Shown here: in pieces, positions 1-64,000 of the stretch
Position numbering within the stretch: the first letter of the stretch is position 1
How the letters are laid out: each line of letters opens with the position of its first letter
DNA from: an uncultured Bacteroidota bacterium
GTDB lineage: Bacteria > Bacteroidota > Bacteroidia > B-17B0 > Aurantibacillaceae
Assembly (NCBI GenBank): GCA_903834765.1
Contig: CAILKE010000030.1
Location: 1 to 64,000 of the forward strand
Length of the DNA stretch: 64,000 nt
Reading direction: 5' to 3'
Position numbers and translations under genes: made by a program
The notes under the pieces: generated by a model
Databases searched by the model: none
What the model was told of the DNA's origin: nothing
What the model saw: the letters and a program-made list of their open reading frames with translations, nothing else

Positions 1-204
1 GGGTATTTTAAAAATCCTTACTATGGGAAGTTCATTCCTAAAAAAATACAAAGAGATAGGATATTTAAATATTATTTTTGGTTATTATGTGAATTTAAAA
101 AAGAACTCACTTTCAATGAGTATATCAGTGCACTTTATAACGTAATATATTATAATCCAAGAATAATATTTGAAAAAAAAATATTTGCAATTTTATTAAA
201 GTAA
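1..204 (+). CDS. C-terminal fragment of a gene cut by the window edge, possibly a glycosyltransferase
   Basis: Frame 1 is open from the first base to a TAA at 202-204, giving 67 residues with no start in the window. The residues are rich in Phe, Tyr, Ile and Lys, with a basic, hydrophobic tail ending in AILLK. That composition is common at the C-terminus of Bacteroidota GT2 glycosyltransferases, and the genes that follow are glycan genes, so a glycosyltransferase is a reasonable guess. No catalytic motif is visible in this piece and the family call is inference only. Confidence 0.45.
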   Translation, partial: GYFKNPYYGKFIPKKIQRDRIFKYYFWLLCEFKKELTFNEYISALYNVIYYNPRIIFEKKIFAILLK

Positions 205-273
205 AATTAAGTAATTAATCACTTACTTTATGACTAATACATGAATATCGTGACTTAAATGTAATAATTAAAT

Positions 274-1011
274 ATGAACCCATTATTCAAATATTTTTTA
301 GGCGATTATTCGCAAGTCGGTCTTTCTAACAAACAAAATAGACATCTATGGATTAAACAAAAACTAAAGGATTTACCTGCCGGATTAACTATTTTAGATG
401 CAGGAGCTGGTGAATTACAATTCAAACCTGATTGTTCGCATTTGAAATATACATCTCAAGATTTCGCACAATATGATGGTAAAGGAGATGGTACAGGTAT
501 TCAGGCTAATAAATGGGATAATTCGAAATTAGATATCATATCCGATATTACAAATATACCTGTAGAATCTAATACCTTCGATGTAGTATTTTGTTCTGAA
601 GTTTTACACCATTTACCGCATCCTGTTAATGCTTTAAAAGAATTAGTGAGAGTATTAAAACCAAATGGACAACTTATTATTACCGCGCCATTTGCATCCT
701 TAACTCATTTTGCACCGTACCATTTTTCTTCTGGTTTTAATAAATATTTTTACGAATATTGGATGAAAGAATTTAATTGCGATATAACTGAATTAACATA
801 CAATGGTAATTACTTTGAATTTGTAGCTCAGGAAGTTCGCTATGCATCTGATGTGGCTCAAAAGTACTCCTCCATAAAAATGACCTTAAAAGAAAAATTA
901 GCTCAACGCATATTTTTGTCATTTTTGCAAAAAAATTCAAAACAATCATCTAATGCCAAAGAATTATTAGCATTTTCAATGATGCTTGTCGCTAAAAAAA
1001 ATCAACCATGA
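274..1011 (+). CDS. Class I SAM-dependent methyltransferase (Methyltransf_11 type)
   Basis: The 245-residue protein has the Rossmann methyltransferase core: motif I LDAGAGE at residues 41-47 binds S-adenosylmethionine, and FCSEVLHHL near 106-114 followed by LKELVRVLKPNG is the usual post-motif helix and strand. No signal peptide or membrane segment is seen, so it acts in the cytoplasm. It overlaps the following fucosyltransferase gene by 4 bp (ATGA), so the two are co-translated. Its place inside a polysaccharide cluster suggests it methylates a sugar or a lipid-linked intermediate, but the substrate cannot be read from the sequence. Confidence 0.85.
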   Translation: MNPLFKYFLGDYSQVGLSNKQNRHLWIKQKLKDLPAGLTILDAGAGELQFKPDCSHLKYTSQDFAQYDGKGDGTGIQANKWDNSKLDIISDITNIPVESNTFDVVFCSEVLHHLPHPVNALKELVRVLKPNGQLIITAPFASLTHFAPYHFSSGFNKYFYEYWMKEFNCDITELTYNGNYFEFVAQEVRYASDVAQKYSSIKMTLKEKLAQRIFLSFLQKNSKQSSNAKELLAFSMMLVAKKNQP

Positions 1012-1898
1012 TTTTACTTAGACTGAAAGGTGGATTAGGTAATCAGCTATTTCAATATGCTGCTGCAAAATCATTAGCGCTAAAACATAATACTGAAGTG
1101 ATTTTAGATCTCTCCCTTCTTCTAGACCGAACACCTTTAACCGATATGGTATTTAGGGATTATGAATTATACGCGTTTAATTTAGAAGAAAATTTTGCAA
1201 ACCAAGAATTAATTGAATATTACAATCCACTACCAACTTCTTTTTTAAAAAGAATTTCAAATAAGTTAAAAAAATATATTTATAAGCCTTCTGTATATAT
1301 TGAAAGCACTCATTTGTATAATTCAAAATTCTTCAATTTACCTAATGATAGTTGTATTATAGGATTATTTCAATCAGAAAAATATTTTCAATCAATTGCA
1401 GACATAATAAAAAAAGAATTTGAATTTAAGAACTCATTTCCGAAAATAGTAACTGAGTTAGGTACATATATTAAAAGTAAAAACGTCATTTGTGTTCACG
1501 TTCGAAGAGGAGATTATATTAGTAATCCTATTTACAGTTCAATGTTGGGTTCTCAATCCAATGAATATTATAAAAATGGTGTAACTTTAATTTCAGAGAA
1601 AACAAATATAGATGAACTATTTATTTTTTCGGATGATATAAATTGGTGTATACAAAATTTGAAATTTGAAACTAAAACTACGTTTGTAACAAATGATTTA
1701 GCTACAAATAATCATCAGGCTCATTTACATTTAATGTCGTTATGTAAACATTATGTAATTTCAAATAGTACCTTTGCCTGGTGGGGTGCTTGGCTATCAT
1801 CAAATCAAACTAAAATAGTGGTAGCTCCAAAAGTTTGGTTTAAAGATGGTTTAAGAGATGAAACAGATATTATACCAAATAGTTGGATAAAAATGTAA
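1008..1898 (+). CDS. Alpha-1,2-fucosyltransferase-like glycosyltransferase, family GT11
   Basis: The protein (296 residues) begins with the GT11 signature RLKGGLGNQLFQYAAAKSLA and carries the HVRRGDY motif near residues 163-169, the conserved GDP-fucose-binding arginine motif of alpha-1,2- and alpha-1,6-fucosyltransferases. The C-terminal SNSTFAWWGAWLS segment is also typical. Length fits the bacterial family. Known members transfer L-fucose from GDP-fucose to galactose or similar acceptors in O-antigens. It overlaps the upstream methyltransferase by 4 bp. The GDP-fucose synthesis genes (gmd, fcl) are not in the window. The exact linkage and donor are inferred. Confidence 0.88.
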   Translation: MILLRLKGGLGNQLFQYAAAKSLALKHNTEVILDLSLLLDRTPLTDMVFRDYELYAFNLEENFANQELIEYYNPLPTSFLKRISNKLKKYIYKPSVYIESTHLYNSKFFNLPNDSCIIGLFQSEKYFQSIADIIKKEFEFKNSFPKIVTELGTYIKSKNVICVHVRRGDYISNPIYSSMLGSQSNEYYKNGVTLISEKTNIDELFIFSDDINWCIQNLKFETKTTFVTNDLATNNHQAHLHLMSLCKHYVISNSTFAWWGAWLSSNQTKIVVAPKVWFKDGLRDETDIIPNSWIKM

Positions 1899-1985
1899 AT
1901 TATTGTTTATATACAAAATATATAATTCAATAGATAAATCTGATAATATAATAATTAAAAAAAAGACAACAGGCGAAACAAAAAA

Positions 1986-4307
1986 ATGAAAGTTTTAGTT
2001 TTTATACAAACATATATTTCACCAACAATGACCTTCATTTATAATGAGGTTATTGAATTGTCAAAAAAACATGAAGTATTAATTTTAACCACTGAAAAAG
2101 AATACAACGATGAATTTTCATTTGATAATATTAAAGTAATTCCTTTTCGAGATAACAAAATAACTAAAAAAATAAGATGGACATTAGAGCAAAATGAAGT
2201 TGTTTTCTCAAAACAAAACTCACATTTCAAAAAAGAGCTTAATCAATTATTAGAAGAGTTTAAGCCAGACATCATTCATAGTCATTTCGGAAATGAATCA
2301 ATTATCATACTTGATAATTTAAAAAATTTTAATGTTCCTGTTTTTATTTCTTTTCACGGATATGATGCTTCTCAAATGCTGAGCAATAAAACTTACGTAA
2401 ATAAATTAAATTATTACTTTCATAAACCCAATGTACATCCTCTATTAGTATCAAATTTTATCAAAGAAAATGTTATTAAATCTGGGGTAGAATTACAAAA
2501 ATACGATATATTATATTATGGGACGGACGTAGATTTATTTACTCCACCTCCTAATCAAATCAAAGATTCTAATCAATTTATTTTCTTACAAATAAGTTCA
2601 TTCGCGGAAAAAAAAGGTCATATCTATACGCTTCGAGCATTTAAATTATTTTTAGAAACTGTTTCTGATAAAAGAAAATATAAATTAATATTAGCAGGAG
2701 GCTGGCTATTATTTGATGAAATAAAAGAAGAAACAAATAAATTGGGGCTTTCAAATTTTGTTGAATTTCCTGGAATTGTTTCAAAATCAAAAGCGAAAGA
2801 ATTATTAAGTAAAGCCGATGTATTTTTACATCATAGTATTACAGCCGAAAATGGGGATACAGAAGGTATGCCAAACAGCATCATGGAAGCGATGGCAATG
2901 GAATTACCAATTATCTCCACTTATCATTCAGGTATACCAGAATTAGTAGAAGATGGTGTAAATGGATTTTTGGTTCCTGAAAAAAACATTGAAATATATG
3001 CTAAAAAAATGCTTGAAATAACTAATTGGCCTAAATTACCAATTAGTCGAGACAAAATTATATCAACATTTTCCAAGAAAAGTCATTTTAGAAATTTAGA
3101 ATCTATTTATAAAAAAACACTTAATCGTAAACTAAATATATTGCACCTATTTAGCAGTTATCCTGCTGGTAATACTACCAATTGGTTATATAATTTAATA
3201 ACCAACACACCAAATGTAAATCCAATAATTGCTGCTGAGTATTTTAGTAAACACAATTTTTATGATAGTACATTTACCTATATAGAAAGCCCAGTGGCAA
3301 GTGTTACCAAATACAAACAACAACTACCACTACAAATTAAAAATTTATACAACAAAATAGTATGTAAAATCACTGAAAAACTATTAGGTGGGCTAAAACA
3401 TCAAATTAATTTAAAATGGGATAAATTAAATATAAATGTAGCTCACGCTCACTTTGCTGATTTAGCTTGTGAATATAGTGATTTCATAAAAAACAAAAAC
3501 ATTCCTTTAGTAATTTCCTATTATGGCTACGATTACGAATATTTGCCATATATAAAACCTGAATATATAAATAAATACAAAGAATTATTTTCAAAAGCTG
3601 ACAAGTTCATTTGTGAAGGAAACCATGGTGCATCGATTTTAACAAAAATGGGATGCCCTCCTAGCAAAATAGAGGTTATTAGATTAGGCGTTGAAATACA
3701 ATATATTCCATATCATACTAAAACAAAAATATCACAAGCATTAAAACTTATTCAAATAGCTTCTCTTAGAGAAAAAAAAGGACACATATATAGTTTAAAA
3801 GCCTTTCATAAGGCTTTAAATAATCATCCAAATATGCATTTAACTTTTGTAGGTAGCGGAGAAGCCACAATATATAATGAGTTACAAGATTACATTGCTA
3901 TGAATAATTTACGTTATCATGTTACCATCATCAATGAAATAGATTTTAATAAGTTACATCAATTCATTTCCAAATTCGATGTATTTATACATCCAAGTTG
4001 TTATTCAAAAAATAGAGATTGTGAAGGCGGTGCACCAATAGTATTATTGGATGCTCAAGCTTGTGGATTGCCTATTATATCTACAACCCATTGTGATATA
4101 CCTGATGAAGTAGTTCATCAAAAAACAGGTTTACTAACACCAGAAAAAAATGTAGAAGCTTTAGCAGAATCAATTTCTTATTTTTACGAAATGGATGATC
4201 CCGAATATCAAACATACAGCATAGCGGCTCGCCAGCATATTGAAGAAGAATTTTCTATTCAAAAAAATGCTATTAAACTTAATGAAGTATATAAAAGTTT
4301 AGAATAA
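1986..4307 (+). CDS. Tandem fusion of two GT4-family glycosyltransferases
   Basis: The 773-residue protein is about twice the usual GT4 length and has two homologous halves, roughly residues 1-380 and 383-773. Each half repeats the same landmarks in order: a SHFG or AHFA acceptor-side motif, a FHGYD or YYGYD motif, an EKKGHIY segment starting the donor-binding domain, an EG(x)P-type acidic motif, and an LPIIST segment followed by a gly-rich PE-K loop. The first half has the classic E-x7-E motif; in the second, the distal Glu is replaced by Asp. No signal peptide or membrane span is seen. It probably adds two sugars in sequence, or one domain is regulatory. Domain calls are visible; the two-sugar role is inference. 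Confidence 0.87.
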   Translation: MKVLVFIQTYISPTMTFIYNEVIELSKKHEVLILTTEKEYNDEFSFDNIKVIPFRDNKITKKIRWTLEQNEVVFSKQNSHFKKELNQLLEEFKPDIIHSHFGNESIIILDNLKNFNVPVFISFHGYDASQMLSNKTYVNKLNYYFHKPNVHPLLVSNFIKENVIKSGVELQKYDILYYGTDVDLFTPPPNQIKDSNQFIFLQISSFAEKKGHIYTLRAFKLFLETVSDKRKYKLILAGGWLLFDEIKEETNKLGLSNFVEFPGIVSKSKAKELLSKADVFLHHSITAENGDTEGMPNSIMEAMAMELPIISTYHSGIPELVEDGVNGFLVPEKNIEIYAKKMLEITNWPKLPISRDKIISTFSKKSHFRNLESIYKKTLNRKLNILHLFSSYPAGNTTNWLYNLITNTPNVNPIIAAEYFSKHNFYDSTFTYIESPVASVTKYKQQLPLQIKNLYNKIVCKITEKLLGGLKHQINLKWDKLNINVAHAHFADLACEYSDFIKNKNIPLVISYYGYDYEYLPYIKPEYINKYKELFSKADKFICEGNHGASILTKMGCPPSKIEVIRLGVEIQYIPYHTKTKISQALKLIQIASLREKKGHIYSLKAFHKALNNHPNMHLTFVGSGEATIYNELQDYIAMNNLRYHVTIINEIDFNKLHQFISKFDVFIHPSCYSKNRDCEGGAPIVLLDAQACGLPIISTTHCDIPDEVVHQKTGLLTPEKNVEALAESISYFYEMDDPEYQTYSIAARQHIEEEFSIQKNAIKLNEVYKSLE

Positions 4308-4411
4308 AAATTATATAACATGGAATAAGTAATATGCAAAAAAATAAAATTCGAATGTTATTAAAAGACTATAGTGTGTAAAGCAAGTGACAATAAAAAA
4401 ACATCTAACGC

Positions 4412-5551
4412 ATGAATAATATACCATTTAATAAGCCATATTTTACAGGAAAAGAAATTAATTTCATTAGCGAAACATTTAACAACAAAAAGATTGCAGG
4501 TGATGGAGACTTCACGAAAAAATGTCACAGCTTTTTTGAGAAAAAATATGGCTTTAAGAAAGTATTATTGACTACCAGTTGCACTGATGCCTTAGAAATG
4601 GCAGCTATTTTATTTGATATAAAAGAGGGTGATGAAGTCATTATGCCATCCTATACATTTGTATCTACTGCTAATCCTTTCGTTTTACGTGGCGCTAAAA
4701 TTATTTTTTGTGATAGTCAAGAATGCAGTCCAAACATGGATACGAGTTCGATTGAAAAATTAATTACACAAAAAACAAAAGTTATTATCCCTGTACATTA
4801 TGCTGGAATAGCATGTAATATGGAAGAAATAATGGTATTGGCTAATAAATACAATCTTTTTGTAGTTGAAGATGCTGCGCAATGCATTGACAGCTATTAT
4901 AAAGAAAAACCAATTGGAAGTATTGGACATTTAGCTGCTTTTAGCTTTCATGAAACAAAAAATATTATCAGCGGTGAGGGTGGTATGTTAGTCGTAAACG
5001 ATCCGCAATTTATTGAAAGAGCTGAAATCATTAGAGAAAAAGGAACTAACCGTAGTCAATTTTTTAGAGGTGAAATAGATAAATATGGTTGGGTAGATGT
5101 TGGTTCTTCTTATCTTCCTTCAGATATGATTGCTGCTTTTCTATACGCACAATGCTTATCCTTAGATGATATCCAAAAAAAACGGGTTGAAATTTGGAAC
5201 TCGTATTATGATCAATTAAAAATATTGGAAGAAAACCAATTATTAAAACTCCCCTACTTACCTAATTTTGCGTCTAACAACGGGCATATATTTTATATTG
5301 TATGTAAAGATTTAAATGAACGAACTGAATTAATTAAAGAACTTAAAAACAATCATATATCAGCAGTGTTTCATTACTTGTCTTTGCATAAAAGCGAGTA
5401 TTATCTAAACAAGCATGATGGGAGAGATTTACCAAATACAGATAAATTTACAAATTGCTTATTAAGATTACCTTTATTTTATGAATTAGATAACGAAAGC
5501 ATCAAACAAATTTGTGATGTCATACTAAATTTTTACACCTCAAAAAAATAA
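4412..5551 (+). CDS. wecE: dTDP-4-amino-4,6-dideoxygalactose transaminase
   Basis: The sequence (379 residues) aligns by eye along its whole length with E. coli WecE/RffA, including PSYTFVSTAN (79-88), PVHYAGIAC (127-135), EDAAQ (153-157) and IREKGTNRSQFFRG. The PLP Schiff-base lysine is K183 in SFHETKN. The family makes dTDP-4-amino-4,6-dideoxy-D-galactose from the 4-keto sugar with glutamate as amino donor, the precursor of Fuc4NAc. It is a cytoplasmic enzyme and is followed 20 bp later by wecB. The N-acetyltransferase wecD and rml genes are not in the window. Another 4-amino-sugar product is possible, as DegT/DnrJ enzymes vary in stereochemistry. Confidence 0.88.
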   Translation: MNNIPFNKPYFTGKEINFISETFNNKKIAGDGDFTKKCHSFFEKKYGFKKVLLTTSCTDALEMAAILFDIKEGDEVIMPSYTFVSTANPFVLRGAKIIFCDSQECSPNMDTSSIEKLITQKTKVIIPVHYAGIACNMEEIMVLANKYNLFVVEDAAQCIDSYYKEKPIGSIGHLAAFSFHETKNIISGEGGMLVVNDPQFIERAEIIREKGTNRSQFFRGEIDKYGWVDVGSSYLPSDMIAAFLYAQCLSLDDIQKKRVEIWNSYYDQLKILEENQLLKLPYLPNFASNNGHIFYIVCKDLNERTELIKELKNNHISAVFHYLSLHKSEYYLNKHDGRDLPNTDKFTNCLLRLPLFYELDNESIKQICDVILNFYTSKK

Positions 5552-5571
5552 AGTACTCCTAATTTTATAAA

Positions 5572-6669
5572 ATGAAAAAAAACATTTTAATCGTCATTGG
5601 CACTCGACCAAACTTTATAAAAGTTACTCAATTTAAAAAATTAGTAACTAAATTTCCTTCATTAGATCTTAAAATAGTTCATACAGGACAACACTACGAT
5701 GATAAAATGGCTGACGTTTTTTTTAAGCAATTTGATTTAACCCCAGATTATTTTTTAAATATTGCTCAAGGCACACCTAACTCCCAAATAGCAGATATTA
5801 TGTTGAAGTTAGAGTCTCTCATTAATACCCAATTTAATCCTGAATTAATAATTGTTGTTGGTGATGTAAACTCAACGGTCGCTGCTTCAATTACAGCTAA
5901 TAAAATGGGGATAAAATTAGCACATATTGAAAGTGGTTTAAGAAGCTTTGATAAAACTATGCCCGAAGAATATAACAGAATTATTACTGACAAATTATGT
6001 AACTTATTTTTTGTTACGGAACAAAGTGGATACGATAATTTAAAAGCAGAAGGTATTTCGGAGGATTCTATCCTGTTTTCGGGTAATACCATGATTGATA
6101 CACTTATTTCGTATACAAAAAAAATTGATGAATCTAACATATTGGATAAATTAGAATTAAATCAAACAGCATATATTTTAATGACGATGCACCGACCCGC
6201 AACGGTTGATCATGAAATCGAATTGAAAAAATTATGCGAGTTAATTACGTTTATTTCACAAAAATATAAGATCGTGTTTCCAATTCATCCACGCACATTA
6301 AAAAAAATGGAAGAATTTGGTTTAAAAAATGAAGTAATCAATAATAAAAATTTGATATTCACAGAGCCATTAGATTATTTCTCTTTCCAAAAATTAATCA
6401 AACATAGTCGTTTCATATTAACTGATAGCGGAGGAATTCAAGAAGAATCAACTTTTGTTGGAATCCCATGCTTAACACTTCGTCCCAATACAGAAAGACC
6501 TATTACAGTTTCGGAAGGAACGAATACAATAATTCCTTTTGAATTAGACATCATAAAAAAATACATAACTCAAATAGAAAACAATACCTATAAAAAAGGA
6601 ATTATTCCAAAATATTGGGATGGGAAATCTACAGAACGAATTTTAGAATTTATTACAACGAAACTTTGA
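5572..6669 (+). CDS. wecB: UDP-N-acetylglucosamine 2-epimerase, non-hydrolysing
   Basis: The protein is 365 residues, the usual family length. The N-terminus IVIGTRPNFIK, then HTGQHYDD, GDVNST, HIESGLRSFDKTMPEEYNR, MTMHRPATVD and the C-terminal TDSGGIQEES loop are all hallmarks of the UDP-GlcNAc/UDP-ManNAc epimerase. The catalytic acids lie in the GDVNST and HIESGLR segments. It interconverts UDP-GlcNAc and UDP-ManNAc in the cytoplasm for surface polysaccharide synthesis. No UDP-ManNAc dehydrogenase (wecC) is adjacent, so the sugar may be used as ManNAc or wecC lies elsewhere. Its stop codon overlaps the likely TTG start of the next gene. Confidence 0.92.
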   Translation: MKKNILIVIGTRPNFIKVTQFKKLVTKFPSLDLKIVHTGQHYDDKMADVFFKQFDLTPDYFLNIAQGTPNSQIADIMLKLESLINTQFNPELIIVVGDVNSTVAASITANKMGIKLAHIESGLRSFDKTMPEEYNRIITDKLCNLFFVTEQSGYDNLKAEGISEDSILFSGNTMIDTLISYTKKIDESNILDKLELNQTAYILMTMHRPATVDHEIELKKLCELITFISQKYKIVFPIHPRTLKKMEEFGLKNEVINNKNLIFTEPLDYFSFQKLIKHSRFILTDSGGIQEESTFVGIPCLTLRPNTERPITVSEGTNTIIPFELDIIKKYITQIENNTYKKGIIPKYWDGKSTERILEFITTKL

Positions 6670-7796
6670 TTTTTTATTTAACCTATAACGATTCTCCTTC
6701 TGGAATATTTTCAAGTCAAGTTATTGATGTGGTGAAATTTTTAAATTCAGAATTAAATGCTCAAACAAAACTTGTTTCTTTTATTTCTATCAGAAGTTTT
6801 TTAAAAAATAGAACTAAAATAAAAAACGAATTTCCTGAAGCAATTGTACTACCTATGTTTCCAGGTATTCAGCGCTGGAGATTAAATACTTTTTTGCTAA
6901 CTATTTTCACTTTAATATATAAGCCAACTGCGATTATTGGAAGGAGTGTGTTAGCTACTCAACTAGGCCTTAACCAAAAACATAAAAATAGAATTCATAA
7001 AGTTGTGTATGACGGAAGAGGTGCTATTAATGCTGAGTGGAAGGAATATCAGGTTGTGAATAACGAAAAGTTAGTCAATGAAATTTTTGAATTAGAAAAA
7101 GAAGCCGTTCTAAAAGTTGATTATAGAATAGCTGTTTCTGAACAATTAGTAAACTATTGGAAAAAAGAATTTAACTATGAAGAAACTAATCATGTTATTA
7201 TTCCATGTACAATTAATAAAATATACGAAGATGTTTTAATTTCACAAGAAAATATCGAACAAACAAGACGTTCGATAGGATTAAACAAAGACGATATTGC
7301 TTTTATTTATTCAGGATCTATTGCCGGCTGGCAATCATTTAATTTACTAAATGACTTTATAAAACCAATATTAACAGAACATACAAATACTAAAATAATT
7401 TTCCTATCTCATAAAGATGAGCATATTTTAAAACTAGAATTCGAATTTAAAAACAGGGTATTTTGTTTCCATGTACAACCAAATGAAGTTCCTAAATACT
7501 TATTAGCAGCGGATTACGGCTTATTGATAAGAGAAAATACCGTCACCAATCGTGTAGCTTCTCCTGTGAAATTTGCTGAATATTTAGCTTGTGGATTACC
7601 AGTTATCATTTCCGAAAAATTAGGAGACTATTCTGATTTAGTAAAAAATAATTCAACTATTGGCTTTGTTTTAAATGATCAGAAATTTAGTTATTCGCCA
7701 ATTAAAATTGAGAATAAAGAACGGATTAGAAATATTTGTTTACAGAAATTTAAAAAAAATAATTTCATCTCAGATTATAAAAATTTAATTAAATAA
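6666..7796 (+). CDS. Glycosyltransferase, GT4-like
   Basis: An ATG exists upstream at 6615 but lies deep inside wecB. The better start is TTG at 6666, overlapping the wecB stop as TTGA and giving a natural N-terminus, MIFYLTYNDSPSGIFSSQ (376 residues). The C-terminal half has the GT-B donor fold signs: FIYSGSIAGWQS, then ADYGLLIRE and a KFAEYLACGLPVI segment in the place of the GT4 acidic motif. No membrane span is seen. It is translationally coupled to wecB and followed 12 bp later by an acyltransferase. It presumably adds one residue to the glycan repeat unit; donor and acceptor are unknown. Confidence 0.8.
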   Translation: MIFYLTYNDSPSGIFSSQVIDVVKFLNSELNAQTKLVSFISIRSFLKNRTKIKNEFPEAIVLPMFPGIQRWRLNTFLLTIFTLIYKPTAIIGRSVLATQLGLNQKHKNRIHKVVYDGRGAINAEWKEYQVVNNEKLVNEIFELEKEAVLKVDYRIAVSEQLVNYWKKEFNYEETNHVIIPCTINKIYEDVLISQENIEQTRRSIGLNKDDIAFIYSGSIAGWQSFNLLNDFIKPILTEHTNTKIIFLSHKDEHILKLEFEFKNRVFCFHVQPNEVPKYLLAADYGLLIRENTVTNRVASPVKFAEYLACGLPVIISEKLGDYSDLVKNNSTIGFVLNDQKFSYSPIKIENKERIRNICLQKFKKNNFISDYKNLIK

Positions 7797-7808
7797 TTCA
7801 AAAAATAA

Positions 7809-8807
7809 ATGGGAGAAGTATCAAAGAATAACAATATACCAATTCTAGACTCTCTTCGTGCCTTTGCAGCGTTATCTGTTTGCCTATTTCATTTTGTATG
7901 CACAACAACAGGATATATTAATACAGAATGGATTTTAAACGCGTTCTCAATAGGTAAATATGGCGTACAACTTTTTTTTGTCATTTCAGGGTTCGTAATA
8001 CCTTGGGCAATGTTTAATGCTGGATTTACATTTTCTCATTTTTTCAAATTCTTATTGAAACGTCTTGCTCGTTTAGAACCTCCTTACATATTTTCAATAG
8101 TAATCGCTTTAACAATTTTATTTTTGAGAGAAAAACTATTGGGTTCTCAAAACAATCATATGGAGGTTAGTTACAAGCAAATTATTTTACATTTTGGATA
8201 CTTAATTCCCTTTTTTGAAGGCTATAAATGGCTGAATCAAGTATATTGGACCTTAGCAATAGAATTTCAATATTATTTTTTTATTGCCGTACTATTTATT
8301 CCTCTTACGAGAGCCAACTTGTTTAACAGAATCATCATTTACAGCGCAATTATAGCTCTAAGCTTTATTGGGAATGACAAATTTCTTCCCTATTGGCTCC
8401 CGATATTTTTACTAGGCGTTATTCTGTTTTTATACAAATCCAAATTAATTATTCAAAAGGAGTTTTACAGTGTTATGGCTCTTATTCTTATTTTTTGTAT
8501 TTATAAATATCCTTTTGTTTCAGTTTTGTATACAATGATCCCAATATTCTTTGTTTTATATTTCTCAGACTTAAAAATAAAAGGATTAAATTTTTTCGGA
8601 AAGATGTCTTATTCTATTTATTTAATTCATCCTCTAATTGGCGCAAGTTTAATTAATATTTTATCTCATTCTGTAAATAGTTTCATTGGAAAAGTTTTTG
8701 TGATTTTGGGTGGCATATTAATTACTTTAATATCGTCATATCTAATGTATCTGATCATAGAAAAACCTTCTAAAAAACTATCTTCCTCCATAAATTATAA
8801 AAAATAA
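7809..8807 (+). CDS. Acyltransferase 3 family membrane protein (OafA/YrhL-like)
   Basis: The 332-residue protein opens with LDSLRAFAALSVCLFHFVC, the acyltransferase 3 signature with its essential histidine in the first membrane helix. It then shows about ten hydrophobic segments, QLFFVISGFVIPW, a LARLEPPY loop, and a late SYSIYLIHPLIGA segment, all typical. Members move acetyl or other acyl groups across the inner membrane onto glycans. It is the last gene of the polysaccharide cluster and is followed by a hairpin terminator at 8871-8894. It probably O-acetylates the glycan made by the upstream genes; the group transferred is inferred. Confidence 0.87.
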   Translation: MGEVSKNNNIPILDSLRAFAALSVCLFHFVCTTTGYINTEWILNAFSIGKYGVQLFFVISGFVIPWAMFNAGFTFSHFFKFLLKRLARLEPPYIFSIVIALTILFLREKLLGSQNNHMEVSYKQIILHFGYLIPFFEGYKWLNQVYWTLAIEFQYYFFIAVLFIPLTRANLFNRIIIYSAIIALSFIGNDKFLPYWLPIFLLGVILFLYKSKLIIQKEFYSVMALILIFCIYKYPFVSVLYTMIPIFFVLYFSDLKIKGLNFFGKMSYSIYLIHPLIGASLINILSHSVNSFIGKVFVILGGILITLISSYLMYLIIEKPSKKLSSSINYKK

Positions 8808-8870
8808 AATAAAGAAATAACAAAATATGAGTAGTCTCAAATAAAAATATAACCACTTCATATCATAAAA

Positions 8871-8894
8871 AAAACGCACCTAAAAGTGCGTTTT
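8871..8894. terminator. Bidirectional rho-independent terminator
   Basis: A perfect 9-bp stem, AAAACGCAC pairing with GTGCGTTTT, flanks a short AT-rich loop. It is preceded by an A-run and followed by a T-run, so it can stop transcription from both strands. It lies between the convergent acyltransferase and mnmA genes. Confidence 0.85.
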
Positions 8895-8919
8895 TTTACA
8901 TTATAATAAACGTAGCCTG

Positions 8920-10023
8920 TTATAATCCAATAAATGGTTTTCGATCAATAAAACCTCCTCCAATTAAATCATCACCTTCGTATATAACTGCACTTTGCCC
9001 AGGCGCAATTCCAGTAGCTGATTCATGAAATACAATATTTAATTTATTATCTATCGTATTGATCGTGCTCAATCTTCCTGCATCTTTATAGCGAATCTTT
9101 GTGAGTGCTACATAATCATGAGGAAGAGCTGCGTATTTAATTAAATTAAAATCACGTACATTAATTTCCATTTCTTTTAAATCATCTAAATCTCCTAATA
9201 CAACCGTATTAGTTTCCGGAATAATTTCTTTTACAAAAACAGGATCGCCCATCGCTAAATCTAATCCCTTACGCTGTCCAATTGTATAAAACGGATAGCC
9301 TCGATGAGTGCCTACTTTTTTTCCTTTGTAAAAATAATCGCCGCCTTCTACTTTCGCTTCTAAATTAGGCAAACGATGTTTTAAAAATGCACGATAATCA
9401 TTATCCGGTACAAAACAAATGTCATAACTCTCGCTTTTGTTTGCCAAATCAATAAATCCAGCATCCTTGGCCATTTGCTTTATTTCAGGTTTTATATATT
9501 TCCCTAACGGAAACATAGTTCGTTGCAAACTATCTTGTCCTAATCCCCACAACACATAAGTTTGATCCTTAGTTTGATCAAGGCCTTTAAAAATCACTTT
9601 ACGATTATTTTCTTCTCTTACTTGCGCATAATGGCCTGTAGCTATGAATTCGCAGTCAAGCATATCGGCTCGTTTTAACAAAGCTTCCCATTTAATATGT
9701 GTATTACACAAAACACAAGGGTTTGGTGTGCGACCAGCTAAATATTCTTCAACAAAATTATTGATAATATGATCCCCAAATTCTCCGCGTATATCCAGAA
9801 TATAATGTGGAAAACCAAAAGTAACTGCCATCGAGCGAGCATCATTTATGCTATCTAAACTACAACAACCTGTTTCTTTTTTTGTACTACCTGATGTTTC
9901 GTAATCCCATGTTTTCATGGTAATACCAATTACTTCATAACCTTGCTCGTGTAACATCATAGCCGCTACTGAACTATCAATCCCCCCACTCATGGCCACT
10001 AATACTTTTCCGTGTTTACTCAT
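8920..10023 (-). CDS. mnmA: tRNA-specific 2-thiouridylase MnmA
   Basis: MnmA thiolates U34 in the wobble position of tRNA-Lys, -Glu and -Gln using ATP and persulfide sulfur. The ATP pyrophosphatase P-loop AMSGGIDSS is at the N-terminus. The catalytic cysteines are in NPCVLCN and SYDICFV, and GHYAQ plus TIGQRKGL are conserved. The ATG at 10023 gives MSKHGKVLVAMSGG, the usual start (367 residues); an in-frame ATG at 10056 would add eleven unconserved residues. It is a housekeeping cytoplasmic enzyme with no operon partner and faces the polysaccharide cluster tail to tail. Confidence 0.95.
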   Translation of the reverse strand: MSKHGKVLVAMSGGIDSSVAAMMLHEQGYEVIGITMKTWDYETSGSTKKETGCCSLDSINDARSMAVTFGFPHYILDIRGEFGDHIINNFVEEYLAGRTPNPCVLCNTHIKWEALLKRADMLDCEFIATGHYAQVREENNRKVIFKGLDQTKDQTYVLWGLGQDSLQRTMFPLGKYIKPEIKQMAKDAGFIDLANKSESYDICFVPDNDYRAFLKHRLPNLEAKVEGGDYFYKGKKVGTHRGYPFYTIGQRKGLDLAMGDPVFVKEIIPETNTVVLGDLDDLKEMEINVRDFNLIKYAALPHDYVALTKIRYKDAGRLSTINTIDNKLNIVFHESATGIAPGQSAVIYEGDDLIGGGFIDRKPFIGL

Positions 10024-10124
10024 TATTTTATTTGAATATGATTTTTTGAAGGACAACTAAATAATTTATCAATCCCTCAATATCATAATGTGTTTTATTA
10101 ATTATTACAAATTATAGTATACAA

Positions 10125-10913
10125 TTACTTTGTACCTTTTGCCTTCGTTTTAGTGCCGGAAGGCTTCGTGTCTTTTTTAACTTCAGTTTGTTTTTCAGTC
10201 TGAATTTTATTTTTATTAAAAAAATCTTCTGTTTCTTTTTTTGAAGCTAAATCTCCACCTAATTTATACAATTCCTTCTCTTTTATTTTTCCTGACGTTT
10301 CCTTATATATCCATGGGCCATTCTTACTTCCATTCTTATAATAACCAACCGCAGCTTCTATTCCATTCGGATAGTAATACGTATTTTTACCTTCCATTTT
10401 CCCATTTACATAATTACCTTCTCCCTTTATACTTTTTTTATCAAAATATTGCTTAAAAGCTCCATCTAATTGTCCGTTTTTAAAATTGTATTCTTCACTA
10501 ACAATTCCGTCTGGAAAATACACATAAGATTTTCCATTCTTTTTACCTTTCAAAAATGATTCTTGTGAAATTAATATGCCTTTATCATCAAAATAATTCC
10601 AAACAGAATCTTTGTCTTCACCTATATATTTTCCAGCGGCCATTTTCTTTCCATTCAAATGATATAGCGTAGCGTATGCAAATTTTCCATCTTGCACAAA
10701 ATTCATTTTAGCCTTAATTGAGTCATTGATATTATAATATTTAAATAATCCTTGAGGCTTATCATCTTTAAATAATCCTTCGTAAACTAACTTATTAGTT
10801 TTATCATTTTTCTTTTTCCAATAACCTTGTTTCTTACCTGATGCATCGATAGTTTGGCTATGATACTTTTGAGATATAACTAAACTTAGTATTATTAAAA
10901 TAAATTTAAACAT
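10125..10913 (-). CDS. Secreted MORN-repeat protein (YwqK-like)
   Basis: The protein (262 residues) starts with a hydrophobic signal peptide of about 19 residues (MFKFILIILSLVISQKYHS) and then has a string of degenerate 22-24 residue MORN repeats of the form GxWxYYxxxG or YPDGxxxxxxxYKNG from about residue 25 to 215. The tail is Lys/Thr-rich and low complexity. Such proteins, often labelled YwqK family antitoxin, are abundant in Bacteroidota and have no firmly known function; the antitoxin label should not be taken literally, as no toxin gene is adjacent. A TAACTTTG box lies 35 bp upstream on the same strand. Confidence 0.8.
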   Translation of the reverse strand: MFKFILIILSLVISQKYHSQTIDASGKKQGYWKKKNDKTNKLVYEGLFKDDKPQGLFKYYNINDSIKAKMNFVQDGKFAYATLYHLNGKKMAAGKYIGEDKDSVWNYFDDKGILISQESFLKGKKNGKSYVYFPDGIVSEEYNFKNGQLDGAFKQYFDKKSIKGEGNYVNGKMEGKNTYYYPNGIEAAVGYYKNGSKNGPWIYKETSGKIKEKELYKLGGDLASKKETEDFFNKNKIQTEKQTEVKKDTKPSGTKTKAKGTK

Positions 10914-10947
10914 AATATTGACTTTTTTATATAATTCTTTTAGTTCA

Positions 10948-10955
10948 CAAAGTTA
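10948..10955 (-). promoter_or_regulatory. Candidate -7 promoter box (TAACTTTG) for the MORN-repeat gene
   Basis: Read on the minus strand this is TAACTTTG, a match to the Bacteroidota -7 consensus TAnnTTTG, placed so that transcription would start about 28 nt before the ATG. No clear TTTG -33 element sits at the expected distance, so the call rests on the -7 box alone. Confidence 0.35.
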
Positions 10956-11155
10956 CACTATCTAATAATAAAAAAGGAGTTTAATATGATTATTTCTAAT
11001 ATATTTTGTAATAAAACCCTTGCTAATTATAGTGTAGTATACGTCAACAAATTTTTAATAAAAAAATATCTAAAAAAATCACAAAATATATAATTGCCTC
11101 ATTAAAGAGAGAAAGAAAACTAGTAACTTTAAGTGAACCTCTTCATTATATAACC

Positions 11156-11755
11156 ATGAAAAAAATCCATATTTTATTAATCGTTACTGTTAGTTTTTTA
11201 CTAACTACTAATTTTAAACAAACTACAACCTACAAGGATGGCGATATCATTTTTCAAACCACGAGTGGATCCACAGGAAAAGCTATTCAACTTGGCACAC
11301 ACAGTATTTACAACCATTGTGGCGTTTTATTTTTCGAAAATAATACCTGGATGGTTTATGAAGCCGTTCAACCAGTTAGTAAAATATCACTAACCCAATT
11401 TAATGATCGAGGCAAAGGCGTGGTAAAGCGTTTAAAAAATGCGGATAGCATTTTAACTAAAAAAGCCATTGATAAACTTAAAGCCATGTTTAAAACATAC
11501 GAAAATAAAAATTATGACGAGGCCTACAATTGGAGCGATGATAAAATATACTGTAGTGAATTGGTTTATAAATTATACTTTAACGCTTTGCAGATCCAAC
11601 TATGTAAACCAAGAACTTTAGGTGATTTTGATTTAAGTAATTCTTTAGTAAAAGAAAAACTAAACGAAAAGTATGGTAATCACATTCCTTTGAATGAACC
11701 AATGGTGGCTCCATCAGACATTTTTAACTCAAGTATTTTAGACTTTCTCAAATAA
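11156..11755 (+). CDS. YiiX/YebB-like permuted NlpC/P60 cysteine hydrolase
   Basis: The 199-residue protein has a short N-terminal hydrophobic stretch (residues 4-18) consistent with export. The permuted papain-like catalytic set is visible: H54 in YNHCGVLF, E69 in VYEAVQP and C133 in YCSELVYK, with DGDIIFQ before them. In the YiiX/YebB group the cysteine comes after the histidine, as here. Family members are thought to hydrolyse amide or ester bonds in cell-wall or lipid-linked substrates, but this branch is uncharacterised. It stands alone between a divergent MORN gene and a hairpin terminator. Confidence 0.82.
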   Translation: MKKIHILLIVTVSFLLTTNFKQTTTYKDGDIIFQTTSGSTGKAIQLGTHSIYNHCGVLFFENNTWMVYEAVQPVSKISLTQFNDRGKGVVKRLKNADSILTKKAIDKLKAMFKTYENKNYDEAYNWSDDKIYCSELVYKLYFNALQIQLCKPRTLGDFDLSNSLVKEKLNEKYGNHIPLNEPMVAPSDIFNSSILDFLK

Positions 11756-11792
11756 TAGAATAACATTTTAAAATTTAATCTTTCATTTAATA

Positions 11793-11837
11793 AAAAACCT
11801 CAACATTCACATTAATTAAGTGAATATTGAGGTTTTT
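11793..11837. terminator. Long bidirectional hairpin terminator
   Basis: AAAAACCTCAACATTCAC pairs with GTGAATATTGAGGTTTTT across a 9-nt loop, giving an 18-bp stem with one mismatch and A/T tracts at both edges. It separates the convergent YiiX-like and DUF349 genes and can serve both. Confidence 0.87.
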
Positions 11838-11856
11838 ATTTGTTAATAAATTAAAG

Positions 11857-13593
11857 CTACTTACCAACAGCCATTTCTACAGGCTTTAATTTATTGAGCT
11901 CTGCAATAACCATTTTTCGTTTTTCTGCAAAATCTGAAATTTTAAGTTTTTCAGCAGCAATTTTATCTTCAATTTCTTTTAAGAATGGATTAACGCCTTT
12001 GCTTGATGTTTTAAAGAAACCTAAATTATTATCATACGTTTTCATGCGATCATTTACCTCATCTATTTGTTTTTTCAAATAGTCGGCTTCTTTTTTCAAA
12101 GCAATTTCAGGGTTTTCTCCATTTATAAAACGCTCTAATTTTGTTTTAAATTGCATCATGAATTTTTCATTCACACTCACATTCATTTTATCGTACAACT
12201 CATCTAAACGATTATAAAACGCATCGTTTATTCGTTTTTTATCTTTCAAAGGAACCATACCTGCCGCGCTCCAATCTGCAGAAAACTGTTTTAAGGCTAC
12301 ATGATTTTCAGATAAATTTTCTGATAAATTAAAGTCTAACAATTGTTTCAATAATGCCTCTTTTGCCACTAAGTTTGTTTCAAAGGCTGAATCTGCTGCA
12401 GCAAAATGAGCTTTCTTGGCATCAAAGAAATGATTGCAAGCCGAACGGAAATTATTAAATAATTTTGTTTCATCTCCACCAGCATGTGCAGCTTTTTTCC
12501 AAGCATCTTGCAATTTAATTAAGGCTAAACCTGTTTTTTGCCAGTCTTTACTATCTTTTAAAGCAAGTGCTTTATTTATTAGATCTTGTTTAATTGCTTT
12601 TATTTCGCTCATCTTTTCATGATGAGCGCTAAAAAACACTTTCTTCTTTTCGAAAAATACATCACATAATGCTCTAAACTCTGCCCAAACTTTATCGTTT
12701 TCTTTTTGATTCGCTCTACCAACTCCCTTCCACTCAGTTTGTATTGCTACTAAATCATTCGTTAAATTATTCCAAGCATTGCCCGTTGCGGTTTCAGATT
12801 TTGTAATAATTTCTTTTATTTTTTCAAGAAGATCTTTTTTCTGAGTCAGATTAGCTTCCTTTTCTTCTTCAAGAGAATTATAGTGCGCTTTTAATTTAGA
12901 ATATGCTTCTTCCAAAGCAGCTCTGAAACCGCCCTTTAATTCATCCCATTTGTCATTAGGTACAGGTCCAATATCTTCCCAATCATTACGATATATTTTA
13001 ATTAAGCGCTCTGCTTCCTTAATATTGGTTTGCTCTTTAATACCTTTAATTTTTTCAAGTAATTCTGTTTTTAATTCATAGTTACGCTTCAAATCATGCT
13101 CTTGTAATTGCTTAGATAAACTTAATTTATAATTAAATTCTTCAATTGCTTTACTATAGTCTGCTTGGATTTCTTTGTATTTATGAGGCGATACAGCTCC
13201 CGTTATTTTCCAAAGTGCTTGCAACTCAACTAATTTTTTGATGGCAGCTCCAATGTTATCACTAACCTGACTTAAATCATTTATTTTAGAAACAATCTCT
13301 TTACGAATTTCTAAATTTTTTGTCTGCTCAATGGCTATTTTAGCATCATCCTCTTTTTTCTTTTTCTCGAATTTTTCAAATAGAACAGCAATTTTTACAT
13401 CATCGGGATGTTTAGTATATTCAAATTCTTTTGCTTTACCACCTTCATCAACAAAGGTTTGTTTAGCAGTTTCAAATTCAGCTGTCCACAATTTTTGATA
13501 CTCTTTTTGCAGAGCGCGCATTTGGTGAGCAACAGCACTAGCATCAGGTTGACTGAGCATCTCTTCTAGTTTAATAATAATCGTTTGTTTCAT
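11857..13593 (-). CDS. DUF349 domain-containing protein
   Basis: The 578-residue protein is highly charged, alpha-helical and without signal peptide or membrane spans. It contains about five or six copies of the DUF349 pattern, recognisable by W-x5-K/R and a following F-x-x-FDAKK or F-x-AALEEAYSK segment (for example WKGVGRANQKENDKVWAEF, WEDIGPVPNDKWDELKGGF). Many Bacteroidota carry one such long protein. Its function is not known; the repeats look like helical bundles that may bind nucleic acid or proteins. It is monocistronic, bounded by a terminator on its 3' side. Confidence 0.88.
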   Translation of the reverse strand: MKQTIIIKLEEMLSQPDASAVAHQMRALQKEYQKLWTAEFETAKQTFVDEGGKAKEFEYTKHPDDVKIAVLFEKFEKKKKEDDAKIAIEQTKNLEIRKEIVSKINDLSQVSDNIGAAIKKLVELQALWKITGAVSPHKYKEIQADYSKAIEEFNYKLSLSKQLQEHDLKRNYELKTELLEKIKGIKEQTNIKEAERLIKIYRNDWEDIGPVPNDKWDELKGGFRAALEEAYSKLKAHYNSLEEEKEANLTQKKDLLEKIKEIITKSETATGNAWNNLTNDLVAIQTEWKGVGRANQKENDKVWAEFRALCDVFFEKKKVFFSAHHEKMSEIKAIKQDLINKALALKDSKDWQKTGLALIKLQDAWKKAAHAGGDETKLFNNFRSACNHFFDAKKAHFAAADSAFETNLVAKEALLKQLLDFNLSENLSENHVALKQFSADWSAAGMVPLKDKKRINDAFYNRLDELYDKMNVSVNEKFMMQFKTKLERFINGENPEIALKKEADYLKKQIDEVNDRMKTYDNNLGFFKTSSKGVNPFLKEIEDKIAAEKLKISDFAEKRKMVIAELNKLKPVEMAVGK

Positions 13594-13813
13594 TTGTACG
13601 TTATACGTTGTTATTTAATCTCATAAAAATAAAGTAATTTTTTATGTATAAAAACTTTCTGAGACTTTTTTTAGAAAAATTATTTACTTATGTGTTTTGA
13701 TTAATCTCATTTAAAATGAATTAAATGACTAACCTACTGATTAATTTTTTATGCGAACAAAAATTAATTTATTATGTAGTAATGGGAAATAAATCTATTT
13801 TTTTCAAAAACAG

Positions 13814-15823
13814 TTATTTACTGATAATGAACTCAACCCTTCTGTTTAACTGATGAAGTGCCTCATCACAGGTATTATCTATACAATTATTTACTAATTG
13901 TGTTTTACCTTTTGCCTCTATTTTAATAATACGTTTTTTAGTAATTCCATGATTTATCAAATAATTCTCGACAGCAACAGCTCTTTGCTTTGACAACAAA
14001 TTATTGTAATTATCAGAAGCTCTAGCATCTGTATTACCAATTAAATGGATCATTAACATTGGATATTTTTTTAGAACTTCTAAATTCTTAACTAAAATAA
14101 ATTCAGCATCAGATCTCACAGCAAAGTTATTTAAATCAAAATAAATTGGTGTTACGTCAAAACCTAAAGCTATTAATTGTGCTTTCGTTAGCTGTCCTGA
14201 AAGAGTATTGATATCAATCTCTTTGGGAGGTAAAGAATCTTTAGGATGTATTTTAATTTCAGAAACAATTTGTTTACATGACACTAAGGGTTCTACGCAG
14301 CTATCACACCAACTTACAACTCTTAATTTAATAGTGTAGGTTCCATTTGTTTTAAAATCATAATTAATGATATCGCCTTTTACAATGTTTGTATCTTCAC
14401 CCACAATCCATGAATAATCAAGCACTTTGTTTTTAATGACATCGTTCAATTCAAAGGCAAATTGCTTCTTAAAGTCATGTGGATCTTTATCAATTAAAGT
14501 AATATTAATCAATTCACTTTCGGTATTTGGACATACTTTGAGGCTTGCAGGATTAAAATTTATTTTATAAATATCCATATCTCCTTTTCCTCCCATTCTA
14601 TTTGAAGCAAAATATCCTGATTGATTATCTAAAGTATTTGTGTAAAAAATATCATGTCCTACTGAATTGATTGGTTTTCCCATATTTACAGGCTCTGTCC
14701 AATTTCCATTCACAAAAGTTGATTTATAAATATCATAACTACCATATCCTATATTTCCATTAGATGAAAAGTATAATGTATTGCCATCATCAGAAATAAA
14801 AGGCGAGTCTTCGTCCAACGCTGTGTTGATGGTTGTTCCCAAATTTTCAGGATTTCCCCAAGTACCGTCATCATTTTTATTTACTTTATAAATATCATTT
14901 CCTCCTACTCCACCTTTAACCTCTTCGCTTGTAAAATAAAGAGTTTTACCATCTTTTGTTAAACATGCATGATTTTGATAATAATCTAAATTTACTTTTT
15001 TCGATAATTTTTTTGGTTCATTCATTTCCTTACTCATTTCAGTTTCGTATAATTTACTATTACGATATACGAATAATTTTTTGCCATCAGGACTCATAGA
15101 AACAATAGATTCATGTCCTTTTTTGAAAGCAGATTTTAAATACAAATCAGGAATAGTATAACGACGTGGGGCACTAAAACCTCCATTTTCATATTTAGAC
15201 GAATACATACTTTCGAAATATTTCCCGTCCAAGGAATTTACTTTTTCTTTTTTATCATCCTTCCGTTTAGAAGTAAAAATTAAATCATTGGTTGAAGAAA
15301 TAACAGGAACATATTCAGGAGCCTTTGTATTTATTTTTGATCCCAAATTAGCAATATAATATACTTTAGGATCTACCGTTTCAGTGTGCGATTTGGCATA
15401 ATTACATGATTCAATTCTATTTTCCAACTCAAGTTTAAATCGCTTATTATCCTCTTCCAAAGCATCATAGCGTTTCATTTTATTATAGTTGACTAGCGCT
15501 TTATCAAACTGCTCATGATGATGATATGTTTTTCCCAAAGCGAAGAACATATCCTCTAAGGTATCTTTCGGACTCAATTTTTCTGCTTTTTCAAGATACG
15601 GCAGGGCCTCTTCATAATTACCCATAAATTCAGATAAAGTAATTCCTAAACCTATGTTAGCATTATAACTATTACTATCAATTGCGTATGCCTTCAAATA
15701 ATATTCACGTGCCTTGAATAAATTCCCCTTAGTTGTTTGTTTTCCTGCTTTCCGTATATTCTTATTTAATGGAGAGCATGCAAAAACAAAAAGTCCTAAT
15801 ATTAATAGAAAAAAATATCTCAT
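13814..15823 (-). CDS. PorE-like outer-membrane lipoprotein: TPR, PD40 beta-propeller and OmpA domain
   Basis: The protein is 669 residues. It opens with a lipoprotein signal peptide and lipobox FVFAC (Cys 16). Residues about 25-145 form TPR-like helices. From about 160 to 420 there are PD40/WD-like propeller blades with repeated FTSKR, YFSSNGN, YFASNR and GxxDIYK motifs. A PKD-like segment (about 435-530) follows, and a C-terminal OmpA peptidoglycan-binding domain (about 550-669) has GNTDARASDNYN, LSKQRAVAV and NRRVEF. This order and length match PorE of the type IX secretion system, which tethers the PorK/N ring to peptidoglycan. Bacteroidota carry several paralogues, so the PorE identity is likely but not certain. 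Confidence 0.78.
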   Translation of the reverse strand: MRYFFLLILGLFVFACSPLNKNIRKAGKQTTKGNLFKAREYYLKAYAIDSNSYNANIGLGITLSEFMGNYEEALPYLEKAEKLSPKDTLEDMFFALGKTYHHHEQFDKALVNYNKMKRYDALEEDNKRFKLELENRIESCNYAKSHTETVDPKVYYIANLGSKINTKAPEYVPVISSTNDLIFTSKRKDDKKEKVNSLDGKYFESMYSSKYENGGFSAPRRYTIPDLYLKSAFKKGHESIVSMSPDGKKLFVYRNSKLYETEMSKEMNEPKKLSKKVNLDYYQNHACLTKDGKTLYFTSEEVKGGVGGNDIYKVNKNDDGTWGNPENLGTTINTALDEDSPFISDDGNTLYFSSNGNIGYGSYDIYKSTFVNGNWTEPVNMGKPINSVGHDIFYTNTLDNQSGYFASNRMGGKGDMDIYKINFNPASLKVCPNTESELINITLIDKDPHDFKKQFAFELNDVIKNKVLDYSWIVGEDTNIVKGDIINYDFKTNGTYTIKLRVVSWCDSCVEPLVSCKQIVSEIKIHPKDSLPPKEIDINTLSGQLTKAQLIALGFDVTPIYFDLNNFAVRSDAEFILVKNLEVLKKYPMLMIHLIGNTDARASDNYNNLLSKQRAVAVENYLINHGITKKRIIKIEAKGKTQLVNNCIDNTCDEALHQLNRRVEFIISK

Positions 15824-16041
15824 AGTTTAAAAATTTATTAAAGATAAAAATATATTTCCATTATATTAATAATCCTAAAGTTTGAGAAAAAATAAACCAC
15901 AAGTTTAGCCTGAAGTTAGCAAAGTCTAATTCATTAAACCTATATGTCAGCTTTAAGTAATAATGCTGAATGAAAAATTTGCTTGTTTATATATTTCGTA
16001 AAAAAACATGTTATTATTAACCTATTACTAATCAAAACCAT

Positions 16042-16049
16042 TAATTTTG
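16042..16049 (+). promoter_or_regulatory. TAATTTTG box immediately upstream of the DUF4293 gene
   Basis: This matches the TAnnTTTG -7 consensus but ends only 4 bp before the ATG at 16054. If it is used, the transcript would begin at or next to the start codon and be leaderless. No -33 TTTG is seen at standard spacing, so a chance match is quite possible. Confidence 0.25.
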
Positions 16050-16053
16050 TATT

Positions 16054-16500
16054 ATGATACAACGAAAACAATCCCTTTTTTTATTAGCTGTATTTCTTAT
16101 AGCTATATTGATGATTTTTATACCATTCCAAATCCTATTAACAAGCGGAGAGAGTTGGAACATTACTTTAATTGCTGGTAATAGTTGGATTATTTTAAAT
16201 TCTAACATGTATTATCCCAATATTTTGAATATACTAATTATTATCTTGTCTATTTTTGCAGTTTTCAAATATAAAAATCGTCCTTTACAATATAAACTTT
16301 CCAATATTATTGCTTTATTGAATATTTTTATGGTCGGTTTGTTCTTTTTATTACCATTCACTAATACTAATCCTGGAGAAAGTATCAAATATGCATTTGG
16401 AGCCTTTTTACCAATTTTAAGTATGGGTTTTGCGTTTTTAGCCGCTCATTTTATAAAAAAAGACGAGCAATTAGTTAGAAGCGCTGATCGTATTAGATAA
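16054..16500 (+). CDS. DUF4293 integral membrane protein
   Basis: The 148-residue protein begins MIQRKQSLFLLAVFLIA, the conserved DUF4293 N-terminus, and has four hydrophobic segments (about residues 7-25, 48-66, 80-100, 108-128) with a charged C-terminal tail. The family is restricted to Bacteroidota and has no known function. It stands alone here, divergent from the PorE-like gene and about 240 bp upstream of accB. Confidence 0.85.
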   Translation: MIQRKQSLFLLAVFLIAILMIFIPFQILLTSGESWNITLIAGNSWIILNSNMYYPNILNILIIILSIFAVFKYKNRPLQYKLSNIIALLNIFMVGLFFLLPFTNTNPGESIKYAFGAFLPILSMGFAFLAAHFIKKDEQLVRSADRIR

Positions 16501-16710
16501 ATTCTACTATTCTTTATTCATACAATTTCGCTTTTGTATGATTCAAAATCTCATAAGTCTCAGATTAAAAATCAATGAAGTGAAACAAGTTTTAAGTGGT
16601 TTTTATCAATCATCTAATTTTATATTGTTGATAAACAGGTGTTTTTTTAAACATTTAACCACTTTTTGATTAAAAACTAATCATTTTTAATAGTTTTTGT
16701 TAAAAAATGA

Positions 16711-16718
16711 TACTTTTG
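16711..16718 (+). promoter_or_regulatory. Candidate -7 promoter box (TACTTTTG) for accB-accC
   Basis: TACTTTTG fits the Bacteroidota TAnnTTTG -7 box and would place the transcript start about 20 nt before the accB ATG. A TTTTTG lies 11 bp upstream, closer than the usual 17-23 bp, so the -33 element is not convincing. Confidence 0.4.
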
Positions 16719-16743
16719 TCCCCACTAACTAAAACAATAAAAA

Positions 16744-17241
16744 ATGAAATTAACCGAAATTCAAGATTTAATTAAATTTGTTTCAAAGAGCGGAGTGAAT
16801 GAAGTTGAATTAGAAACTAAAGAAGTTAAAATTGTTATCCGTACTGGTAAACAGGCGGCTCCTGTGGTTTATCAATCTGCGCCACAGCAACAATACATGC
16901 AAGCACCAGTTCAACAAAACATGGCAATTCCTGCTTTAGAAGCTGTTGCTCCCGTTGCTGCTACTCCTGCGACCCCTGCAGCAAATGCTGCTGAAGCTAA
17001 ATACATCACTATCAAATCACCAATGATTGGTACATTTTACCGTTCACCTGGTCCAGATAAGGCTGTGTTTGTAAATGTAGGTGATGAAGTTGAAGTTGGT
17101 AAGCCTGTTTGCATAATCGAAGCGATGAAATTATTTAACGAAATTGAAAGCGAAATCAAAGGTAAAATCGTTAAAGTATTAGTAAACGATGCTACTCCAG
17201 TAGAATACGATCAACCTTTATTCTTAGTAGATCCTTCTTAA
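16744..17241 (+). CDS. accB: Biotin carboxyl carrier protein of acetyl-CoA carboxylase
   Basis: The 165-residue protein has the expected layout: an N-terminal helical part (1-40), an Ala/Pro/Gln-rich linker (about 41-90) and a C-terminal biotinyl domain. The biotin-accepting lysine is in EAMKLFNEIE near residue 129, and SPMIGTFYRSPGP opens the domain. It carries the carboxylated biotin between biotin carboxylase and the carboxyltransferase in malonyl-CoA synthesis. accC follows in the same direction after 85 bp. accA and accD are not in the window. Confidence 0.95.
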   Translation: MKLTEIQDLIKFVSKSGVNEVELETKEVKIVIRTGKQAAPVVYQSAPQQQYMQAPVQQNMAIPALEAVAPVAATPATPAANAAEAKYITIKSPMIGTFYRSPGPDKAVFVNVGDEVEVGKPVCIIEAMKLFNEIESEIKGKIVKVLVNDATPVEYDQPLFLVDPS

Positions 17242-17326
17242 TTAGTTTAATATTTAACGTTCGATATTTCCTGTTTCTTGTTATTTTAACATTAAACATG
17301 AAACATCAAACTTCAAACCTAAAAAA

Positions 17327-18670
17327 ATGTTTAAAAAAATATTAATTGCCAATCGTGGCGAGATTGCTTTACGTGTGATAAGAACATGTAAGGAAATGGG
17401 AATCAAAACCGTTGCTGTATATTCTACAGCAGATAAAGATTCCTTACACGTAAAATTTGCGGATGAAGCAGTTTGTATAGGGCCACCTCCAAGTAAAGAC
17501 AGCTACCTAAGTATGTCGAATATTATTGCAGCAGCAGAAATTACAAACGCAGATGCTATTCATCCGGGGTACGGTTTCTTAAGTGAAAACGCTAAGTTCT
17601 CTGAAATTTGCCGTCAAAACAATATTAAATTTATTGGCGCTTCTCCTGAAATGATTAATCAAATGGGAGACAAAAGTAACGCCAAAGCAACAATGATTGC
17701 TGCAGGTGTGCCATGTGTGCCAGGTTCAGTAGGTTTATTAGAAAGTGTTGAGCAAGGAAAAGAATTAGCTAAAGATATTAAATATCCTGTTATCATTAAA
17801 GCGACTGCCGGTGGTGGTGGAAAAGGAATGCGTATCATTTGGAAAGAGGAAGATTTTCAAGGTTCTTGGGATAGTGCTGTTCACGAAGCAACTGCTGCTT
17901 TTGGTAACGGTGCTATGTATATGGAAAAATATATAGAAGAACCTCGCCATATCGAAATTCAAATTGTAGGTGATGCACATGGTAAAGCTTGTCACTTAAG
18001 TGAACGTGATTGTTCTGTACAACGTCGCCATCAAAAATTGGTTGAAGAAACACCTTCTCCATTTATGACTCCTGAATTGCGTGAAGCAATGGGTGATGCT
18101 GCTGTAAAAGCTGCTTTATCTATTGGTTACGAAGGCGTAGGTACTATTGAGTTTTTGGTTGACAAACACCGGAATTTCTATTTTATGGAAATGAATACTC
18201 GTATTCAGGTAGAGCACCCAATTACAGAAGAAGTAATTAACTACGACTTAATACGCGAACAAATTTTAGTAGCAGCGGGTGTGCCTATTAGCGGCAAAAA
18301 CTACTATCCACAATTACATGCTATTGAGTGCCGTATTAATGCTGAAGATCCATTTAAAAATTTCGCACCATCGCCAGGAATAATTACAACCTTGCATACA
18401 CCAGGCGGACATGGGATACGCGTAGATTCACATGTATATAGTGGCTACCGCATACCACCAAACTATGATAGTATGGTAGGTAAATTAATTACCGTGGCTC
18501 AAACCCGCGAAGAAGCGATTGCTAAAATGCATCGCGCGTTAAGTGAGTATGTAATTGAGGGCGTTAAAACTACTATTCCTTTCCACATTAAATTGATGCA
18601 AAACGAAGATTTTAAAGCTGGCAATTATACCACTAAGTTTATGGAAACTTGGGATTTTAATAACGCTTAA
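17327..18670 (+). CDS. accC: Biotin carboxylase subunit of acetyl-CoA carboxylase
   Basis: The 447-residue length is standard. N-terminal [20 protein letters not shown], the [11 protein letters not shown] segment, the ATP-grasp glycine loop [12 protein letters not shown], the [12 protein letters not shown] segment and the [15 protein letters not shown] motif are all present, with the catalytic Arg and Glu residues intact. It carboxylates biotin on AccB with ATP and bicarbonate. It is the second gene of the accBC unit and is followed by a clear terminator at 18688-18715. Confidence 0.96.
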
Positions 18671-18687
18671 TTTTTATAATACACTAT

Positions 18688-18715
18688 AAAAAACACTGCT
18701 ATCGCAGTGTTTTTT
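18688..18715. terminator. Bidirectional rho-independent terminator
   Basis: AAAAAACACTGC pairs perfectly with GCAGTGTTTTTT around the tetraloop TATC. It sits between accC and the convergent phospholipase C-like gene and can act on both. Confidence 0.88.
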
Positions 18716-18729
18716 TGGATTATTGGTTA

Positions 18730-19725
18730 TTAATCCTCATGCCCTTTTGCACTTTTATTTTTTTGTTCTAGATAAAGTGCTTCGTCTTTTGCCAACACAT
18801 TTTTTAATGAATCGCTTAGTTCTTGTTTTCCTAATTTTTCGAGATTTGGCTTTCCTGCATTGACCCAAGCGGTATACCACATACTACCAACTATCATAAT
18901 ACTTTCACGCATTCGACGTTCTACTTGACCTTTAATCATTAAATCGTAGCGGATAGTGTATTCCGATGAATATACTTTTTGCATCACATTGCCTCTATTT
19001 TCGTATGCATATTTTTGATCTGAAGGAAAGTTGCTATTCAATAAGGCTTCAAATTTCAACACACTATCCACTGCCAAATGACTGGCATATACGATACTCC
19101 AAGCCGTTTTAATAGGTGATTCTATATATTGTGCTCTGCCAACAAAATAATCGTAATCTTCGGCCTTGGTTTCGGGGATTCTACTTTCCCAAAACCCATG
19201 AATGCCTCGTTGCCCTGTTAATTGTCCATTGTAGTTTTCAGTGGTATGCAATGGCACATGCGCATCACCAATATAATGACCTATTTCGGTGCTATACTGT
19301 AAAATACGATCAATATTTTCATCTTTAAACGCATTCAATAATTTGTAATAATGTTTTTCTATTTGCCAAGGTACAATTCCGTAGGCCATTAATGTATCTT
19401 CTGTATATTTTGCAATGGCTTGTTTCCAATATTTAGGAACAGAATCAAAGGCATGATCTCCATAATGGTCAATATCAATATAATGCCTTGGCGCTTCGCC
19501 TTCAACACCATAACGTCGTTTATCAGGGTCAACAGCATGGTTGGTTATAAACTCTATATGTTGTTTGTAAAAGGTTATCATTTCGGGCGGAAGCGTAAAT
19601 ACCGCCATCCGATTAATGCGCTTATGTCCATAAAATCCCCAAGAATGAGACTCTTGATTTGGCAATAGAATAAACAAACCTATACTAAAGCTACAAATAA
19701 TTAAAATATGTTTAAGAAACTTCAT
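18730..19725 (-). CDS. Secreted zinc-dependent phospholipase C / S1-P1 nuclease superfamily protein
   Basis: The protein (331 residues) has a signal peptide of about 28 residues, and the predicted mature protein starts with Trp 29 followed by H34 (WGFYGHKR). A free N-terminal Trp as metal ligand is the hallmark of this superfamily. Further likely zinc ligands are in HAVDPDK, APRHYIDID, GHYIGDAHVPLH and the GIHGFWESR segment. The superfamily includes phospholipase C and single-strand nucleases; the sequence does not tell which substrate is cut. It is probably periplasmic or exported. It is monocistronic and divergent from crtI. Confidence 0.8.
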   Translation of the reverse strand: MKFLKHILIICSFSIGLFILLPNQESHSWGFYGHKRINRMAVFTLPPEMITFYKQHIEFITNHAVDPDKRRYGVEGEAPRHYIDIDHYGDHAFDSVPKYWKQAIAKYTEDTLMAYGIVPWQIEKHYYKLLNAFKDENIDRILQYSTEIGHYIGDAHVPLHTTENYNGQLTGQRGIHGFWESRIPETKAEDYDYFVGRAQYIESPIKTAWSIVYASHLAVDSVLKFEALLNSNFPSDQKYAYENRGNVMQKVYSSEYTIRYDLMIKGQVERRMRESIMIVGSMWYTAWVNAGKPNLEKLGKQELSDSLKNVLAKDEALYLEQKNKSAKGHED

Positions 19726-19843
19726 TTAATGATGAAACTAAGATATTAATTATATGATTAATCTCACCTATCAAACTACTAAAAACTCCATAAATAATTT
19801 CGTAAGTTTAAACTTTAATTTTCTTCAATTGTTTAAATTACAC

Positions 19844-21316
19844 ATGAAAAAAAAAGTTACAGTTATCGGTTCTGGTTTCTCTGGTTTATCAGCGGCCTGC
19901 TATTTAGCAAAACAAGGTTATGATGTAACCGTTCTCGAAAAACATGCTACCGTTGGAGGTAGGGCTCGCCAATTTGAACAACAAGGCTTTGTATATGATA
20001 TGGGGCCTAGCTGGTATTGGATGCCCGACATTTTTGAAAAATTCTTTGCAGATTTTGGTAAGAAAGTATCTGATTATTACGAACTAGAGCGCTTGTCACC
20101 ATCTTACCGTATCTATTTCGAAGATGGCCCTTTAGATATTCCTAGCGACCTAAATGAAATGTACGCTATGTTTGAAACTTTAGAAAAAGGATCAGCCGAA
20201 AAATTAAAACAGTTTTTAAAAGAAGCCGAATATAAATATCAAATAGGAATGAATGATTTGGTTTACAAGCCAGGTTTGTCGTTAACTGAATTTATGAATG
20301 TGCGTTTTTTTAAAGGCATTTTTAAGTTAGATGTATTTAAATCCATTGCGTCACACATCCGTAAATCCTTTTCAAATCCTAAGTTGATTCAGTTATTAGA
20401 GTTCCCTGTGTTATTTTTAGGTGCATTGCCCGAAAATACGCCTGCACTATACAGTTTAATGAACTACTCCGATATCGTTGGAGGTACTTGGTATCCTAAA
20501 GGCGGTATGACGAGTGTGATAAAAGGGATGCACACACTAGCCATAGAGTTAGGAGTAAAGTTTGAATTAAATACCGATGTATCAAAAATAAAAGTAGAAG
20601 GCAACTTAGCTAAACAAATTACTACACAAACCAAACATACTGGTTTCGATGTGGTAGTTTCTAGTGCTGATTATCATTTTACAGAACAAACGCTTTTAGA
20701 TAAGCCATATCGTAATTACTCTGAAAAGTATTGGCAAACGCGAAAGATGGCGCCATCGAGTTTAATATTTTATTTGGGAGTAAATAAAAAGTTGCCCAAT
20801 TTATTGCACCATAGTTTGTTTTTTGACGAAGATTTTAATTTGCATGCTCAAGAAATATATACTAACCCGAAATGGCCAACAAAACCACTCATTTATTTAA
20901 GTTCAACTTCTCAAACAGATGCCAACACAGCGCCTGAAGGTTGCGAAAATTTATTTATATTGATTCCAATTGCCCCAGATTTAAAGGAAGATAAAGCCAC
21001 AATTGATTATTATTTTGATTTAGTCATTAATCGAATTGAAAAACATATAGGTGTATCTTTCAAAGACAACATCATTTTGAGAAGGGATTATGCAGGAAGT
21101 GATTTTCTTAAAGATTACAACTCTTTTAGAGGTAATGCCTATGGGTTGGCAAATACACTCAGCCAAACGGCCATTTTAAAACCAAAATTAAAAAACGACA
21201 AGGTAAAAAACTTATTTTATACAGGACAATTAACCGTTCCTGGCCCTGGCGTTCCACCTTGCTTGATTTCAGGGAAATTGGTTGCAGAACAAGTAACCAA
21301 ATTCTTTGATAAATAG
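19844..21316 (+). CDS. crtI: Phytoene desaturase (CrtI family)
   Basis: CrtI introduces double bonds into phytoene to give lycopene, using FAD. The 490-residue protein starts at ATG 19844, directly before the dinucleotide-binding motif VIGSGFSGLSAACYLA and VLEKHATVGGRAR; an ATG at 19754 would add 30 residues before this motif and is rejected. MGPSWYWMP and the C-terminal FYTGQLTVPGPGVPPCLISG are CrtI hallmarks. It leads the crtI-crtB-idi block. Related members perform 3',4'-desaturation of other carotenoids (CrtD), so the exact step is partly inferred from the crtB neighbour. Confidence 0.92.
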   Translation: MKKKVTVIGSGFSGLSAACYLAKQGYDVTVLEKHATVGGRARQFEQQGFVYDMGPSWYWMPDIFEKFFADFGKKVSDYYELERLSPSYRIYFEDGPLDIPSDLNEMYAMFETLEKGSAEKLKQFLKEAEYKYQIGMNDLVYKPGLSLTEFMNVRFFKGIFKLDVFKSIASHIRKSFSNPKLIQLLEFPVLFLGALPENTPALYSLMNYSDIVGGTWYPKGGMTSVIKGMHTLAIELGVKFELNTDVSKIKVEGNLAKQITTQTKHTGFDVVVSSADYHFTEQTLLDKPYRNYSEKYWQTRKMAPSSLIFYLGVNKKLPNLLHHSLFFDEDFNLHAQEIYTNPKWPTKPLIYLSSTSQTDANTAPEGCENLFILIPIAPDLKEDKATIDYYFDLVINRIEKHIGVSFKDNIILRRDYAGSDFLKDYNSFRGNAYGLANTLSQTAILKPKLKNDKVKNLFYTGQLTVPGPGVPPCLISGKLVAEQVTKFFDK

Positions 21317-21426
21317 TAAAAAAATAATTACAAAAATTGTGACTCTTAAACAAAAGATATATTTAGTTGTTTCATCTTTTACGACAACTAATTAAAAAAT
21401 TATTATATTAGCATCTATATAAAAAA

Positions 21427-22263
21427 ATGAAACAATTATTTGATATAGTTAGCCTTAAATCCAGTAAAATGGTTACTAACAGCTACAGTACCTCGTTCTC
21501 GTTGGGTATCAAGTTTTTGGATAAAAAATTTCATTATCCTATATACAGTATATACGGGTTTGTACGTTTTGCCGATGAAATAGTGGATAGTTTTCATGAT
21601 TATGATAAAGAAGCATTATTAGCTGAATTCAAAGCAGATACTTACAAAGCCATAGAAAAAGGCATTAGCTTAAATCCAATTTTGAATAGCTTTCAAAAAG
21701 TGGTAAACGATTACAAAATCGATTTACACTTGATAGAAACTTTTTTGAAAAGTATGGAAATGGATTTAGATAAAAAAGAATACGATGCCGAAGGTTATAA
21801 AAATTATATTTTAGGAAGTGCCGAAGTGGTTGGATTGATGTGCTTAAAAGTATTTGTGAGTGGTGATCAAAAAATGTATGATACCTTGACGCCATTTGCT
21901 ATGGCTCTTGGATCAGCCTTTCAAAAAATAAATTTCTTACGCGATTTACATGCCGATTATTTAGGAATGGGTCGTGTATATTTTCCAAATATTGAGTTAT
22001 CTCAATTGAATGCAGAAACAAAAGCTGAATTAGAAAAAGACATTGAGTTAGACTTTAATAAAGGCTTAGAAGGAATTAAAATGCTTCCTAAAAACTCTCG
22101 ATTTGGTGTTTATGTTGCCTATATTTATTATCGGAAATTATTGAATAAAATACAATCTCTCAACCACACCCGTATTTTAGAGGAACGTATTAGTATTCCT
22201 AATTCTCAAAAAATTGCTTTATTTGCAAGCTCCTACGTTCGTCATAGCCTCAATTTACTATAA
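21427..22263 (+). CDS. crtB: Phytoene synthase
   Basis: The 278-residue protein has the two aspartate-rich prenyl-diphosphate binding motifs of squalene/phytoene synthases: FADEIVDSF near residues 48-56 and NFLRDLHADYLG near 180-195. The N-terminal TNSYSTSFSLG segment is also typical. It condenses two geranylgeranyl diphosphates into phytoene. It lies 110 bp downstream of crtI and 27 bp upstream of idi in the same direction, consistent with one transcript. Confidence 0.94.
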   Translation: MKQLFDIVSLKSSKMVTNSYSTSFSLGIKFLDKKFHYPIYSIYGFVRFADEIVDSFHDYDKEALLAEFKADTYKAIEKGISLNPILNSFQKVVNDYKIDLHLIETFLKSMEMDLDKKEYDAEGYKNYILGSAEVVGLMCLKVFVSGDQKMYDTLTPFAMALGSAFQKINFLRDLHADYLGMGRVYFPNIELSQLNAETKAELEKDIELDFNKGLEGIKMLPKNSRFGVYVAYIYYRKLLNKIQSLNHTRILEERISIPNSQKIALFASSYVRHSLNLL

Positions 22264-22290
22264 AAAATTTTTCCTTTTTTCATTGAAATA

Positions 22291-22797
22291 ATGACAGCGA
22301 ATAATTGTGTAATATTAGTTGACGAGCAAGATCGAGAAATTGGTACAATGGAAAAATTACAAGCTCATCAAGAAGGTAAATTACATCGTGCTTTTTCTGT
22401 ATTTATTTTTAATGATGACAATGAATTGTTACTGCAACAGCGTGCTCATTCAAAATACCATAGCGGTGGCTTATGGGCAAATACCTGTTGCTCCCACCCC
22501 ACTCCAAATGAAACAACTATAGAGGCAGCTAATCGGAGACTTATTGAAGAAATGGGGATGAGTTGCGATTTAGAAATCAAAACAGCCTTTGTATATAAAA
22601 CACCATTTGATAATGGCTTAATTGAACATGAGTACGATTATATTTTGATTGGCAACTCCAATCAACAACCAGTGATTAATTCATTAGAAGTAGAAAACTA
22701 TAAATGGCAATCATTGAATGCGATAAAAGCAGATCTGATTTCTCATCCAGAGCTTTATACCTCCTGGTTTAAAATTGCCATCGAAATGTATTTTTAA
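22291..22797 (+). CDS. idi: Isopentenyl-diphosphate delta-isomerase, type I
   Basis: The 168-residue Nudix-fold enzyme has the type I active-site cysteine in NTCCSHP (residues 64-70) and the catalytic glutamate in EHEYDYILIG (about 114-123), with metal-binding residues around HRAFSV. It interconverts IPP and DMAPP in the cytoplasm, feeding the geranylgeranyl diphosphate used by CrtB. It is third in the carotenoid block. Confidence 0.94.
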   Translation: MTANNCVILVDEQDREIGTMEKLQAHQEGKLHRAFSVFIFNDDNELLLQQRAHSKYHSGGLWANTCCSHPTPNETTIEAANRRLIEEMGMSCDLEIKTAFVYKTPFDNGLIEHEYDYILIGNSNQQPVINSLEVENYKWQSLNAIKADLISHPELYTSWFKIAIEMYF

Positions 22798-22843
22798 AAT
22801 TCATTGTTTTTTTATATCTATAATTTCTATTAATGTTCTAAAT

Positions 22844-23515
22844 ATGCCTATCTCAGAAAACCTTCTTCATATTAAATCCAATATTCCCAATCATGTATTG
22901 TTAGTTGCTGTATCTAAAACCAAACCCAACAATTTAGTATTAGAAGCTTATAACGCCGGACAAAAAGATTTTGGTGAAAATTATGTCCAAGAACTTGTAG
23001 ATAAATACCAAACGCTTCCTAAAGACATTCACTGGCATTTTATAGGGCATTTACAAAGTAATAAAGTAAAATACCTAACGCCCTTTGTATACATGATACA
23101 TAGCGTTGATAGTTTTAAATTATTGAAAGAAATAAATAAACAAGCCGAAAAAAATAAGAGAGTCATTGATTGCTTATTACAAATCTATATTGCTCAGGAA
23201 GAAACGAAATTTGGTTTTGATGAAGTGGATTGTATGGCCTTATTACAATCACATGAATTTCAAGCCTTAAAACACATTCGTATTTGTGGATTGATGGGAA
23301 TGGCTTCAAATACAGCAAATACGGAACAAGTGACTAAAGAATTTAAATCTATTAAACACTTATTTGATACAGTAGCAAAATCGTCCTTAGTATCATTCGC
23401 TTTCAAATACCTTTCTATAGGCATGAGTGGCGATTATGAGTTGGCGATTAAGAATGGCTCTACACTTATCCGAGTTGGAAGCAGTATTTTTGGTGAAAGA
23501 AATTATTCGAAATAA
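22844..23515 (+). CDS. YggS/PLPBP family pyridoxal-phosphate homeostasis protein
   Basis: The protein is 223 residues from ATG 22844. An earlier in-frame ATG at 22775 overlaps idi and precedes an unconserved stretch, so it is not chosen. The PLP lysine is in LLVAVSKTKP, and FGENYVQE, WHFIGHLQSNK, GLMGMA, LSIGMSGDYELAI and RVGSSIFGER are family motifs. YggS proteins bind PLP without a known catalytic reaction and control vitamin B6 and amino-acid homeostasis. It sits 46 bp after idi, so it may be co-transcribed with the carotenoid genes without sharing their pathway. It converges on the J-domain gene with only 7 bp between stops. Confidence 0.93.
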   Translation: MPISENLLHIKSNIPNHVLLVAVSKTKPNNLVLEAYNAGQKDFGENYVQELVDKYQTLPKDIHWHFIGHLQSNKVKYLTPFVYMIHSVDSFKLLKEINKQAEKNKRVIDCLLQIYIAQEETKFGFDEVDCMALLQSHEFQALKHIRICGLMGMASNTANTEQVTKEFKSIKHLFDTVAKSSLVSFAFKYLSIGMSGDYELAIKNGSTLIRVGSSIFGERNYSK

Positions 23516-23522
23516 GATTCCC

Positions 23523-23996
23523 TTATAAAACTAAGGTTGTTTTACTCACGTTACGATACAAAAAAGATGTATAAATATGTCTTCTTGCAAAACGGCCTTG
23601 AGAGTCCGCATTCACTAATTTAGCATAGGTATTTTCAGGCACACCAAAATATTCATATACGCTACCATCATTAAAACTGATCTTTAATCGTTTACCTGTA
23701 TAGTTAATATCGGAAATATTAGCATTTGCAGTTGTGTTATTATATTCACCAAGTGTTGCTTCCAGAGTTTCTGGAGCAATGCTTACTAAAAAATGATACG
23801 CTTCAATGATGCGTTTACTTTTTTCTTCAACCTCTAATTTAAGCTCTTCGTTATCCTGAATTTTATCAGGATGAAATTCTTTCATGAAATTACGGTAAAC
23901 GCTTTTCAACTCGCTTAATGTAACTGCTTTATCAACTCCTAAAAGTTTACGATGTTCAATAATTTTTCTCATTACTAGGTATTCAATTTTTTGCAA
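23523..23996 (-). CDS. J-domain fused to a KTSC domain
   Basis: The 157-residue protein has a J domain at about residues 17-70 with the diagnostic HPD in KEFHPDKIQ, and a C-terminal KTSC domain at about 95-155 (INYTGKRLKISFNDGSVYEYFGVPENTY). No transmembrane span or signal peptide is seen. J domains stimulate the ATPase of DnaK; KTSC is a small domain found beside other modules and has no settled function. The pair suggests a co-chaperone adaptor, which is inference. It is separated from pafA by 98 bp holding a 16-bp palindrome. Confidence 0.85.
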   Translation of the reverse strand: MQKIEYLVMRKIIEHRKLLGVDKAVTLSELKSVYRNFMKEFHPDKIQDNEELKLEVEEKSKRIIEAYHFLVSIAPETLEATLGEYNNTTANANISDINYTGKRLKISFNDGSVYEYFGVPENTYAKLVNADSQGRFARRHIYTSFLYRNVSKTTLVL

Positions 23997-24067
23997 AGAT
24001 AGGGTTTATTTAGAGAACATTCACTTGCAGGAACCTCCATTTAATACCTTTTCATCGTTGAACTGCC

Positions 24068-24083
24068 CCCGATAGCTATCGGG
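24068..24083. repeat. 16-bp perfect palindrome CCCGATAGCTATCGGG
   Basis: This perfect palindrome lies between the J-domain gene and pafA, both on the minus strand. The same 16 bases occur at 61512-61527. It has no T-run, so it is not a typical terminator; it looks like a dispersed palindromic repeat, though it could form a small hairpin in RNA. Confidence 0.75.
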
Positions 24084-24094
24084 ATTTGAAAGCC

Positions 24095-25735
24095 TTATTT
24101 CACCAACAATTCTTCTAAAGGCTTACCAGTTGTGCCATTCGGAAAAGAGATATGTAAAATTGTAGAAACTGTTGGCGCAATATCAACAATATTTACTTTT
24201 TTAACTGAACTACCTTTCGGAATACTCATACCATAAAATAATAAAGGCACATGTGTATCATAGCTATAAGAAGCGCCATGTGTGGTACCTTTATTTTGAT
24301 ATTCCATCCAGGCCGGATTGTAACTAAACGCCACATTTCCGCTTCTTACATGGTTATAACCTTTTTGGATCAAATATTTAAAGGTACCATCTGTATAATT
24401 CTCATACTTCAAAGCCTCTGATGGATAAGCTTCTGCAACACCATTGATTGTTAGCATAAAATTAGCAAGTGCATGCTCTACTGAAAATTTATTCAATTTC
24501 ATGGCTAAGAGTTTAGCATCATTTAAAAAAATTTGTTGATTTTCTATAGCAGCTACTAAACTATCCCCATATACATTTTGGCAATAGGTTTGTACTTTTT
24601 TCTTTAGGTCTTCTTTATTCATATAACCGCCTGGTATTTTCAAATCCTTTAAATGTGCTGGCACATCTGACGCTCCATGATCGGCTGTTAAAAATAATAT
24701 GTAATTATCTTTACCAACATTGCTATTAAGGTAGTTTAGTAATTCTTCTAAATCTTTATCTAAACGTAAATACACATCTTCAATCTCAACACTACGAGGT
24801 CCATACGAATGACCTACATAATCTGTTGACGAAAAACTAACACATAACATATCCGTTTGTTTGCCTTTACCTAGTTGCTCCGCCTTAATGCAAGCGATGG
24901 CTAAATCTTTCGTAATGGTATTTCCGAAAGGTGTAGCTTTAATAATTTCATAATTATTTTTCTCTAATTGTTTTTTGTACTCGTAAGGAAAAATAGCTGT
25001 ATCTTTTTTATTTGGCGCCTGCTCATAATTATTATTATCGGCAATACTTTCCGTGTAATTAGCTATAGGATACAAGGTATTCCAGCCACCAGATAAATAC
25101 TGTTTAGGCAATTGTAAATTATTAAATTCATTTAACCAAGTAGGTAATTGATTCATATAATGTGAACTCGAAATAAATTTACCATTACTACCATCAAACC
25201 AAAAGGCTCCATTAGCGCTGTGCCCGGCGGGTAATATCGAGCTTCTATCCTTTAAGGAAACCGCAAATACTTTGGATTGCTGGCTAGTCGCTAATTTCAA
25301 CTCATCACCAATAGTGGTCGTTAGTAAATTTTTAGGCGACATTAGTCCAGCCTTGCTATCAGTTCCAATTGATTTCACGGTTTTATCATCGGTGCAATAC
25401 GTCATCTTACTCGAATCTTTTACCCACCAATCATTGGCAATGATACCGTGCGTAGCTGGACTGGTCCCAGTATAAATAGACGCATGACCAGGACCTGTGT
25501 ATGTCGGCACATAATTGAAGTGTGCATTTTTATAAAAATAACCATCGGTAATTATTTTCTTAAACCCGCCATTGCCGAACTTGTTCCAATAACGGTAAAT
25601 ATAATCGTGACGCATTTGATCAACCACAATGCCTATAACAAGCTTTGGTTGTTTCAATTCAGGAATACCTGCGATTGGCTTTGTTTGAGCCATCACGGCA
25701 TTAGTAATAAGAAGGAAGAGAATAACTTTTTTCAT
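24095..25735 (-). CDS. pafA: PafA-type alkaline phosphatase
   Basis: The protein is 546 residues with an N-terminal signal peptide ending near AQT (residue 18), so it is periplasmic or exported. Catalytic residues of the Elizabethkingia PafA group are all visible: metal ligand D39 in VVDQMRHD, nucleophile T80 in PTYTGPGHAS, N101 in ANDWW, K162 and R164 in SLKDRSS, the TADHGASD metal loop and the later THGASYSYDTH. The K/R pair marks a phosphomonoesterase rather than a diesterase. It releases phosphate from organic monoesters and, in PafA, is constitutive rather than phosphate-repressed. It is probably monocistronic. Confidence 0.9.
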   Translation of the reverse strand: MKKVILFLLITNAVMAQTKPIAGIPELKQPKLVIGIVVDQMRHDYIYRYWNKFGNGGFKKIITDGYFYKNAHFNYVPTYTGPGHASIYTGTSPATHGIIANDWWVKDSSKMTYCTDDKTVKSIGTDSKAGLMSPKNLLTTTIGDELKLATSQQSKVFAVSLKDRSSILPAGHSANGAFWFDGSNGKFISSSHYMNQLPTWLNEFNNLQLPKQYLSGGWNTLYPIANYTESIADNNNYEQAPNKKDTAIFPYEYKKQLEKNNYEIIKATPFGNTITKDLAIACIKAEQLGKGKQTDMLCVSFSSTDYVGHSYGPRSVEIEDVYLRLDKDLEELLNYLNSNVGKDNYILFLTADHGASDVPAHLKDLKIPGGYMNKEDLKKKVQTYCQNVYGDSLVAAIENQQIFLNDAKLLAMKLNKFSVEHALANFMLTINGVAEAYPSEALKYENYTDGTFKYLIQKGYNHVRSGNVAFSYNPAWMEYQNKGTTHGASYSYDTHVPLLFYGMSIPKGSSVKKVNIVDIAPTVSTILHISFPNGTTGKPLEELLVK

Positions 25736-25788
25736 TTTAAAGTTGGATTATGCGATGAAGATCAAACCCATTAGGGCCTAATCAATTA

Positions 25789-27678
25789 TTAATTTTTATC
25801 TAATGTTTCGAACACTGAGTTATTGCTCACAAATTCAGGAACGATGTCTTTCATTTTGGCAACAATACGTTTGTTATCCTGTGAATTAAAAAGTGCTATT
25901 AATTCGTTAATAAATTGAGTAACCTCAGCAAATTCATACTCACGCACTTTACCTACGAGTATTTGATTATGGTGAGTTGGCAGTGTGTTTTCAGAACTTG
26001 CTAATAATTCTTCATATAATTTTTCACCTGGACGCAATCCTGTATAAATAATTTTAATGTCTGTATTTTCTTTTAATCCAGAAAGCTTGATCATATTTCT
26101 TGCTAAATCAACAATTTTCACAGATTTACCCATATCAAATACGAAAATCTCACCTCCTTTACCCATACAGCCAGCTTCTAATACTAATTGACAAGCCTCA
26201 GGAATAGTCATAAAAAAACGAGTAATATCAGGATGCGTAATCGTTATAGGTCCACCCTGCTCTATTTGTTTTTTAAAACGAGGAATAACCGATCCATTAG
26301 AGCCTAATACATTTCCAAAACGAGTTGTAATAAATTTTGTTTGTGAACTTTTCCCTAAACTTTGTGTGTAAATCTCAGCGATGCGTTTAGAAGCACCCAT
26401 TACATTTGTTGGATTAACAGCCTTGTCGGTTGAAATCATCACAAATTTCTCGACATTATTTTCAACGGCTAAATCAGCAACGGTTTTAGTTCCTAAAATA
26501 TTAGTGAGAATGGATTCGGATGGGTTATTTTCCATCATAGGCACATGCTTATAAGCAGCGGCATGAAAGACAATTTGAGGCTTAAATGTTTTAAATACAT
26601 TTTGTAAACGCTCTTTATTTCTTACGTCACCAATAACGACTTCATGTTTAAATGAAAGAGTTTTCTCATTAAACTCTAATTCAAGCTCATGCAGCGGACT
26701 CTCGGCTTGATCCAATAACACTAACATACGCGGATTAAATTTAGCACATTGTCTTGCTAACTCACTGCCTATAGATCCTGCAGCACCTGTTATTAAAATA
26801 ATTTTATCATTCAGTTGTTCGTTAATTAAACCATTATCTAATTTAATTGGATCACGCTCTAATAACTCATCGATATTGATGCTTTTAATTTGATTAAAAC
26901 TTAATTCGCCATTGATCCATTTAGCTACTGGTGGCACATTAAGCACACGAATACCATATTTCAAGCACTCATCAATAATGCTGTTTTTTTTTGTAGGCTG
27001 TAAATTTTGAATACTCAAGATGACAGACTCAACTTGATTTTCTGTAATTAATTCATGTAATTTATCCGATGAAAAAATAAATACACCTTCCAAACTACGC
27101 CCTTTTTTCTTTTCGTCGTCATCAATAAAACCAACCACTTTATAACGAACTGCTGCATCTCTATCTAATGTGCGTTTGGTTATAATTCCGCTTTCACCAG
27201 CTCCATAAATGATGACATGCGTTTTTTCCTTTTCAGGATTTTTATTTTCAAAGTAAATAGCCTTGATTGCCAAACGAGAACTAATCATAATAAAAATAGT
27301 GACCAACGCATCAATGATGATAACGGAATGTGGAATAATGTAATGACCTAAAATTAGTTGACGCGTAATGATATTAATAAAATATAATACCAAACTACCA
27401 GCTAATACAATGATGAAAATACGAGAAGCATCTTTTGCGCCCGTATATCTAACAACACCTTTGTATGTTTTAGAAATAACAAATGAAATTAATCTAACTA
27501 AAAGAACAACTGAATATGCTATTGGGAAATTATCTAATTCGTTTTGCGGAATAGATTTAAAATTGAAACGCAAGAAAAAAGCAAGTGTTAACGAAAAAGC
27601 ACAAATTGCAAGATCTATCAATAAGATAGTCCAGCGAGGCAAGTTATATTTCCAAAAATAATCTAATAATTTGTGCAT
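25789..27678 (-). CDS. Membrane-bound nucleotide-sugar 4,6-dehydratase (CapD/PglF/WbpM type)
   Basis: The 629-residue protein has four membrane spans in the first 130 residues, a CoA-binding-like region with IYGAGESGIITKR near 155, and a SDR dehydratase domain from about 290 (LITGAAGSIGSELARQ). The active-site region reads STDKAVNPTNVMGASK, with Met in place of the usual SDR Tyr, as known for membrane-bound WbpM-type dehydratases. It makes UDP-4-keto-6-deoxy-GlcNAc at the inner membrane for bacillosamine, QuiNAc or FucNAc sugars. It lies 17 kb from the polysaccharide cluster and without glycosyltransferases beside it. The exact product is not determined. Confidence 0.88.
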   Translation of the reverse strand: MHKLLDYFWKYNLPRWTILLIDLAICAFSLTLAFFLRFNFKSIPQNELDNFPIAYSVVLLVRLISFVISKTYKGVVRYTGAKDASRIFIIVLAGSLVLYFINIITRQLILGHYIIPHSVIIIDALVTIFIMISSRLAIKAIYFENKNPEKEKTHVIIYGAGESGIITKRTLDRDAAVRYKVVGFIDDDEKKKGRSLEGVFIFSSDKLHELITENQVESVILSIQNLQPTKKNSIIDECLKYGIRVLNVPPVAKWINGELSFNQIKSINIDELLERDPIKLDNGLINEQLNDKIILITGAAGSIGSELARQCAKFNPRMLVLLDQAESPLHELELEFNEKTLSFKHEVVIGDVRNKERLQNVFKTFKPQIVFHAAAYKHVPMMENNPSESILTNILGTKTVADLAVENNVEKFVMISTDKAVNPTNVMGASKRIAEIYTQSLGKSSQTKFITTRFGNVLGSNGSVIPRFKKQIEQGGPITITHPDITRFFMTIPEACQLVLEAGCMGKGGEIFVFDMGKSVKIVDLARNMIKLSGLKENTDIKIIYTGLRPGEKLYEELLASSENTLPTHHNQILVGKVREYEFAEVTQFINELIALFNSQDNKRIVAKMKDIVPEFVSNNSVFETLDKN

Positions 27679-27743
27679 CCTTGTAAAAATACGATTTTAG
27701 TGGGAAGGAGCAAAACGTGCTGAAATCATCATACGACAAGCAT

Positions 27744-28166
27744 TTAGTCGATTGTAGCAATAACCTTCAACTCAATAGCGATAGGCGTTGGCAAACAATT
27801 GATTTCAATAGTTGTACGGCAAGGAGGATTCACGCTAAAATACTCAGCCCACAATTTATTATAGGTTTTAAAATCGTCTTTCATGTTGGTTAAAAACACC
27901 TGTACATCAACTATTTTATCCCAGCTACTACCTGAATCTTCCAATATATATTTGATGTTTCTAAACACCGAATGACACTGTGCTTCAATATCGTAAGACA
28001 TAATATTTCCTTGTTCATCTAATTCTACTCCTGGTATTTTTTTAGTACCACGTTCTCGCGGGCCAACTCCAGATAAAAATAATAAATTACCTACACGACG
28101 AGCGTGAGGATATAAACCCACTGGTTCAGGTGCTTTTGATGATTCGATTGATTCTTGATTACTCAT
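27744..28166 (-). CDS. RidA/YjgF family protein, possibly 2-aminomuconate deaminase-like
   Basis: The 140-residue protein has the RidA fold signs: LFLSGVGPRERG near 31, the central KYILEDSGSSWDKIVDVQVFL, the substrate-binding arginine in PCRTTIEIN near 120, and a C-terminal ELKVIA. RidA deaminates reactive enamines. The N-terminus GLYPHARRVGN resembles the subgroup annotated as 2-aminomuconate deaminase, and an aldehyde dehydrogenase of that pathway lies 1.1 kb upstream. The shared neighbourhood favours a role in 3-hydroxyanthranilate breakdown, but general RidA housekeeping remains possible. Confidence 0.8.
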   Translation of the reverse strand: MSNQESIESSKAPEPVGLYPHARRVGNLLFLSGVGPRERGTKKIPGVELDEQGNIMSYDIEAQCHSVFRNIKYILEDSGSSWDKIVDVQVFLTNMKDDFKTYNKLWAEYFSVNPPCRTTIEINCLPTPIAIELKVIATID

Positions 28167-28223
28167 AAATTTATGTTTAAAGTGTTACTTCTATTTTTAT
28201 ATTTTTTATCATTCAACCCTACA

Positions 28224-29264
28224 TTATTTAAATGCATTCCAACCTTGTGCCGTTATAGGATGCGAAGTGCCTGCTTTTGCTACTAAATTAACGCCACTAC
28301 TTGCAGCAGTCATGTGTCCTATAATTGTAAAGTCTGGTACATTTTTTACTTTTTCAAAATCATTCATAGGTATGGTAAATAACAATTCGTAATCTTCACC
28401 GCCACTCAACGTGCAAACAGTTGGGTCTAAATCAAACTCACGCGCTCTATCAAATGTTTGTGGATCGATCGGGATTTTTTCTTCGTATAATTCACATCCT
28501 ACATTAGATTGCTTACAAATATGAAGGATCTCAGACGCTAGACCATCACTCACATCAATCATACTGGTTGGTATGATGTTTAATTTTTTAAATAATTCGA
28601 TGATGTCAACACGAGCCTCTGGTTTTAATTGACGCTCTAAAATATAATCGTTTCCAACTAAATCAGGCTGTATACTTGGATTATCTTTGTATACAAATTT
28701 TTCGCGTTCTAAAATTTGTAAGCCCATATATGCACCGCCTAAATCGCCACTTACACAAAGTAAATCTTTTTCTTTAGCGCCATTTCTGTAGACAATGTTT
28801 TCTGGTTCAGCTTCGCCAATAACTGTAATACTAATGATCAAGCCACTTTTGGAAGATGTTGTATCTCCTCCAACTAAATCTACATTATAATTTTTGCAAG
28901 CGAATAACATTCCGGCATACAACTCTTCTAATGCCTCAACCGAAAAACGATTAGATGCTGCAATACTAACTGTCACTTGTTTTGGTGTACCATTCATGGC
29001 GCATATATCTGATAGATTAACAGTGATTGCTTTGTATCCTAAGTGTTTTAAGGGCACATACGATAAATCAAAATGCACGCCTTCTACTAACATATCCGTT
29101 GATACTAAGGTTGATTTTGTGCCTTCATATTTTATAACAGCAGCATCATCACCAATACCTTTGTTTGTTGATGTATTATAGATTTCAACAAACTCCGTTA
29201 AGTGTTTGATTAATTCAAATTCTCCAAGAGCTGTTAACTCTGTTCTTGATTCGCTTTCTAACAT
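28224..29264 (-). CDS. thiL: Thiamine-monophosphate kinase
   Basis: The 346-residue protein has the ThiL/PurM layout: N-terminal GEFELIKHL, the GIGDDAAVI metal and ATP motif near residue 37, STDMLVEGVHFDL, NLSDICAMN, GGDTTSS and the C-terminal SMIDVSDGLASE and SGGEDYELLF motifs. It phosphorylates thiamine monophosphate to the active cofactor. It is 13 bp from the aldehyde dehydrogenase upstream and 57 bp from the RidA gene downstream, so all three are probably one transcript. Confidence 0.94.
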   Translation of the reverse strand: MLESESRTELTALGEFELIKHLTEFVEIYNTSTNKGIGDDAAVIKYEGTKSTLVSTDMLVEGVHFDLSYVPLKHLGYKAITVNLSDICAMNGTPKQVTVSIAASNRFSVEALEELYAGMLFACKNYNVDLVGGDTTSSKSGLIISITVIGEAEPENIVYRNGAKEKDLLCVSGDLGGAYMGLQILEREKFVYKDNPSIQPDLVGNDYILERQLKPEARVDIIELFKKLNIIPTSMIDVSDGLASEILHICKQSNVGCELYEEKIPIDPQTFDRAREFDLDPTVCTLSGGEDYELLFTIPMNDFEKVKNVPDFTIIGHMTAASSGVNLVAKAGTSHPITAQGWNAFK

Positions 29265-29277
29265 TTTAATAGTTTCT

Positions 29278-30723
29278 TTATTTTAATTTAATACATACAT
29301 TTTTAGGTTCGGTAAAGAAGTCTAATGCTTCAAAACCACCTTCACGACCAACACCCGACGATTTAACACCTCCAAATGGTGTGCGAAGATCGCGCAATAA
29401 CCAACAGTTAATCCAAACAATTCCTGTATGTAAATTCATTGCTAAACGATTTGCTTTTGTAATGTCTTGCGTCCAAACTGTTGATGCCAAACCGTATTGA
29501 GTTGAATTTGCAAATTGCGTCACTTCCTCTTCATTATCAAAAGGCATGATGGTTACAACGGGTCCAAATATTTCTTCCTGATTCGTTCTGCAATCAAACG
29601 CTAGTCCTTCAATAATAGTCGGCGCTAAATAATAGCCGTTTTCAAATTCACCATTTACTTTAACAGGAGTTCCACCACATAAAACAGTACCGCCTTCTTG
29701 TTTTGCCAACTCCACATAAGACAAGATCTTTTCCATATGTGATTTAGAAACGACAGCACCAATCTTTGTTTTGCTATCCATTGGGGCACCAACTGTTAGC
29801 TTTTGAGTTTTAGCAACGAAGTCGGTTTTGAATTTTTCATAAATAGATCTCTCAACAAAAATACGAGAACCACACAAACATATTTGTCCTTGATTAGCAA
29901 AAGAAGACAACATGGTTGTTGCTAACATTTTATCATAATCACAATCAGCAAAAATAATGTTAGGATTTTTACCGCCCAATTCTAAGGATAATTTTTTAAA
30001 CATTGGCGCAGCGATACTCGCAATGTTTGCACCCGTTTTAGTACCACCTGTAAAAGAAATTAAGGGTACATCTTTATGGCTTACAATAGCGTTACCTACT
30101 TTATGACCAAATCCATGAACAATGTTTAAAACACCTTTTGGTAAGCCTGCCTTTATGCAAATTTCAGAAAGTAAATAGGCTGTCATAGGAGTTATCTCTG
30201 AAGGCTTAGCCACAACCGTGCAGCCAGCTGCCAAAGCAGGAGCAATTTTCCAACTAAATAAATACAACGGTAAATTCCAAGGAGAAATACATCCTGCTAC
30301 ACCAACGGGTTGACGTAAGGTATAATTAATGGCAGTGTCTTCCATACTATGTGCATGTGCAGCATAATGTAAAATACCAGTTCCGTAAAAATGAAAATTA
30401 GCGGCAGCACGAGGTATATCAACAGTTTCAGCTAAATGCAACGGTTTTCCATTATCTAAACTTTCGGCAGTAGCTAGTTCATGCAATTGCTCTTCAATTA
30501 AAGAAGCTATTTTTAAAAGGTATTTAGATCGTGTATCTTTTGGTGTAATGCTCCATGTTTTAAACGCTTCTTTGGCAGCCAATATAGCTACTTCAGCATC
30601 ACGCTCATCACTATCAGGAATTAACGAGTATACGACACCGCGCGATGGGTCGAAATTATCTATATAATGTTGAGAAGCTGGCTCTACCAACTCGCCATTG
30701 ATGTAATTTTTTAATTTAAACAT
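29278..30723 (-). CDS. Aldehyde dehydrogenase, 2-aminomuconate/2-hydroxymuconate semialdehyde dehydrogenase type
   Basis: The protein is 481 residues with the full ALDH set: oxyanion Asn N150 in SPWNLPL, general base E248 in LELGGKNP, nucleophile C282 in GQICLCGSR and the C-terminal PFGGVKSSGVGREGG. The IVWINCWLLRDLRTPFGG stretch is the mark of the ALDH8/2-hydroxymuconic and 2-aminomuconic semialdehyde dehydrogenase subgroup. It oxidises a ring-cleavage semialdehyde with NAD. A RidA gene two positions downstream fits 2-aminomuconate metabolism, but the other kynurenine-pathway genes are absent here, so the substrate remains inferred. Confidence 0.85.
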   Translation of the reverse strand: MFKLKNYINGELVEPASQHYIDNFDPSRGVVYSLIPDSDERDAEVAILAAKEAFKTWSITPKDTRSKYLLKIASLIEEQLHELATAESLDNGKPLHLAETVDIPRAAANFHFYGTGILHYAAHAHSMEDTAINYTLRQPVGVAGCISPWNLPLYLFSWKIAPALAAGCTVVAKPSEITPMTAYLLSEICIKAGLPKGVLNIVHGFGHKVGNAIVSHKDVPLISFTGGTKTGANIASIAAPMFKKLSLELGGKNPNIIFADCDYDKMLATTMLSSFANQGQICLCGSRIFVERSIYEKFKTDFVAKTQKLTVGAPMDSKTKIGAVVSKSHMEKILSYVELAKQEGGTVLCGGTPVKVNGEFENGYYLAPTIIEGLAFDCRTNQEEIFGPVVTIMPFDNEEEVTQFANSTQYGLASTVWTQDITKANRLAMNLHTGIVWINCWLLRDLRTPFGGVKSSGVGREGGFEALDFFTEPKNVCIKLK

Positions 30724-30817
30724 ATCATGAAAATAAGATTACTAAAGTAACAAAAATGACGCATATAATTTGGACAAAATTTAACGCAAAACAAACTTTT
30801 AATCAATTAATAAATGC

Positions 30818-31240
30818 TTAAAATACTGCCTTTTCAAGGGGATATGCATTAAATGTACCAATAGCTTTAGCAATCACAATATCTTGTCTATTTATACAAA
30901 TAATATCTCCACTTGAAACAAAAATACGATTACCAGCATGTTCTACTTTTCCAATTCCCAATAATTGGTCGTTTAACAGAGAAGGCGTTAAATAATTTAT
31001 TTTAAATTCTACTGTCGATACTATTTTTTGTTGTTCCACAACAGCTGAAAGTGCTGCAACGCCTAGGACACCATCCATTAATGCTGCTATAACGCCGCCA
31101 TGCACTGCTTTAGGCGTTGATAAATGATCTTGAGTGATTGTCAAAAAATAATGGACTAATCCAGTCTCAATAATTTTGAAATCCATCCCGAGTGTTTTAC
31201 CGAAATGATTATTGGCAATGTATTTTTCTATAATATTCAT
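30818..31240 (-). CDS. PaaI-family hotdog thioesterase
   Basis: The 140-residue protein has the PaaI/HotDog pattern: an N-terminal helix, HGGVIAALMDGVLGVAALS (active-site His-Gly-Gly and downstream Asp), and the KINYLTP strand. Such enzymes hydrolyse acyl-CoA thioesters, often aryl- or hydroxyphenylacetyl-CoA. It lies 94 bp upstream of the aldehyde dehydrogenase on the same strand and may be the first gene of that unit. The substrate is unknown. Confidence 0.85.
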   Translation of the reverse strand: MNIIEKYIANNHFGKTLGMDFKIIETGLVHYFLTITQDHLSTPKAVHGGVIAALMDGVLGVAALSAVVEQQKIVSTVEFKINYLTPSLLNDQLLGIGKVEHAGNRIFVSSGDIICINRQDIVIAKAIGTFNAYPLEKAVF

Positions 31241-31278
31241 TGTTCGATTTTATTATAATGTGGTCTGATACAAAACAC

Positions 31279-31311
31279 AAAACCCCTAATTCAAAATAAA
31301 TTAGGGGTTTT
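31279..31311. terminator. Rho-independent terminator downstream of pckA
   Basis: AAAACCCCTAATT pairs perfectly with AATTAGGGGTTTT around a 7-nt A-rich loop. It lies 17 bp after the pckA stop on the minus strand and separates pckA from the thioesterase gene. Confidence 0.88.
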
Positions 31312-31327
31312 AATAAGTTATATAAAA

Positions 31328-32941
31328 TTAAGCTTTTTGTGCTACTTTTGGCGCTGCCGCTAAAATTTCTTCATTAGCTGCTGAAGCATATTGCTCAAAA
31401 TTTTTCAAGAACTGTCCTGCTAAATTTTGAGCTGTTTTATTAAATGCTTCTTTATCTTTCCAAGCATTTTTTGGCTCTAATATTTCTTCAGGCACATCAG
31501 GACATGACTTAGGAAATTTTAAACCAAAATAAGGAGTTGTGCCATATTCTATTTTATCTAATTGGCCATTCAAGGCTGCCGTAATTAATGCACGTGTATA
31601 GGATAATTTAATACGATTACCAACACCGTAAGCACCGCCTACCCAGCCAGTATTTAATAGCCAAACATTGACATTGTTTTTATTCAATTTATCGCCTAAT
31701 AACTCAGCGTATTTTGTTGGATGTAATGGCAAAAAGGCTTTACCAAAGCATGCAGAGAACGTAGTTGTAGGCTCAGTAATTCCCATTTCAGTGCCTGCTA
31801 CCTTAGCTGTGTATCCAGAAATAAAGTGATACATTGCTTGTCCAGTTGTTAGTTTAGATATTGGAGGTAATACCCCAAATGCATCACAGGTTAAAAAGAA
31901 AATATTTTTTGGAATATCGCCGATTGCTGGAGTAACAGCATTATCAATATAATTGGCAGGATAACTAACACGCGTATTTTCTGTGCGTGTGATATCCGCA
32001 TAGTTTACTGTTGTTGTACCTTCGTAGTAATTAATATTTTCTAATAATGACCCAAATTTAATTGCCGAAAAGATTTGAGGCTCTTTTTCTGCAGTTAAGT
32101 CAACGCATTTTGCATAGCAACCACCTTCAAAGTTAAATACTGATTTATCAGCCCAACCATGCTCGTCGTCACCAATTAATTTACGATTTGGGTCTGCAGA
32201 TAAGGTTGTTTTTCCAGTTCCTGACAAACCAAAGAAAATAGCTGTATCACCATCTTTGCCAATGTTTGCAGAGCAGTGCATTGATAATACTTTTTTCTCG
32301 TGTGGTAAAATATAATTCAATACAGCAAAAATTGATTTTTTAATCTCTCCAGTATAAGCCGTTCCTCCAATTAAAATTGTTTTTTTAGTGAAATTGATGA
32401 TAGCAAAATTATGCTGGCGAGTTCCATCAATTTTAGGATCAGCTTTAAATCCAGGCGCATTAATAATAACCCATTCCTGTTTAAATGTTTTAATTTCATC
32501 AGTTGTAGGGCGTAAAAATAAATTGTATGAAAATAAATTACTCCATGCATATTCATTTACTACACGAATATTGATGCGGAATGCAGGATCTGCGCAAGCA
32601 TAAGCATCTCTAATCCAAACTTCTTTATTACCTAAATAGGCCAACATACGATTATGTAAGGCATCAAATTTTTCAGCTTCAAAGCGATTATTGACATCAC
32701 CCCACCAAACGCTGTCTTTTGTATTTTCGTCGTAAACAACAAATTTATCTTTAGGCGAGCGACCTGTAAATTCACCAGTATCAACAGCTAAAGCGCCAGT
32801 ATCTGTTAATGAACCTTGTCCGCGAACAATTACTTCTTCTATAAGTTCTGAAGGATGCAAATTCCAATAAGCCATTTCGACATTAGATAGACCTAATTGG
32901 GCAACGGAAGCATCTTGTGCTTTTAATCCTATTTCATTCAT
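31328..32941 (-). CDS. pckA: Phosphoenolpyruvate carboxykinase (ATP)
   Basis: PckA converts oxaloacetate and ATP to PEP, CO2 and ADP, the first step of gluconeogenesis. The 537-residue protein has the N-terminal TGRSPKDKF segment, the P-loop FFGLSGTGKTTLSADP, the metal-binding IGDDEHGW, the SYPANYI segment and FLTCDAFGVLPPIS, all hallmarks of the ATP-type enzyme. It is monocistronic, with its own terminator and a TAAATTTG box 30 bp upstream. The genome therefore can grow on amino acids or organic acids. Confidence 0.96.
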   Translation of the reverse strand: MNEIGLKAQDASVAQLGLSNVEMAYWNLHPSELIEEVIVRGQGSLTDTGALAVDTGEFTGRSPKDKFVVYDENTKDSVWWGDVNNRFEAEKFDALHNRMLAYLGNKEVWIRDAYACADPAFRINIRVVNEYAWSNLFSYNLFLRPTTDEIKTFKQEWVIINAPGFKADPKIDGTRQHNFAIINFTKKTILIGGTAYTGEIKKSIFAVLNYILPHEKKVLSMHCSANIGKDGDTAIFFGLSGTGKTTLSADPNRKLIGDDEHGWADKSVFNFEGGCYAKCVDLTAEKEPQIFSAIKFGSLLENINYYEGTTTVNYADITRTENTRVSYPANYIDNAVTPAIGDIPKNIFFLTCDAFGVLPPISKLTTGQAMYHFISGYTAKVAGTEMGITEPTTTFSACFGKAFLPLHPTKYAELLGDKLNKNNVNVWLLNTGWVGGAYGVGNRIKLSYTRALITAALNGQLDKIEYGTTPYFGLKFPKSCPDVPEEILEPKNAWKDKEAFNKTAQNLAGQFLKNFEQYASAANEEILAAAPKVAQKA

Positions 32942-32970
32942 AATAAAAATGTTAGTTTTTAGTTAGAGTG

Positions 32971-32978
32971 CAAATTTA
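32971..32978 (-). promoter_or_regulatory. Candidate -7 promoter box (TAAATTTG) for pckA
   Basis: On the minus strand this reads TAAATTTG, a match to TAnnTTTG, about 30 bp upstream of the pckA ATG, giving a leader of about 23 nt. No TTTG lies at the usual -33 distance. The rest of the 261-bp gap to secG holds only the secG terminator and AT-rich DNA. Confidence 0.38.
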
Positions 32979-33156
32979 CGAAAAATATGTACTTTTTATG
33001 AGATGATTTTCCACAATTTGAGGATGAAATCGTTCTTTTTGTTGAAAAAAACTTTTTATATTCAAATTACTTAGGCTAGTTAAGGAATAAAAGCTCACAA
33101 TTAAATCAAACTATTTTCCTCAAAAAACTCCGAAATAATTAAAAAAACGGTCATAA

Positions 33157-33185
33157 AAAAAGCAGAACATAACATTCTGCTTTTT
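33157..33185 (-). terminator. Rho-independent terminator downstream of secG
   Basis: AAAAAGCAGAA pairs with TTCTGCTTTTT across a 7-nt loop. It lies 18 bp after the secG stop on the minus strand. Confidence 0.85.
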
Positions 33186-33202
33186 AGTGTTTTATTGATA
33201 TA

Positions 33203-33526
33203 TTATTTAGGCTGTTGCATTGGTTGAGCCGCTGGAGCAGGAACAACTGCACCACTAGCTTTTTGTTTAGTAATTGAGCCTTCAGTGTCAGTAGCCGCAG
33301 CCTCATCAATTTTTTTTGGTGCAGATAATAAACTAAATACTAATAATAGAATTGCTAAAGTCCAAGTTGTTTTTTCAATAAAATCAGTACCACGACGTGC
33401 TCCCATAATTTGGTTTGCTGCCGAAAAATTACTTGATATACCTCCACCTTTTGAGTTTTGAACTAATACCACTAAGATTAATAGTATACATACAACGATG
33501 ATTCCGATAGTTAAAATAGTTTGCAT
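33203..33526 (-). CDS. secG: Preprotein translocase subunit SecG
   Basis: The 107-residue protein has two membrane segments (about 3-21 and 50-68) joined by the conserved loop QNSKGGGISSNFSAANQIMGARRGTDF, the SecG hallmark. The C-terminal 35 residues are Ala/Pro/Gln-rich and variable, as in other Bacteroidota. It assists SecYE in inner-membrane protein export. Only 3 bp separate it from the upstream TPR-like gene, so it is co-transcribed with lptE and that gene. Confidence 0.93.
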   Translation of the reverse strand: MQTILTIGIIVVCILLILVVLVQNSKGGGISSNFSAANQIMGARRGTDFIEKTTWTLAILLLVFSLLSAPKKIDEAAATDTEGSITKQKASGAVVPAPAAQPMQQPK

Positions 33527-33529
33527 AAT

Positions 33530-34594
33530 TTATTTATTTGATTTCAGTTTTTCGATTAAGGTTGCAAAGTAAACACTTTTTTGTGGAAATTTCAAACTTA
33601 ATATTTCATAAGCTCTAATTGCCTTAGAATTATTTCCTTGCAAGGCATAAATTTTGGCCAATGTTTCGGTTACCAAATGTTCATTTTCGAGCAAACTCTG
33701 CTTAGCATCAACATTTGGGGTAAAGAACTTTTGATTTCCCAATTTTATTCTTCCTGGGTCAGATTCTATTATTTTATCTATAATTCCTTTATTTTGTTCA
33801 AAAAATGATGGTTTCTTGTCTGCTTTTGTAAAATTTTCAGGATCTTTCTCTGGCTTAGTTTCTGTTTTCTGAATTGTTCCGCTTTCTTTTTTTACTCTAT
33901 TAAGCCAATCGGAAAATGAAACGGGCTCTTTAGATTCTTCTTTATGGAGTTCAGGCGTTTTGATAATGTCGGTTTCTACATAAGATTGTATGATACCTCT
34001 ATTTATTTCCGATTGAATTTGTGTATTTAGTTTTTCTTCGTTAAAGACTTCTGTAGTTGGTTCTTCAATTGGAGACTCTGTTTCATTTTCAATATCTTTT
34101 AAAATAGCAATATCATTATTAACAGGCTCTAAACGAGAGATTTCTTTTTCATTAGCATTGACGGATGAAGTAACCGTATTGACATAAATAACTTTAATGT
34201 CATTATTTGTAATCGTTATAGGACTTAAAGATTGAGTAGTTTCCGGAGTTACAAATTCCTTAGAAATCTCTTTTTCTGGACTTAGCGCCTCAACAATCTC
34301 CTGAGTTTTATTAATTTTAAAAGAAGATTCTTCTATAACTTCCACAATAGGATTGACTTTTTTGTGGATCAACTCATATAAAACAGCTCTGCTATTAGCG
34401 ACGATGGCTGTTTTACGCAATTGTTTGGAGTAGTTAATGGCATTTTGCTCATGCAATCCTTTAGTATAAAGCAAATGAGCTGATTCAAAAAATGGATATT
34501 CATTGATAAGCACTTCCAACTCTACCATTTGCGATGCCGCAATGTGATAAGGCTGATTGATGAGATGTATAAATTGCTTCTGTAACATTACCAA
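33530..34594 (-). CDS. Conserved TPR-like protein between lptE and secG
   Basis: I do not recognise a named family. The 354-residue protein has a helical N-terminus (1-80, INEYPFFESAHLLYTKGL), an acidic, Glu/Thr/Pro-rich low-complexity middle (about 85-270), and a C-terminal TPR-like pair (about 305-350, TLAKIYALQGNNSKAIRAYEILSLKFP). There is no signal peptide. The gene overlaps the end of lptE by 7 bp and is 3 bp from secG, so it is tightly coupled to envelope-export genes. A scaffold role in envelope assembly would be guesswork. Confidence 0.75.
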   Translation of the reverse strand: MVMLQKQFIHLINQPYHIAASQMVELEVLINEYPFFESAHLLYTKGLHEQNAINYSKQLRKTAIVANSRAVLYELIHKKVNPIVEVIEESSFKINKTQEIVEALSPEKEISKEFVTPETTQSLSPITITNNDIKVIYVNTVTSSVNANEKEISRLEPVNNDIAILKDIENETESPIEEPTTEVFNEEKLNTQIQSEINRGIIQSYVETDIIKTPELHKEESKEPVSFSDWLNRVKKESGTIQKTETKPEKDPENFTKADKKPSFFEQNKGIIDKIIESDPGRIKLGNQKFFTPNVDAKQSLLENEHLVTETLAKIYALQGNNSKAIRAYEILSLKFPQKSVYFATLIEKLKSNK

Positions 34595-35100
34595 TTATTA
34601 AATGCTTTATTGAAAATATCTTCTGTGAGTTGCTTATTAATAGAGATTAATAAATCGCTCTCTTGGGCTGATAATGAAGTACTTGTAGGAAAATCAGCAA
34701 AACGGGTGAAGCTTTGTTCAAAATTTTTAGTGATATCAAATTTATTACTGTATTTAACGTTTACCGTTACTGTTAATCTATTTAATGCAGCTTGATCCGC
34801 TGTACTTTGTATCGCAACTGGAGCTACATTATAATCTGAAATGGTGCCTTCAAATTGGAGATCTCCATTTTGCTTCATCAATGCCAAATTGGTTTGCGTA
34901 GAGACTACATCCCGCAATTTCTCAGTAAATTTCTGACTAAGAGATGGACTACCTAATGTGGTATTATTGGCGAAAAAAGCGACTGATATTGTTTTAGCCT
35001 CAATAGGAATAGTTGCTCCATTAAGCGAATACTTAATTTTACAACTTTCACTATAGAAAGAAATAAAACATATCAATACTATATAAAACGATTTTTTCAA
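34588..35100 (-). CDS. lptE: LptE-like LPS-assembly lipoprotein
   Basis: The 170-residue protein has a lipoprotein signal peptide with Cys 20 in SESCKIKYSLNG. The following segments IKTISVAFF-like (AKTISVAFFANNT), LSQKFTEKLRD and GTISDYNVAPVAIQ match the Bacteroidota LptE family. LptE plugs the LptD barrel and helps insert LPS into the outer membrane. It is first of a unit with the TPR-like gene (7-bp overlap) and secG. lptD is not in the window. Confidence 0.87.
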   Translation of the reverse strand: MKKSFYIVLICFISFYSESCKIKYSLNGATIPIEAKTISVAFFANNTTLGSPSLSQKFTEKLRDVVSTQTNLALMKQNGDLQFEGTISDYNVAPVAIQSTADQAALNRLTVTVNVKYSNKFDITKNFEQSFTRFADFPTSTSLSAQESDLLISINKQLTEDIFNKAFNNW

Positions 35101-35251
35101 TTTAACTTATTAACGAATGTAAAGATATTTTTTATATTGGAAATTCAATATGAATGATAGGTCGATTATAACACATGATAATAATTGTAAAGTGCATCGT
35201 TTTATTTGTTAAGCTAAAAAGGATAAACTATTACATCATAACTCAAAGATC

Positions 35252-35566
35252 CTAATTCATAATAATCTCAGGCATTCCAATATGAGCGCTGTCGAAAAAA
35301 GCAAGTTCAAAAATTTCAACCTTCACGTCATTTATAATAGGAAAAGTTGCTAAAATATCCATCACAGCTAATTGATTTTTTGCTTGTATGGTTACCCACA
35401 AGTTACTTCTATCCATACTTAAAGCATAATTTAGGATTACTCGTTTTTCAAGTAAATCGGTAACTAATTGCCTTTGTTTTGGGATAAAGGAAACAAAACG
35501 CTTAGTAAATATCTCTGGTAATTTAATATGAACTTGGAATGTATCTAATGTTTCTAATGAAGCCAT
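35252..35566 (-). CDS. Uncharacterised 104-residue protein
   Basis: I do not recognise a named family. The protein has no signal peptide or membrane span. Its pattern of alternating strands and helices (FQVHIKLPEIF, RQLVTDLLEKRVILNYALS, NLWVTIQAKNQLAVMDILATFP, DVKVEIFELAFF) resembles a ferredoxin-like alpha-beta fold of the kind seen in muconolactone isomerase-like and YciI-like proteins, but no catalytic residue can be assigned. It is divergent from yebC with 84 bp between, where two opposed TAnnTTTG boxes lie. It reads as a real gene from its even codon use and promoter. Confidence 0.65.
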   Translation of the reverse strand: MASLETLDTFQVHIKLPEIFTKRFVSFIPKQRQLVTDLLEKRVILNYALSMDRSNLWVTIQAKNQLAVMDILATFPIINDVKVEIFELAFFDSAHIGMPEIIMN

Positions 35567-35582
35567 TTTTAAAATATTTTTA

Positions 35583-35590
35583 CAAATGTA
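35583..35590 (-). promoter_or_regulatory. Candidate -7 box (TACATTTG) for the 104-residue gene
   Basis: The minus strand reads TACATTTG, a TAnnTTTG match 17 bp upstream of the ATG at 35566. An opposed box for yebC lies 13 bp away. No -33 element is evident. Confidence 0.35.
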
Positions 35591-35603
35591 GTTAAGCTAT
35601 TGG

Positions 35604-35611
35604 TAATTTTG
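35604..35611 (+). promoter_or_regulatory. Candidate -7 box (TAATTTTG) for yebC
   Basis: TAATTTTG matches TAnnTTTG and lies 39 bp upstream of the yebC ATG, on the strand opposite to the neighbouring box. No -33 element is evident. Confidence 0.35.
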
Positions 35612-35650
35612 AGTTAAATTTATCCAAAATTTAGAAAAATTTATTACACA

Positions 35651-36364
35651 ATGGGACGTATATTTCAAACCCGCAAAGCCACAATGTTTAAGCGTTATGC
35701 TAAAATGGCTAAGCAATTCACAAAAATTGGAAAAGAAATTGTAATGGCAGTAAAACAAGGTGGGGCAAGTCCTGACTTGAATCCTAAATTGCGTATTTGT
35801 ATTGCTAATGCCAAAGCAGTGAATATGCCTAAAGTTAATGTTGATAATGCTATTAAACGTGCTTCTGAAAAAGACACTAATAACTACGATGAAATTATTT
35901 ACGAAGGTTACGGACCTTTTGGAGTGCCAGTTTTAGTAGAATGTGCTACAGATAATCCAACAAGAACAGTTGCTAACTTAAGATTGTATTTCAATCGTTC
36001 AAACGGAGCATTAGGCACTAATGGATCTGTGAGTTTTATGTTTGAACACAAAGGCTTATTTAAACTTGATGCTGTAGGATTAGATAGAGATGAAGTTGAA
36101 ATGGATTTAATTGATTTTGGCGCTGAGGAATTAACGTGGGATGATGAAACCAACGAACTAATTGTACAGGTTGCATTTACTGATTTCGGCTTAATGCAAA
36201 ACGGCTTAGAAGAAAAAAAATATATAGTTAAAGAAACTATTAAAACATTTATCCCTACTACTACAAAGGAATTAACTGATGAGCAAGAAGAAGAGTTTAA
36301 AAAAATGATTGATAAAATGGAGGATGATGATGATATTATGAACGTATATCATAACATTGCTTAA
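35651..36364 (+). CDS. YebC/PmpR family protein
   Basis: The 237-residue protein has the YebC N-terminus with RKATMFKRYAKMAKQFTKIGKEI, the NPKLRICIANAKAVNMPKVNVDNAIKRA segment, and the EGYGPFGVPVLVECATDNPTRTVA stretch. Family members act as DNA-binding regulators or, as shown more recently for some, in relieving ribosome stalling. The N-terminus lacks the usual MAGHSKW and begins MGRIFQTRK, a variant common in Bacteroidota. recJ follows after 58 bp in the same direction. Confidence 0.92.
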   Translation: MGRIFQTRKATMFKRYAKMAKQFTKIGKEIVMAVKQGGASPDLNPKLRICIANAKAVNMPKVNVDNAIKRASEKDTNNYDEIIYEGYGPFGVPVLVECATDNPTRTVANLRLYFNRSNGALGTNGSVSFMFEHKGLFKLDAVGLDRDEVEMDLIDFGAEELTWDDETNELIVQVAFTDFGLMQNGLEEKKYIVKETIKTFIPTTTKELTDEQEEEFKKMIDKMEDDDDIMNVYHNIA

Positions 36365-36422
36365 TCATATAAAATTGTACGTTATCGGAAATTAATAGAT
36401 TAATAATATCAAAATTACTGAA

Positions 36423-38129
36423 ATGGAAAAAAAATGGAACATACATCAAATCAGTAATACCCAAACTGTTAGCAATCTTCAGGCAGCATTAACTGTTGAT
36501 GAAATCATTGCTAAACTTCTTACATTAAGGGGAATTACTAATTTTGATGAAGCTAAAACATTTTTCCGTCCTTCTTTAGATAAGCTTCATAATCCCTTTG
36601 ACATGAAGGGAATGCAAAAAGCAATTGAACGAATTATTTCTGCGATTGCCAATAAAGAAAAAGTATTAATATTTGGTGATTATGATGTAGATGGAACGAC
36701 TTCCGTTGCATTAGTTTATAGTTTCTTTAAAAAATATATTCCTGAAATACGCTATTACATTCCTGATAGATACATTGAAGGATATGGTATATCTCTTAAA
36801 AGTATTGATTATGCTGCTGATAACAACTACTCATTAATTATCGCCTTAGATTGTGGTATTAAAGCTAATGATAAAATAGATTACGCTAATTCCAAAAATG
36901 TTGATTTTATTATTTGCGACCATCACTTACCTGGTGATGAAATACCCAATGCTGTTGCCGTTTTAGACCCAAAGCAAAAAGATTGCCCCTACCCTTTTAA
37001 AGAATTAGCTGGCTGTGGTATTGGTTTTAAATTAGCGCAAGCTTTTTGCGTAAATCAAGGCATTGATGAACAAGAAGCGTTACAATATTTAGATTTGGTT
37101 GTAACGAGTATTGCCGCAGATATTGTTCCTATTACTGGCGAAAATAGAGTACTCGCTTATTTTGGCCTGAAACAATTAAATGATAATCCTCGGCCAGGCT
37201 TAAAGGCCCTATTAGCGCTTAACAAACAAGATAAAGAACTTGATATCAATACATTGGTGTTTACAATTGCTCCCCGTATTAATGCTGCCGGGCGCATTGA
37301 ACATGGTTCCAAAGCTGTAGAGTTATTAATTAGTGATACAGATGAAGCTACTGAGTTTTCTAAAAAAATAAATGAAACCAATAATCATCGTCGCGATATT
37401 GATATTAGCATTACCGACGAAGCATTTGAAACATTGGAACTCAATCCTATAACACCTTTCAAAAAGTCAACGGTATTATTTAATCCTTCATGGCATAAAG
37501 GCGTTGTAGGTATTGTGGCTTCACGTATGATCGAAAAATATTATAAGCCAACTATCATCCTCACTGAGTCCAATGGCTTTGCAACGGGCTCAGCCCGCAG
37601 TGTAAAAGATTTTGACGTGTATACGGCTATCGAAAACTGTAGTCATTTATTAGAGCAATTTGGCGGACATAAATTTGCAGCTGGTTTAACATTAAAAACA
37701 GAAAACGTGAAAGCATTTACGGAAGCTTTTGAAAATGAGGTTTCACGAACTATTAAGCCCGAAATGTTATTGCCTGTTGTAGAAGTAGATTTGGAAATTG
37801 CACTTGATGACATTAACGAAAAGTTAATTCGCATTTTAAATCAATTTGCACCGCATGGACCACATAACATGACTCCTGTATTTTGCAGCCGAGGCGTATT
37901 AGACACAGGCTTTGCTAAAGTGGTTGGCACCAATCATTTGAAATTAGAATTATTCCAATCAAATTCGAAACTAACTAAAATAGAAGCCATAGCCTTTGGA
38001 AAGGGTGATTTTTTAAATTTCTTTAAACGCAATATTCCTGTTGATATCGTATATAAAATAAAAGAAAATGAATTTAGAGGCAAAATATCCATACAACTGA
38101 TTGTAGAAGAAATTAAAGCCTCTGCTTAA
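36423..38129 (+). CDS. recJ: Single-stranded-DNA-specific exonuclease RecJ
   Basis: RecJ degrades single-stranded DNA 5' to 3' in recombination and repair. The 568-residue protein has the DHH-phosphoesterase motifs FGDYDVDGTTS (near 81-91), ALDCGI, CDHHLPGD (the DHH motif near 165) and AGCGIGFKLA, followed by the DHHA1 part with GFATGSARSV and LEQFGGHKFAAGL, and a C-terminal OB-like domain. Length and motifs are normal. It follows yebC and is terminated by an imperfect hairpin. Confidence 0.95.
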   Translation: MEKKWNIHQISNTQTVSNLQAALTVDEIIAKLLTLRGITNFDEAKTFFRPSLDKLHNPFDMKGMQKAIERIISAIANKEKVLIFGDYDVDGTTSVALVYSFFKKYIPEIRYYIPDRYIEGYGISLKSIDYAADNNYSLIIALDCGIKANDKIDYANSKNVDFIICDHHLPGDEIPNAVAVLDPKQKDCPYPFKELAGCGIGFKLAQAFCVNQGIDEQEALQYLDLVVTSIAADIVPITGENRVLAYFGLKQLNDNPRPGLKALLALNKQDKELDINTLVFTIAPRINAAGRIEHGSKAVELLISDTDEATEFSKKINETNNHRRDIDISITDEAFETLELNPITPFKKSTVLFNPSWHKGVVGIVASRMIEKYYKPTIILTESNGFATGSARSVKDFDVYTAIENCSHLLEQFGGHKFAAGLTLKTENVKAFTEAFENEVSRTIKPEMLLPVVEVDLEIALDDINEKLIRILNQFAPHGPHNMTPVFCSRGVLDTGFAKVVGTNHLKLELFQSNSKLTKIEAIAFGKGDFLNFFKRNIPVDIVYKIKENEFRGKISIQLIVEEIKASA

Positions 38130-38158
38130 TATTTTTATTTTAAATAAATAATAATACA

Positions 38159-38190
38159 AAATCCTCATATAGAAGTATACGAGGCTTTTT
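38159..38190 (+). terminator. Imperfect hairpin terminator downstream of recJ
   Basis: CCTCATATA and TATACGAGG pair with one mismatch around a GAAG loop and are followed by a T-run. The remaining bases to 38364 are AT-rich and show no other structure. Confidence 0.6.
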
Positions 38191-38364
38191 AAGAATTTCA
38201 ATAGTGTGTATTTTCCAAAAAGCAAAATGAACACCTATGCTAATTTCAATACTACTAAAGCTGGTATGTATTGTTTTAACTTAATAATTGCTATTTCTTA
38301 GCGAAATTTAAAAGTTGAAAGTATAGGATGCTGTCTTAAAACAAAAAGATAATCTCAGAAAAAA

Positions 38365-39111
38365 CTAAGAAACATGTTGTCCACCATTAATGCTATAATT
38401 AGCGCCTGTTATAAAACTCGATTCTTCACTTGCTAAAAAAGATACGAGATGAGCTACCTCGTTTGTACCGCCTAATCGTCCCATTGGAACTTGCGCTACA
38501 ATTTGTGCCAATACTTTTTCTGGAACTGCCATTACCATATCAGTTCCTATATAACCGGGAGAAATTGTATTAACTGTTATACCATATTTAGCCACTTCCA
38601 TCGCCAAAGATTTAGTGAAACCATGCATACCTGCTTTAGCAGCTGAATAATTAGTTTGTCCAAATTGTCCTCTTTGACCATTAACAGAAGAAATTTGAAT
38701 GATACGTCCAAATTTCCGATCTATCATGCCTTGTAAAACCTGGCGCGTACAATTAAATACAGAATTCAAATTGGTATTAACAACTGCGTGCCAATCTTCA
38801 GGCTTCATATTAATTAAGCGTCCATCGCGTGTGATACCAGCATTATTAACAAGCACATCAATATTGCCGATTTTTTCTTCAATTTCAGCAATCATTTTAC
38901 CTGCACTCTCAAAATTACTGACATCTCCAAAAAATAATTCAATATGCAACCCTTCCTCATTCAAATTCTGCATCCAAACATCCGCTTTTTCCTTGGTATG
39001 ATAATTACCAACAACTCTATATCCATCGCTGTGTAATTTTTTACACATTGCTGTTCCTAAACCTCCTGTTGCTCCTGTTACTAATACAACACGCTTATTT
39101 GACTTGTCCAT
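38365..39111 (-). CDS. phaB: Acetoacetyl-CoA reductase-like SDR (PhaB type)
   Basis: The 248-residue short-chain dehydrogenase has the NADPH motif VTGATGGLG (residues 11-19), NNAGITRDG, and the catalytic S141/S142, Y155 and K159. The SVNGQRGQFGQTNYSAAKAGMHGFT stretch and the C-terminal SINGGQHV are features of PhaB rather than FabG. It reduces acetoacetyl-CoA to (R)-3-hydroxybutyryl-CoA. A PhaJ-like hydratase lies directly upstream. No PHA synthase is in the window. A FabG-like role cannot be excluded. Confidence 0.82.
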   Translation of the reverse strand: MDKSNKRVVLVTGATGGLGTAMCKKLHSDGYRVVGNYHTKEKADVWMQNLNEEGLHIELFFGDVSNFESAGKMIAEIEEKIGNIDVLVNNAGITRDGRLINMKPEDWHAVVNTNLNSVFNCTRQVLQGMIDRKFGRIIQISSVNGQRGQFGQTNYSAAKAGMHGFTKSLAMEVAKYGITVNTISPGYIGTDMVMAVPEKVLAQIVAQVPMGRLGGTNEVAHLVSFLASEESSFITGANYSINGGQHVS

Positions 39112-39147
39112 ATAATATTGGGTTATTTGTTTTTAATAAATTAAAAT

Positions 39148-39552
39148 TTATATTTTTTCTGTATTCATAATTGTTGCTTCACCGTTGGTACAGGTTTTTC
39201 CTGTTACTTTATCATTAATAACTGTTTCAATAATGGCACGATGCTTTTCTGCATTTACTTCTTTTACAGTAAATACAGCTACATAGTCAACATCAACAGA
39301 CATTGGTCTTAAAAAATTTAAGGATTGATTTAAATAAATTGTTCCTTCGCCTGGAAACAATACGCCAAACACTTTACTAAACAAAGCTGCTCCAAGCATA
39401 CCATGCATTATTGGTTTTTTAAATATCGTTTTAGCAGCGAATTCGGCATCTGTATGAACAGGATTTTTATCGCCAGTTACTTCTGCAAAACGGTTTACTT
39501 CTTCTTGAGTAAATTTAAAATCATGAGAATAGGTTTGTCCAACTTGTATCAT
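39148..39552 (-). CDS. MaoC-family (R)-specific enoyl-CoA hydratase (PhaJ-like)
   Basis: The 134-residue protein starts at ATG 39552 (MIQVGQTYSHDF); an ATG at 39612 would add 20 unconserved residues. The hydratase-2 motif with catalytic Asp and His is in TGDKNPVHTDAEFA, followed by MHGMLGAALFSKV. It hydrates trans-2-enoyl-CoA to (R)-3-hydroxyacyl-CoA. It lies 36 bp upstream of the PhaB-like gene on the same strand, making a two-gene unit that links crotonyl-CoA and acetoacetyl-CoA through the R isomer. Confidence 0.85.
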   Translation of the reverse strand: MIQVGQTYSHDFKFTQEEVNRFAEVTGDKNPVHTDAEFAAKTIFKKPIMHGMLGAALFSKVFGVLFPGEGTIYLNQSLNFLRPMSVDVDYVAVFTVKEVNAEKHRAIIETVINDKVTGKTCTNGEATIMNTEKI

Positions 39553-39655
39553 AAATATCGTTTTTTTGTAAAAATGAATAATATATTTGACATTGTCAAT
39601 AGAGTATTTCACTAAATAAAATTTACTGAAAATTCAATTAACTAAATACTACTTC

Positions 39656-42600
39656 CTACTGTAAGTTAAACCTTAAACTGAAACCAGCATTGGTATTGGC
39701 TGTAGGGAATGAACTCGTTGTTTGTGGAGTTGTTTTAACCCAATCGTAAAACAAACGTAAATTAATATTTGGGGTTAATTGATAATCTATAGCCGTTTTT
39801 AAAGAAATAATATCCTGTCCCGCTGTTGGCGTGCTATATTCATCAATGATTCTTCGGATGATGGTTGCATTCCTTCGATACGATAAATCCATTTTAAAAT
39901 TTAGATCACTTTCTAATGGTTTACCTTTAATCGTTATAGCTTTAATTTTTAATTTAGGGTAACGATAGCCAATACCGATTACATATTCCTGGCCTTTTGT
40001 TTCAATAATTTGCGGACCTGTTATATTTAAATTAACGGTTTTATCTTTTTTAATTTCGAAGTTGGCACTTAATCCTGGTTTATTAAATTTAAAATCAAAT
40101 TTCAATAATGGGCTAAAACCTTCGCTAATAGTAGCTCCGCTGATTGCATAACGAGGATTAAAATTAGCTGTTTGTTGTATACCTCCAACTACGGAATTTT
40201 GAACAGGTACACGTGTTCCTTGGCCTTCAACAAACAAAAGGTTATTACTATAACCACCAACAGTATATGTCGAGCGATATGCATGACGAATCGTAATTGA
40301 TGAAAACCATTTCTTCATTATTTTCAATTTACCTAATCCATCCCAACTAACTGTCCAGTTTGGCATTGGTATGCCATTAAACATTTGGTCTGTGCCAACG
40401 CCTTTTAATTTTGATCCAGTGTAAGTTTTATAAAATGCCCCTAATAATACATCTTGTTGTGTATTGCCATATCCATCCCAATAAGGCTTTGGATTACCAT
40501 CCTTATCAATACCTGGCAATTGATTAGTCCCCGCTAAGTTAGCAAGCTCTTGGGCTACATTATCTCTATTTGCAAGGAATTCATCAAATAAAGTAGATGC
40601 CCCTGTTATATTGTTTTTATCGGTAAACGATTTTGCTAAACTAAATACACTAATACTGTAATTACCAGTATTAGTAGGTGTTTCGAAACGATAATGGTTA
40701 TTCTCGGCTGAACTAGTTAATGATGTGTCGTATCTAATAAAAGATGATTGATTATAACTATGCGTTCTTGTTCCATTAAATTCAATTTTTAAACTTCCAT
40801 GTGGTTCTACATTGGCGCGGTAGTTTATTGTAGTTGCTTGTGTTTGCGTGTAAGGTAAAGTTTGATTTGTGTTTTTAACTAACCAATTATTATTGATTGA
40901 TTGATTGACAATATTATCATTCAAACCACTCACAAAACCAATTCCAGGAGCCATACCCTGAGCATCATCCATTCCTAAATACCTTGAGCTTGGAGTAAAT
41001 CCAGGTAAGCCTGTTCCGTTCGTTTGATTATAAGTAAAAGAAACTTGTTTAAGCATCATGATTGCTCTCGCTAAAAAACCACCTAAATCAATACTTGATT
41101 TTTTAGTACTGTCATTTTTAGCTGGGCTCGTTGGATTTTTAGAATCTTTGCCTGAACCAGGTTTATCTTTCGGAGATACACCATTATTCACTTTTTTGAA
41201 GTAAGGAATTTTGTTATACAATGTTGTCATATTTAATGAGCCCGTTAAACTTTTACTATTTGTATTTTGTATGGTATTTCCAATATACTCTTGCGCAAAA
41301 GGCCGACGAGTCCATGTATAGGTAGCACTATATTTAGCAGACATATTCATGAAATCGAAAATCGGAATTTTATTAATAGGAATTTGGTAATTCAAATTAG
41401 CCGAATGCCTGTAACTGGTAGTAGTACCTAGGCCAATTAAATTTCGATTAATAGAATCTCGTTGTTCTTGAGTTTCAATTTTACCTCTTGGCTCTATAAT
41501 ACGAGCATCGTTATTAGCTGTGAAATCAAATTTTAAATTCTTAGTGAAACTCCATTGTAAATCATAATTTCGGGTCATCATGTAAGTTTTATTGAACTGC
41601 GCTTGCGTAAAGTTTTCGCTACTGCCTGTATAAAAAGAAGTAATATCTCTATTCAATAATTCACTATAACTTCGATTAACATCCATGTTAAATCCTAACT
41701 TACTTGGTAGTGGCATGATATTAAAATCTTTAATCAACGCCATCCATTTATTATTTAAAAATTTAGAGGTTGTTTTTTTAAATGGTGTCCATGCTTTTGC
41801 GGTTGGGGCATAATTATATGACAAGGAGCCCCTGTAAGTTTTAATAATGCTATGGTCAATATTCGTACTACGTCTTGATATTTCATTATAAGCATATGTT
41901 ACGGAAATATTTGATACATCCCAAGGCATAGGTTTTTTTCCTTCCTTTTTAAAACCATCAATACGAACATTCGAAAAATTAAAGCCCGTTCTTGTAGTTA
42001 CATCTTGCGACCAATCTTTTATTTTTGTTTTTAATTCAGCGCTAATATTATCGTTATTAATTTTAATATCAGGATCTAATGGACTAAACTGAGGCGTAAT
42101 TTTAGTTTGACCATAGGCATAATAAAACGGTAAATTTATTTTCCACTTAGTCGGAAAAAATTTTCCTAACTGGAAGGTAGATGTATAGTCCCACTGAAAA
42201 TTAGTTTCTCTGTTTCGCTCAGATATTTTCTTTTCGACTCCTCCAAAAAATGGTTTACTATAAGTTGCAGCTATAGATACTTGTCCTAAATCGGCTAATT
42301 TAGCTTGCAAACGACCAGTTGTAGCCCAGCCTCCCTCATTAGTAAAATCAGTTAAGCGCAATTCATTCACCCAAACTTCAACACATTTAGGAACTCCGCC
42401 ATTATCCTTTGGATTTCTAATACCTATCATTAAACTCCTAACCGTCGAAAGATTCGGATTTCCAAGAACGGTAATTGTGTTACCACCATCCGAAACATGA
42501 TAAGGTTTTGCAAAGGCTGCTAAATCAATCGCTTCATTTGGTCCATTTCTTGATAATTTTGCATTGGTTAATTTTTCAAAATCAATGGCGAACTCATTGT

Positions 42601-45600
42601 CTGATGGCCAAACAATAGATTTGGAAGCATCTGAATTTGGATCATAATAACCAGGGGCCGTTAATTTCACAGGAATTTCATATTCATAATAGTTATTATT
42701 GAAGTCAGAACCTAAACGCACAAATACTGTTACATCACCATCATTTAATGGATCGATGCCATATTTTTCAGCATGCATAAACAATTTCAATTTTTTAAAT
42801 GAACGTACATCTAACTCAACGTTTTTAGTAATAGCGCGACTATCACCATCTTTTAAATTACATGTTTTTAAAGATAAGGCTTGTTCATTTAACAATACCA
42901 AATTGGTAGTTTGTACATTTTGTTGCTGATTGATACCTGGCGGAATCACATAATTAATTGGAGTTTTAGATCCATTCTCCTGTAAACTAACACCTGATAC
43001 ATCAAAGCTTGTGGTGTTATCATCATTAGCAATATATTCTCCTGGTTTTTGTAAATCAAAGGCATAACGTCTCCAATCACTTCGCACAAGCTCTAAACGC
43101 GCTAAACGACATACGACAGGTTTATCAAATCCTTTCATAAATACACGCATAAAACGGATGGAGTTAAATCCTTCTATAGAACCTACTGATGTTTCAAAAT
43201 CAGCAACAGGAATTTTAAATTGATACCATTTTACGGTTCTTGCTGTTCCTCCTGCTGGAGGTGTTGATGTTCCATCTGATACGTTAACAATATAGTTTTT
43301 ACCAACCATATTGGGGTTAATATCATTTGGAGAAACTTTAACGTGATATTGATAGTAATTTTCAGTTTCACTCAAGGTATTATCTTTATTGATATCCTCA
43401 ATATTAGGTAAAGTACTTGATGAACTTGGAATACCTGCATCGGGATATTGATCTGGCGTTGGCGAGTTTCCTTCCGGATTATTATATTTTTTGTATCGTA
43501 TTAACGTATTAGCCTGACTTTCAGTTAACGCATCATAATCCGTTCCTCTATGAAAATGGTATTTGTCGGTACTTGGATCGTCTATAGCAGCTTGTATATC
43601 AGGAGTGAGAGAATAAGATTGTATGGCATTATAAAAAGGAGCAAATTTCCTTACCTCAGCTGAATCCGTTAAACCATCATAACCTACATCTTGATATGGC
43701 CTATCGCTATTTAGATTAACAAAAGAGTTTGAGATAGGGGTTGGTAAAGGAACTTTAGCTAAGTTAGATTCGGTAAACGTTAAATTTGGATTTGAAGGCG
43801 ACGGTAAGCCATTTTCATAACTCATTTTACCATCCTTTAAAATGTCTTCACTAATATTACCTAAGTTAAAATATAAATCTCCACTTGGGAAACTTGTAGA
43901 ACTCATATCAGGATAAGTTGTATTATTATAATCGCTATTAAATGGATCCATCATCCAAAACTGCACATACTCTACATTTGCCGATTGAAAATCATTTGTT
44001 TCAATTCTACGCATAATACCACCCCAACGTGAAGAAGGATCAATTAAGCGCCCCGTTTGTGCACCACTCGTAATAATACCTTTCGATACATTGGTTGGTA
44101 AAATATCGTAATTGTAAGGTCCTCTTTCTCCAGGATAAAAAGCTAAATCTAATACCGATAACACAACAGGCTGACCGTTAGCTGGTGTTTTACTCGGGAA
44201 CAATTCAGTTTCCAATACCTGCCGCATAAAGTTATTTGAACAAGAAACAGCTGTCGTAATATTATTAGGCTTAGTGGATGTATTCGTAGACCCATAATAT
44301 AAAGGATCAATCGTATACCAGTTAAATTGCGCACGATTGATTCCCGCTTTGATATCATTATTGTATACAGACTCTGGAAATAATGATGGTTGTCCTTGAG
44401 GGACGCTGGCCAAGCTCCAAGCAGAAGGACTTTTTAAATCAATTAACGAAATACTTCCTTCAAAATCATCTACATACGAGTTACCTGATTTGCCAATAGC
44501 ACTAGCATTTCCGGGTAATAACTGTGCAAACTCACCTTGAGTAACAATCGTACTCATTTCCTTGGTATTGATTAAAGGTATTTTATCAATTAAGCGAGTT
44601 AAGAAAGGTGCATCAGTTCTATAATTATAATCTACACCCCAAATTGTATTTGATACAGGCTCATCTCCAATGTTTACTTTTTGAGTAACCGGTTTTTCAC
44701 TCAAGTGCATTACCGTTCCACCAAAAGTTAAATCTTTATTCACTTTAAAATCTAATCGCGCTCCATACAAACTCTTTTGTTGAACATTAAATAAGGAGTT
44801 ACTCTCTGTAGTTACTTTAATGTTAGCTCCAGAATTTAAAATACTTTCATTAATAATTTTTACTCGACCTAATGTATAATCCACCGTATAATCAACATTT
44901 TCAGTCAATTTTTGTCCATTAGCAGTAACTGCTACAGCACCTTGAGGGATATTTAGAGCGTTCAACGATATCTCTGAACCACCAGAAGATTTATAAGAAC
45001 CTTTAATTTTATATCTATTCTTTTCTGGTAGCTGTAAAGCAACCGTTCGTGTTGAATCATATAACTCCTGAAAAGCATATTTATCTGCAGTTGGGAAATC
45101 TGAAGCAGCAAACTTAGATCGTAAATTATTACCAAATGGTTCTTTAGAAGATAAGTATATACGACCATTTATTGGATTAATAGTATAACCATTTACAAAG
45201 TCATAAACTCCATCAGAATAAGGATCTCCATTAACGCTTAATTTATCCAAGCCCATAACTTGCACTAATAATTTCCCATTTACGCTTCCAAAAGGGATAT
45301 AGGGAACGTCAATACCTGTTTCAATATTATTGTAATAGATATCACATTTAAAATCTGCTTGAGTTAAGTTGTAAGCTCCCAATGAATAAACATTTTTCAT
45401 CATCAAATCCCAAGTACTAAAGCGAGGGTTAACAACACTACCACTTCTGAGTAATTTTAAATATAAAGGGCCAGTTGTAAACTGATCGCTGAACTCACCT
45501 ACTTGATAGGTTTTACCATCGTATGTGTATTGATAAGCTACAGCTACCGTTACATCATTATTAATAGATTGATTGATAGATATGAATCCTAGACGATTAT

Positions 45601-47077
45601 TGATGGTAAATTCATTTGCATTTAATTTACGAGCATTAGAGATATACTCATAATCACGCGAAGATTGCATGAACTTCTGATTATCATTACATAAATTTGG
45701 AGCCACCACATTACCTGAAAGTGCTGCATTAATTGCAGAAGCATTAGCGCCAGAGCGTGGAGGCATAATGGCAGTTCCATTTGTTATGGTATCAGTAATA
45801 ATATTGTATAAACTATTAGCACCATTGCGAGGAATTTCACCTGCACTATCAACTATTGCATATTTATTAAGAACTTGACAAGGTTGTCCATTTTGCCAAT
45901 TATAATCCCTTAAATCAAGATTTGTATGTGTTGAATCTTCCCCTAAATCAGCGAAAGCTACAAAGCTTCGGGTTTGATCTGTTGTTCCTGTTTGATTTGT
46001 AATATAAACCTCCGCTTTGGTAATAATGATAGGGGTTGCAGGAACAGGAATGGTTGCCATCCATTCATCATAATGATCTCTAAAATAATGCCCTAAGAAA
46101 TAATGTTTGTTCACCTCATAGTTATCAGCACTTACATTAAAATACATCGTTTGAGCACCGCCTTGCACATTCACCTCTTGTTTTTTGCCTCGTTGTTGAG
46201 AAAACAAAGCTGTTGCAGATAAACGGCCAAATTGCAATTGAGTTTTAACACCAAATAAACTTTGACTACCAGTAATTAAGGTACTATTAAGAGGCATGCT
46301 CACATTACCTGCTTCAATTTTTTTAATGATTTCATCTTCATATCCTGTATACTCTAACTTCATTTGATTTTCCCAATCAAAGGAAGCTTCAGTATTATAG
46401 TTTGTGGAAATTTTTAATTTATCACCAATTTTCCCAATCAAATTTAATTGGATACGCATGTTAAAATCAAAATTCGTAACTTTTTGCTGACGCTGAGGAA
46501 TAGCAGGATTAAGAGTTTTATTAGAGTTTAACGCAAAAATTAATTCGGCCGTACCGGTTGGTTTAATCTCTACGTTATTTCCACCAAAAATTCTGTCAAA
46601 AATTTCACCACCTACTTTCAGCTTTGGCAATAAGCCCTTTTTAGTTGGATTATTAAGGTCTTCAGCCTTTATTTTAGATTTCCAATGATCTTTAACAGCT
46701 TGTTTAAATAACTCATCCTGATATTCCTTAAATTCTACATAGGTTTCAGGGCGATAGTCCATATCACCAATTTTTTGGGTAATATCGTAATTGCCTGTTT
46801 GGGGGTTATAGTTTGTCTCAGTTTTGATATTAGATGGATTACTAAGATATAACCCGCTTTTATCATCGTAATTTGGTTGAGATCCATTGTTATCATTAAA
46901 CTTATAAGGAAGTTGATCTTTTGTAACAATGGGAGTATCAGGTGGCAGATTTGGGATATTATAAAAATAATGCGGTTTGCTTAATGGTGCGTTTTTGGCT
47001 TTAGAACTTACCACAACGCTCATTAAACCTACAGAGGCAGAACTTACAACCAAGAATTTGATAAAACCTTTTGCCAC
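39656..47077 (-). CDS. sprA: SprA, outer-membrane translocon of the type IX secretion system
   Basis: SprA is the giant beta-barrel through which type IX cargo crosses the outer membrane, and is needed for gliding. The 2473-residue protein starts with a signal peptide (to about residue 27). Motifs include LKVGGEIFDRIFGGNNVEIKP, FNMRIQLNLIGKIGDKL, and a TTSLF-like QSLFGVKTQLQFG region, with long stretches of alternating beta-strands and a C-terminal LRFNLQ. It lies 7 bp from ruvA, a neighbourhood well known in Flavobacteria. The reading frame is intact despite the length. It is followed by an MaoC gene after 103 bp. Confidence 0.96.
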   Translation of the reverse strand: MAKGFIKFLVVSSASVGLMSVVVSSKAKNAPLSKPHYFYNIPNLPPDTPIVTKDQLPYKFNDNNGSQPNYDDKSGLYLSNPSNIKTETNYNPQTGNYDITQKIGDMDYRPETYVEFKEYQDELFKQAVKDHWKSKIKAEDLNNPTKKGLLPKLKVGGEIFDRIFGGNNVEIKPTGTAELIFALNSNKTLNPAIPQRQQKVTNFDFNMRIQLNLIGKIGDKLKISTNYNTEASFDWENQMKLEYTGYEDEIIKKIEAGNVSMPLNSTLITGSQSLFGVKTQLQFGRLSATALFSQQRGKKQEVNVQGGAQTMYFNVSADNYEVNKHYFLGHYFRDHYDEWMATIPVPATPIIITKAEVYITNQTGTTDQTRSFVAFADLGEDSTHTNLDLRDYNWQNGQPCQVLNKYAIVDSAGEIPRNGANSLYNIITDTITNGTAIMPPRSGANASAINAALSGNVVAPNLCNDNQKFMQSSRDYEYISNARKLNANEFTINNRLGFISINQSINNDVTVAVAYQYTYDGKTYQVGEFSDQFTTGPLYLKLLRSGSVVNPRFSTWDLMMKNVYSLGAYNLTQADFKCDIYYNNIETGIDVPYIPFGSVNGKLLVQVMGLDKLSVNGDPYSDGVYDFVNGYTINPINGRIYLSSKEPFGNNLRSKFAASDFPTADKYAFQELYDSTRTVALQLPEKNRYKIKGSYKSSGGSEISLNALNIPQGAVAVTANGQKLTENVDYTVDYTLGRVKIINESILNSGANIKVTTESNSLFNVQQKSLYGARLDFKVNKDLTFGGTVMHLSEKPVTQKVNIGDEPVSNTIWGVDYNYRTDAPFLTRLIDKIPLINTKEMSTIVTQGEFAQLLPGNASAIGKSGNSYVDDFEGSISLIDLKSPSAWSLASVPQGQPSLFPESVYNNDIKAGINRAQFNWYTIDPLYYGSTNTSTKPNNITTAVSCSNNFMRQVLETELFPSKTPANGQPVVLSVLDLAFYPGERGPYNYDILPTNVSKGIITSGAQTGRLIDPSSRWGGIMRRIETNDFQSANVEYVQFWMMDPFNSDYNNTTYPDMSSTSFPSGDLYFNLGNISEDILKDGKMSYENGLPSPSNPNLTFTESNLAKVPLPTPISNSFVNLNSDRPYQDVGYDGLTDSAEVRKFAPFYNAIQSYSLTPDIQAAIDDPSTDKYHFHRGTDYDALTESQANTLIRYKKYNNPEGNSPTPDQYPDAGIPSSSSTLPNIEDINKDNTLSETENYYQYHVKVSPNDINPNMVGKNYIVNVSDGTSTPPAGGTARTVKWYQFKIPVADFETSVGSIEGFNSIRFMRVFMKGFDKPVVCRLARLELVRSDWRRYAFDLQKPGEYIANDDNTTSFDVSGVSLQENGSKTPINYVIPPGINQQQNVQTTNLVLLNEQALSLKTCNLKDGDSRAITKNVELDVRSFKKLKLFMHAEKYGIDPLNDGDVTVFVRLGSDFNNNYYEYEIPVKLTAPGYYDPNSDASKSIVWPSDNEFAIDFEKLTNAKLSRNGPNEAIDLAAFAKPYHVSDGGNTITVLGNPNLSTVRSLMIGIRNPKDNGGVPKCVEVWVNELRLTDFTNEGGWATTGRLQAKLADLGQVSIAATYSKPFFGGVEKKISERNRETNFQWDYTSTFQLGKFFPTKWKINLPFYYAYGQTKITPQFSPLDPDIKINNDNISAELKTKIKDWSQDVTTRTGFNFSNVRIDGFKKEGKKPMPWDVSNISVTYAYNEISRRSTNIDHSIIKTYRGSLSYNYAPTAKAWTPFKKTTSKFLNNKWMALIKDFNIMPLPSKLGFNMDVNRSYSELLNRDITSFYTGSSENFTQAQFNKTYMMTRNYDLQWSFTKNLKFDFTANNDARIIEPRGKIETQEQRDSINRNLIGLGTTTSYRHSANLNYQIPINKIPIFDFMNMSAKYSATYTWTRRPFAQEYIGNTIQNTNSKSLTGSLNMTTLYNKIPYFKKVNNGVSPKDKPGSGKDSKNPTSPAKNDSTKKSSIDLGGFLARAIMMLKQVSFTYNQTNGTGLPGFTPSSRYLGMDDAQGMAPGIGFVSGLNDNIVNQSINNNWLVKNTNQTLPYTQTQATTINYRANVEPHGSLKIEFNGTRTHSYNQSSFIRYDTSLTSSAENNHYRFETPTNTGNYSISVFSLAKSFTDKNNITGASTLFDEFLANRDNVAQELANLAGTNQLPGIDKDGNPKPYWDGYGNTQQDVLLGAFYKTYTGSKLKGVGTDQMFNGIPMPNWTVSWDGLGKLKIMKKWFSSITIRHAYRSTYTVGGYSNNLLFVEGQGTRVPVQNSVVGGIQQTANFNPRYAISGATISEGFSPLLKFDFKFNKPGLSANFEIKKDKTVNLNITGPQIIETKGQEYVIGIGYRYPKLKIKAITIKGKPLESDLNFKMDLSYRRNATIIRRIIDEYSTPTAGQDIISLKTAIDYQLTPNINLRLFYDWVKTTPQTTSSFPTANTNAGFSLRFNLQ

Positions 47078-47084
47078 CTATTAA

Positions 47085-47678
47085 TTACATATTTTTTAAT
47101 GCCGATTTCACCAGCAATTCAACATTATCAGTATTTATTCCTTGTTGCTTAGTTGCCTTTTCTATGGCTTTTTCTGCCAACAATTTTGGGAAACCAAGAG
47201 TAACCAATGCCATTAACGCTTCTTCTTTATTTTTATTGTACGACGGGTTCATAATTTGAGAAATTCCACCTTCGTGTTTGCCCATTTTACCCTTTAAATC
47301 CACCACAATACGTTGAGCCGTTTTTTCACCTATACCTTTAATGCTCTTTAAAATAGCCACATTAGCGGTATTAATTGCTCCAGCTATTTCTGGTGGACTT
47401 AAGGAAGATAGCATCAATAGTGCACTACCACCGCCAACTCCAGATACTGAAATTAATTTTCGAAACAACTCTCGTTCTTCTGTATCAGCAAAACCATAAT
47501 ATTTTGGATTATCATCACGGACGTATACGCTCTCAACATACAACTTAGCATTTTGCTTGCCTTGTAAGTGCGAATAGGTGGTTAATGAAATTAATAATCC
47601 ATAACCAACACCATTGGTTTCAATCACTGCATTTGCAGGATTAAGGTCTGCTATTAGTCCATTTACATAATTAATCAT
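47085..47678 (-). CDS. ruvA: Holliday junction branch migration protein RuvA
   Basis: RuvA binds four-way DNA junctions and loads the RuvB helicase. The 197-residue protein has the N-terminal OB domain (1-62, VNGLIADLNPANAVIE), two helix-hairpin-helix motifs (LISVSGVGGGSALLML near 72 and LKSIKGIGEKTAQRIV near 107), and a C-terminal RuvB-binding domain (about 150-197, ALMALVTLGF). ruvB and ruvC are elsewhere. It directly precedes sprA on the same strand. Confidence 0.95.
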   Translation of the reverse strand: MINYVNGLIADLNPANAVIETNGVGYGLLISLTTYSHLQGKQNAKLYVESVYVRDDNPKYYGFADTEERELFRKLISVSGVGGGSALLMLSSLSPPEIAGAINTANVAILKSIKGIGEKTAQRIVVDLKGKMGKHEGGISQIMNPSYNKNKEEALMALVTLGFPKLLAEKAIEKATKQQGINTDNVELLVKSALKNM

Positions 47679-47810
47679 AAGAAGGGTGAAAATAGGTTTT
47701 TTTTTGGAGACTGAAAAAAAATATCGCTGTTAAAAATGATATTTTATTATTCTACACTTTTATTGCTAAATCATCAAGTTTTGGACTAAAATAAACATTT
47801 TTTATCCTGA

Positions 47811-48686
47811 CTAAAGCTTCATTTTATCATATAAATCATGTACAATACCATCCGACAACCCAATTTGAGGCACAAAAATATCTTCGATATCAGCTGTTTT
47901 CATAATAGTTGTAAATATTTTAGAAGCATGCACAATAACATCTGCTCTATCGGGTTTTAGTCCTAAAACATCTATACGTTCTTCGAGTGTAAAGGAATTT
48001 AGCATGTCATGAATGCCTTTTAATTTATTATAGCTAAGATTTTTATTTTCCTTTTTAGTCATTTTAAAAATCTTATTAATGTTACCACCTGATCCAATAG
48101 CATGAAGAGGTTTAATTCCAAACGTATTTTTCTTAATCCACTCCTTCAAATTATCCCATTCGTCTCTTTCCACTTTATTTAATAACATACGGACCGTGCC
48201 TATATTAAAGGACTTAGCAGCTAATACTTTTTGGTTGTGATATAAGGTTAATTCAGTGCTACCGCCACCTACATCTATATATAAATAGGCATGTTTAGGA
48301 TTTAACATTTCTTCAATATGATTAGAAAAAACCAATTGTGCCTCTAATTTACCATCAATAATTTCAACAGTTAATCCTGTTTCATTTTTGATACGCTCAA
48401 TAATTTCAACACTATTCGAGGCATCACGCATGGCACTGGTAGCAACCGCTCTATAAGCATCCACTTCATATACTTTAATTAATTCATGAAACCCGCGCAT
48501 GGCTGTAATTAATTTTTCTGCTTTTTTTTCTGAAATTTTTCCATTCAAAAAAACATCTTCTCCCAATCGGATTGGTAATCGAATTAATTCTTCTTTTGAA
48601 AAATGGGGTTTCCCACCTATATCATATGCTCGGCAAAATAACAAACGCATGGCATTACTTCCAATATCTACTGCGGCAAAAATCAT
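47811..48686 (-). CDS. Ppx/GppA family exopolyphosphatase
   Basis: The 291-residue protein consists of a single Ppx/GppA phosphatase domain, shorter than the two-domain E. coli Ppx. The actin-like ATPase signs are AAVDIGSNAMRLL at residues 4-16, TSAMRDASN, and YIDVGGGSTELTLY. It hydrolyses terminal phosphates of polyphosphate or pppGpp. Its start overlaps the end of ppk1 by 4 bp, so the two are translated together, pairing synthesis and breakdown of polyphosphate. Confidence 0.9.
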   Translation of the reverse strand: MIFAAVDIGSNAMRLLFCRAYDIGGKPHFSKEELIRLPIRLGEDVFLNGKISEKKAEKLITAMRGFHELIKVYEVDAYRAVATSAMRDASNSVEIIERIKNETGLTVEIIDGKLEAQLVFSNHIEEMLNPKHAYLYIDVGGGSTELTLYHNQKVLAAKSFNIGTVRMLLNKVERDEWDNLKEWIKKNTFGIKPLHAIGSGGNINKIFKMTKKENKNLSYNKLKGIHDMLNSFTLEERIDVLGLKPDRADVIVHASKIFTTIMKTADIEDIFVPQIGLSDGIVHDLYDKMKL

Positions 48687-50857
48687 AAGATTGTTTTTCT
48701 TTTAAAGGTTATTGTTTTTTTGATTTGTGCTTTTGGTTTCACTTTTACAATTATTTGTTTTATAGGCTTAACTATTCGCGATTTCAAATACTGCTCTTTA
48801 TCGTTTTTCAAATAATTATAAACCTCGTCCTGCACGCGAATCTTATGCTCACCTACCTTCGGATTTTTATAAATATTTTGTTGCAATCTATCTAAAATAC
48901 GCACTTTCGTATTTCCAGATAATTGAATATTAATGATATCCTTAATTTGTTTTTTTACTTCAGTGTTATAAATAGGAACCGCAACTTCGCTTCTACTATC
49001 AAGGTTTCTGCTCATCCAATCGGCAGAAGTAATGTATATTTTTTCGTCACCATTATTTCCAAAAATAAATACACGCGCGTGTTCTAAATATTTATCTACA
49101 ATACTATATGCTTTGATATTATCACTAAAACCTTCAATTTCTGTAACTAACGAGCAAATACCTCTAACAATCAACGTAATTTGAACACCTGCTTGTGAAG
49201 CTTCATACAATTTATTAATCATCTCTTTATCTACTAAGCTATTCATTTTTAAAATGAGATAGGCATTTTTTTTGGCTTTTGCGTTTTCAATTTCTTTATC
49301 AATTAAACTTACAAAAGTGCTACGCATATAAAAAGGTGCTACTGCTAAATGCTTATAAAAACCGGTATTGAAGTTGTTTGTATAAAAATCAAACATACGA
49401 GAAATCTCTTCGGTAATATTTTTATCTGCAGTTAATAAACTAAAATCCGTATAAATTCGTGCTGTTTTTTCATTGAAATTTCCTGTGCCGATATGAGCGT
49501 ATTTTATTTCTTTACCACCAACTCTAGTTGTAATCAAAAATAATTTACTATGCACTTTTAAACCAGGAACTCCATATATTACAGTAGCGCCTTCTTCTTG
49601 CAATTTATTGGCCCAATAAATATTATTTTCTTCATCAAATCGGGCTTGCAATTCGACCAATACCGTCACTTTTTTACCATTCTTAATAGCATTTATTAAT
49701 GCATTTGCAATTTTAGAAGAATCCGCTACGCGATAAAATGTAATCTTAATAGAATCAACTGTTGGATCCAACGAAGCTTCTCTTAATAAAGTAATAATAT
49801 GATCGAAAGTATGGTAAGGATAATGTAATAAAATATCTTTTTCTTTTATCACACTTAATATACTCGTGTTTATATTATCTAAATATTTATGACTAATTGG
49901 TTGTGGATGATTATAAACTAATTTTTTATCACCAATATTTGGGAAACGAATAAAATCTTTAAAATTATGGTAACGCCCACCTGGTATTGCGTTGTCTTTC
50001 TTTGCCATTCCTAATTTTTTCATAATAAAGGAAAGCATTTCGCTACTCATAGTGCTGTCATAAACAAAACGAACCGGTAAGCCTTTCTTTCTATCCTTTA
50101 CACTTTTAGATATTTTTTCGAGCATACTTTTACTTACATCCTGATCAATATCTAATTCAGCATCACGAGTCAATTTAATGTTTATGGTTTCTTTAGCATG
50201 ATATCCCAGAACTGAAAATATTTCGTTTACATTAAAACGAATAACGTCATCTAATAAAATAATATATTTTTTATTTTTCTCTTGAGGCAGAATGACAAAA
50301 CGAGTTGTTGATTTTGAAGGAATTTCTATTAATGCATATTTATTTTTTTGTTTGGGTCTATCTGAAATTAATCGAACAAATAAATAGCCTGACTTATCTT
50401 TCATGTATGGAAAAGCCTTGTTTTCATCGACCATTATTGGAAAAAGAGTAGATACAACTTCGTTATGAAAATAATCTTTTACAAATTTCTGTTGGTTTTG
50501 ATTTAATTGTTTTTCATTTATTATGAAAACATTCTCTTTAGCTAATTCGTGAAGTAACTCTTGATAAATGGCTTCAAACTTTTGCTGTTGGGCAATAACT
50601 TGTTTTTGTAATTTTTGCAACAATTCTTTCGGATCATCGCCATAAACAGCAATTGCTTTTTTGCCAAGTTTTGATAAACGATTAATAGTAGCTACACGTA
50701 CGCGATAAAATTCATCGCGGTTATTACTAAAAATACCTAAAAATTTTAACCGTTCAATTAAAGGAGTTGATGAATCAGAGGCTTCTTGTAATACACGTTC
50801 ATTAAAGGATAGCCAGCTTATTTCTCTATTAATGTATGGAATTTGTTGTTTGGACAT
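48683..50857 (-). CDS. ppk1: Polyphosphate kinase 1
   Basis: The 724-residue protein begins INREISWLSFNERVLQEA and carries the ATP and catalytic parts of PPK1: the phospho-acceptor H436 in KVHSKLFL and the second conserved H455 in HIGTGNFNEKTARIY, corresponding to H435 and H454 of E. coli. It makes polyphosphate reversibly from ATP at the membrane. A Lys-rich tail of about 35 residues at the C-terminus (IVKVKPKAQIKK) exceeds the family core. It overlaps the ppx gene. Confidence 0.95.
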   Translation of the reverse strand: MSKQQIPYINREISWLSFNERVLQEASDSSTPLIERLKFLGIFSNNRDEFYRVRVATINRLSKLGKKAIAVYGDDPKELLQKLQKQVIAQQQKFEAIYQELLHELAKENVFIINEKQLNQNQQKFVKDYFHNEVVSTLFPIMVDENKAFPYMKDKSGYLFVRLISDRPKQKNKYALIEIPSKSTTRFVILPQEKNKKYIILLDDVIRFNVNEIFSVLGYHAKETINIKLTRDAELDIDQDVSKSMLEKISKSVKDRKKGLPVRFVYDSTMSSEMLSFIMKKLGMAKKDNAIPGGRYHNFKDFIRFPNIGDKKLVYNHPQPISHKYLDNINTSILSVIKEKDILLHYPYHTFDHIITLLREASLDPTVDSIKITFYRVADSSKIANALINAIKNGKKVTVLVELQARFDEENNIYWANKLQEEGATVIYGVPGLKVHSKLFLITTRVGGKEIKYAHIGTGNFNEKTARIYTDFSLLTADKNITEEISRMFDFYTNNFNTGFYKHLAVAPFYMRSTFVSLIDKEIENAKAKKNAYLILKMNSLVDKEMINKLYEASQAGVQITLIVRGICSLVTEIEGFSDNIKAYSIVDKYLEHARVFIFGNNGDEKIYITSADWMSRNLDSRSEVAVPIYNTEVKKQIKDIINIQLSGNTKVRILDRLQQNIYKNPKVGEHKIRVQDEVYNYLKNDKEQYLKSRIVKPIKQIIVKVKPKAQIKKTITFKRKTIL

Positions 50858-51009
50858 AGGATTAAAAAATACTTTATAAATATAGCTATTAAGCTAATAG
50901 GTTATGTTGTATTATTCATAAATTTACGTCACTTAAAGTACAAATTATCAACTTCGTTAAAAAACATATTTCTATTTTCATAATCCTCATTTTCCATATC
51001 GTTGGATTT

Positions 51010-51567
51010 GTGGGGTTTTCGATTAATCCAAGTTATTTTAAATCACTAAGTCCGTTAAACTTACTTTTATCAGTGGGATTAGTTTTGTTTACAAGTAAGC
51101 AAACAAGTTTAAAATTCTACGGTTCACTTTTATTAATTGCCTTAATAGGTTTTTCTTTGGAAGTATTAGGTGTAAAGACAGAACTTATTTTTGGTTCATA
51201 TTTTTATGGTCATGCATTAGGATTAAAGGCATTATCTGTACCGCTGCTTATTGGCGTAAATTGGGCTATTTTATTGTATAGTACTGCTCAATTTTCGAGA
51301 TTTAAAAACAAAGTTTTGAATGCTCTGTTTGGATCATTTTTAATGGTTTTTTTAGATTTTTTCATGGAACAAAATGCAGCTAGATTCGATTTCTGGTATT
51401 GGAAAAATAATATCATTCCATTGCAAAATTATATAGCTTGGTTTATAATTTCATTCATTTTAAATATTATTTTTCAAAATAGAATTAACCAAAAATCAAA
51501 TTTAACGGCGAGTGCATTTTACGTGATAGAAATCATTTTTTTTGCGTCACTTTTTTTTAAAAATTAA
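51010..51567 (+). CDS. CruF-like carotenoid biosynthesis membrane protein
   Basis: The 185-residue product from GTG 51010 has about five hydrophobic segments and the motifs GFSLEVLGVKTELIFGSYFYG and FLDFFMEQNAARFDFWYW, characteristic of the CruF/COG2324 family. CruF hydrates the 1',2' end of gamma-carotene or bisanhydrobacterioruberin. Coding clearly extends upstream: the same frame reads KKHISIFIILIFHIVGFVG, a membrane helix expected at the family N-terminus, back to a TAA at 50890, with no in-frame ATG, GTG or TTG before 51010. The real start may be a rare codon such as ATT. crtZ follows after 30 bp. Confidence 0.82.
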   Translation: MGFSINPSYFKSLSPLNLLLSVGLVLFTSKQTSLKFYGSLLLIALIGFSLEVLGVKTELIFGSYFYGHALGLKALSVPLLIGVNWAILLYSTAQFSRFKNKVLNALFGSFLMVFLDFFMEQNAARFDFWYWKNNIIPLQNYIAWFIISFILNIIFQNRINQKSNLTASAFYVIEIIFFASLFFKN

Positions 51568-51597
51568 ACAATTTATAGCTTTCTTTGTTAAATAAAT

Positions 51598-52068
51598 ATG
51601 ATAATGAATATATTCATAATATTAGCTACTTTTTTCATAATGGAGCTTGTTACATGGTTTATCCACAAATACATCATGCATGGTTTTATGTGGTTTTTGC
51701 ATAAAGACCATCATGAAAAAGGTCCTGGGATTTTTGAGAAAAATGATTGGTTTTTTTTAATTTTCGCTATACCAAGTTGGTTGTTGATTATGCTAGGCGT
51801 GATTTATAAGGCCGAATGGTCAATTTCTATAGGCACCGGACTAACATTATATGGATTTGCGTATTTTTTAGTTCACGAAGTAATTATTCATCAAAGAATA
51901 AAACTTTTTACACGATCCAAAAATACGTATATTCGTTCTATTCGTTGGGCACATAAAATGCATCATAAACATACTACTAAAGAAGATGGAGAAAGTTTTG
52001 GTTTTTTATTGGTTGCTAAAAAATATTGGGATAAAATTAAAGAAGAAAATACAAGGACGGTAAATTAA
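51598..52068 (+). CDS. crtZ: Beta-carotene 3-hydroxylase CrtZ
   Basis: The 156-residue membrane protein has all histidine clusters of the diiron hydroxylase: HKYIMH (residues about 23-28), HKDHH, HEVIIHQR and HKMHHKH. Four hydrophobic segments flank them. It hydroxylates the beta-ionone ring to give zeaxanthin or cryptoxanthin. It is the middle gene of the cruF-crtZ-crtY block, with one base separating its stop from the TTG start of the cyclase. Confidence 0.94.
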   Translation: MIMNIFIILATFFIMELVTWFIHKYIMHGFMWFLHKDHHEKGPGIFEKNDWFFLIFAIPSWLLIMLGVIYKAEWSISIGTGLTLYGFAYFLVHEVIIHQRIKLFTRSKNTYIRSIRWAHKMHHKHTTKEDGESFGFLLVAKKYWDKIKEENTRTVN

Positions 52069-52069
52069 T

Positions 52070-52771
52070 TTGAATTCACATTACACTTATTTACTTTTAG
52101 ATGTTTTAAGCGTTGCTTTCCCTTTTTTATTAAGTTTTGATAAGAAAGTAGCCTTTTACAAGTCGTGGAAATACTTATTTCCTGCGATGTTTATTGTTGG
52201 GCTATTTTTTATAATATGGGATGTATTATTCACCTATAAAGGCGTTTGGGGATTTAATCCAATATATATCACAGGCATCAAATTATTTAATTTACCTTTA
52301 GAGGAAGTTTTATTTTTCATATGCGTTCCATACTCATGTGTGTTTATTTATGAAGTTTGTAATGCCTATATCAAGCGAGATTTAATAGGCGCTAACGCAA
52401 AATATATCAGTGTTATTATTTCTTTACTTTGCTTGGTAATATGTATTCTTTTTTATAATAAAACCTATACCATTGTCAATGTAGGTATTAGTATGCTGTT
52501 AGTTATTTTCGCAACTTTCATTTGTCAATTCAAAAATTTAGGAAGATTTTACGTTGCCTACGTTGTATCACTCTTCCCATTTTTAATATGTAATGGAATA
52601 TTAACATCTCTGCCCATTGTGACTTATAACAATAATGAAAATATGAATCTTCGTATTTACACTATTCCATTTGAAGATACCTTATATTGCTTAAGTTTAT
52701 TGTTAAGTACAATTCTGTTAATGGATTATTTTAAACATAAACATCTAAAAACAAATTTACATAATAGTTAA
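52070..52771 (+). CDS. Lycopene cyclase, fused CrtYc-CrtYd type
   Basis: The protein is 233 residues and starts with TTG at 52070; an ATG start is not available in frame near the usual N-terminus. It has six to seven membrane spans. Two cyclase-domain motifs are seen: LPLEEVLFFICVPYSCVFIYE (as LPLEEVLFF near 79 and YE near 96), and IPFEDTLYCL near residue 198. The pattern is of the heterodimeric-type cyclases, here fused. It closes the psi ends of lycopene to beta rings, upstream of crtZ activity. Confidence 0.9.
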   Translation: MNSHYTYLLLDVLSVAFPFLLSFDKKVAFYKSWKYLFPAMFIVGLFFIIWDVLFTYKGVWGFNPIYITGIKLFNLPLEEVLFFICVPYSCVFIYEVCNAYIKRDLIGANAKYISVIISLLCLVICILFYNKTYTIVNVGISMLLVIFATFICQFKNLGRFYVAYVVSLFPFLICNGILTSLPIVTYNNNENMNLRIYTIPFEDTLYCLSLLLSTILLMDYFKHKHLKTNLHNS

Positions 52772-52775
52772 TCCA

Positions 52776-53864
52776 ATGTATTTGAAAAAGTATACCATTC
52801 CTATTATCACACTACTTATAGTTGGCTTATTTGTGTATTTATTTACCAATGTGGTTATCTATCTCATTATTTCTGTGGTCTTATCTTTAATTGGTTTGCC
52901 AATTGTTCATGCTATTAGCCGATTAAAAATTGGTAATTTTCATATTCATAATACCATAGCTGCTATATTAACCTTATGTTTATTTTTAGGGGTTATTTAC
53001 ATATTTAGTATTACTTTTTTACCACCCCTAATTGAGCAAATATCTTTTTTGTCTCATGCTAATTTAGAAGAGGTATTACATAATTTATTAGCCTCCAATC
53101 CACCATTAAAAACTATATTTTCAAGAATCGGTAACGAACATCAAATTGCAACATCCATTGGAGAGCAAGTTACTAATTTTGCTAATTTCAAAAACATCAC
53201 TTCCTTATTCAACAATACCATGTCTTATGCAAGTACAATATTAGGTGGATTGTTTTCAATACTTTTTATAACATTTTTCTTTTTAAAAGATGAACAGATT
53301 GTGTCAAAATCTATACTTTTAATAACACCTGTAGGCTTTGATAAAGAAATGAGAGATATTTTAAGAACATCGAAAAAAATGTTGAGTAAATATTTTATCG
53401 GACTATTTATTGATGTATTATATGTGAGTATTGTTGTTACCGCATTGATGTGGTTATTTGGAATTAGGAATGCGCTTGTTATTGGCTGCTTAGCTGGTGT
53501 TATGAATGTAATACCATACATTGGACCAATCATCACATTATTTTTTGCAGTATTTTTAGGAGTTAGTGGATGCATTGAATTTGCCGAATACGATACAATC
53601 GCATCAACCATCACTAAAATTATATTGATTTTAATAGGTACTAATTTATCTGATGCTATGCTTGTTCAACCTACCATATTTTCAAATACGGTTAAAGCAC
53701 ATCCTCTCGAAATATTTTTAGTGATATTAATGGCTGGTGCTATTGGCGGTATTTTAGGGATGATAGTGGCTATTCCAAGTTATACACTTTTGCGAATAAT
53801 AGCCAAAGAATTTTTACATCACTATAAATTTTTTCAAAAATTAACTGAAAATATACCTGAATAA
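52776..53864 (+). CDS. AI-2E family transporter (PerM/YdiK-like)
   Basis: The 362-residue protein has about eight hydrophobic segments and the PF01594 marks LPIVH near residue 43, SKYFIGLFIDVLYV, and NVIPYIGPIITLF followed by GILGMIVAIPSYTLLRI at the C-terminal end. The family name comes from one proposed autoinducer-2 exporter, but most members have unknown cargo and some act as ion exchangers. It begins 4 bp after the cyclase and is likely in the same transcript, without a clear link to carotenoids. Confidence 0.88.
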   Translation: MYLKKYTIPIITLLIVGLFVYLFTNVVIYLIISVVLSLIGLPIVHAISRLKIGNFHIHNTIAAILTLCLFLGVIYIFSITFLPPLIEQISFLSHANLEEVLHNLLASNPPLKTIFSRIGNEHQIATSIGEQVTNFANFKNITSLFNNTMSYASTILGGLFSILFITFFFLKDEQIVSKSILLITPVGFDKEMRDILRTSKKMLSKYFIGLFIDVLYVSIVVTALMWLFGIRNALVIGCLAGVMNVIPYIGPIITLFFAVFLGVSGCIEFAEYDTIASTITKIILILIGTNLSDAMLVQPTIFSNTVKAHPLEIFLVILMAGAIGGILGMIVAIPSYTLLRIIAKEFLHHYKFFQKLTENIPE

Positions 53865-53889
53865 ACGGCTTAATTAAATTTTATAGAAT

Positions 53890-54543
53890 ATGGAAACAAT
53901 ATTAAAATTTCTAAAACAACTCCCAAAAAACAATAACAAAGAGTGGTTTGATGCCAATCGTAAAACTTATGAATTATGTAAAGCTGAGTTTGAAAATATT
54001 GTAAAGTTAGTGATAGAAAAAAGTGTTGTTTTTGATAAGGAATTAGCAGGTTTAGAAGCCAAGAAGTGTATGTTTCGAATTAATAAAGATGTTCGTTTTA
54101 GCAAAGATAAATCACCTTACAAAACAAATATTGGAGCAAGTATTAATCCAGGCGGGAAAAAATCAATGATACCAGGCTATTATTTACACATCGAACCAGG
54201 TAAAAGCTTTTTGGCTGGTGGCAGTTATCAGCCTTCTCCCGAAATGCTTGCTGCTATTAGGCAAGAGATTGATTACAATACTTCAAATTTTAAAAAAATA
54301 ATATCAGCAAAGGATATTAAAACCTTTTTTAAAGAACTTTCTCAAGAAGATAAATTGAAAACAGCACCTAAAGGCTATGAAAAAACACATCCAGAAATCG
54401 GGTTGTTACAACACAAACATTTTATTGTAGTTCATAATTTAACAGATGAGGATATTCTAAATAAAAATTTACCCACCAATGTGGCTAAGGTATTCAAAGC
54501 AATGTTACCATTAAATCATTTTTTGAGAGGTTGTATGTCTTAA
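53890..54543 (+). CDS. DUF2461 family protein
   Basis: The 217-residue protein starts with a FLKQLPKNNNKEWFDANR segment and contains FRINKDVRFSKDKSPYKTN and the GYYLHIEPGKSFLAGGSYQP stretch, the known DUF2461 (TIGR02453) signature. The family is cytoplasmic and uncharacterised. It follows the transporter by 25 bp and converges with the HAD gene with 8 bp between stops. Confidence 0.9.
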   Translation: METILKFLKQLPKNNNKEWFDANRKTYELCKAEFENIVKLVIEKSVVFDKELAGLEAKKCMFRINKDVRFSKDKSPYKTNIGASINPGGKKSMIPGYYLHIEPGKSFLAGGSYQPSPEMLAAIRQEIDYNTSNFKKIISAKDIKTFFKELSQEDKLKTAPKGYEKTHPEIGLLQHKHFIVVHNLTDEDILNKNLPTNVAKVFKAMLPLNHFLRGCMS

Positions 54544-54551
54544 TTGATTAA

Positions 54552-55196
54552 TTATTTTATCAATTCAAGAAGTGAATCTAATTTATAATCAGCAATCGAA
54601 AATTTAGGGTTATGCTTTTGTTCTTCTTCAGGAATTGCAACTACTTTCATGTGAGCTGCTTTACCAGCAATAACACCATTAACAGAGTCTTCTACAACCA
54701 AACAATGAGAAGCATGAACACCTAATTCTTGCGCACAATTAATAAAAACCTGTGGGTGTGGTTTTCCGTGAGTTAAATGTTGAGCCGAGCATAATGCATC
54801 AAAATAATCACCAAGTTGTAAGGTTTCAATCACCGTTTCCATCAATTCTACGTTTGAAGAAGTTGCTAAACCAATTTTAAAATTATTGATTTTCAAAAAT
54901 TCAAAGGCCTCCAAAACGCCCTTCATTGGCTTACCTTCTTTTTTAATTAGCAAACAAAGTTTGTCAACCACCAAAGTGTCAAACTCAGAAACAGTTAGAC
55001 TACTATAATTATGGCTTTTAAACCAATATTCAATAACTTCCTTAAAGCGCATGCCAGTAGTAACTCGACAATCTGCATCTGTAAAAGGGATCCCAATCTC
55101 TGTAAATCCTTCTATCATAGCCCTTCTCCAAAGGTATTCCGAATCAATAATTACACCGTCCATATCAAATATAACGGCCTTCATGTTGGTTAGCAT
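54552..55196 (-). CDS. HAD-family sugar phosphatase (HxpB/YniC-like)
   Basis: The 214-residue protein has HAD motifs: nucleophile and acid in FDMDGVIIDSE, motif II ATSS, Lys in GKPHPQVF, and acid pair in VVEDSVNGV. The cap domain (18-85) and its length fit the beta-phosphoglucomutase/2-deoxyglucose-6-phosphatase branch. An internal ATG five codons in could be the start. It probably dephosphorylates a hexose or hexitol phosphate; the substrate is unknown. Confidence 0.87.
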   Translation of the reverse strand: MLTNMKAVIFDMDGVIIDSEYLWRRAMIEGFTEIGIPFTDADCRVTTGMRFKEVIEYWFKSHNYSSLTVSEFDTLVVDKLCLLIKKEGKPMKGVLEAFEFLKINNFKIGLATSSNVELMETVIETLQLGDYFDALCSAQHLTHGKPHPQVFINCAQELGVHASHCLVVEDSVNGVIAGKAAHMKVVAIPEEEQKHNPKFSIADYKLDSLLELIK

Positions 55197-55267
55197 TGTT
55201 AATTTCTTTGTTTAATAGTTGCGAAGATACATTAATTCATACTTGCTTAAGATGGTATTTTTGCTAC

Positions 55268-56410
55268 ATGTATTTTCCTGATTTTATTGATATTGGAGCC
55301 GACGAGTTTCTGTTGGTGGCTTTTTTTATGTCATTTATTGGCATATGCTTTTATTATATTAAAAATGTTCTTCCTCTTGGCAATTTAAAACCTAATTTAT
55401 TAGAACAGTCTTCTATTCAAGAGCCTGTATCTGTAATAATTTGTGCTCGAAATGAAGATGATAATCTAACTGAATTTTTACCAAAAATTCTAACGCAAAA
55501 TTATCCTGAGTTTGAAGTAGTAGTGGTTGATGATTGTTCATATGACAGTACTGAGAGCGTTATTGACGAGTTTGCAAATATTTTTCCTAACCTAAAAAAG
55601 GCTATTATCAAGGAAGATGATTATTATAAGCATGGAAAAAAATATGCGATGTTAATTGGTATTAAAGCTGCCAAGTATAATAATTTATTATTAACGGATG
55701 CAGACTGCTTTCCTGCCAATGACAATTGGATTGAAAGTATGAGCGCTGGTTTTGTAAATAAAAAAGAAATTGTTTTAGGTTATGGAGCTTACAAAAAAGA
55801 AGATGGCTTTTTAAATAAATTAATTCGTTTCGACACGTTTTTAATTGCCACTAATTACTTATCTGCTGCTATTAAAGGCAAACCATACATGGGTGTTGGA
55901 AGAAATTTAGCTTATAAAAAAGACTTATTTTATAAAGAAAAAGGCTTTGCCAAACATTATCATATTGCATCAGGTGATGATGATCTGTTTGTTAATCAAG
56001 CCTGTAATGAAGAAAATACTAACATTTCGGTTTCAAATAATGCCATAACTTATTCATTAGCGAAAAAAACTTTTTCCGACTGGAAGCGTCAAAAACAACG
56101 TCATTTAACTACTGCTCCTCATTATCATTCAGCTAGTAAAGCAAAAATAATGTTAGGGTATAGTTTTCAATATGCTTTTCATCTTTTATTAATTGCCTTA
56201 TTATTTTTTAAAACAACACTAATTGTTGCCACTGTTGGATTAATTTTTAAAATATGCTTACAATTTGTTATCTTTAACAAAGCGGCTAAAAAATTAAATG
56301 AAGTTGATCTTTGGAAACTCGCATTTTTATTCGAATTTATCCTATTAATTTTATATCCAATTTTTCACATCAGTAAAATGTTTCACAAACCTAATAAATG
56401 GAAGAGTTAG
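55268..56410 (+). CDS. GT2-family glycosyltransferase, membrane-anchored
   Basis: The 380-residue protein starts at ATG 55268 (MYFPDFIDIGADEF); an earlier ATG at 55196 would overlap the divergent HAD gene and is disfavoured. It has an N-terminal membrane helix, the GT2 core PVSVIICARNEDDNL, the metal-binding DxD equivalents VVDDCSYDST and TDADCF, and the QxxRW-like region KRQKQRH. Three C-terminal membrane spans follow. It probably transfers a sugar to a lipid or extends a glycan at the membrane. Its last 13 bp overlap the start of the sigma factor gene. Confidence 0.85.
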   Translation: MYFPDFIDIGADEFLLVAFFMSFIGICFYYIKNVLPLGNLKPNLLEQSSIQEPVSVIICARNEDDNLTEFLPKILTQNYPEFEVVVVDDCSYDSTESVIDEFANIFPNLKKAIIKEDDYYKHGKKYAMLIGIKAAKYNNLLLTDADCFPANDNWIESMSAGFVNKKEIVLGYGAYKKEDGFLNKLIRFDTFLIATNYLSAAIKGKPYMGVGRNLAYKKDLFYKEKGFAKHYHIASGDDDLFVNQACNEENTNISVSNNAITYSLAKKTFSDWKRQKQRHLTTAPHYHSASKAKIMLGYSFQYAFHLLLIALLFFKTTLIVATVGLIFKICLQFVIFNKAAKKLNEVDLWKLAFLFEFILLILYPIFHISKMFHKPNKWKS

Positions 56411-57018
56411 ATCCGGAAAATAAACTAACCACAAAAGCAGTTTATGATTATAGATTGATTCAATTAGCTTTACATAAGGCTGATCAGAAGGCCTATGCTG
56501 AGCTCATGCATCGGTATCGGGAATCTGTTTATTTCATGATGTTACGAATGGTAAATAATAAAGATGATGCGGATGATTTAACCATCGAAGCATTTGGTAG
56601 GGCTTTTAAGCGTTTACATCAATATACTCCAACTTTTGCTTTTAGTACTTGGTTGTTCAAAATAGCAAGTAATAACGCCATAGATTTTTTAAGAAATAAA
56701 AAGAAAATGGCATCATTCTCTTTAGATAGTAAACAGGAAAACGACGAAGGGCAAACAATTTCTCAAAACATCAAATCTCAAACACTTGATCCAGAAGAAC
56801 ACATTATTAAAAAAGAAAAAATTAAATTACTAAAAGAAGTCGTTGAGAAACTTAAACCGCATTATAAAGATTTAGTAAAATTGCGCTATTTTGATGAGTT
56901 AAGTAACGAAGAAATCTCCGTTAAATTGAATTTGCCTATAGGTACAGTAAAAGCCCAACTTTTCAGAGCTAGAGAATTGTTATATAACATCTTAAAAAAT
57001 CAAGAAAATAAAATGTAA
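56398..57018 (+). CDS. ECF-like sigma-70 family RNA polymerase sigma factor
   Basis: The 206-residue protein has region 2 at about 20-95 (MVNNKDDADDLTIEAFGRAFKRL and FSTWLFKIASNNAIDFLR) and region 4 at about 140-195 (LKPHYKDLVKLRYFDELSNEEI, then IGTVKAQLFRARELL as the DNA-binding helix). The linker is short, as in group 4 sigmas. There is no anti-sigma gene after it: the next gene is rsmG. The overlap of 13 bp with the GT2 gene suggests coupling. Its targets are unknown. Confidence 0.92.
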   Translation: MEELDPENKLTTKAVYDYRLIQLALHKADQKAYAELMHRYRESVYFMMLRMVNNKDDADDLTIEAFGRAFKRLHQYTPTFAFSTWLFKIASNNAIDFLRNKKKMASFSLDSKQENDEGQTISQNIKSQTLDPEEHIIKKEKIKLLKEVVEKLKPHYKDLVKLRYFDELSNEEISVKLNLPIGTVKAQLFRARELLYNILKNQENKM

Positions 57019-57067
57019 CGTATTTTAAAATTCAAATTAACTTTTGAATTTTATCATCATTTGTATT

Positions 57068-57703
57068 ATGCAACGAACTATTATTTTAAAATATTTCACA
57101 AATCTTACAGAAATTCAAAAAAAACAATTTGAACAGCTTTATGATTTATACGTTTTATGGAATGCTCAAATTAACGTTGTGTCGCGCAAAGACATTGATT
57201 TGTTATTTGAAAGACATGTATTACATTCATTAGGTATAGCCAAAGTAATGGAATTTAAGCCAGGCACTAAAGTGCTGGATGTTGGAACCGGCGGAGGTTT
57301 TCCGGGAATTCCATTAGCTATTTTATTTCCTGAAAGCACTTTTCATTTAGTAGATAGCATAGGCAAAAAAATTAAAGTAGTAAATGAAGTGGCTTCAGCT
57401 TTGGGATTAACAAATGTAAAAGCCGAACATGAACGTGCTGAAAAAATAAATGATCGTTATCATTTTATTGTAAGCCGCGCTGTAACAGAGTTTCCTGTAT
57501 TTTATAATTGGATTTATCGCAAAATATTGAAAGATAATTTCAATGATTTGCCTAATGGTATTTTATATTTAAAAGGTGGCGATTTACAAGAAGAGTTTGG
57601 AAATCATTATGCCAAAGCAACTTTCTATAATCTTAAAGATTATTTTACTGAAGAGTTTTTTGATACAAAAAAAGTAGTGCACTACAAATTAGGGTTTGTG
57701 TAG
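57068..57703 (+). CDS. rsmG: 16S rRNA (guanine527-N7)-methyltransferase RsmG
   Basis: RsmG methylates G527 of 16S rRNA with SAM. The start is set at ATG 57068 (MQRTIILKYFTNLT, 211 residues). The family pattern includes NAQINVVSRKDID, HVLHSLGIA, VLDVGTGGGFPGIPLAI (SAM motif near residue 70) and FIVSRAVTEFP. It sits 49 bp after the sigma factor gene. Confidence 0.94.
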   Translation: MQRTIILKYFTNLTEIQKKQFEQLYDLYVLWNAQINVVSRKDIDLLFERHVLHSLGIAKVMEFKPGTKVLDVGTGGGFPGIPLAILFPESTFHLVDSIGKKIKVVNEVASALGLTNVKAEHERAEKINDRYHFIVSRAVTEFPVFYNWIYRKILKDNFNDLPNGILYLKGGDLQEEFGNHYAKATFYNLKDYFTEEFFDTKKVVHYKLGFV

Positions 57704-57760
57704 TTGGTCACTTTGCAATTTATATAAACTTTTGCACTAAAAATATCCCGTATCTATTGC

Positions 57761-57768
57761 TATATTTG
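57761..57768 (+). promoter_or_regulatory. Candidate -7 promoter box (TATATTTG) for the CBS/CorC gene
   Basis: TATATTTG fits TAnnTTTG and would give a leader of about 16 nt to the ATG at 57791. A TTTG lies 26 bp upstream, a little too far for the usual 17-23 bp spacing. It may drive the CBS protein, gldD, EI24-like and mqnA run. Confidence 0.42.
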
Positions 57769-57790
57769 TAATTAGAATTTATTTTATACT

Positions 57791-59086
57791 ATGTTATTAA
57801 ATACGCTTTTATTGGTTTTATTAAATGGTTTTTTTGTGGCTGCAGAATTTGCTTTAGTAAAAGTTCGATCATCACAATTAGATATTAAAATTCAGAAAGG
57901 AAGTTCTCGTGCTTCATTAGCTAAATCATTACTCGATAAATTGGACGCCTATTTATCAGCTACCCAACTAGGCATTACATTGGCTTCCTTAGCATTGGGT
58001 GCGGTTGGCGAAGAGGCAATTTCACATATCATTATTAGCTTTTTTGAAAAATCAGGCTGGGAAATAAATACCTTAACTGTTCGTAGTATTTCTTTGCCAT
58101 TAGCTTTAACCCTTCTTACCTTTTTTCATGTAACTATTGGTGAGCAAATACCTAAAATGATTGGCATAAAATATTCAATGGATACCATTTTATTTGTATC
58201 GTGGCCTTTGAAAATATTTTATGTTGTTTTTAGCCCATTTATATGGCTATTAAACAAATCTTCCAATGTAATATTACGCATCATAGGTATTAAAAAAGTG
58301 GGAGAAGATGATGTACACACGGAAGAAGAATTAAGATTAATCTTAACTGAAAGTGAAGAGGGCGGGGCAATTAAACCCAGCGAAAATGAATTAATTCAAA
58401 ATGTATTTGATTTTGATGACCGTTTGGTAAAACAAATTATGGTGCCTCAAAATCGTGTTTCGGCGCTTGATGTAGAGCTTGGTAGAAACGAAATGATTAA
58501 AGTGGTAATTGATGAAGGTTACTCACGTTTACCTGTTTATTTAGGAGATATTGATAATGTAATTGGAGTAGTTCACTCTAAAGATTTATTAAAGGCTGTA
58601 ATTGATAATAAATTTAAAACCATTAGAGATATCATGAGGCCTGCACATTTTATACCAGAAAGTATGCATGTCAATCATTTATTACGTGATTTCCAGAAGT
58701 TACATATTCAAATGGCTATTGTTACAAATGAGTTTGGAGCAACTGCTGGTGTTGTAACAATGGAAGATATAATTGAAGAATTAGTTGGAGAAATTCAAGA
58801 CGAGCATGATGATGAGATTCCAACTGTAGAAAAGAAAAGTGAAACAGAATATGTTGTTAACGCACATAGCAGCATTAGCGATGTAAATGAAGCATTGCCC
58901 ATGTCTTTACCAGAAAATCCTAAATACGAAACAGTGTCTGGTCTTATTAATTTTTTATGGGGACGAATTCCCGCTGTTAATGAGAAAAGGCACTATGATG
59001 GTTACGAAATAACTATCCTACAGCGTAAAAAACAAACAGTAGAACTTGTAAAATTACGTGTTTTAGATGCTGACAAAGTTCAATAA
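57791..59086 (+). CDS. CNNM/CorC (hemolysin) family protein with CBS domains
   Basis: The 431-residue protein has an N-terminal DUF21/CNNM membrane domain (about 1-155; LLNGFFVAAEFALVKVRSSQ), two CBS domains (about 205-325; IMVPQNRVSAL and FGATAGVVTMEDIIEELVGEI) and a C-terminal CorC/HlyC domain (about 345-425). Family members are linked to magnesium or cobalt efflux. It lies directly upstream of gldD, the place occupied by gldE in Flavobacteria, and GldE is also a CNNM/CBS protein. The sequence looks like the general hemolysin branch, so I do not name it gldE. Confidence 0.87.
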   Translation: MLLNTLLLVLLNGFFVAAEFALVKVRSSQLDIKIQKGSSRASLAKSLLDKLDAYLSATQLGITLASLALGAVGEEAISHIIISFFEKSGWEINTLTVRSISLPLALTLLTFFHVTIGEQIPKMIGIKYSMDTILFVSWPLKIFYVVFSPFIWLLNKSSNVILRIIGIKKVGEDDVHTEEELRLILTESEEGGAIKPSENELIQNVFDFDDRLVKQIMVPQNRVSALDVELGRNEMIKVVIDEGYSRLPVYLGDIDNVIGVVHSKDLLKAVIDNKFKTIRDIMRPAHFIPESMHVNHLLRDFQKLHIQMAIVTNEFGATAGVVTMEDIIEELVGEIQDEHDDEIPTVEKKSETEYVVNAHSSISDVNEALPMSLPENPKYETVSGLINFLWGRIPAVNEKRHYDGYEITILQRKKQTVELVKLRVLDADKVQ

Positions 59087-59146
59087 AAGTCTAGTGAAAT
59101 TTTTATATGTAACTATTAACTCTTAATCATTACTCTATAAAATACA

Positions 59147-59764
59147 ATGTCAATATCCGCATTTTTAAAAACTCTAATATTTTGTATCTCACTTGCAACA
59201 CTTTTTTCATGTGGAAACGACGATGATGACGAAGTTTATACACCTAAACCAAAAGGATATTTTAGAATTGATTTTCCTGAAAAAAAATATATGGTATATG
59301 ACAGCACTTGTCCATACAGCTTCGAAATTCCAACCTATTCATTTATCAATAACGACAAACATTTGGGCGCAGATCCTTGCTGGTTAAATATTAATTTCCC
59401 TCAATTCAATGCCCAAATACATTTGAGTTATAAAATAGTGACGAATAATTTAGATACGATTTTAAACCAAAGCCGTGATTTTGCCATTAAACATCAAATA
59501 AAAGCAACAGGACTTGATGAAACTGTTATCATAAGAGATAGCGCTCATGTATATGGTTTAGTTTATGATATCAGTGGCAACACTGCCTCTAACATTCAAT
59601 TTTATTTAACAGATAGTACGCATAATTTTATACGAGGCGCCTTATACTTTAATGCTGTCCCTAACATCGATTCACAAAAAGTAGTCGTAGATTTTATTCG
59701 TAAAGACATTGAACATTTAATAACATCTTTTAAATGGAAAAATGTTTCTACTCTAAAAAAATAA
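59147..59764 (+). CDS. gldD: Gliding motility lipoprotein GldD
   Basis: The 205-residue protein has a lipoprotein signal peptide with Cys 22 in LFSCG. The PKPKGYFRIDFPEKKY segment followed by CPYSFEIPTYSFI and the LNINFPQFNAQIHLSY stretch are the GldD signature. GldD is a periplasmic-side lipoprotein needed for gliding and for type IX secretion. It begins 60 bp after the CBS/CorC gene and is 4 bp from the next gene. An acidic DDDDE run follows the lipid anchor. Confidence 0.92.
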   Translation: MSISAFLKTLIFCISLATLFSCGNDDDDEVYTPKPKGYFRIDFPEKKYMVYDSTCPYSFEIPTYSFINNDKHLGADPCWLNINFPQFNAQIHLSYKIVTNNLDTILNQSRDFAIKHQIKATGLDETVIIRDSAHVYGLVYDISGNTASNIQFYLTDSTHNFIRGALYFNAVPNIDSQKVVVDFIRKDIEHLITSFKWKNVSTLKK

Positions 59765-59768
59765 TAGC

Positions 59769-60575
59769 ATGAGTTTTTTTGAAGGGTTTTATAAAGCCAT
59801 AGCTAACTCATTTAAAGGGATTAGTGTTATCTTCGAAAAAGGATTATGGCCTTATTTATTTTATCCTTTGATATTATGGCTGATCATGTGGGGCTTTAGT
59901 ATATGGGTTTTTGCAGAGGTTTCAAAACAAATAGCAGAACTGATCAATGAAAAATTAAGCTTAAAAGAAATCCCTGATACAGGAGCATGGTTATCGTTTG
60001 CGAAACCTTTTTTAACAGGCTATTTTAGTGTCATCATTGCTTGGATTTTGAAACTTATTTTTATCGTTATATCAAGTACATTTTTAAGATATTTAGTTTT
60101 GATCTTTCTATCGCCTTTATTTGCCTTACTTTCCGAATCATTAGAAGAAAAAACAACAGGTAAAAAATACCCGTTTCATCCCGCTCAATTAGTGAAAGAT
60201 ATTTTCAGAGGAATTGGTATTAGCATACGTAATATGTTGTATGAATATTTCATTATAGCTATAAGTTTTGTAGTCACCATTTTCTTTCCGCCATTAATAG
60301 TCATTACAGCACCTTTACTACTCTTCATCTCATGGTACTTTATTGGGTTTACAATGCTCGATTATAATTTCGAGCGACATAAAATGTCTATATCTCAAAG
60401 TATTCATTTTGCCCGTAAAAACAAAGGCACTGCTTGCGGAATTGGCGCGATGTATTATTTTTTAATGATGTTGCCATCTGTGATTGGAATGATGTTTGCC
60501 CCGGTAATAGCTGTTGTAGGAGCTACTATTTGTTTTTTGCAAATTAAAAATGAAAACATATCCGTTAAAATTTAA
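59769..60575 (+). CDS. EI24/CysZ-like membrane protein
   Basis: The 268-residue protein has about five to six membrane spans and the pattern of the EI24 domain (PF07264): an N-terminal FYKAIANSFKGI segment, FLSPLFALLSESLEE and SWYFIGFTMLDYNFER. E. coli CysZ of this family transports sulfate, but Bacteroidota members have no proven role. It sits between gldD and mqnA with 3-4 bp gaps, so the three are translated as one unit. Confidence 0.87.
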   Translation: MSFFEGFYKAIANSFKGISVIFEKGLWPYLFYPLILWLIMWGFSIWVFAEVSKQIAELINEKLSLKEIPDTGAWLSFAKPFLTGYFSVIIAWILKLIFIVISSTFLRYLVLIFLSPLFALLSESLEEKTTGKKYPFHPAQLVKDIFRGIGISIRNMLYEYFIIAISFVVTIFFPPLIVITAPLLLFISWYFIGFTMLDYNFERHKMSISQSIHFARKNKGTACGIGAMYYFLMMLPSVIGMMFAPVIAVVGATICFLQIKNENISVKI

Positions 60576-60578
60576 GTC

Positions 60579-61310
60579 ATGTATTCTATATCTATCGTTA
60601 ATTATTATAATACCACTCCATTTTTATTTGGCTTAAATCGAAGTACTCTAAAAAATCAATTAGATATACAACTTGATATACCGAGTGTTTGCGCTCAAAA
60701 ACTAAAATCGAAGACTGTTGATATTGGTTTAGTACCTGTTGCTATTTTACCAAAATTGGAGAACTATTATATTATTTCTGATTATTGCATTGGAGCAAAT
60801 GGAAAAGTGGATAGCGTGAAACTCTTTTCTAACAAGCCTTTAAACGAAATCACGCATATATTATTAGATTATCAATCCAGAACATCGGTTACCTTAGTAC
60901 AAGTATTGAATACCCATTTTTGGAAACTTCCCATCCAATTTATAGATGCCAAAAAAGGTTTCGAAAAAGAAATACATGATACAACAGGCGCTGTTATTAT
61001 AGGTGATAGAACCTTTGGATTAACAGAATACCCTTACCAATATGACCTTGCCGAGGAATGGAAAAAATACACTGGACTTCCTTTTGTATTTGCTTGTTGG
61101 GTTAGTAATAAACCTCTCGATCCCAAATTTGTTTCTGAATTTAATGCAGTTTTAGCTGATGGTATTAATCATATTGACGAAGCTGTAGCCGAAAAACCTA
61201 TTCATATAAAGGGCTTTGATGCCATTGATTATTTAAAACATAAAATTTCGTATGATTTGAATGATGATAAACGAAAAGCTTTAAAACTTTTTTTAGAGTT
61301 GATGGGATAA
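60579..61310 (+). CDS. mqnA: Chorismate dehydratase MqnA (futalosine pathway)
   Basis: MqnA removes water from chorismate to give 3-enolpyruvylbenzoate, the first step of menaquinone synthesis by the futalosine route. The 243-residue solute-binding-like protein has ISIVNYYNTTPF, DIGLVPVAIL, KVDSVKLFSNKP, LLDYQSRTSVTL, IIGDRTF and the AEEWKKYTGLPFVFACW stretch, all MqnA marks. It is last in the run after gldD and is followed by a hairpin. Confidence 0.92.
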   Translation: MYSISIVNYYNTTPFLFGLNRSTLKNQLDIQLDIPSVCAQKLKSKTVDIGLVPVAILPKLENYYIISDYCIGANGKVDSVKLFSNKPLNEITHILLDYQSRTSVTLVQVLNTHFWKLPIQFIDAKKGFEKEIHDTTGAVIIGDRTFGLTEYPYQYDLAEEWKKYTGLPFVFACWVSNKPLDPKFVSEFNAVLADGINHIDEAVAEKPIHIKGFDAIDYLKHKISYDLNDDKRKALKLFLELMG

Positions 61311-61326
61311 TGAAATTGAAATTAAG

Positions 61327-61359
61327 TATAACCAAAAATCATTCTCTCTTTTGGTTATA
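61327..61359. terminator. Hairpin downstream of mqnA
   Basis: TATAACCAAAA pairs perfectly with TTTTGGTTATA over an 11-nt loop. There is no strong T-run after it, so it is a possible rather than a certain terminator. Confidence 0.5.
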
Positions 61360-61391
61360 ATCATTATCTTTAAAAAGTTAAATTTCTTCTT

Positions 61392-61578
61392 ATGAAATAG
61401 CCATGTTTGCCGAAACACAAACACCAATTATTAAACTGGCTATACCATATGACAAAAAAAACAATAATTTAAACATATGAAATAGCCATGTTTGCCGAAA
61501 CACTAACACATCCCGATAGCTATCGGGAGAAGATAAACTGGCTATACCATATGACAAAAAAAACAATAATTTAGACAT
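61392..61578. repeat. Imperfect tandem duplication, 85-bp and 102-bp copies
   Basis: Copy 1 is about 61392-61476 and copy 2 about 61477-61578. They share ATGAAATAGCCATGTTTGCC, then GAAACAC(a/t)AACAC, and after a variable centre AAACTGGCTATACCATATG followed by an A-rich stretch. The centre differs: copy 2 carries a palindrome-bearing segment of 17 extra bases. In copy 2 the ends CATATGAAATAGCCA (61474-61488) and TGGCTATACCATATG (61539-61553) are inverted repeats matching at 13 of 15 bases; copy 1 has the same ends with one further change. The block lies directly before the metallopeptidase ATG at 61579. Confidence 0.85.
61511..61528. repeat. Second copy of the CCCGATAGCTATCGGG palindrome
   Basis: Here the palindrome extends to 18 bp (TCCCGATAGCTATCGGGA) and is found only in the second copy of the tandem duplication, at its centre. 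The 16-bp core is identical to 24068-24083. Confidence 0.8.
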
Positions 61579-64000
61579 ATGAAAAAAATAATTTTACTTT
61601 CTATATTTTTACTTATTTCAATCACAGAAATAATAGCTCAAACCGAATACATTGATTACCGCTCTCAAACCAATGAGTTATATTGGAAAAACCGCAAACC
61701 CTTTGCCGATTATTGGCAACAAGATGTTCACTATAACATCACCGCTCAGTTAAATGACAGTACAGATATTATATCTGGACATGAGGAATTAACCTATTGG
61801 AATAATTCTCCTAAGGATTTATATTTTGTATACTTTCATTTATACAATAACGCGCAGTGTAAAGATTCTTACCTCGCCGACTTATATAAAAACAATAATT
61901 ACCATTTGAAATTTAATAAATACCGTGATGATGACAAAGGCACGAACGTTGAAAAAATCAAAGTTGGTAACACGGAGTTAAAAACAGAATTAGATAATAC
62001 CGTTTTAAAAGTATACTTGGAAAAGCCCTTAAAATCAGGTGAATCCATCACGTTTGACCTTGATTTCAAAACCTATTATGCCAAAGAAGTGATTCGTAAC
62101 CGCATGAAATTATTCAACGCTTTTGGATATAAACATTTTGATGTCACACATTGGTATCCGCGTATTTCTGTATTTGACAGAAAACTTGGATGGGACACAG
62201 ACCAACACATGGATCATGAATTTTATGGTGATTTCGGATCATTTCACGTAGAGTTTACATTGCCAAATAATTATGTATTAGATGCGACAGGTGTTTTACA
62301 AAATGAAAAAGAAATGTTTCCTGATTCCTTACGTAAACAATTAGACCTTTCTAACTTTGCTAGTAAGCCTTGGAATTCGCCACCTAGCATCATTATCAAA
62401 CGTGATGGTACTAATAAGACATGGATATTCTCTGCATTAAATGTGCACGATTTTGCGCTAACTGCCGATCCAACCTATCGTATTGGTGAATATATGTGGC
62501 AAGGCATCAAATGTGTGGCTTTAGTTCAAGAGCCTCATGCTGCAGGTTGGCAAACCTGTCCGCAATTTATTGCGAAAGTATTAGATGTAAATACATATAA
62601 CATTGGTCCTTACCATTACCCTAAAATGATTTGTGCCGATGCACAAGACGGTGTAGAGTATCCTATGCTAACCCTTGATGGTGGCTACGATCCAAACTAC
62701 CGTGATTTATTGATCCATGAAATGACACACAATTGGTTTTTTGGAATGGTAGGTAATAACGAAACCTATCGTGCTTTTTTAGATGAAGGCTTTACTCAAT
62801 TTTATACTGCCGACACGTATCAGTTTATTGATGGTCCAAATAAGATTGAACAAAAACCAAAGAGCAAATATGTGCAACGCTTCACTGAACAAAATCGCAT
62901 TTTAGATGATCAAGTGTATAATGGATACATGAATGCCGTAACCGTAAGGCAAGAAGAAGTAACCTTGAATACACACAGCGATGATTTCAATGGAGGTATT
63001 CGTCATGGTGGTGGATATGGCGCTGTATATACCAAAACAGGAACGATGCTAAAGAATTTAGAATATGTATTAGGTCGTTCACTATTTGATAAATGTATGC
63101 AACATTATTTCAATCAATGGAAATTTGCACATCCCTACCCTGAAGATTTTAGAAATTCAGTAATCCAATACAGCGGTGTTGATTTGAATTGGTTTTTTGA
63201 CCAATGGCTCGAAACCACTAAAAAGATTGACTACAAAATAGGTCGTATTAAAAAAGGAGATAAAGCGGGTGAGTATTTAATTAAATTCAAACGTAAAGGC
63301 GATATGCAAATGCCAATTGATTTTACGGTATTAGATAAAAACGATTCTGCCTATCATTACTACATTCCTAATACTTGGTTCGAAAAACCAGTAAGAGCAG
63401 ATGTATTACCTCGTTGGATTGGTTGGGGTAAAGTAAAACCAACCTACATTGCAAAAATACAATTGAGTGATAAAATTAAAAATGTGATTATTGATCCTTC
63501 TCGTCGCTTAGCCGATGTAGACATGACAAATAATGTGAAACATCAACGCGTCAATATCACTTTTGATTCTAAAATTTATAATCCTTTAGATTGGAAGCAT
63601 TATGAATTAAAAGCCCGACCAAGCTTATGGTATAATGGTTATGATGGTATTAAAGTTGGTGCACATTTAAATGGAGGTTACATGAATACAAAACATGTAT
63701 TTGACCTAACGGCATGGTTTAGCACAGGATTCGGACAAGCCTATTTGGATAGCAGTAACAAAAAAAGTAATTATAATATTGTATCGTTTATTTTAAATTA
63801 TAGAACATCTACTTCTAAATTCATAAAGAAATCAAATGTATATGCGACTGTTAAATCTTTAGATGGTTTGCAAAGTGCGTTAATTGGTTTCGAGAAAAAA
63901 AGTAATAATGAACGAAACCGTATTTACATTCAAGCAAAAGCGATGCTACGTGATTTGCCAAATGACTTAGTGTATTTGATCAATCAAAACGAATGGCAAA
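61579..64000 (+). CDS. M1-family metallopeptidase with a C-terminal beta-barrel-like region (partial)
   Basis: The gene starts at ATG 61579 and stays open to the window end (807 codons seen). A signal peptide covers about the first 20 residues, ending near IIAQ. Residues about 40-310 are the N-terminal beta domain. The zinc site is HEMTHNW with H380, E381 and H384, and the third ligand E403 in FLDEGFTQF, the HExxH-x18-E spacing of M1 enzymes. After about residue 650 the sequence changes to alternating strands (YELKARPSLWYNGYDGIKVGA, ending in LTAWFSTGFG) that look like an outer-membrane barrel. It is an exported aminopeptidase, perhaps outer-membrane anchored. The true C-terminus is not in the window. 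Confidence 0.88.
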   Translation, partial: MKKIILLSIFLLISITEIIAQTEYIDYRSQTNELYWKNRKPFADYWQQDVHYNITAQLNDSTDIISGHEELTYWNNSPKDLYFVYFHLYNNAQCKDSYLADLYKNNNYHLKFNKYRDDDKGTNVEKIKVGNTELKTELDNTVLKVYLEKPLKSGESITFDLDFKTYYAKEVIRNRMKLFNAFGYKHFDVTHWYPRISVFDRKLGWDTDQHMDHEFYGDFGSFHVEFTLPNNYVLDATGVLQNEKEMFPDSLRKQLDLSNFASKPWNSPPSIIIKRDGTNKTWIFSALNVHDFALTADPTYRIGEYMWQGIKCVALVQEPHAAGWQTCPQFIAKVLDVNTYNIGPYHYPKMICADAQDGVEYPMLTLDGGYDPNYRDLLIHEMTHNWFFGMVGNNETYRAFLDEGFTQFYTADTYQFIDGPNKIEQKPKSKYVQRFTEQNRILDDQVYNGYMNAVTVRQEEVTLNTHSDDFNGGIRHGGGYGAVYTKTGTMLKNLEYVLGRSLFDKCMQHYFNQWKFAHPYPEDFRNSVIQYSGVDLNWFFDQWLETTKKIDYKIGRIKKGDKAGEYLIKFKRKGDMQMPIDFTVLDKNDSAYHYYIPNTWFEKPVRADVLPRWIGWGKVKPTYIAKIQLSDKIKNVIIDPSRRLADVDMTNNVKHQRVNITFDSKIYNPLDWKHYELKARPSLWYNGYDGIKVGAHLNGGYMNTKHVFDLTAWFSTGFGQAYLDSSNKKSNYNIVSFILNYRTSTSKFIKKSNVYATVKSLDGLQSALIGFEKKSNNERNRIYIQAKAMLRDLPNDLVYLINQNEWQ

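Follow-up and report, generated by a model that had tools for sequence, protein, structure and literature searches.

Successive insertions of a small, putatively mobile leader element at the start codon of a Bacteroidota M1-peptidase gene

Comparison with related genomes shows that the 187 bp directly upstream of an M1-peptidase gene, at positions 61392-61578 of the window (the whole 64,000-nucleotide stretch of Bacteroidota DNA that was analysed), arose through two insertions, one after the other, in which a non-coding mobile element of ~85-105 nt entered the ATGAA at the start of the gene. The family to which the element belongs is real and wide-ranging. We class it as a variant of the small non-autonomous mobile elements because its mobiliser was not found, and such mobile leaders at start codons could prove categorically new. 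Taken as a whole, serial insertion of mobile leaders at ATGAA, coupled to a pairing-guided choice of target that we infer and to an enzyme encoded elsewhere, is very probably the best explanation.

Near-identical copies with differing centres had been noticed here in an earlier sequence-only reading, the coordinates of which were right: the interval consists of units of 85 bp (61392-61476) and 102 bp (61477-61578), whose shared blocks are 98% identical across 51 nt and whose start-to-start spacings are 85 and 102. It stops exactly at 61579, the ATG of the downstream Peptidase_M1 gene. Both units open with ATGAAATAG and are followed by ATGAA, and every unit of the family is flanked by two ATGAA copies; owing to this duplication on both sides, the exact junctions cannot be placed. 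When the 187 bp were taken out in silico, the window flank aligned with an empty site in 11 relatives. The alignment runs TATnTTTA-AGGGTT...ATGAA and on into the peptidase gene, the TATnTTTA-AGGGTT of these same-genus relatives (n = 11) lying at the same distance from ATGAA as the promoter box of the window. The insertions thus sit between the native promoter and the gene (Table 1). Peptidase orthologues of the relatives lack the 187 bp, and further empty sites were found beyond the 11 aligned relatives. A second empty-site test, at C40, matched the upstream gene alone, in one relative, the sequences diverging before the insertion point. The element is placed in sense orientation between the two ATGAA copies, of which the right-hand one acts both as the new start of the gene and as a fresh target. 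Because each insertion restores ATGAA, the target is not exhausted and arrays grow serially. The mobilising enzyme would be encoded away from the element.

Table 1. Features of the peptidase locus and its two element units (window coordinates).
Feature	Position	Strand	Basis
Native promoter, -7-like box TATCTTTA, predating the insertions	61365..61372	+	alignment with 11 same-genus relatives
Left ATGAA, where the gene originally started; at present a two-codon ORF (ATG AAA TAG)	61392..61396	+	empty-site alignment
Unit 1, 85 bp, short-core subfamily	61392..61476	+	profile model matches; identical distant units
Unit 1 helix 1, 5' arm ATAGCCA	61397..61403	+	folds; covariation
Unit 1 helix 1, 3' arm TGGCTAT	61437..61443	+	folds; covariation
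Unit 1 internal CATATG, guide-like segment and helix 2 5' arm; pairing possible with either flanking ATG	61446..61451	+	pairing test; folds; covariation
Unit 1 right-end CATATG, helix 2 3' arm, holding the regenerated ATG	61474..61479	+	pairing test; covariation
Unit 2, 102 bp, palindrome-bearing subfamily	61477..61578	+	blast, model, unit comparison
Unit 2 helix 1, 5' arm	61482..61488	+	folds
Palindromic mini-insert TCCCGATAGCTATCGGGA in the unit 2 loop	61511..61528	.	palindrome searches
Unit 2 helix 1, 3' arm	61539..61545	+	folds
Unit 2 internal CATATG	61548..61553	+	pairing test; folds
Unit 2 right-end CATATG with the start codon that the gene now uses	61576..61581	+	pairing test; empty-site alignment
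Peptidase_M1 gene (PF01433), continuing past the window end	61579..64000	+	profile match; orthologues in 18-19 relatives

Searched with blast, the genome that contains the window gave 45 matches on ~30 contigs, and a sequence profile made from 15 units gave 60, amounting to ~57 units at ~46 loci; identical 90-nt units occur at unrelated places in this genome. Two genomes of the same genus, G013 and G016, hold 38 and 45 units, respectively, and G122, a complete genome from another family, gave 32 matches that form its own subfamily. A pattern scan of named genomes picked out 22 contigs, all from Bacteroidota (among them Flavobacteriaceae, Pedobacter and unclassified Bacteroidia MAGs). With a structure-aware model the family was detected in at least 16 of 392 Bacteroidota genomes, spanning 8 genera and 4 families, a carrier count that is a lower bound given the strict filters of the survey. 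IMG/VR viral contigs yielded zero matches to an exact pattern, and no PLSDB plasmid matched the window locus. None of the copies seen in the window's genome or G122 was a longer form with an internal gene. Rfam 15 covariance models run on both strands of 8 loci, with E up to 1, produced no match overlapping the elements; matches outside them were weak and at chance level. No published description of the family was found in the open-access literature or in Rfam.

The elements are concentrated at gene starts. The right-end ATGAA starts a sense ORF of at least ~50 amino acids at 38 of 45 array ends in the window's genome and at 26 of 29 in G122, and it is the start of a sense gene at about 18 of 23 loci in G013/G016 and 17 of 20 loci in an out-of-sample survey; on the 22 named contigs, too, almost every array ends at a gene start. 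For comparison, ~46 ATGAA sites in the window divide into 13 called gene starts and ~33 intergenic non-starts, so random intergenic insertion would put roughly 30% at starts, a background for which the gene calls were crude and a single 64-kb window was used. The downstream genes are varied and include LepA-like, RimK-like, HisI-like, MCE-domain-like and DEAD-helicase-like proteins, response regulators and lipoproteins, as named from their N-termini; a profile was applied to the window gene alone. The same gene was seen to be occupied by different subfamilies in different species (L122, L135 and L140; L152 and L246), which suggests recurrent insertion at one start codon. The remaining ~10-20% of loci lie at other ATGAA sites, for instance L194 and L039, which face convergent genes, and the start-codon preference may therefore owe something to selection. 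On a rival view, insertion at ATGAA would be random and only insertions at start codons would survive, those within genes destroying the genes. We regard this as possible though somewhat doubtful: in the window, intergenic non-start ATGAA sites outnumber start sites ~2.5-fold and insertions there should often be neutral, yet even young units that are identical are mostly found at starts.

The units are predicted to fold into a stem-loop and a second helix, both of which covary. Folding z-scores of the window units on the + strand were about -3.5 to -5.7, and an alignment of 16 diverse units supported two helices, formed by columns 6-15/58-67 and 70-75/101-106. In these helices 90% of cells were paired, compared with 23-45% when slid; 8 of the 16 pairs vary at both positions, and any of five covariation measures was reached by 0 of 500 shuffles, with the qualification that the tests keep relatedness only in part and the counts are not independent events. 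Pair 73/103, for example, occurs as AU (5), GC (5), UA (2), CG (1) and GU (1). Swapping stem arms between units gave a mean of -6.0 kcal/mol, compared with -9.5 kcal/mol for arms with their own partner. Helix 2 joins the internal CATNNG to CNNATG, which contains the new start codon (shuffle p = 0.0005), in combinations that include CATATG/CATATG, CATGTG/CACATG, CATTTG/CAAATG and CATCTG/CAGATG. The left ATG is an alternative partner for the internal CAT, the two then pairing across a 2x2 internal loop; when folded as DNA, unit 2 takes this form and unit 1 the other. In a first alignment the 3' arm was displaced by a one-base bulge, so that RNAalifold reported no structure; an alignment free of the bulged members resolved the helices. 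The suggestion in the sequence-only reading that the copy ends are inverted repeats holds in part: the inverted arms are those of an internal hairpin (ATAGCCA/TGGCTAT) and CATATG is repeated, whereas the termini themselves (left, ATGAAATAGCC; right, CTACATATGAA) contain no inverted pair.

The internal CATNNG may also bear on how targets are chosen. Of 29 non-array sites in the window's genome, 23 have T as the host base preceding the left ATG (position -1), and the opposite internal base there is mostly A; in G122 the host base is C at 11 of 23 sites and the opposite internal base mostly G. At non-ATGAA starts of the same loci, the background is ~41% T and ~14% C, respectively, and the effect is drawn from 52 sites in two genomes. 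This complementarity to the internal segment suggests targeting by base pairing, although targets that merely resemble the right end of the element could produce an identical pattern. In IS608, target choice through base pairing is established (PMC5934647). For the present element we infer that the target would be recognised on single-stranded nucleic acid, with the internal CATNNG pairing with (N)NATG, and that one internal segment would serve the ATG at either boundary. Carried further, the family would be a self-guided class of element in which the internal CATNNG, shared by both boundaries, pairs with the start codon; the element would thereby home to the ATGAA of a gene, replace the leader and supply a new start by means of some enzyme, perhaps at R-loops or on mRNA; we put this forward tentatively, with the chances somewhat against it.

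A non-autonomous element of the IS200/IS605 type would account for several of these features. A Y1 (HUH) transposase, guided by CATNNG, would act on single-stranded DNA and cut it at TTCAT/ATGAA, and the subterminal hairpin, the lack of long terminal inverted repeats such as DDE-type elements carry, and a short fixed target that flanks one end and is repeated at the other all agree with it. So does an internal segment complementary to the target, for which IS608 is the precedent (PMC5934647), target pairing being a candidate property of the present element. We nevertheless consider this origin unlikely. The only Y1 gene of the window's genome is RAYT-like and has its own, unrelated palindromes; no ends were shared between the element and a Y1 element at that locus or at the best Y1 loci fetched from carriers and non-carriers; and G016, with 45 units, gave neither a Y1 transposase nor a reverse-transcriptase match. 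Moreover, Y1 targeting by itself leaves the preference for start codons unexplained, and the element differs from the IS200/IS605 single-strand transposons and their short derivatives, palindrome-associated elements included, in having neither a linked Y1 gene nor shared ends and in possessing one guide-like segment for both boundaries. The presence of Y1 genes does not track the element, and a Y1 transposase was rejected as the mobiliser. A reverse transcriptase was rejected too: the window's genome has one such gene, apparently retron-type by sequence, and presence of the enzyme does not track the element. Some carriers may have lost the mobiliser, or it may be an enzyme of another family.

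Three observations concern these enzyme genes themselves. The RAYT-like Y1 gene (L061 1260-2110; G000:C53, C53:35955) is flanked by ACACCTGTCAGGTTT...AAACCTGACAGGTGT palindromes and makes up a separate REP-like system with them. The retron-type-looking reverse transcriptase (L219 1345-2358; G000:C4) lies beside a DnaB-like helicase fragment. In G122 there are nineteen reverse-transcriptase genes that are near-identical or related to one another; they probably represent group II introns, and some are closely clustered.

Other known systems resemble the family in part. Like REP/RAYT sequences, the elements are short, intergenic hairpin repeats in many copies; unlike them, they are unlinked to the RAYT-like gene, whose palindromes differ, and lie at gene ATGAA in the sense direction and in head-to-tail arrays. 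With MITEs they share small size, lack of coding capacity, many near-identical copies, a short fixed direct repeat (ATGAA) at each end and, for the window locus, empty sites in relatives; they differ from MITEs in their lack of terminal inverted repeats, strict orientation relative to genes and covarying internal helices. IscB/HEARO elements insert beside ATGA; unlike those, the present element is ~90 nt long, matches neither the Rfam HEARO family nor a leader family, and has no nuclease gene that we could see. The TAACTGA direct repeats of Beggiatoaceae, some Cyanobacteria and Bacteroidetes (PMC4679880) also lie directly upstream of start codons in the sense direction, but they are tandem heptamers with no hairpin, no captured ATGAA and no demonstrated empty site.

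Once inserted, the element makes up the 5' leader that separates the native promoter from the gene, and an A-rich stretch precedes the new ATG. A transcript from the native promoter would carry the old AUG in or beside helix 1, and helix 1 together with the internal segment would hide it, leaving ribosomes to the new AUG and rendering the insertion nearly harmless. In 68% of distinct units the captured AUG is followed within six codons by a stop; the mini-ORF that begins there often reads M-K-stop or M-K-X-P-stop, despite stem differences among subfamilies. In Bacteroidota, initiation is free of Shine-Dalgarno pairing; structure and adenines tune it, and the vicinity of starts is depleted of AUG (PMC6847099). 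An insert that hid the old AUG and brought a good new context would cost the host little.

The same features would fit a conserved cis-regulatory leader RNA that defines a regulon and has spread for its regulatory effect, not as a mobile element. Position in the 5' UTR, two covarying helices, a start codon within helix 2, the rapid stop behind the captured AUG and occupation of the same gene in distant species all speak for such a leader. It has against it the empty sites, the serial arrays, ATGAA at both ends and the insertions away from genes, as well as downstream genes that are unrelated (lepA-like, hisI-like, rimK-like, lipoproteins) and a loop that tolerates palindromes and longer inserts; we judge it distinctly improbable as the sole explanation. 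Mobility and regulation do not exclude each other. If the mobile-leader explanation is true, DNA that settles at start codons and spares the gene would be a rare solution for dense bacterial genomes. The elements would rewire the 5' leaders of dozens of genes, housekeeping genes included, and, by bringing an A-rich leader together with a new AUG and with a hairpin able to hide the old AUG, would provide natural experiments on Bacteroidota initiation. Annotation is affected as well: at L195 in G122 (G122:C1:2220114-2220212) no stop interrupts the frame between the old start codon and the new one, and the gene could gain an element-encoded N-terminal extension.

The arrays, which reach six units in G013/G016, bear on the claim that the two window copies arose by a recent duplication. 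In 9 of 10 arrays in the window's genome the closest match of every unit is a distant unit, not its neighbour; the tenth array (C57) contains one unit that ties between the two. Unit 1 of the window shows 0 differences from distant units (C40:49028, C53:71949 and C4:393558, its core being identical to that of C46 too) and 6 events from unit 2, which is itself 3 events from its nearest distant unit. Cores with and without the palindrome occur in all orders in other arrays, and the corresponding site of the relatives has neither copy. From these comparisons, the two window cores are two pre-existing subfamilies that were inserted one after the other. That a leader was recently duplicated on the spot, one copy then gaining or losing a palindromic mini-element, would suit two similar adjacent copies with the palindrome in just one, but it is very improbable in the face of closer distant relatives, recurrence of both cores elsewhere and an empty site with neither.

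The sequence-only reading had also correctly described an AT segment in copy 1, CCAATTATT, standing where copy 2 has TCCCGATAGCTATCGGGA. It took this for a snapshot of a palindromic mini-element being inserted, replaced or deleted; the mini-element proved genuine, whereas its gain or loss within this interval did not hold up. With up to 2 mismatches allowed, TCCCGATAGCTATCGGGA has 2 matches in the window, compared with 0 expected by chance, and the 16-mer palindrome CCCGATAGCTATCGGG occurs at 37 sites in the genome, ~20 inside elements and ~17 outside, with 0 for a reversed control. The palindrome is thus a separate mini-insert in the loop of one subfamily, acquired outside the window locus. 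Comparison of the long-form core, ACACAT-palindrome-AGAAGATAAAC, with ATGAAGATA of divergent members suggests a single palindrome insertion into the ancestral loop, followed by spread of the palindrome-bearing subfamily. Within elements the palindrome occupies one loop position and, in three loci (L030, L033, L034), also a site in the tail. Another element position is taken by a different palindrome, TCCCGAATCAAGTTCGGGA (L031, L032, L035, L037). Mini-inserts of this kind therefore enter the element repeatedly.

Outside any element, a second CCCGATAGCTATCGGG copy lies at 24067-24084 of the window, and at G000:C52:25854-26024 and C75:24-117 the same palindrome is repeated every 77-78 bp in what is apparently another repeat family. 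The loops of L033, L034 and L035 share a further insert, TTGCGAAGCACTCAACG...GCAGTTGAGTT, which can fold back and constitutes a third kind of nested mini-insert.
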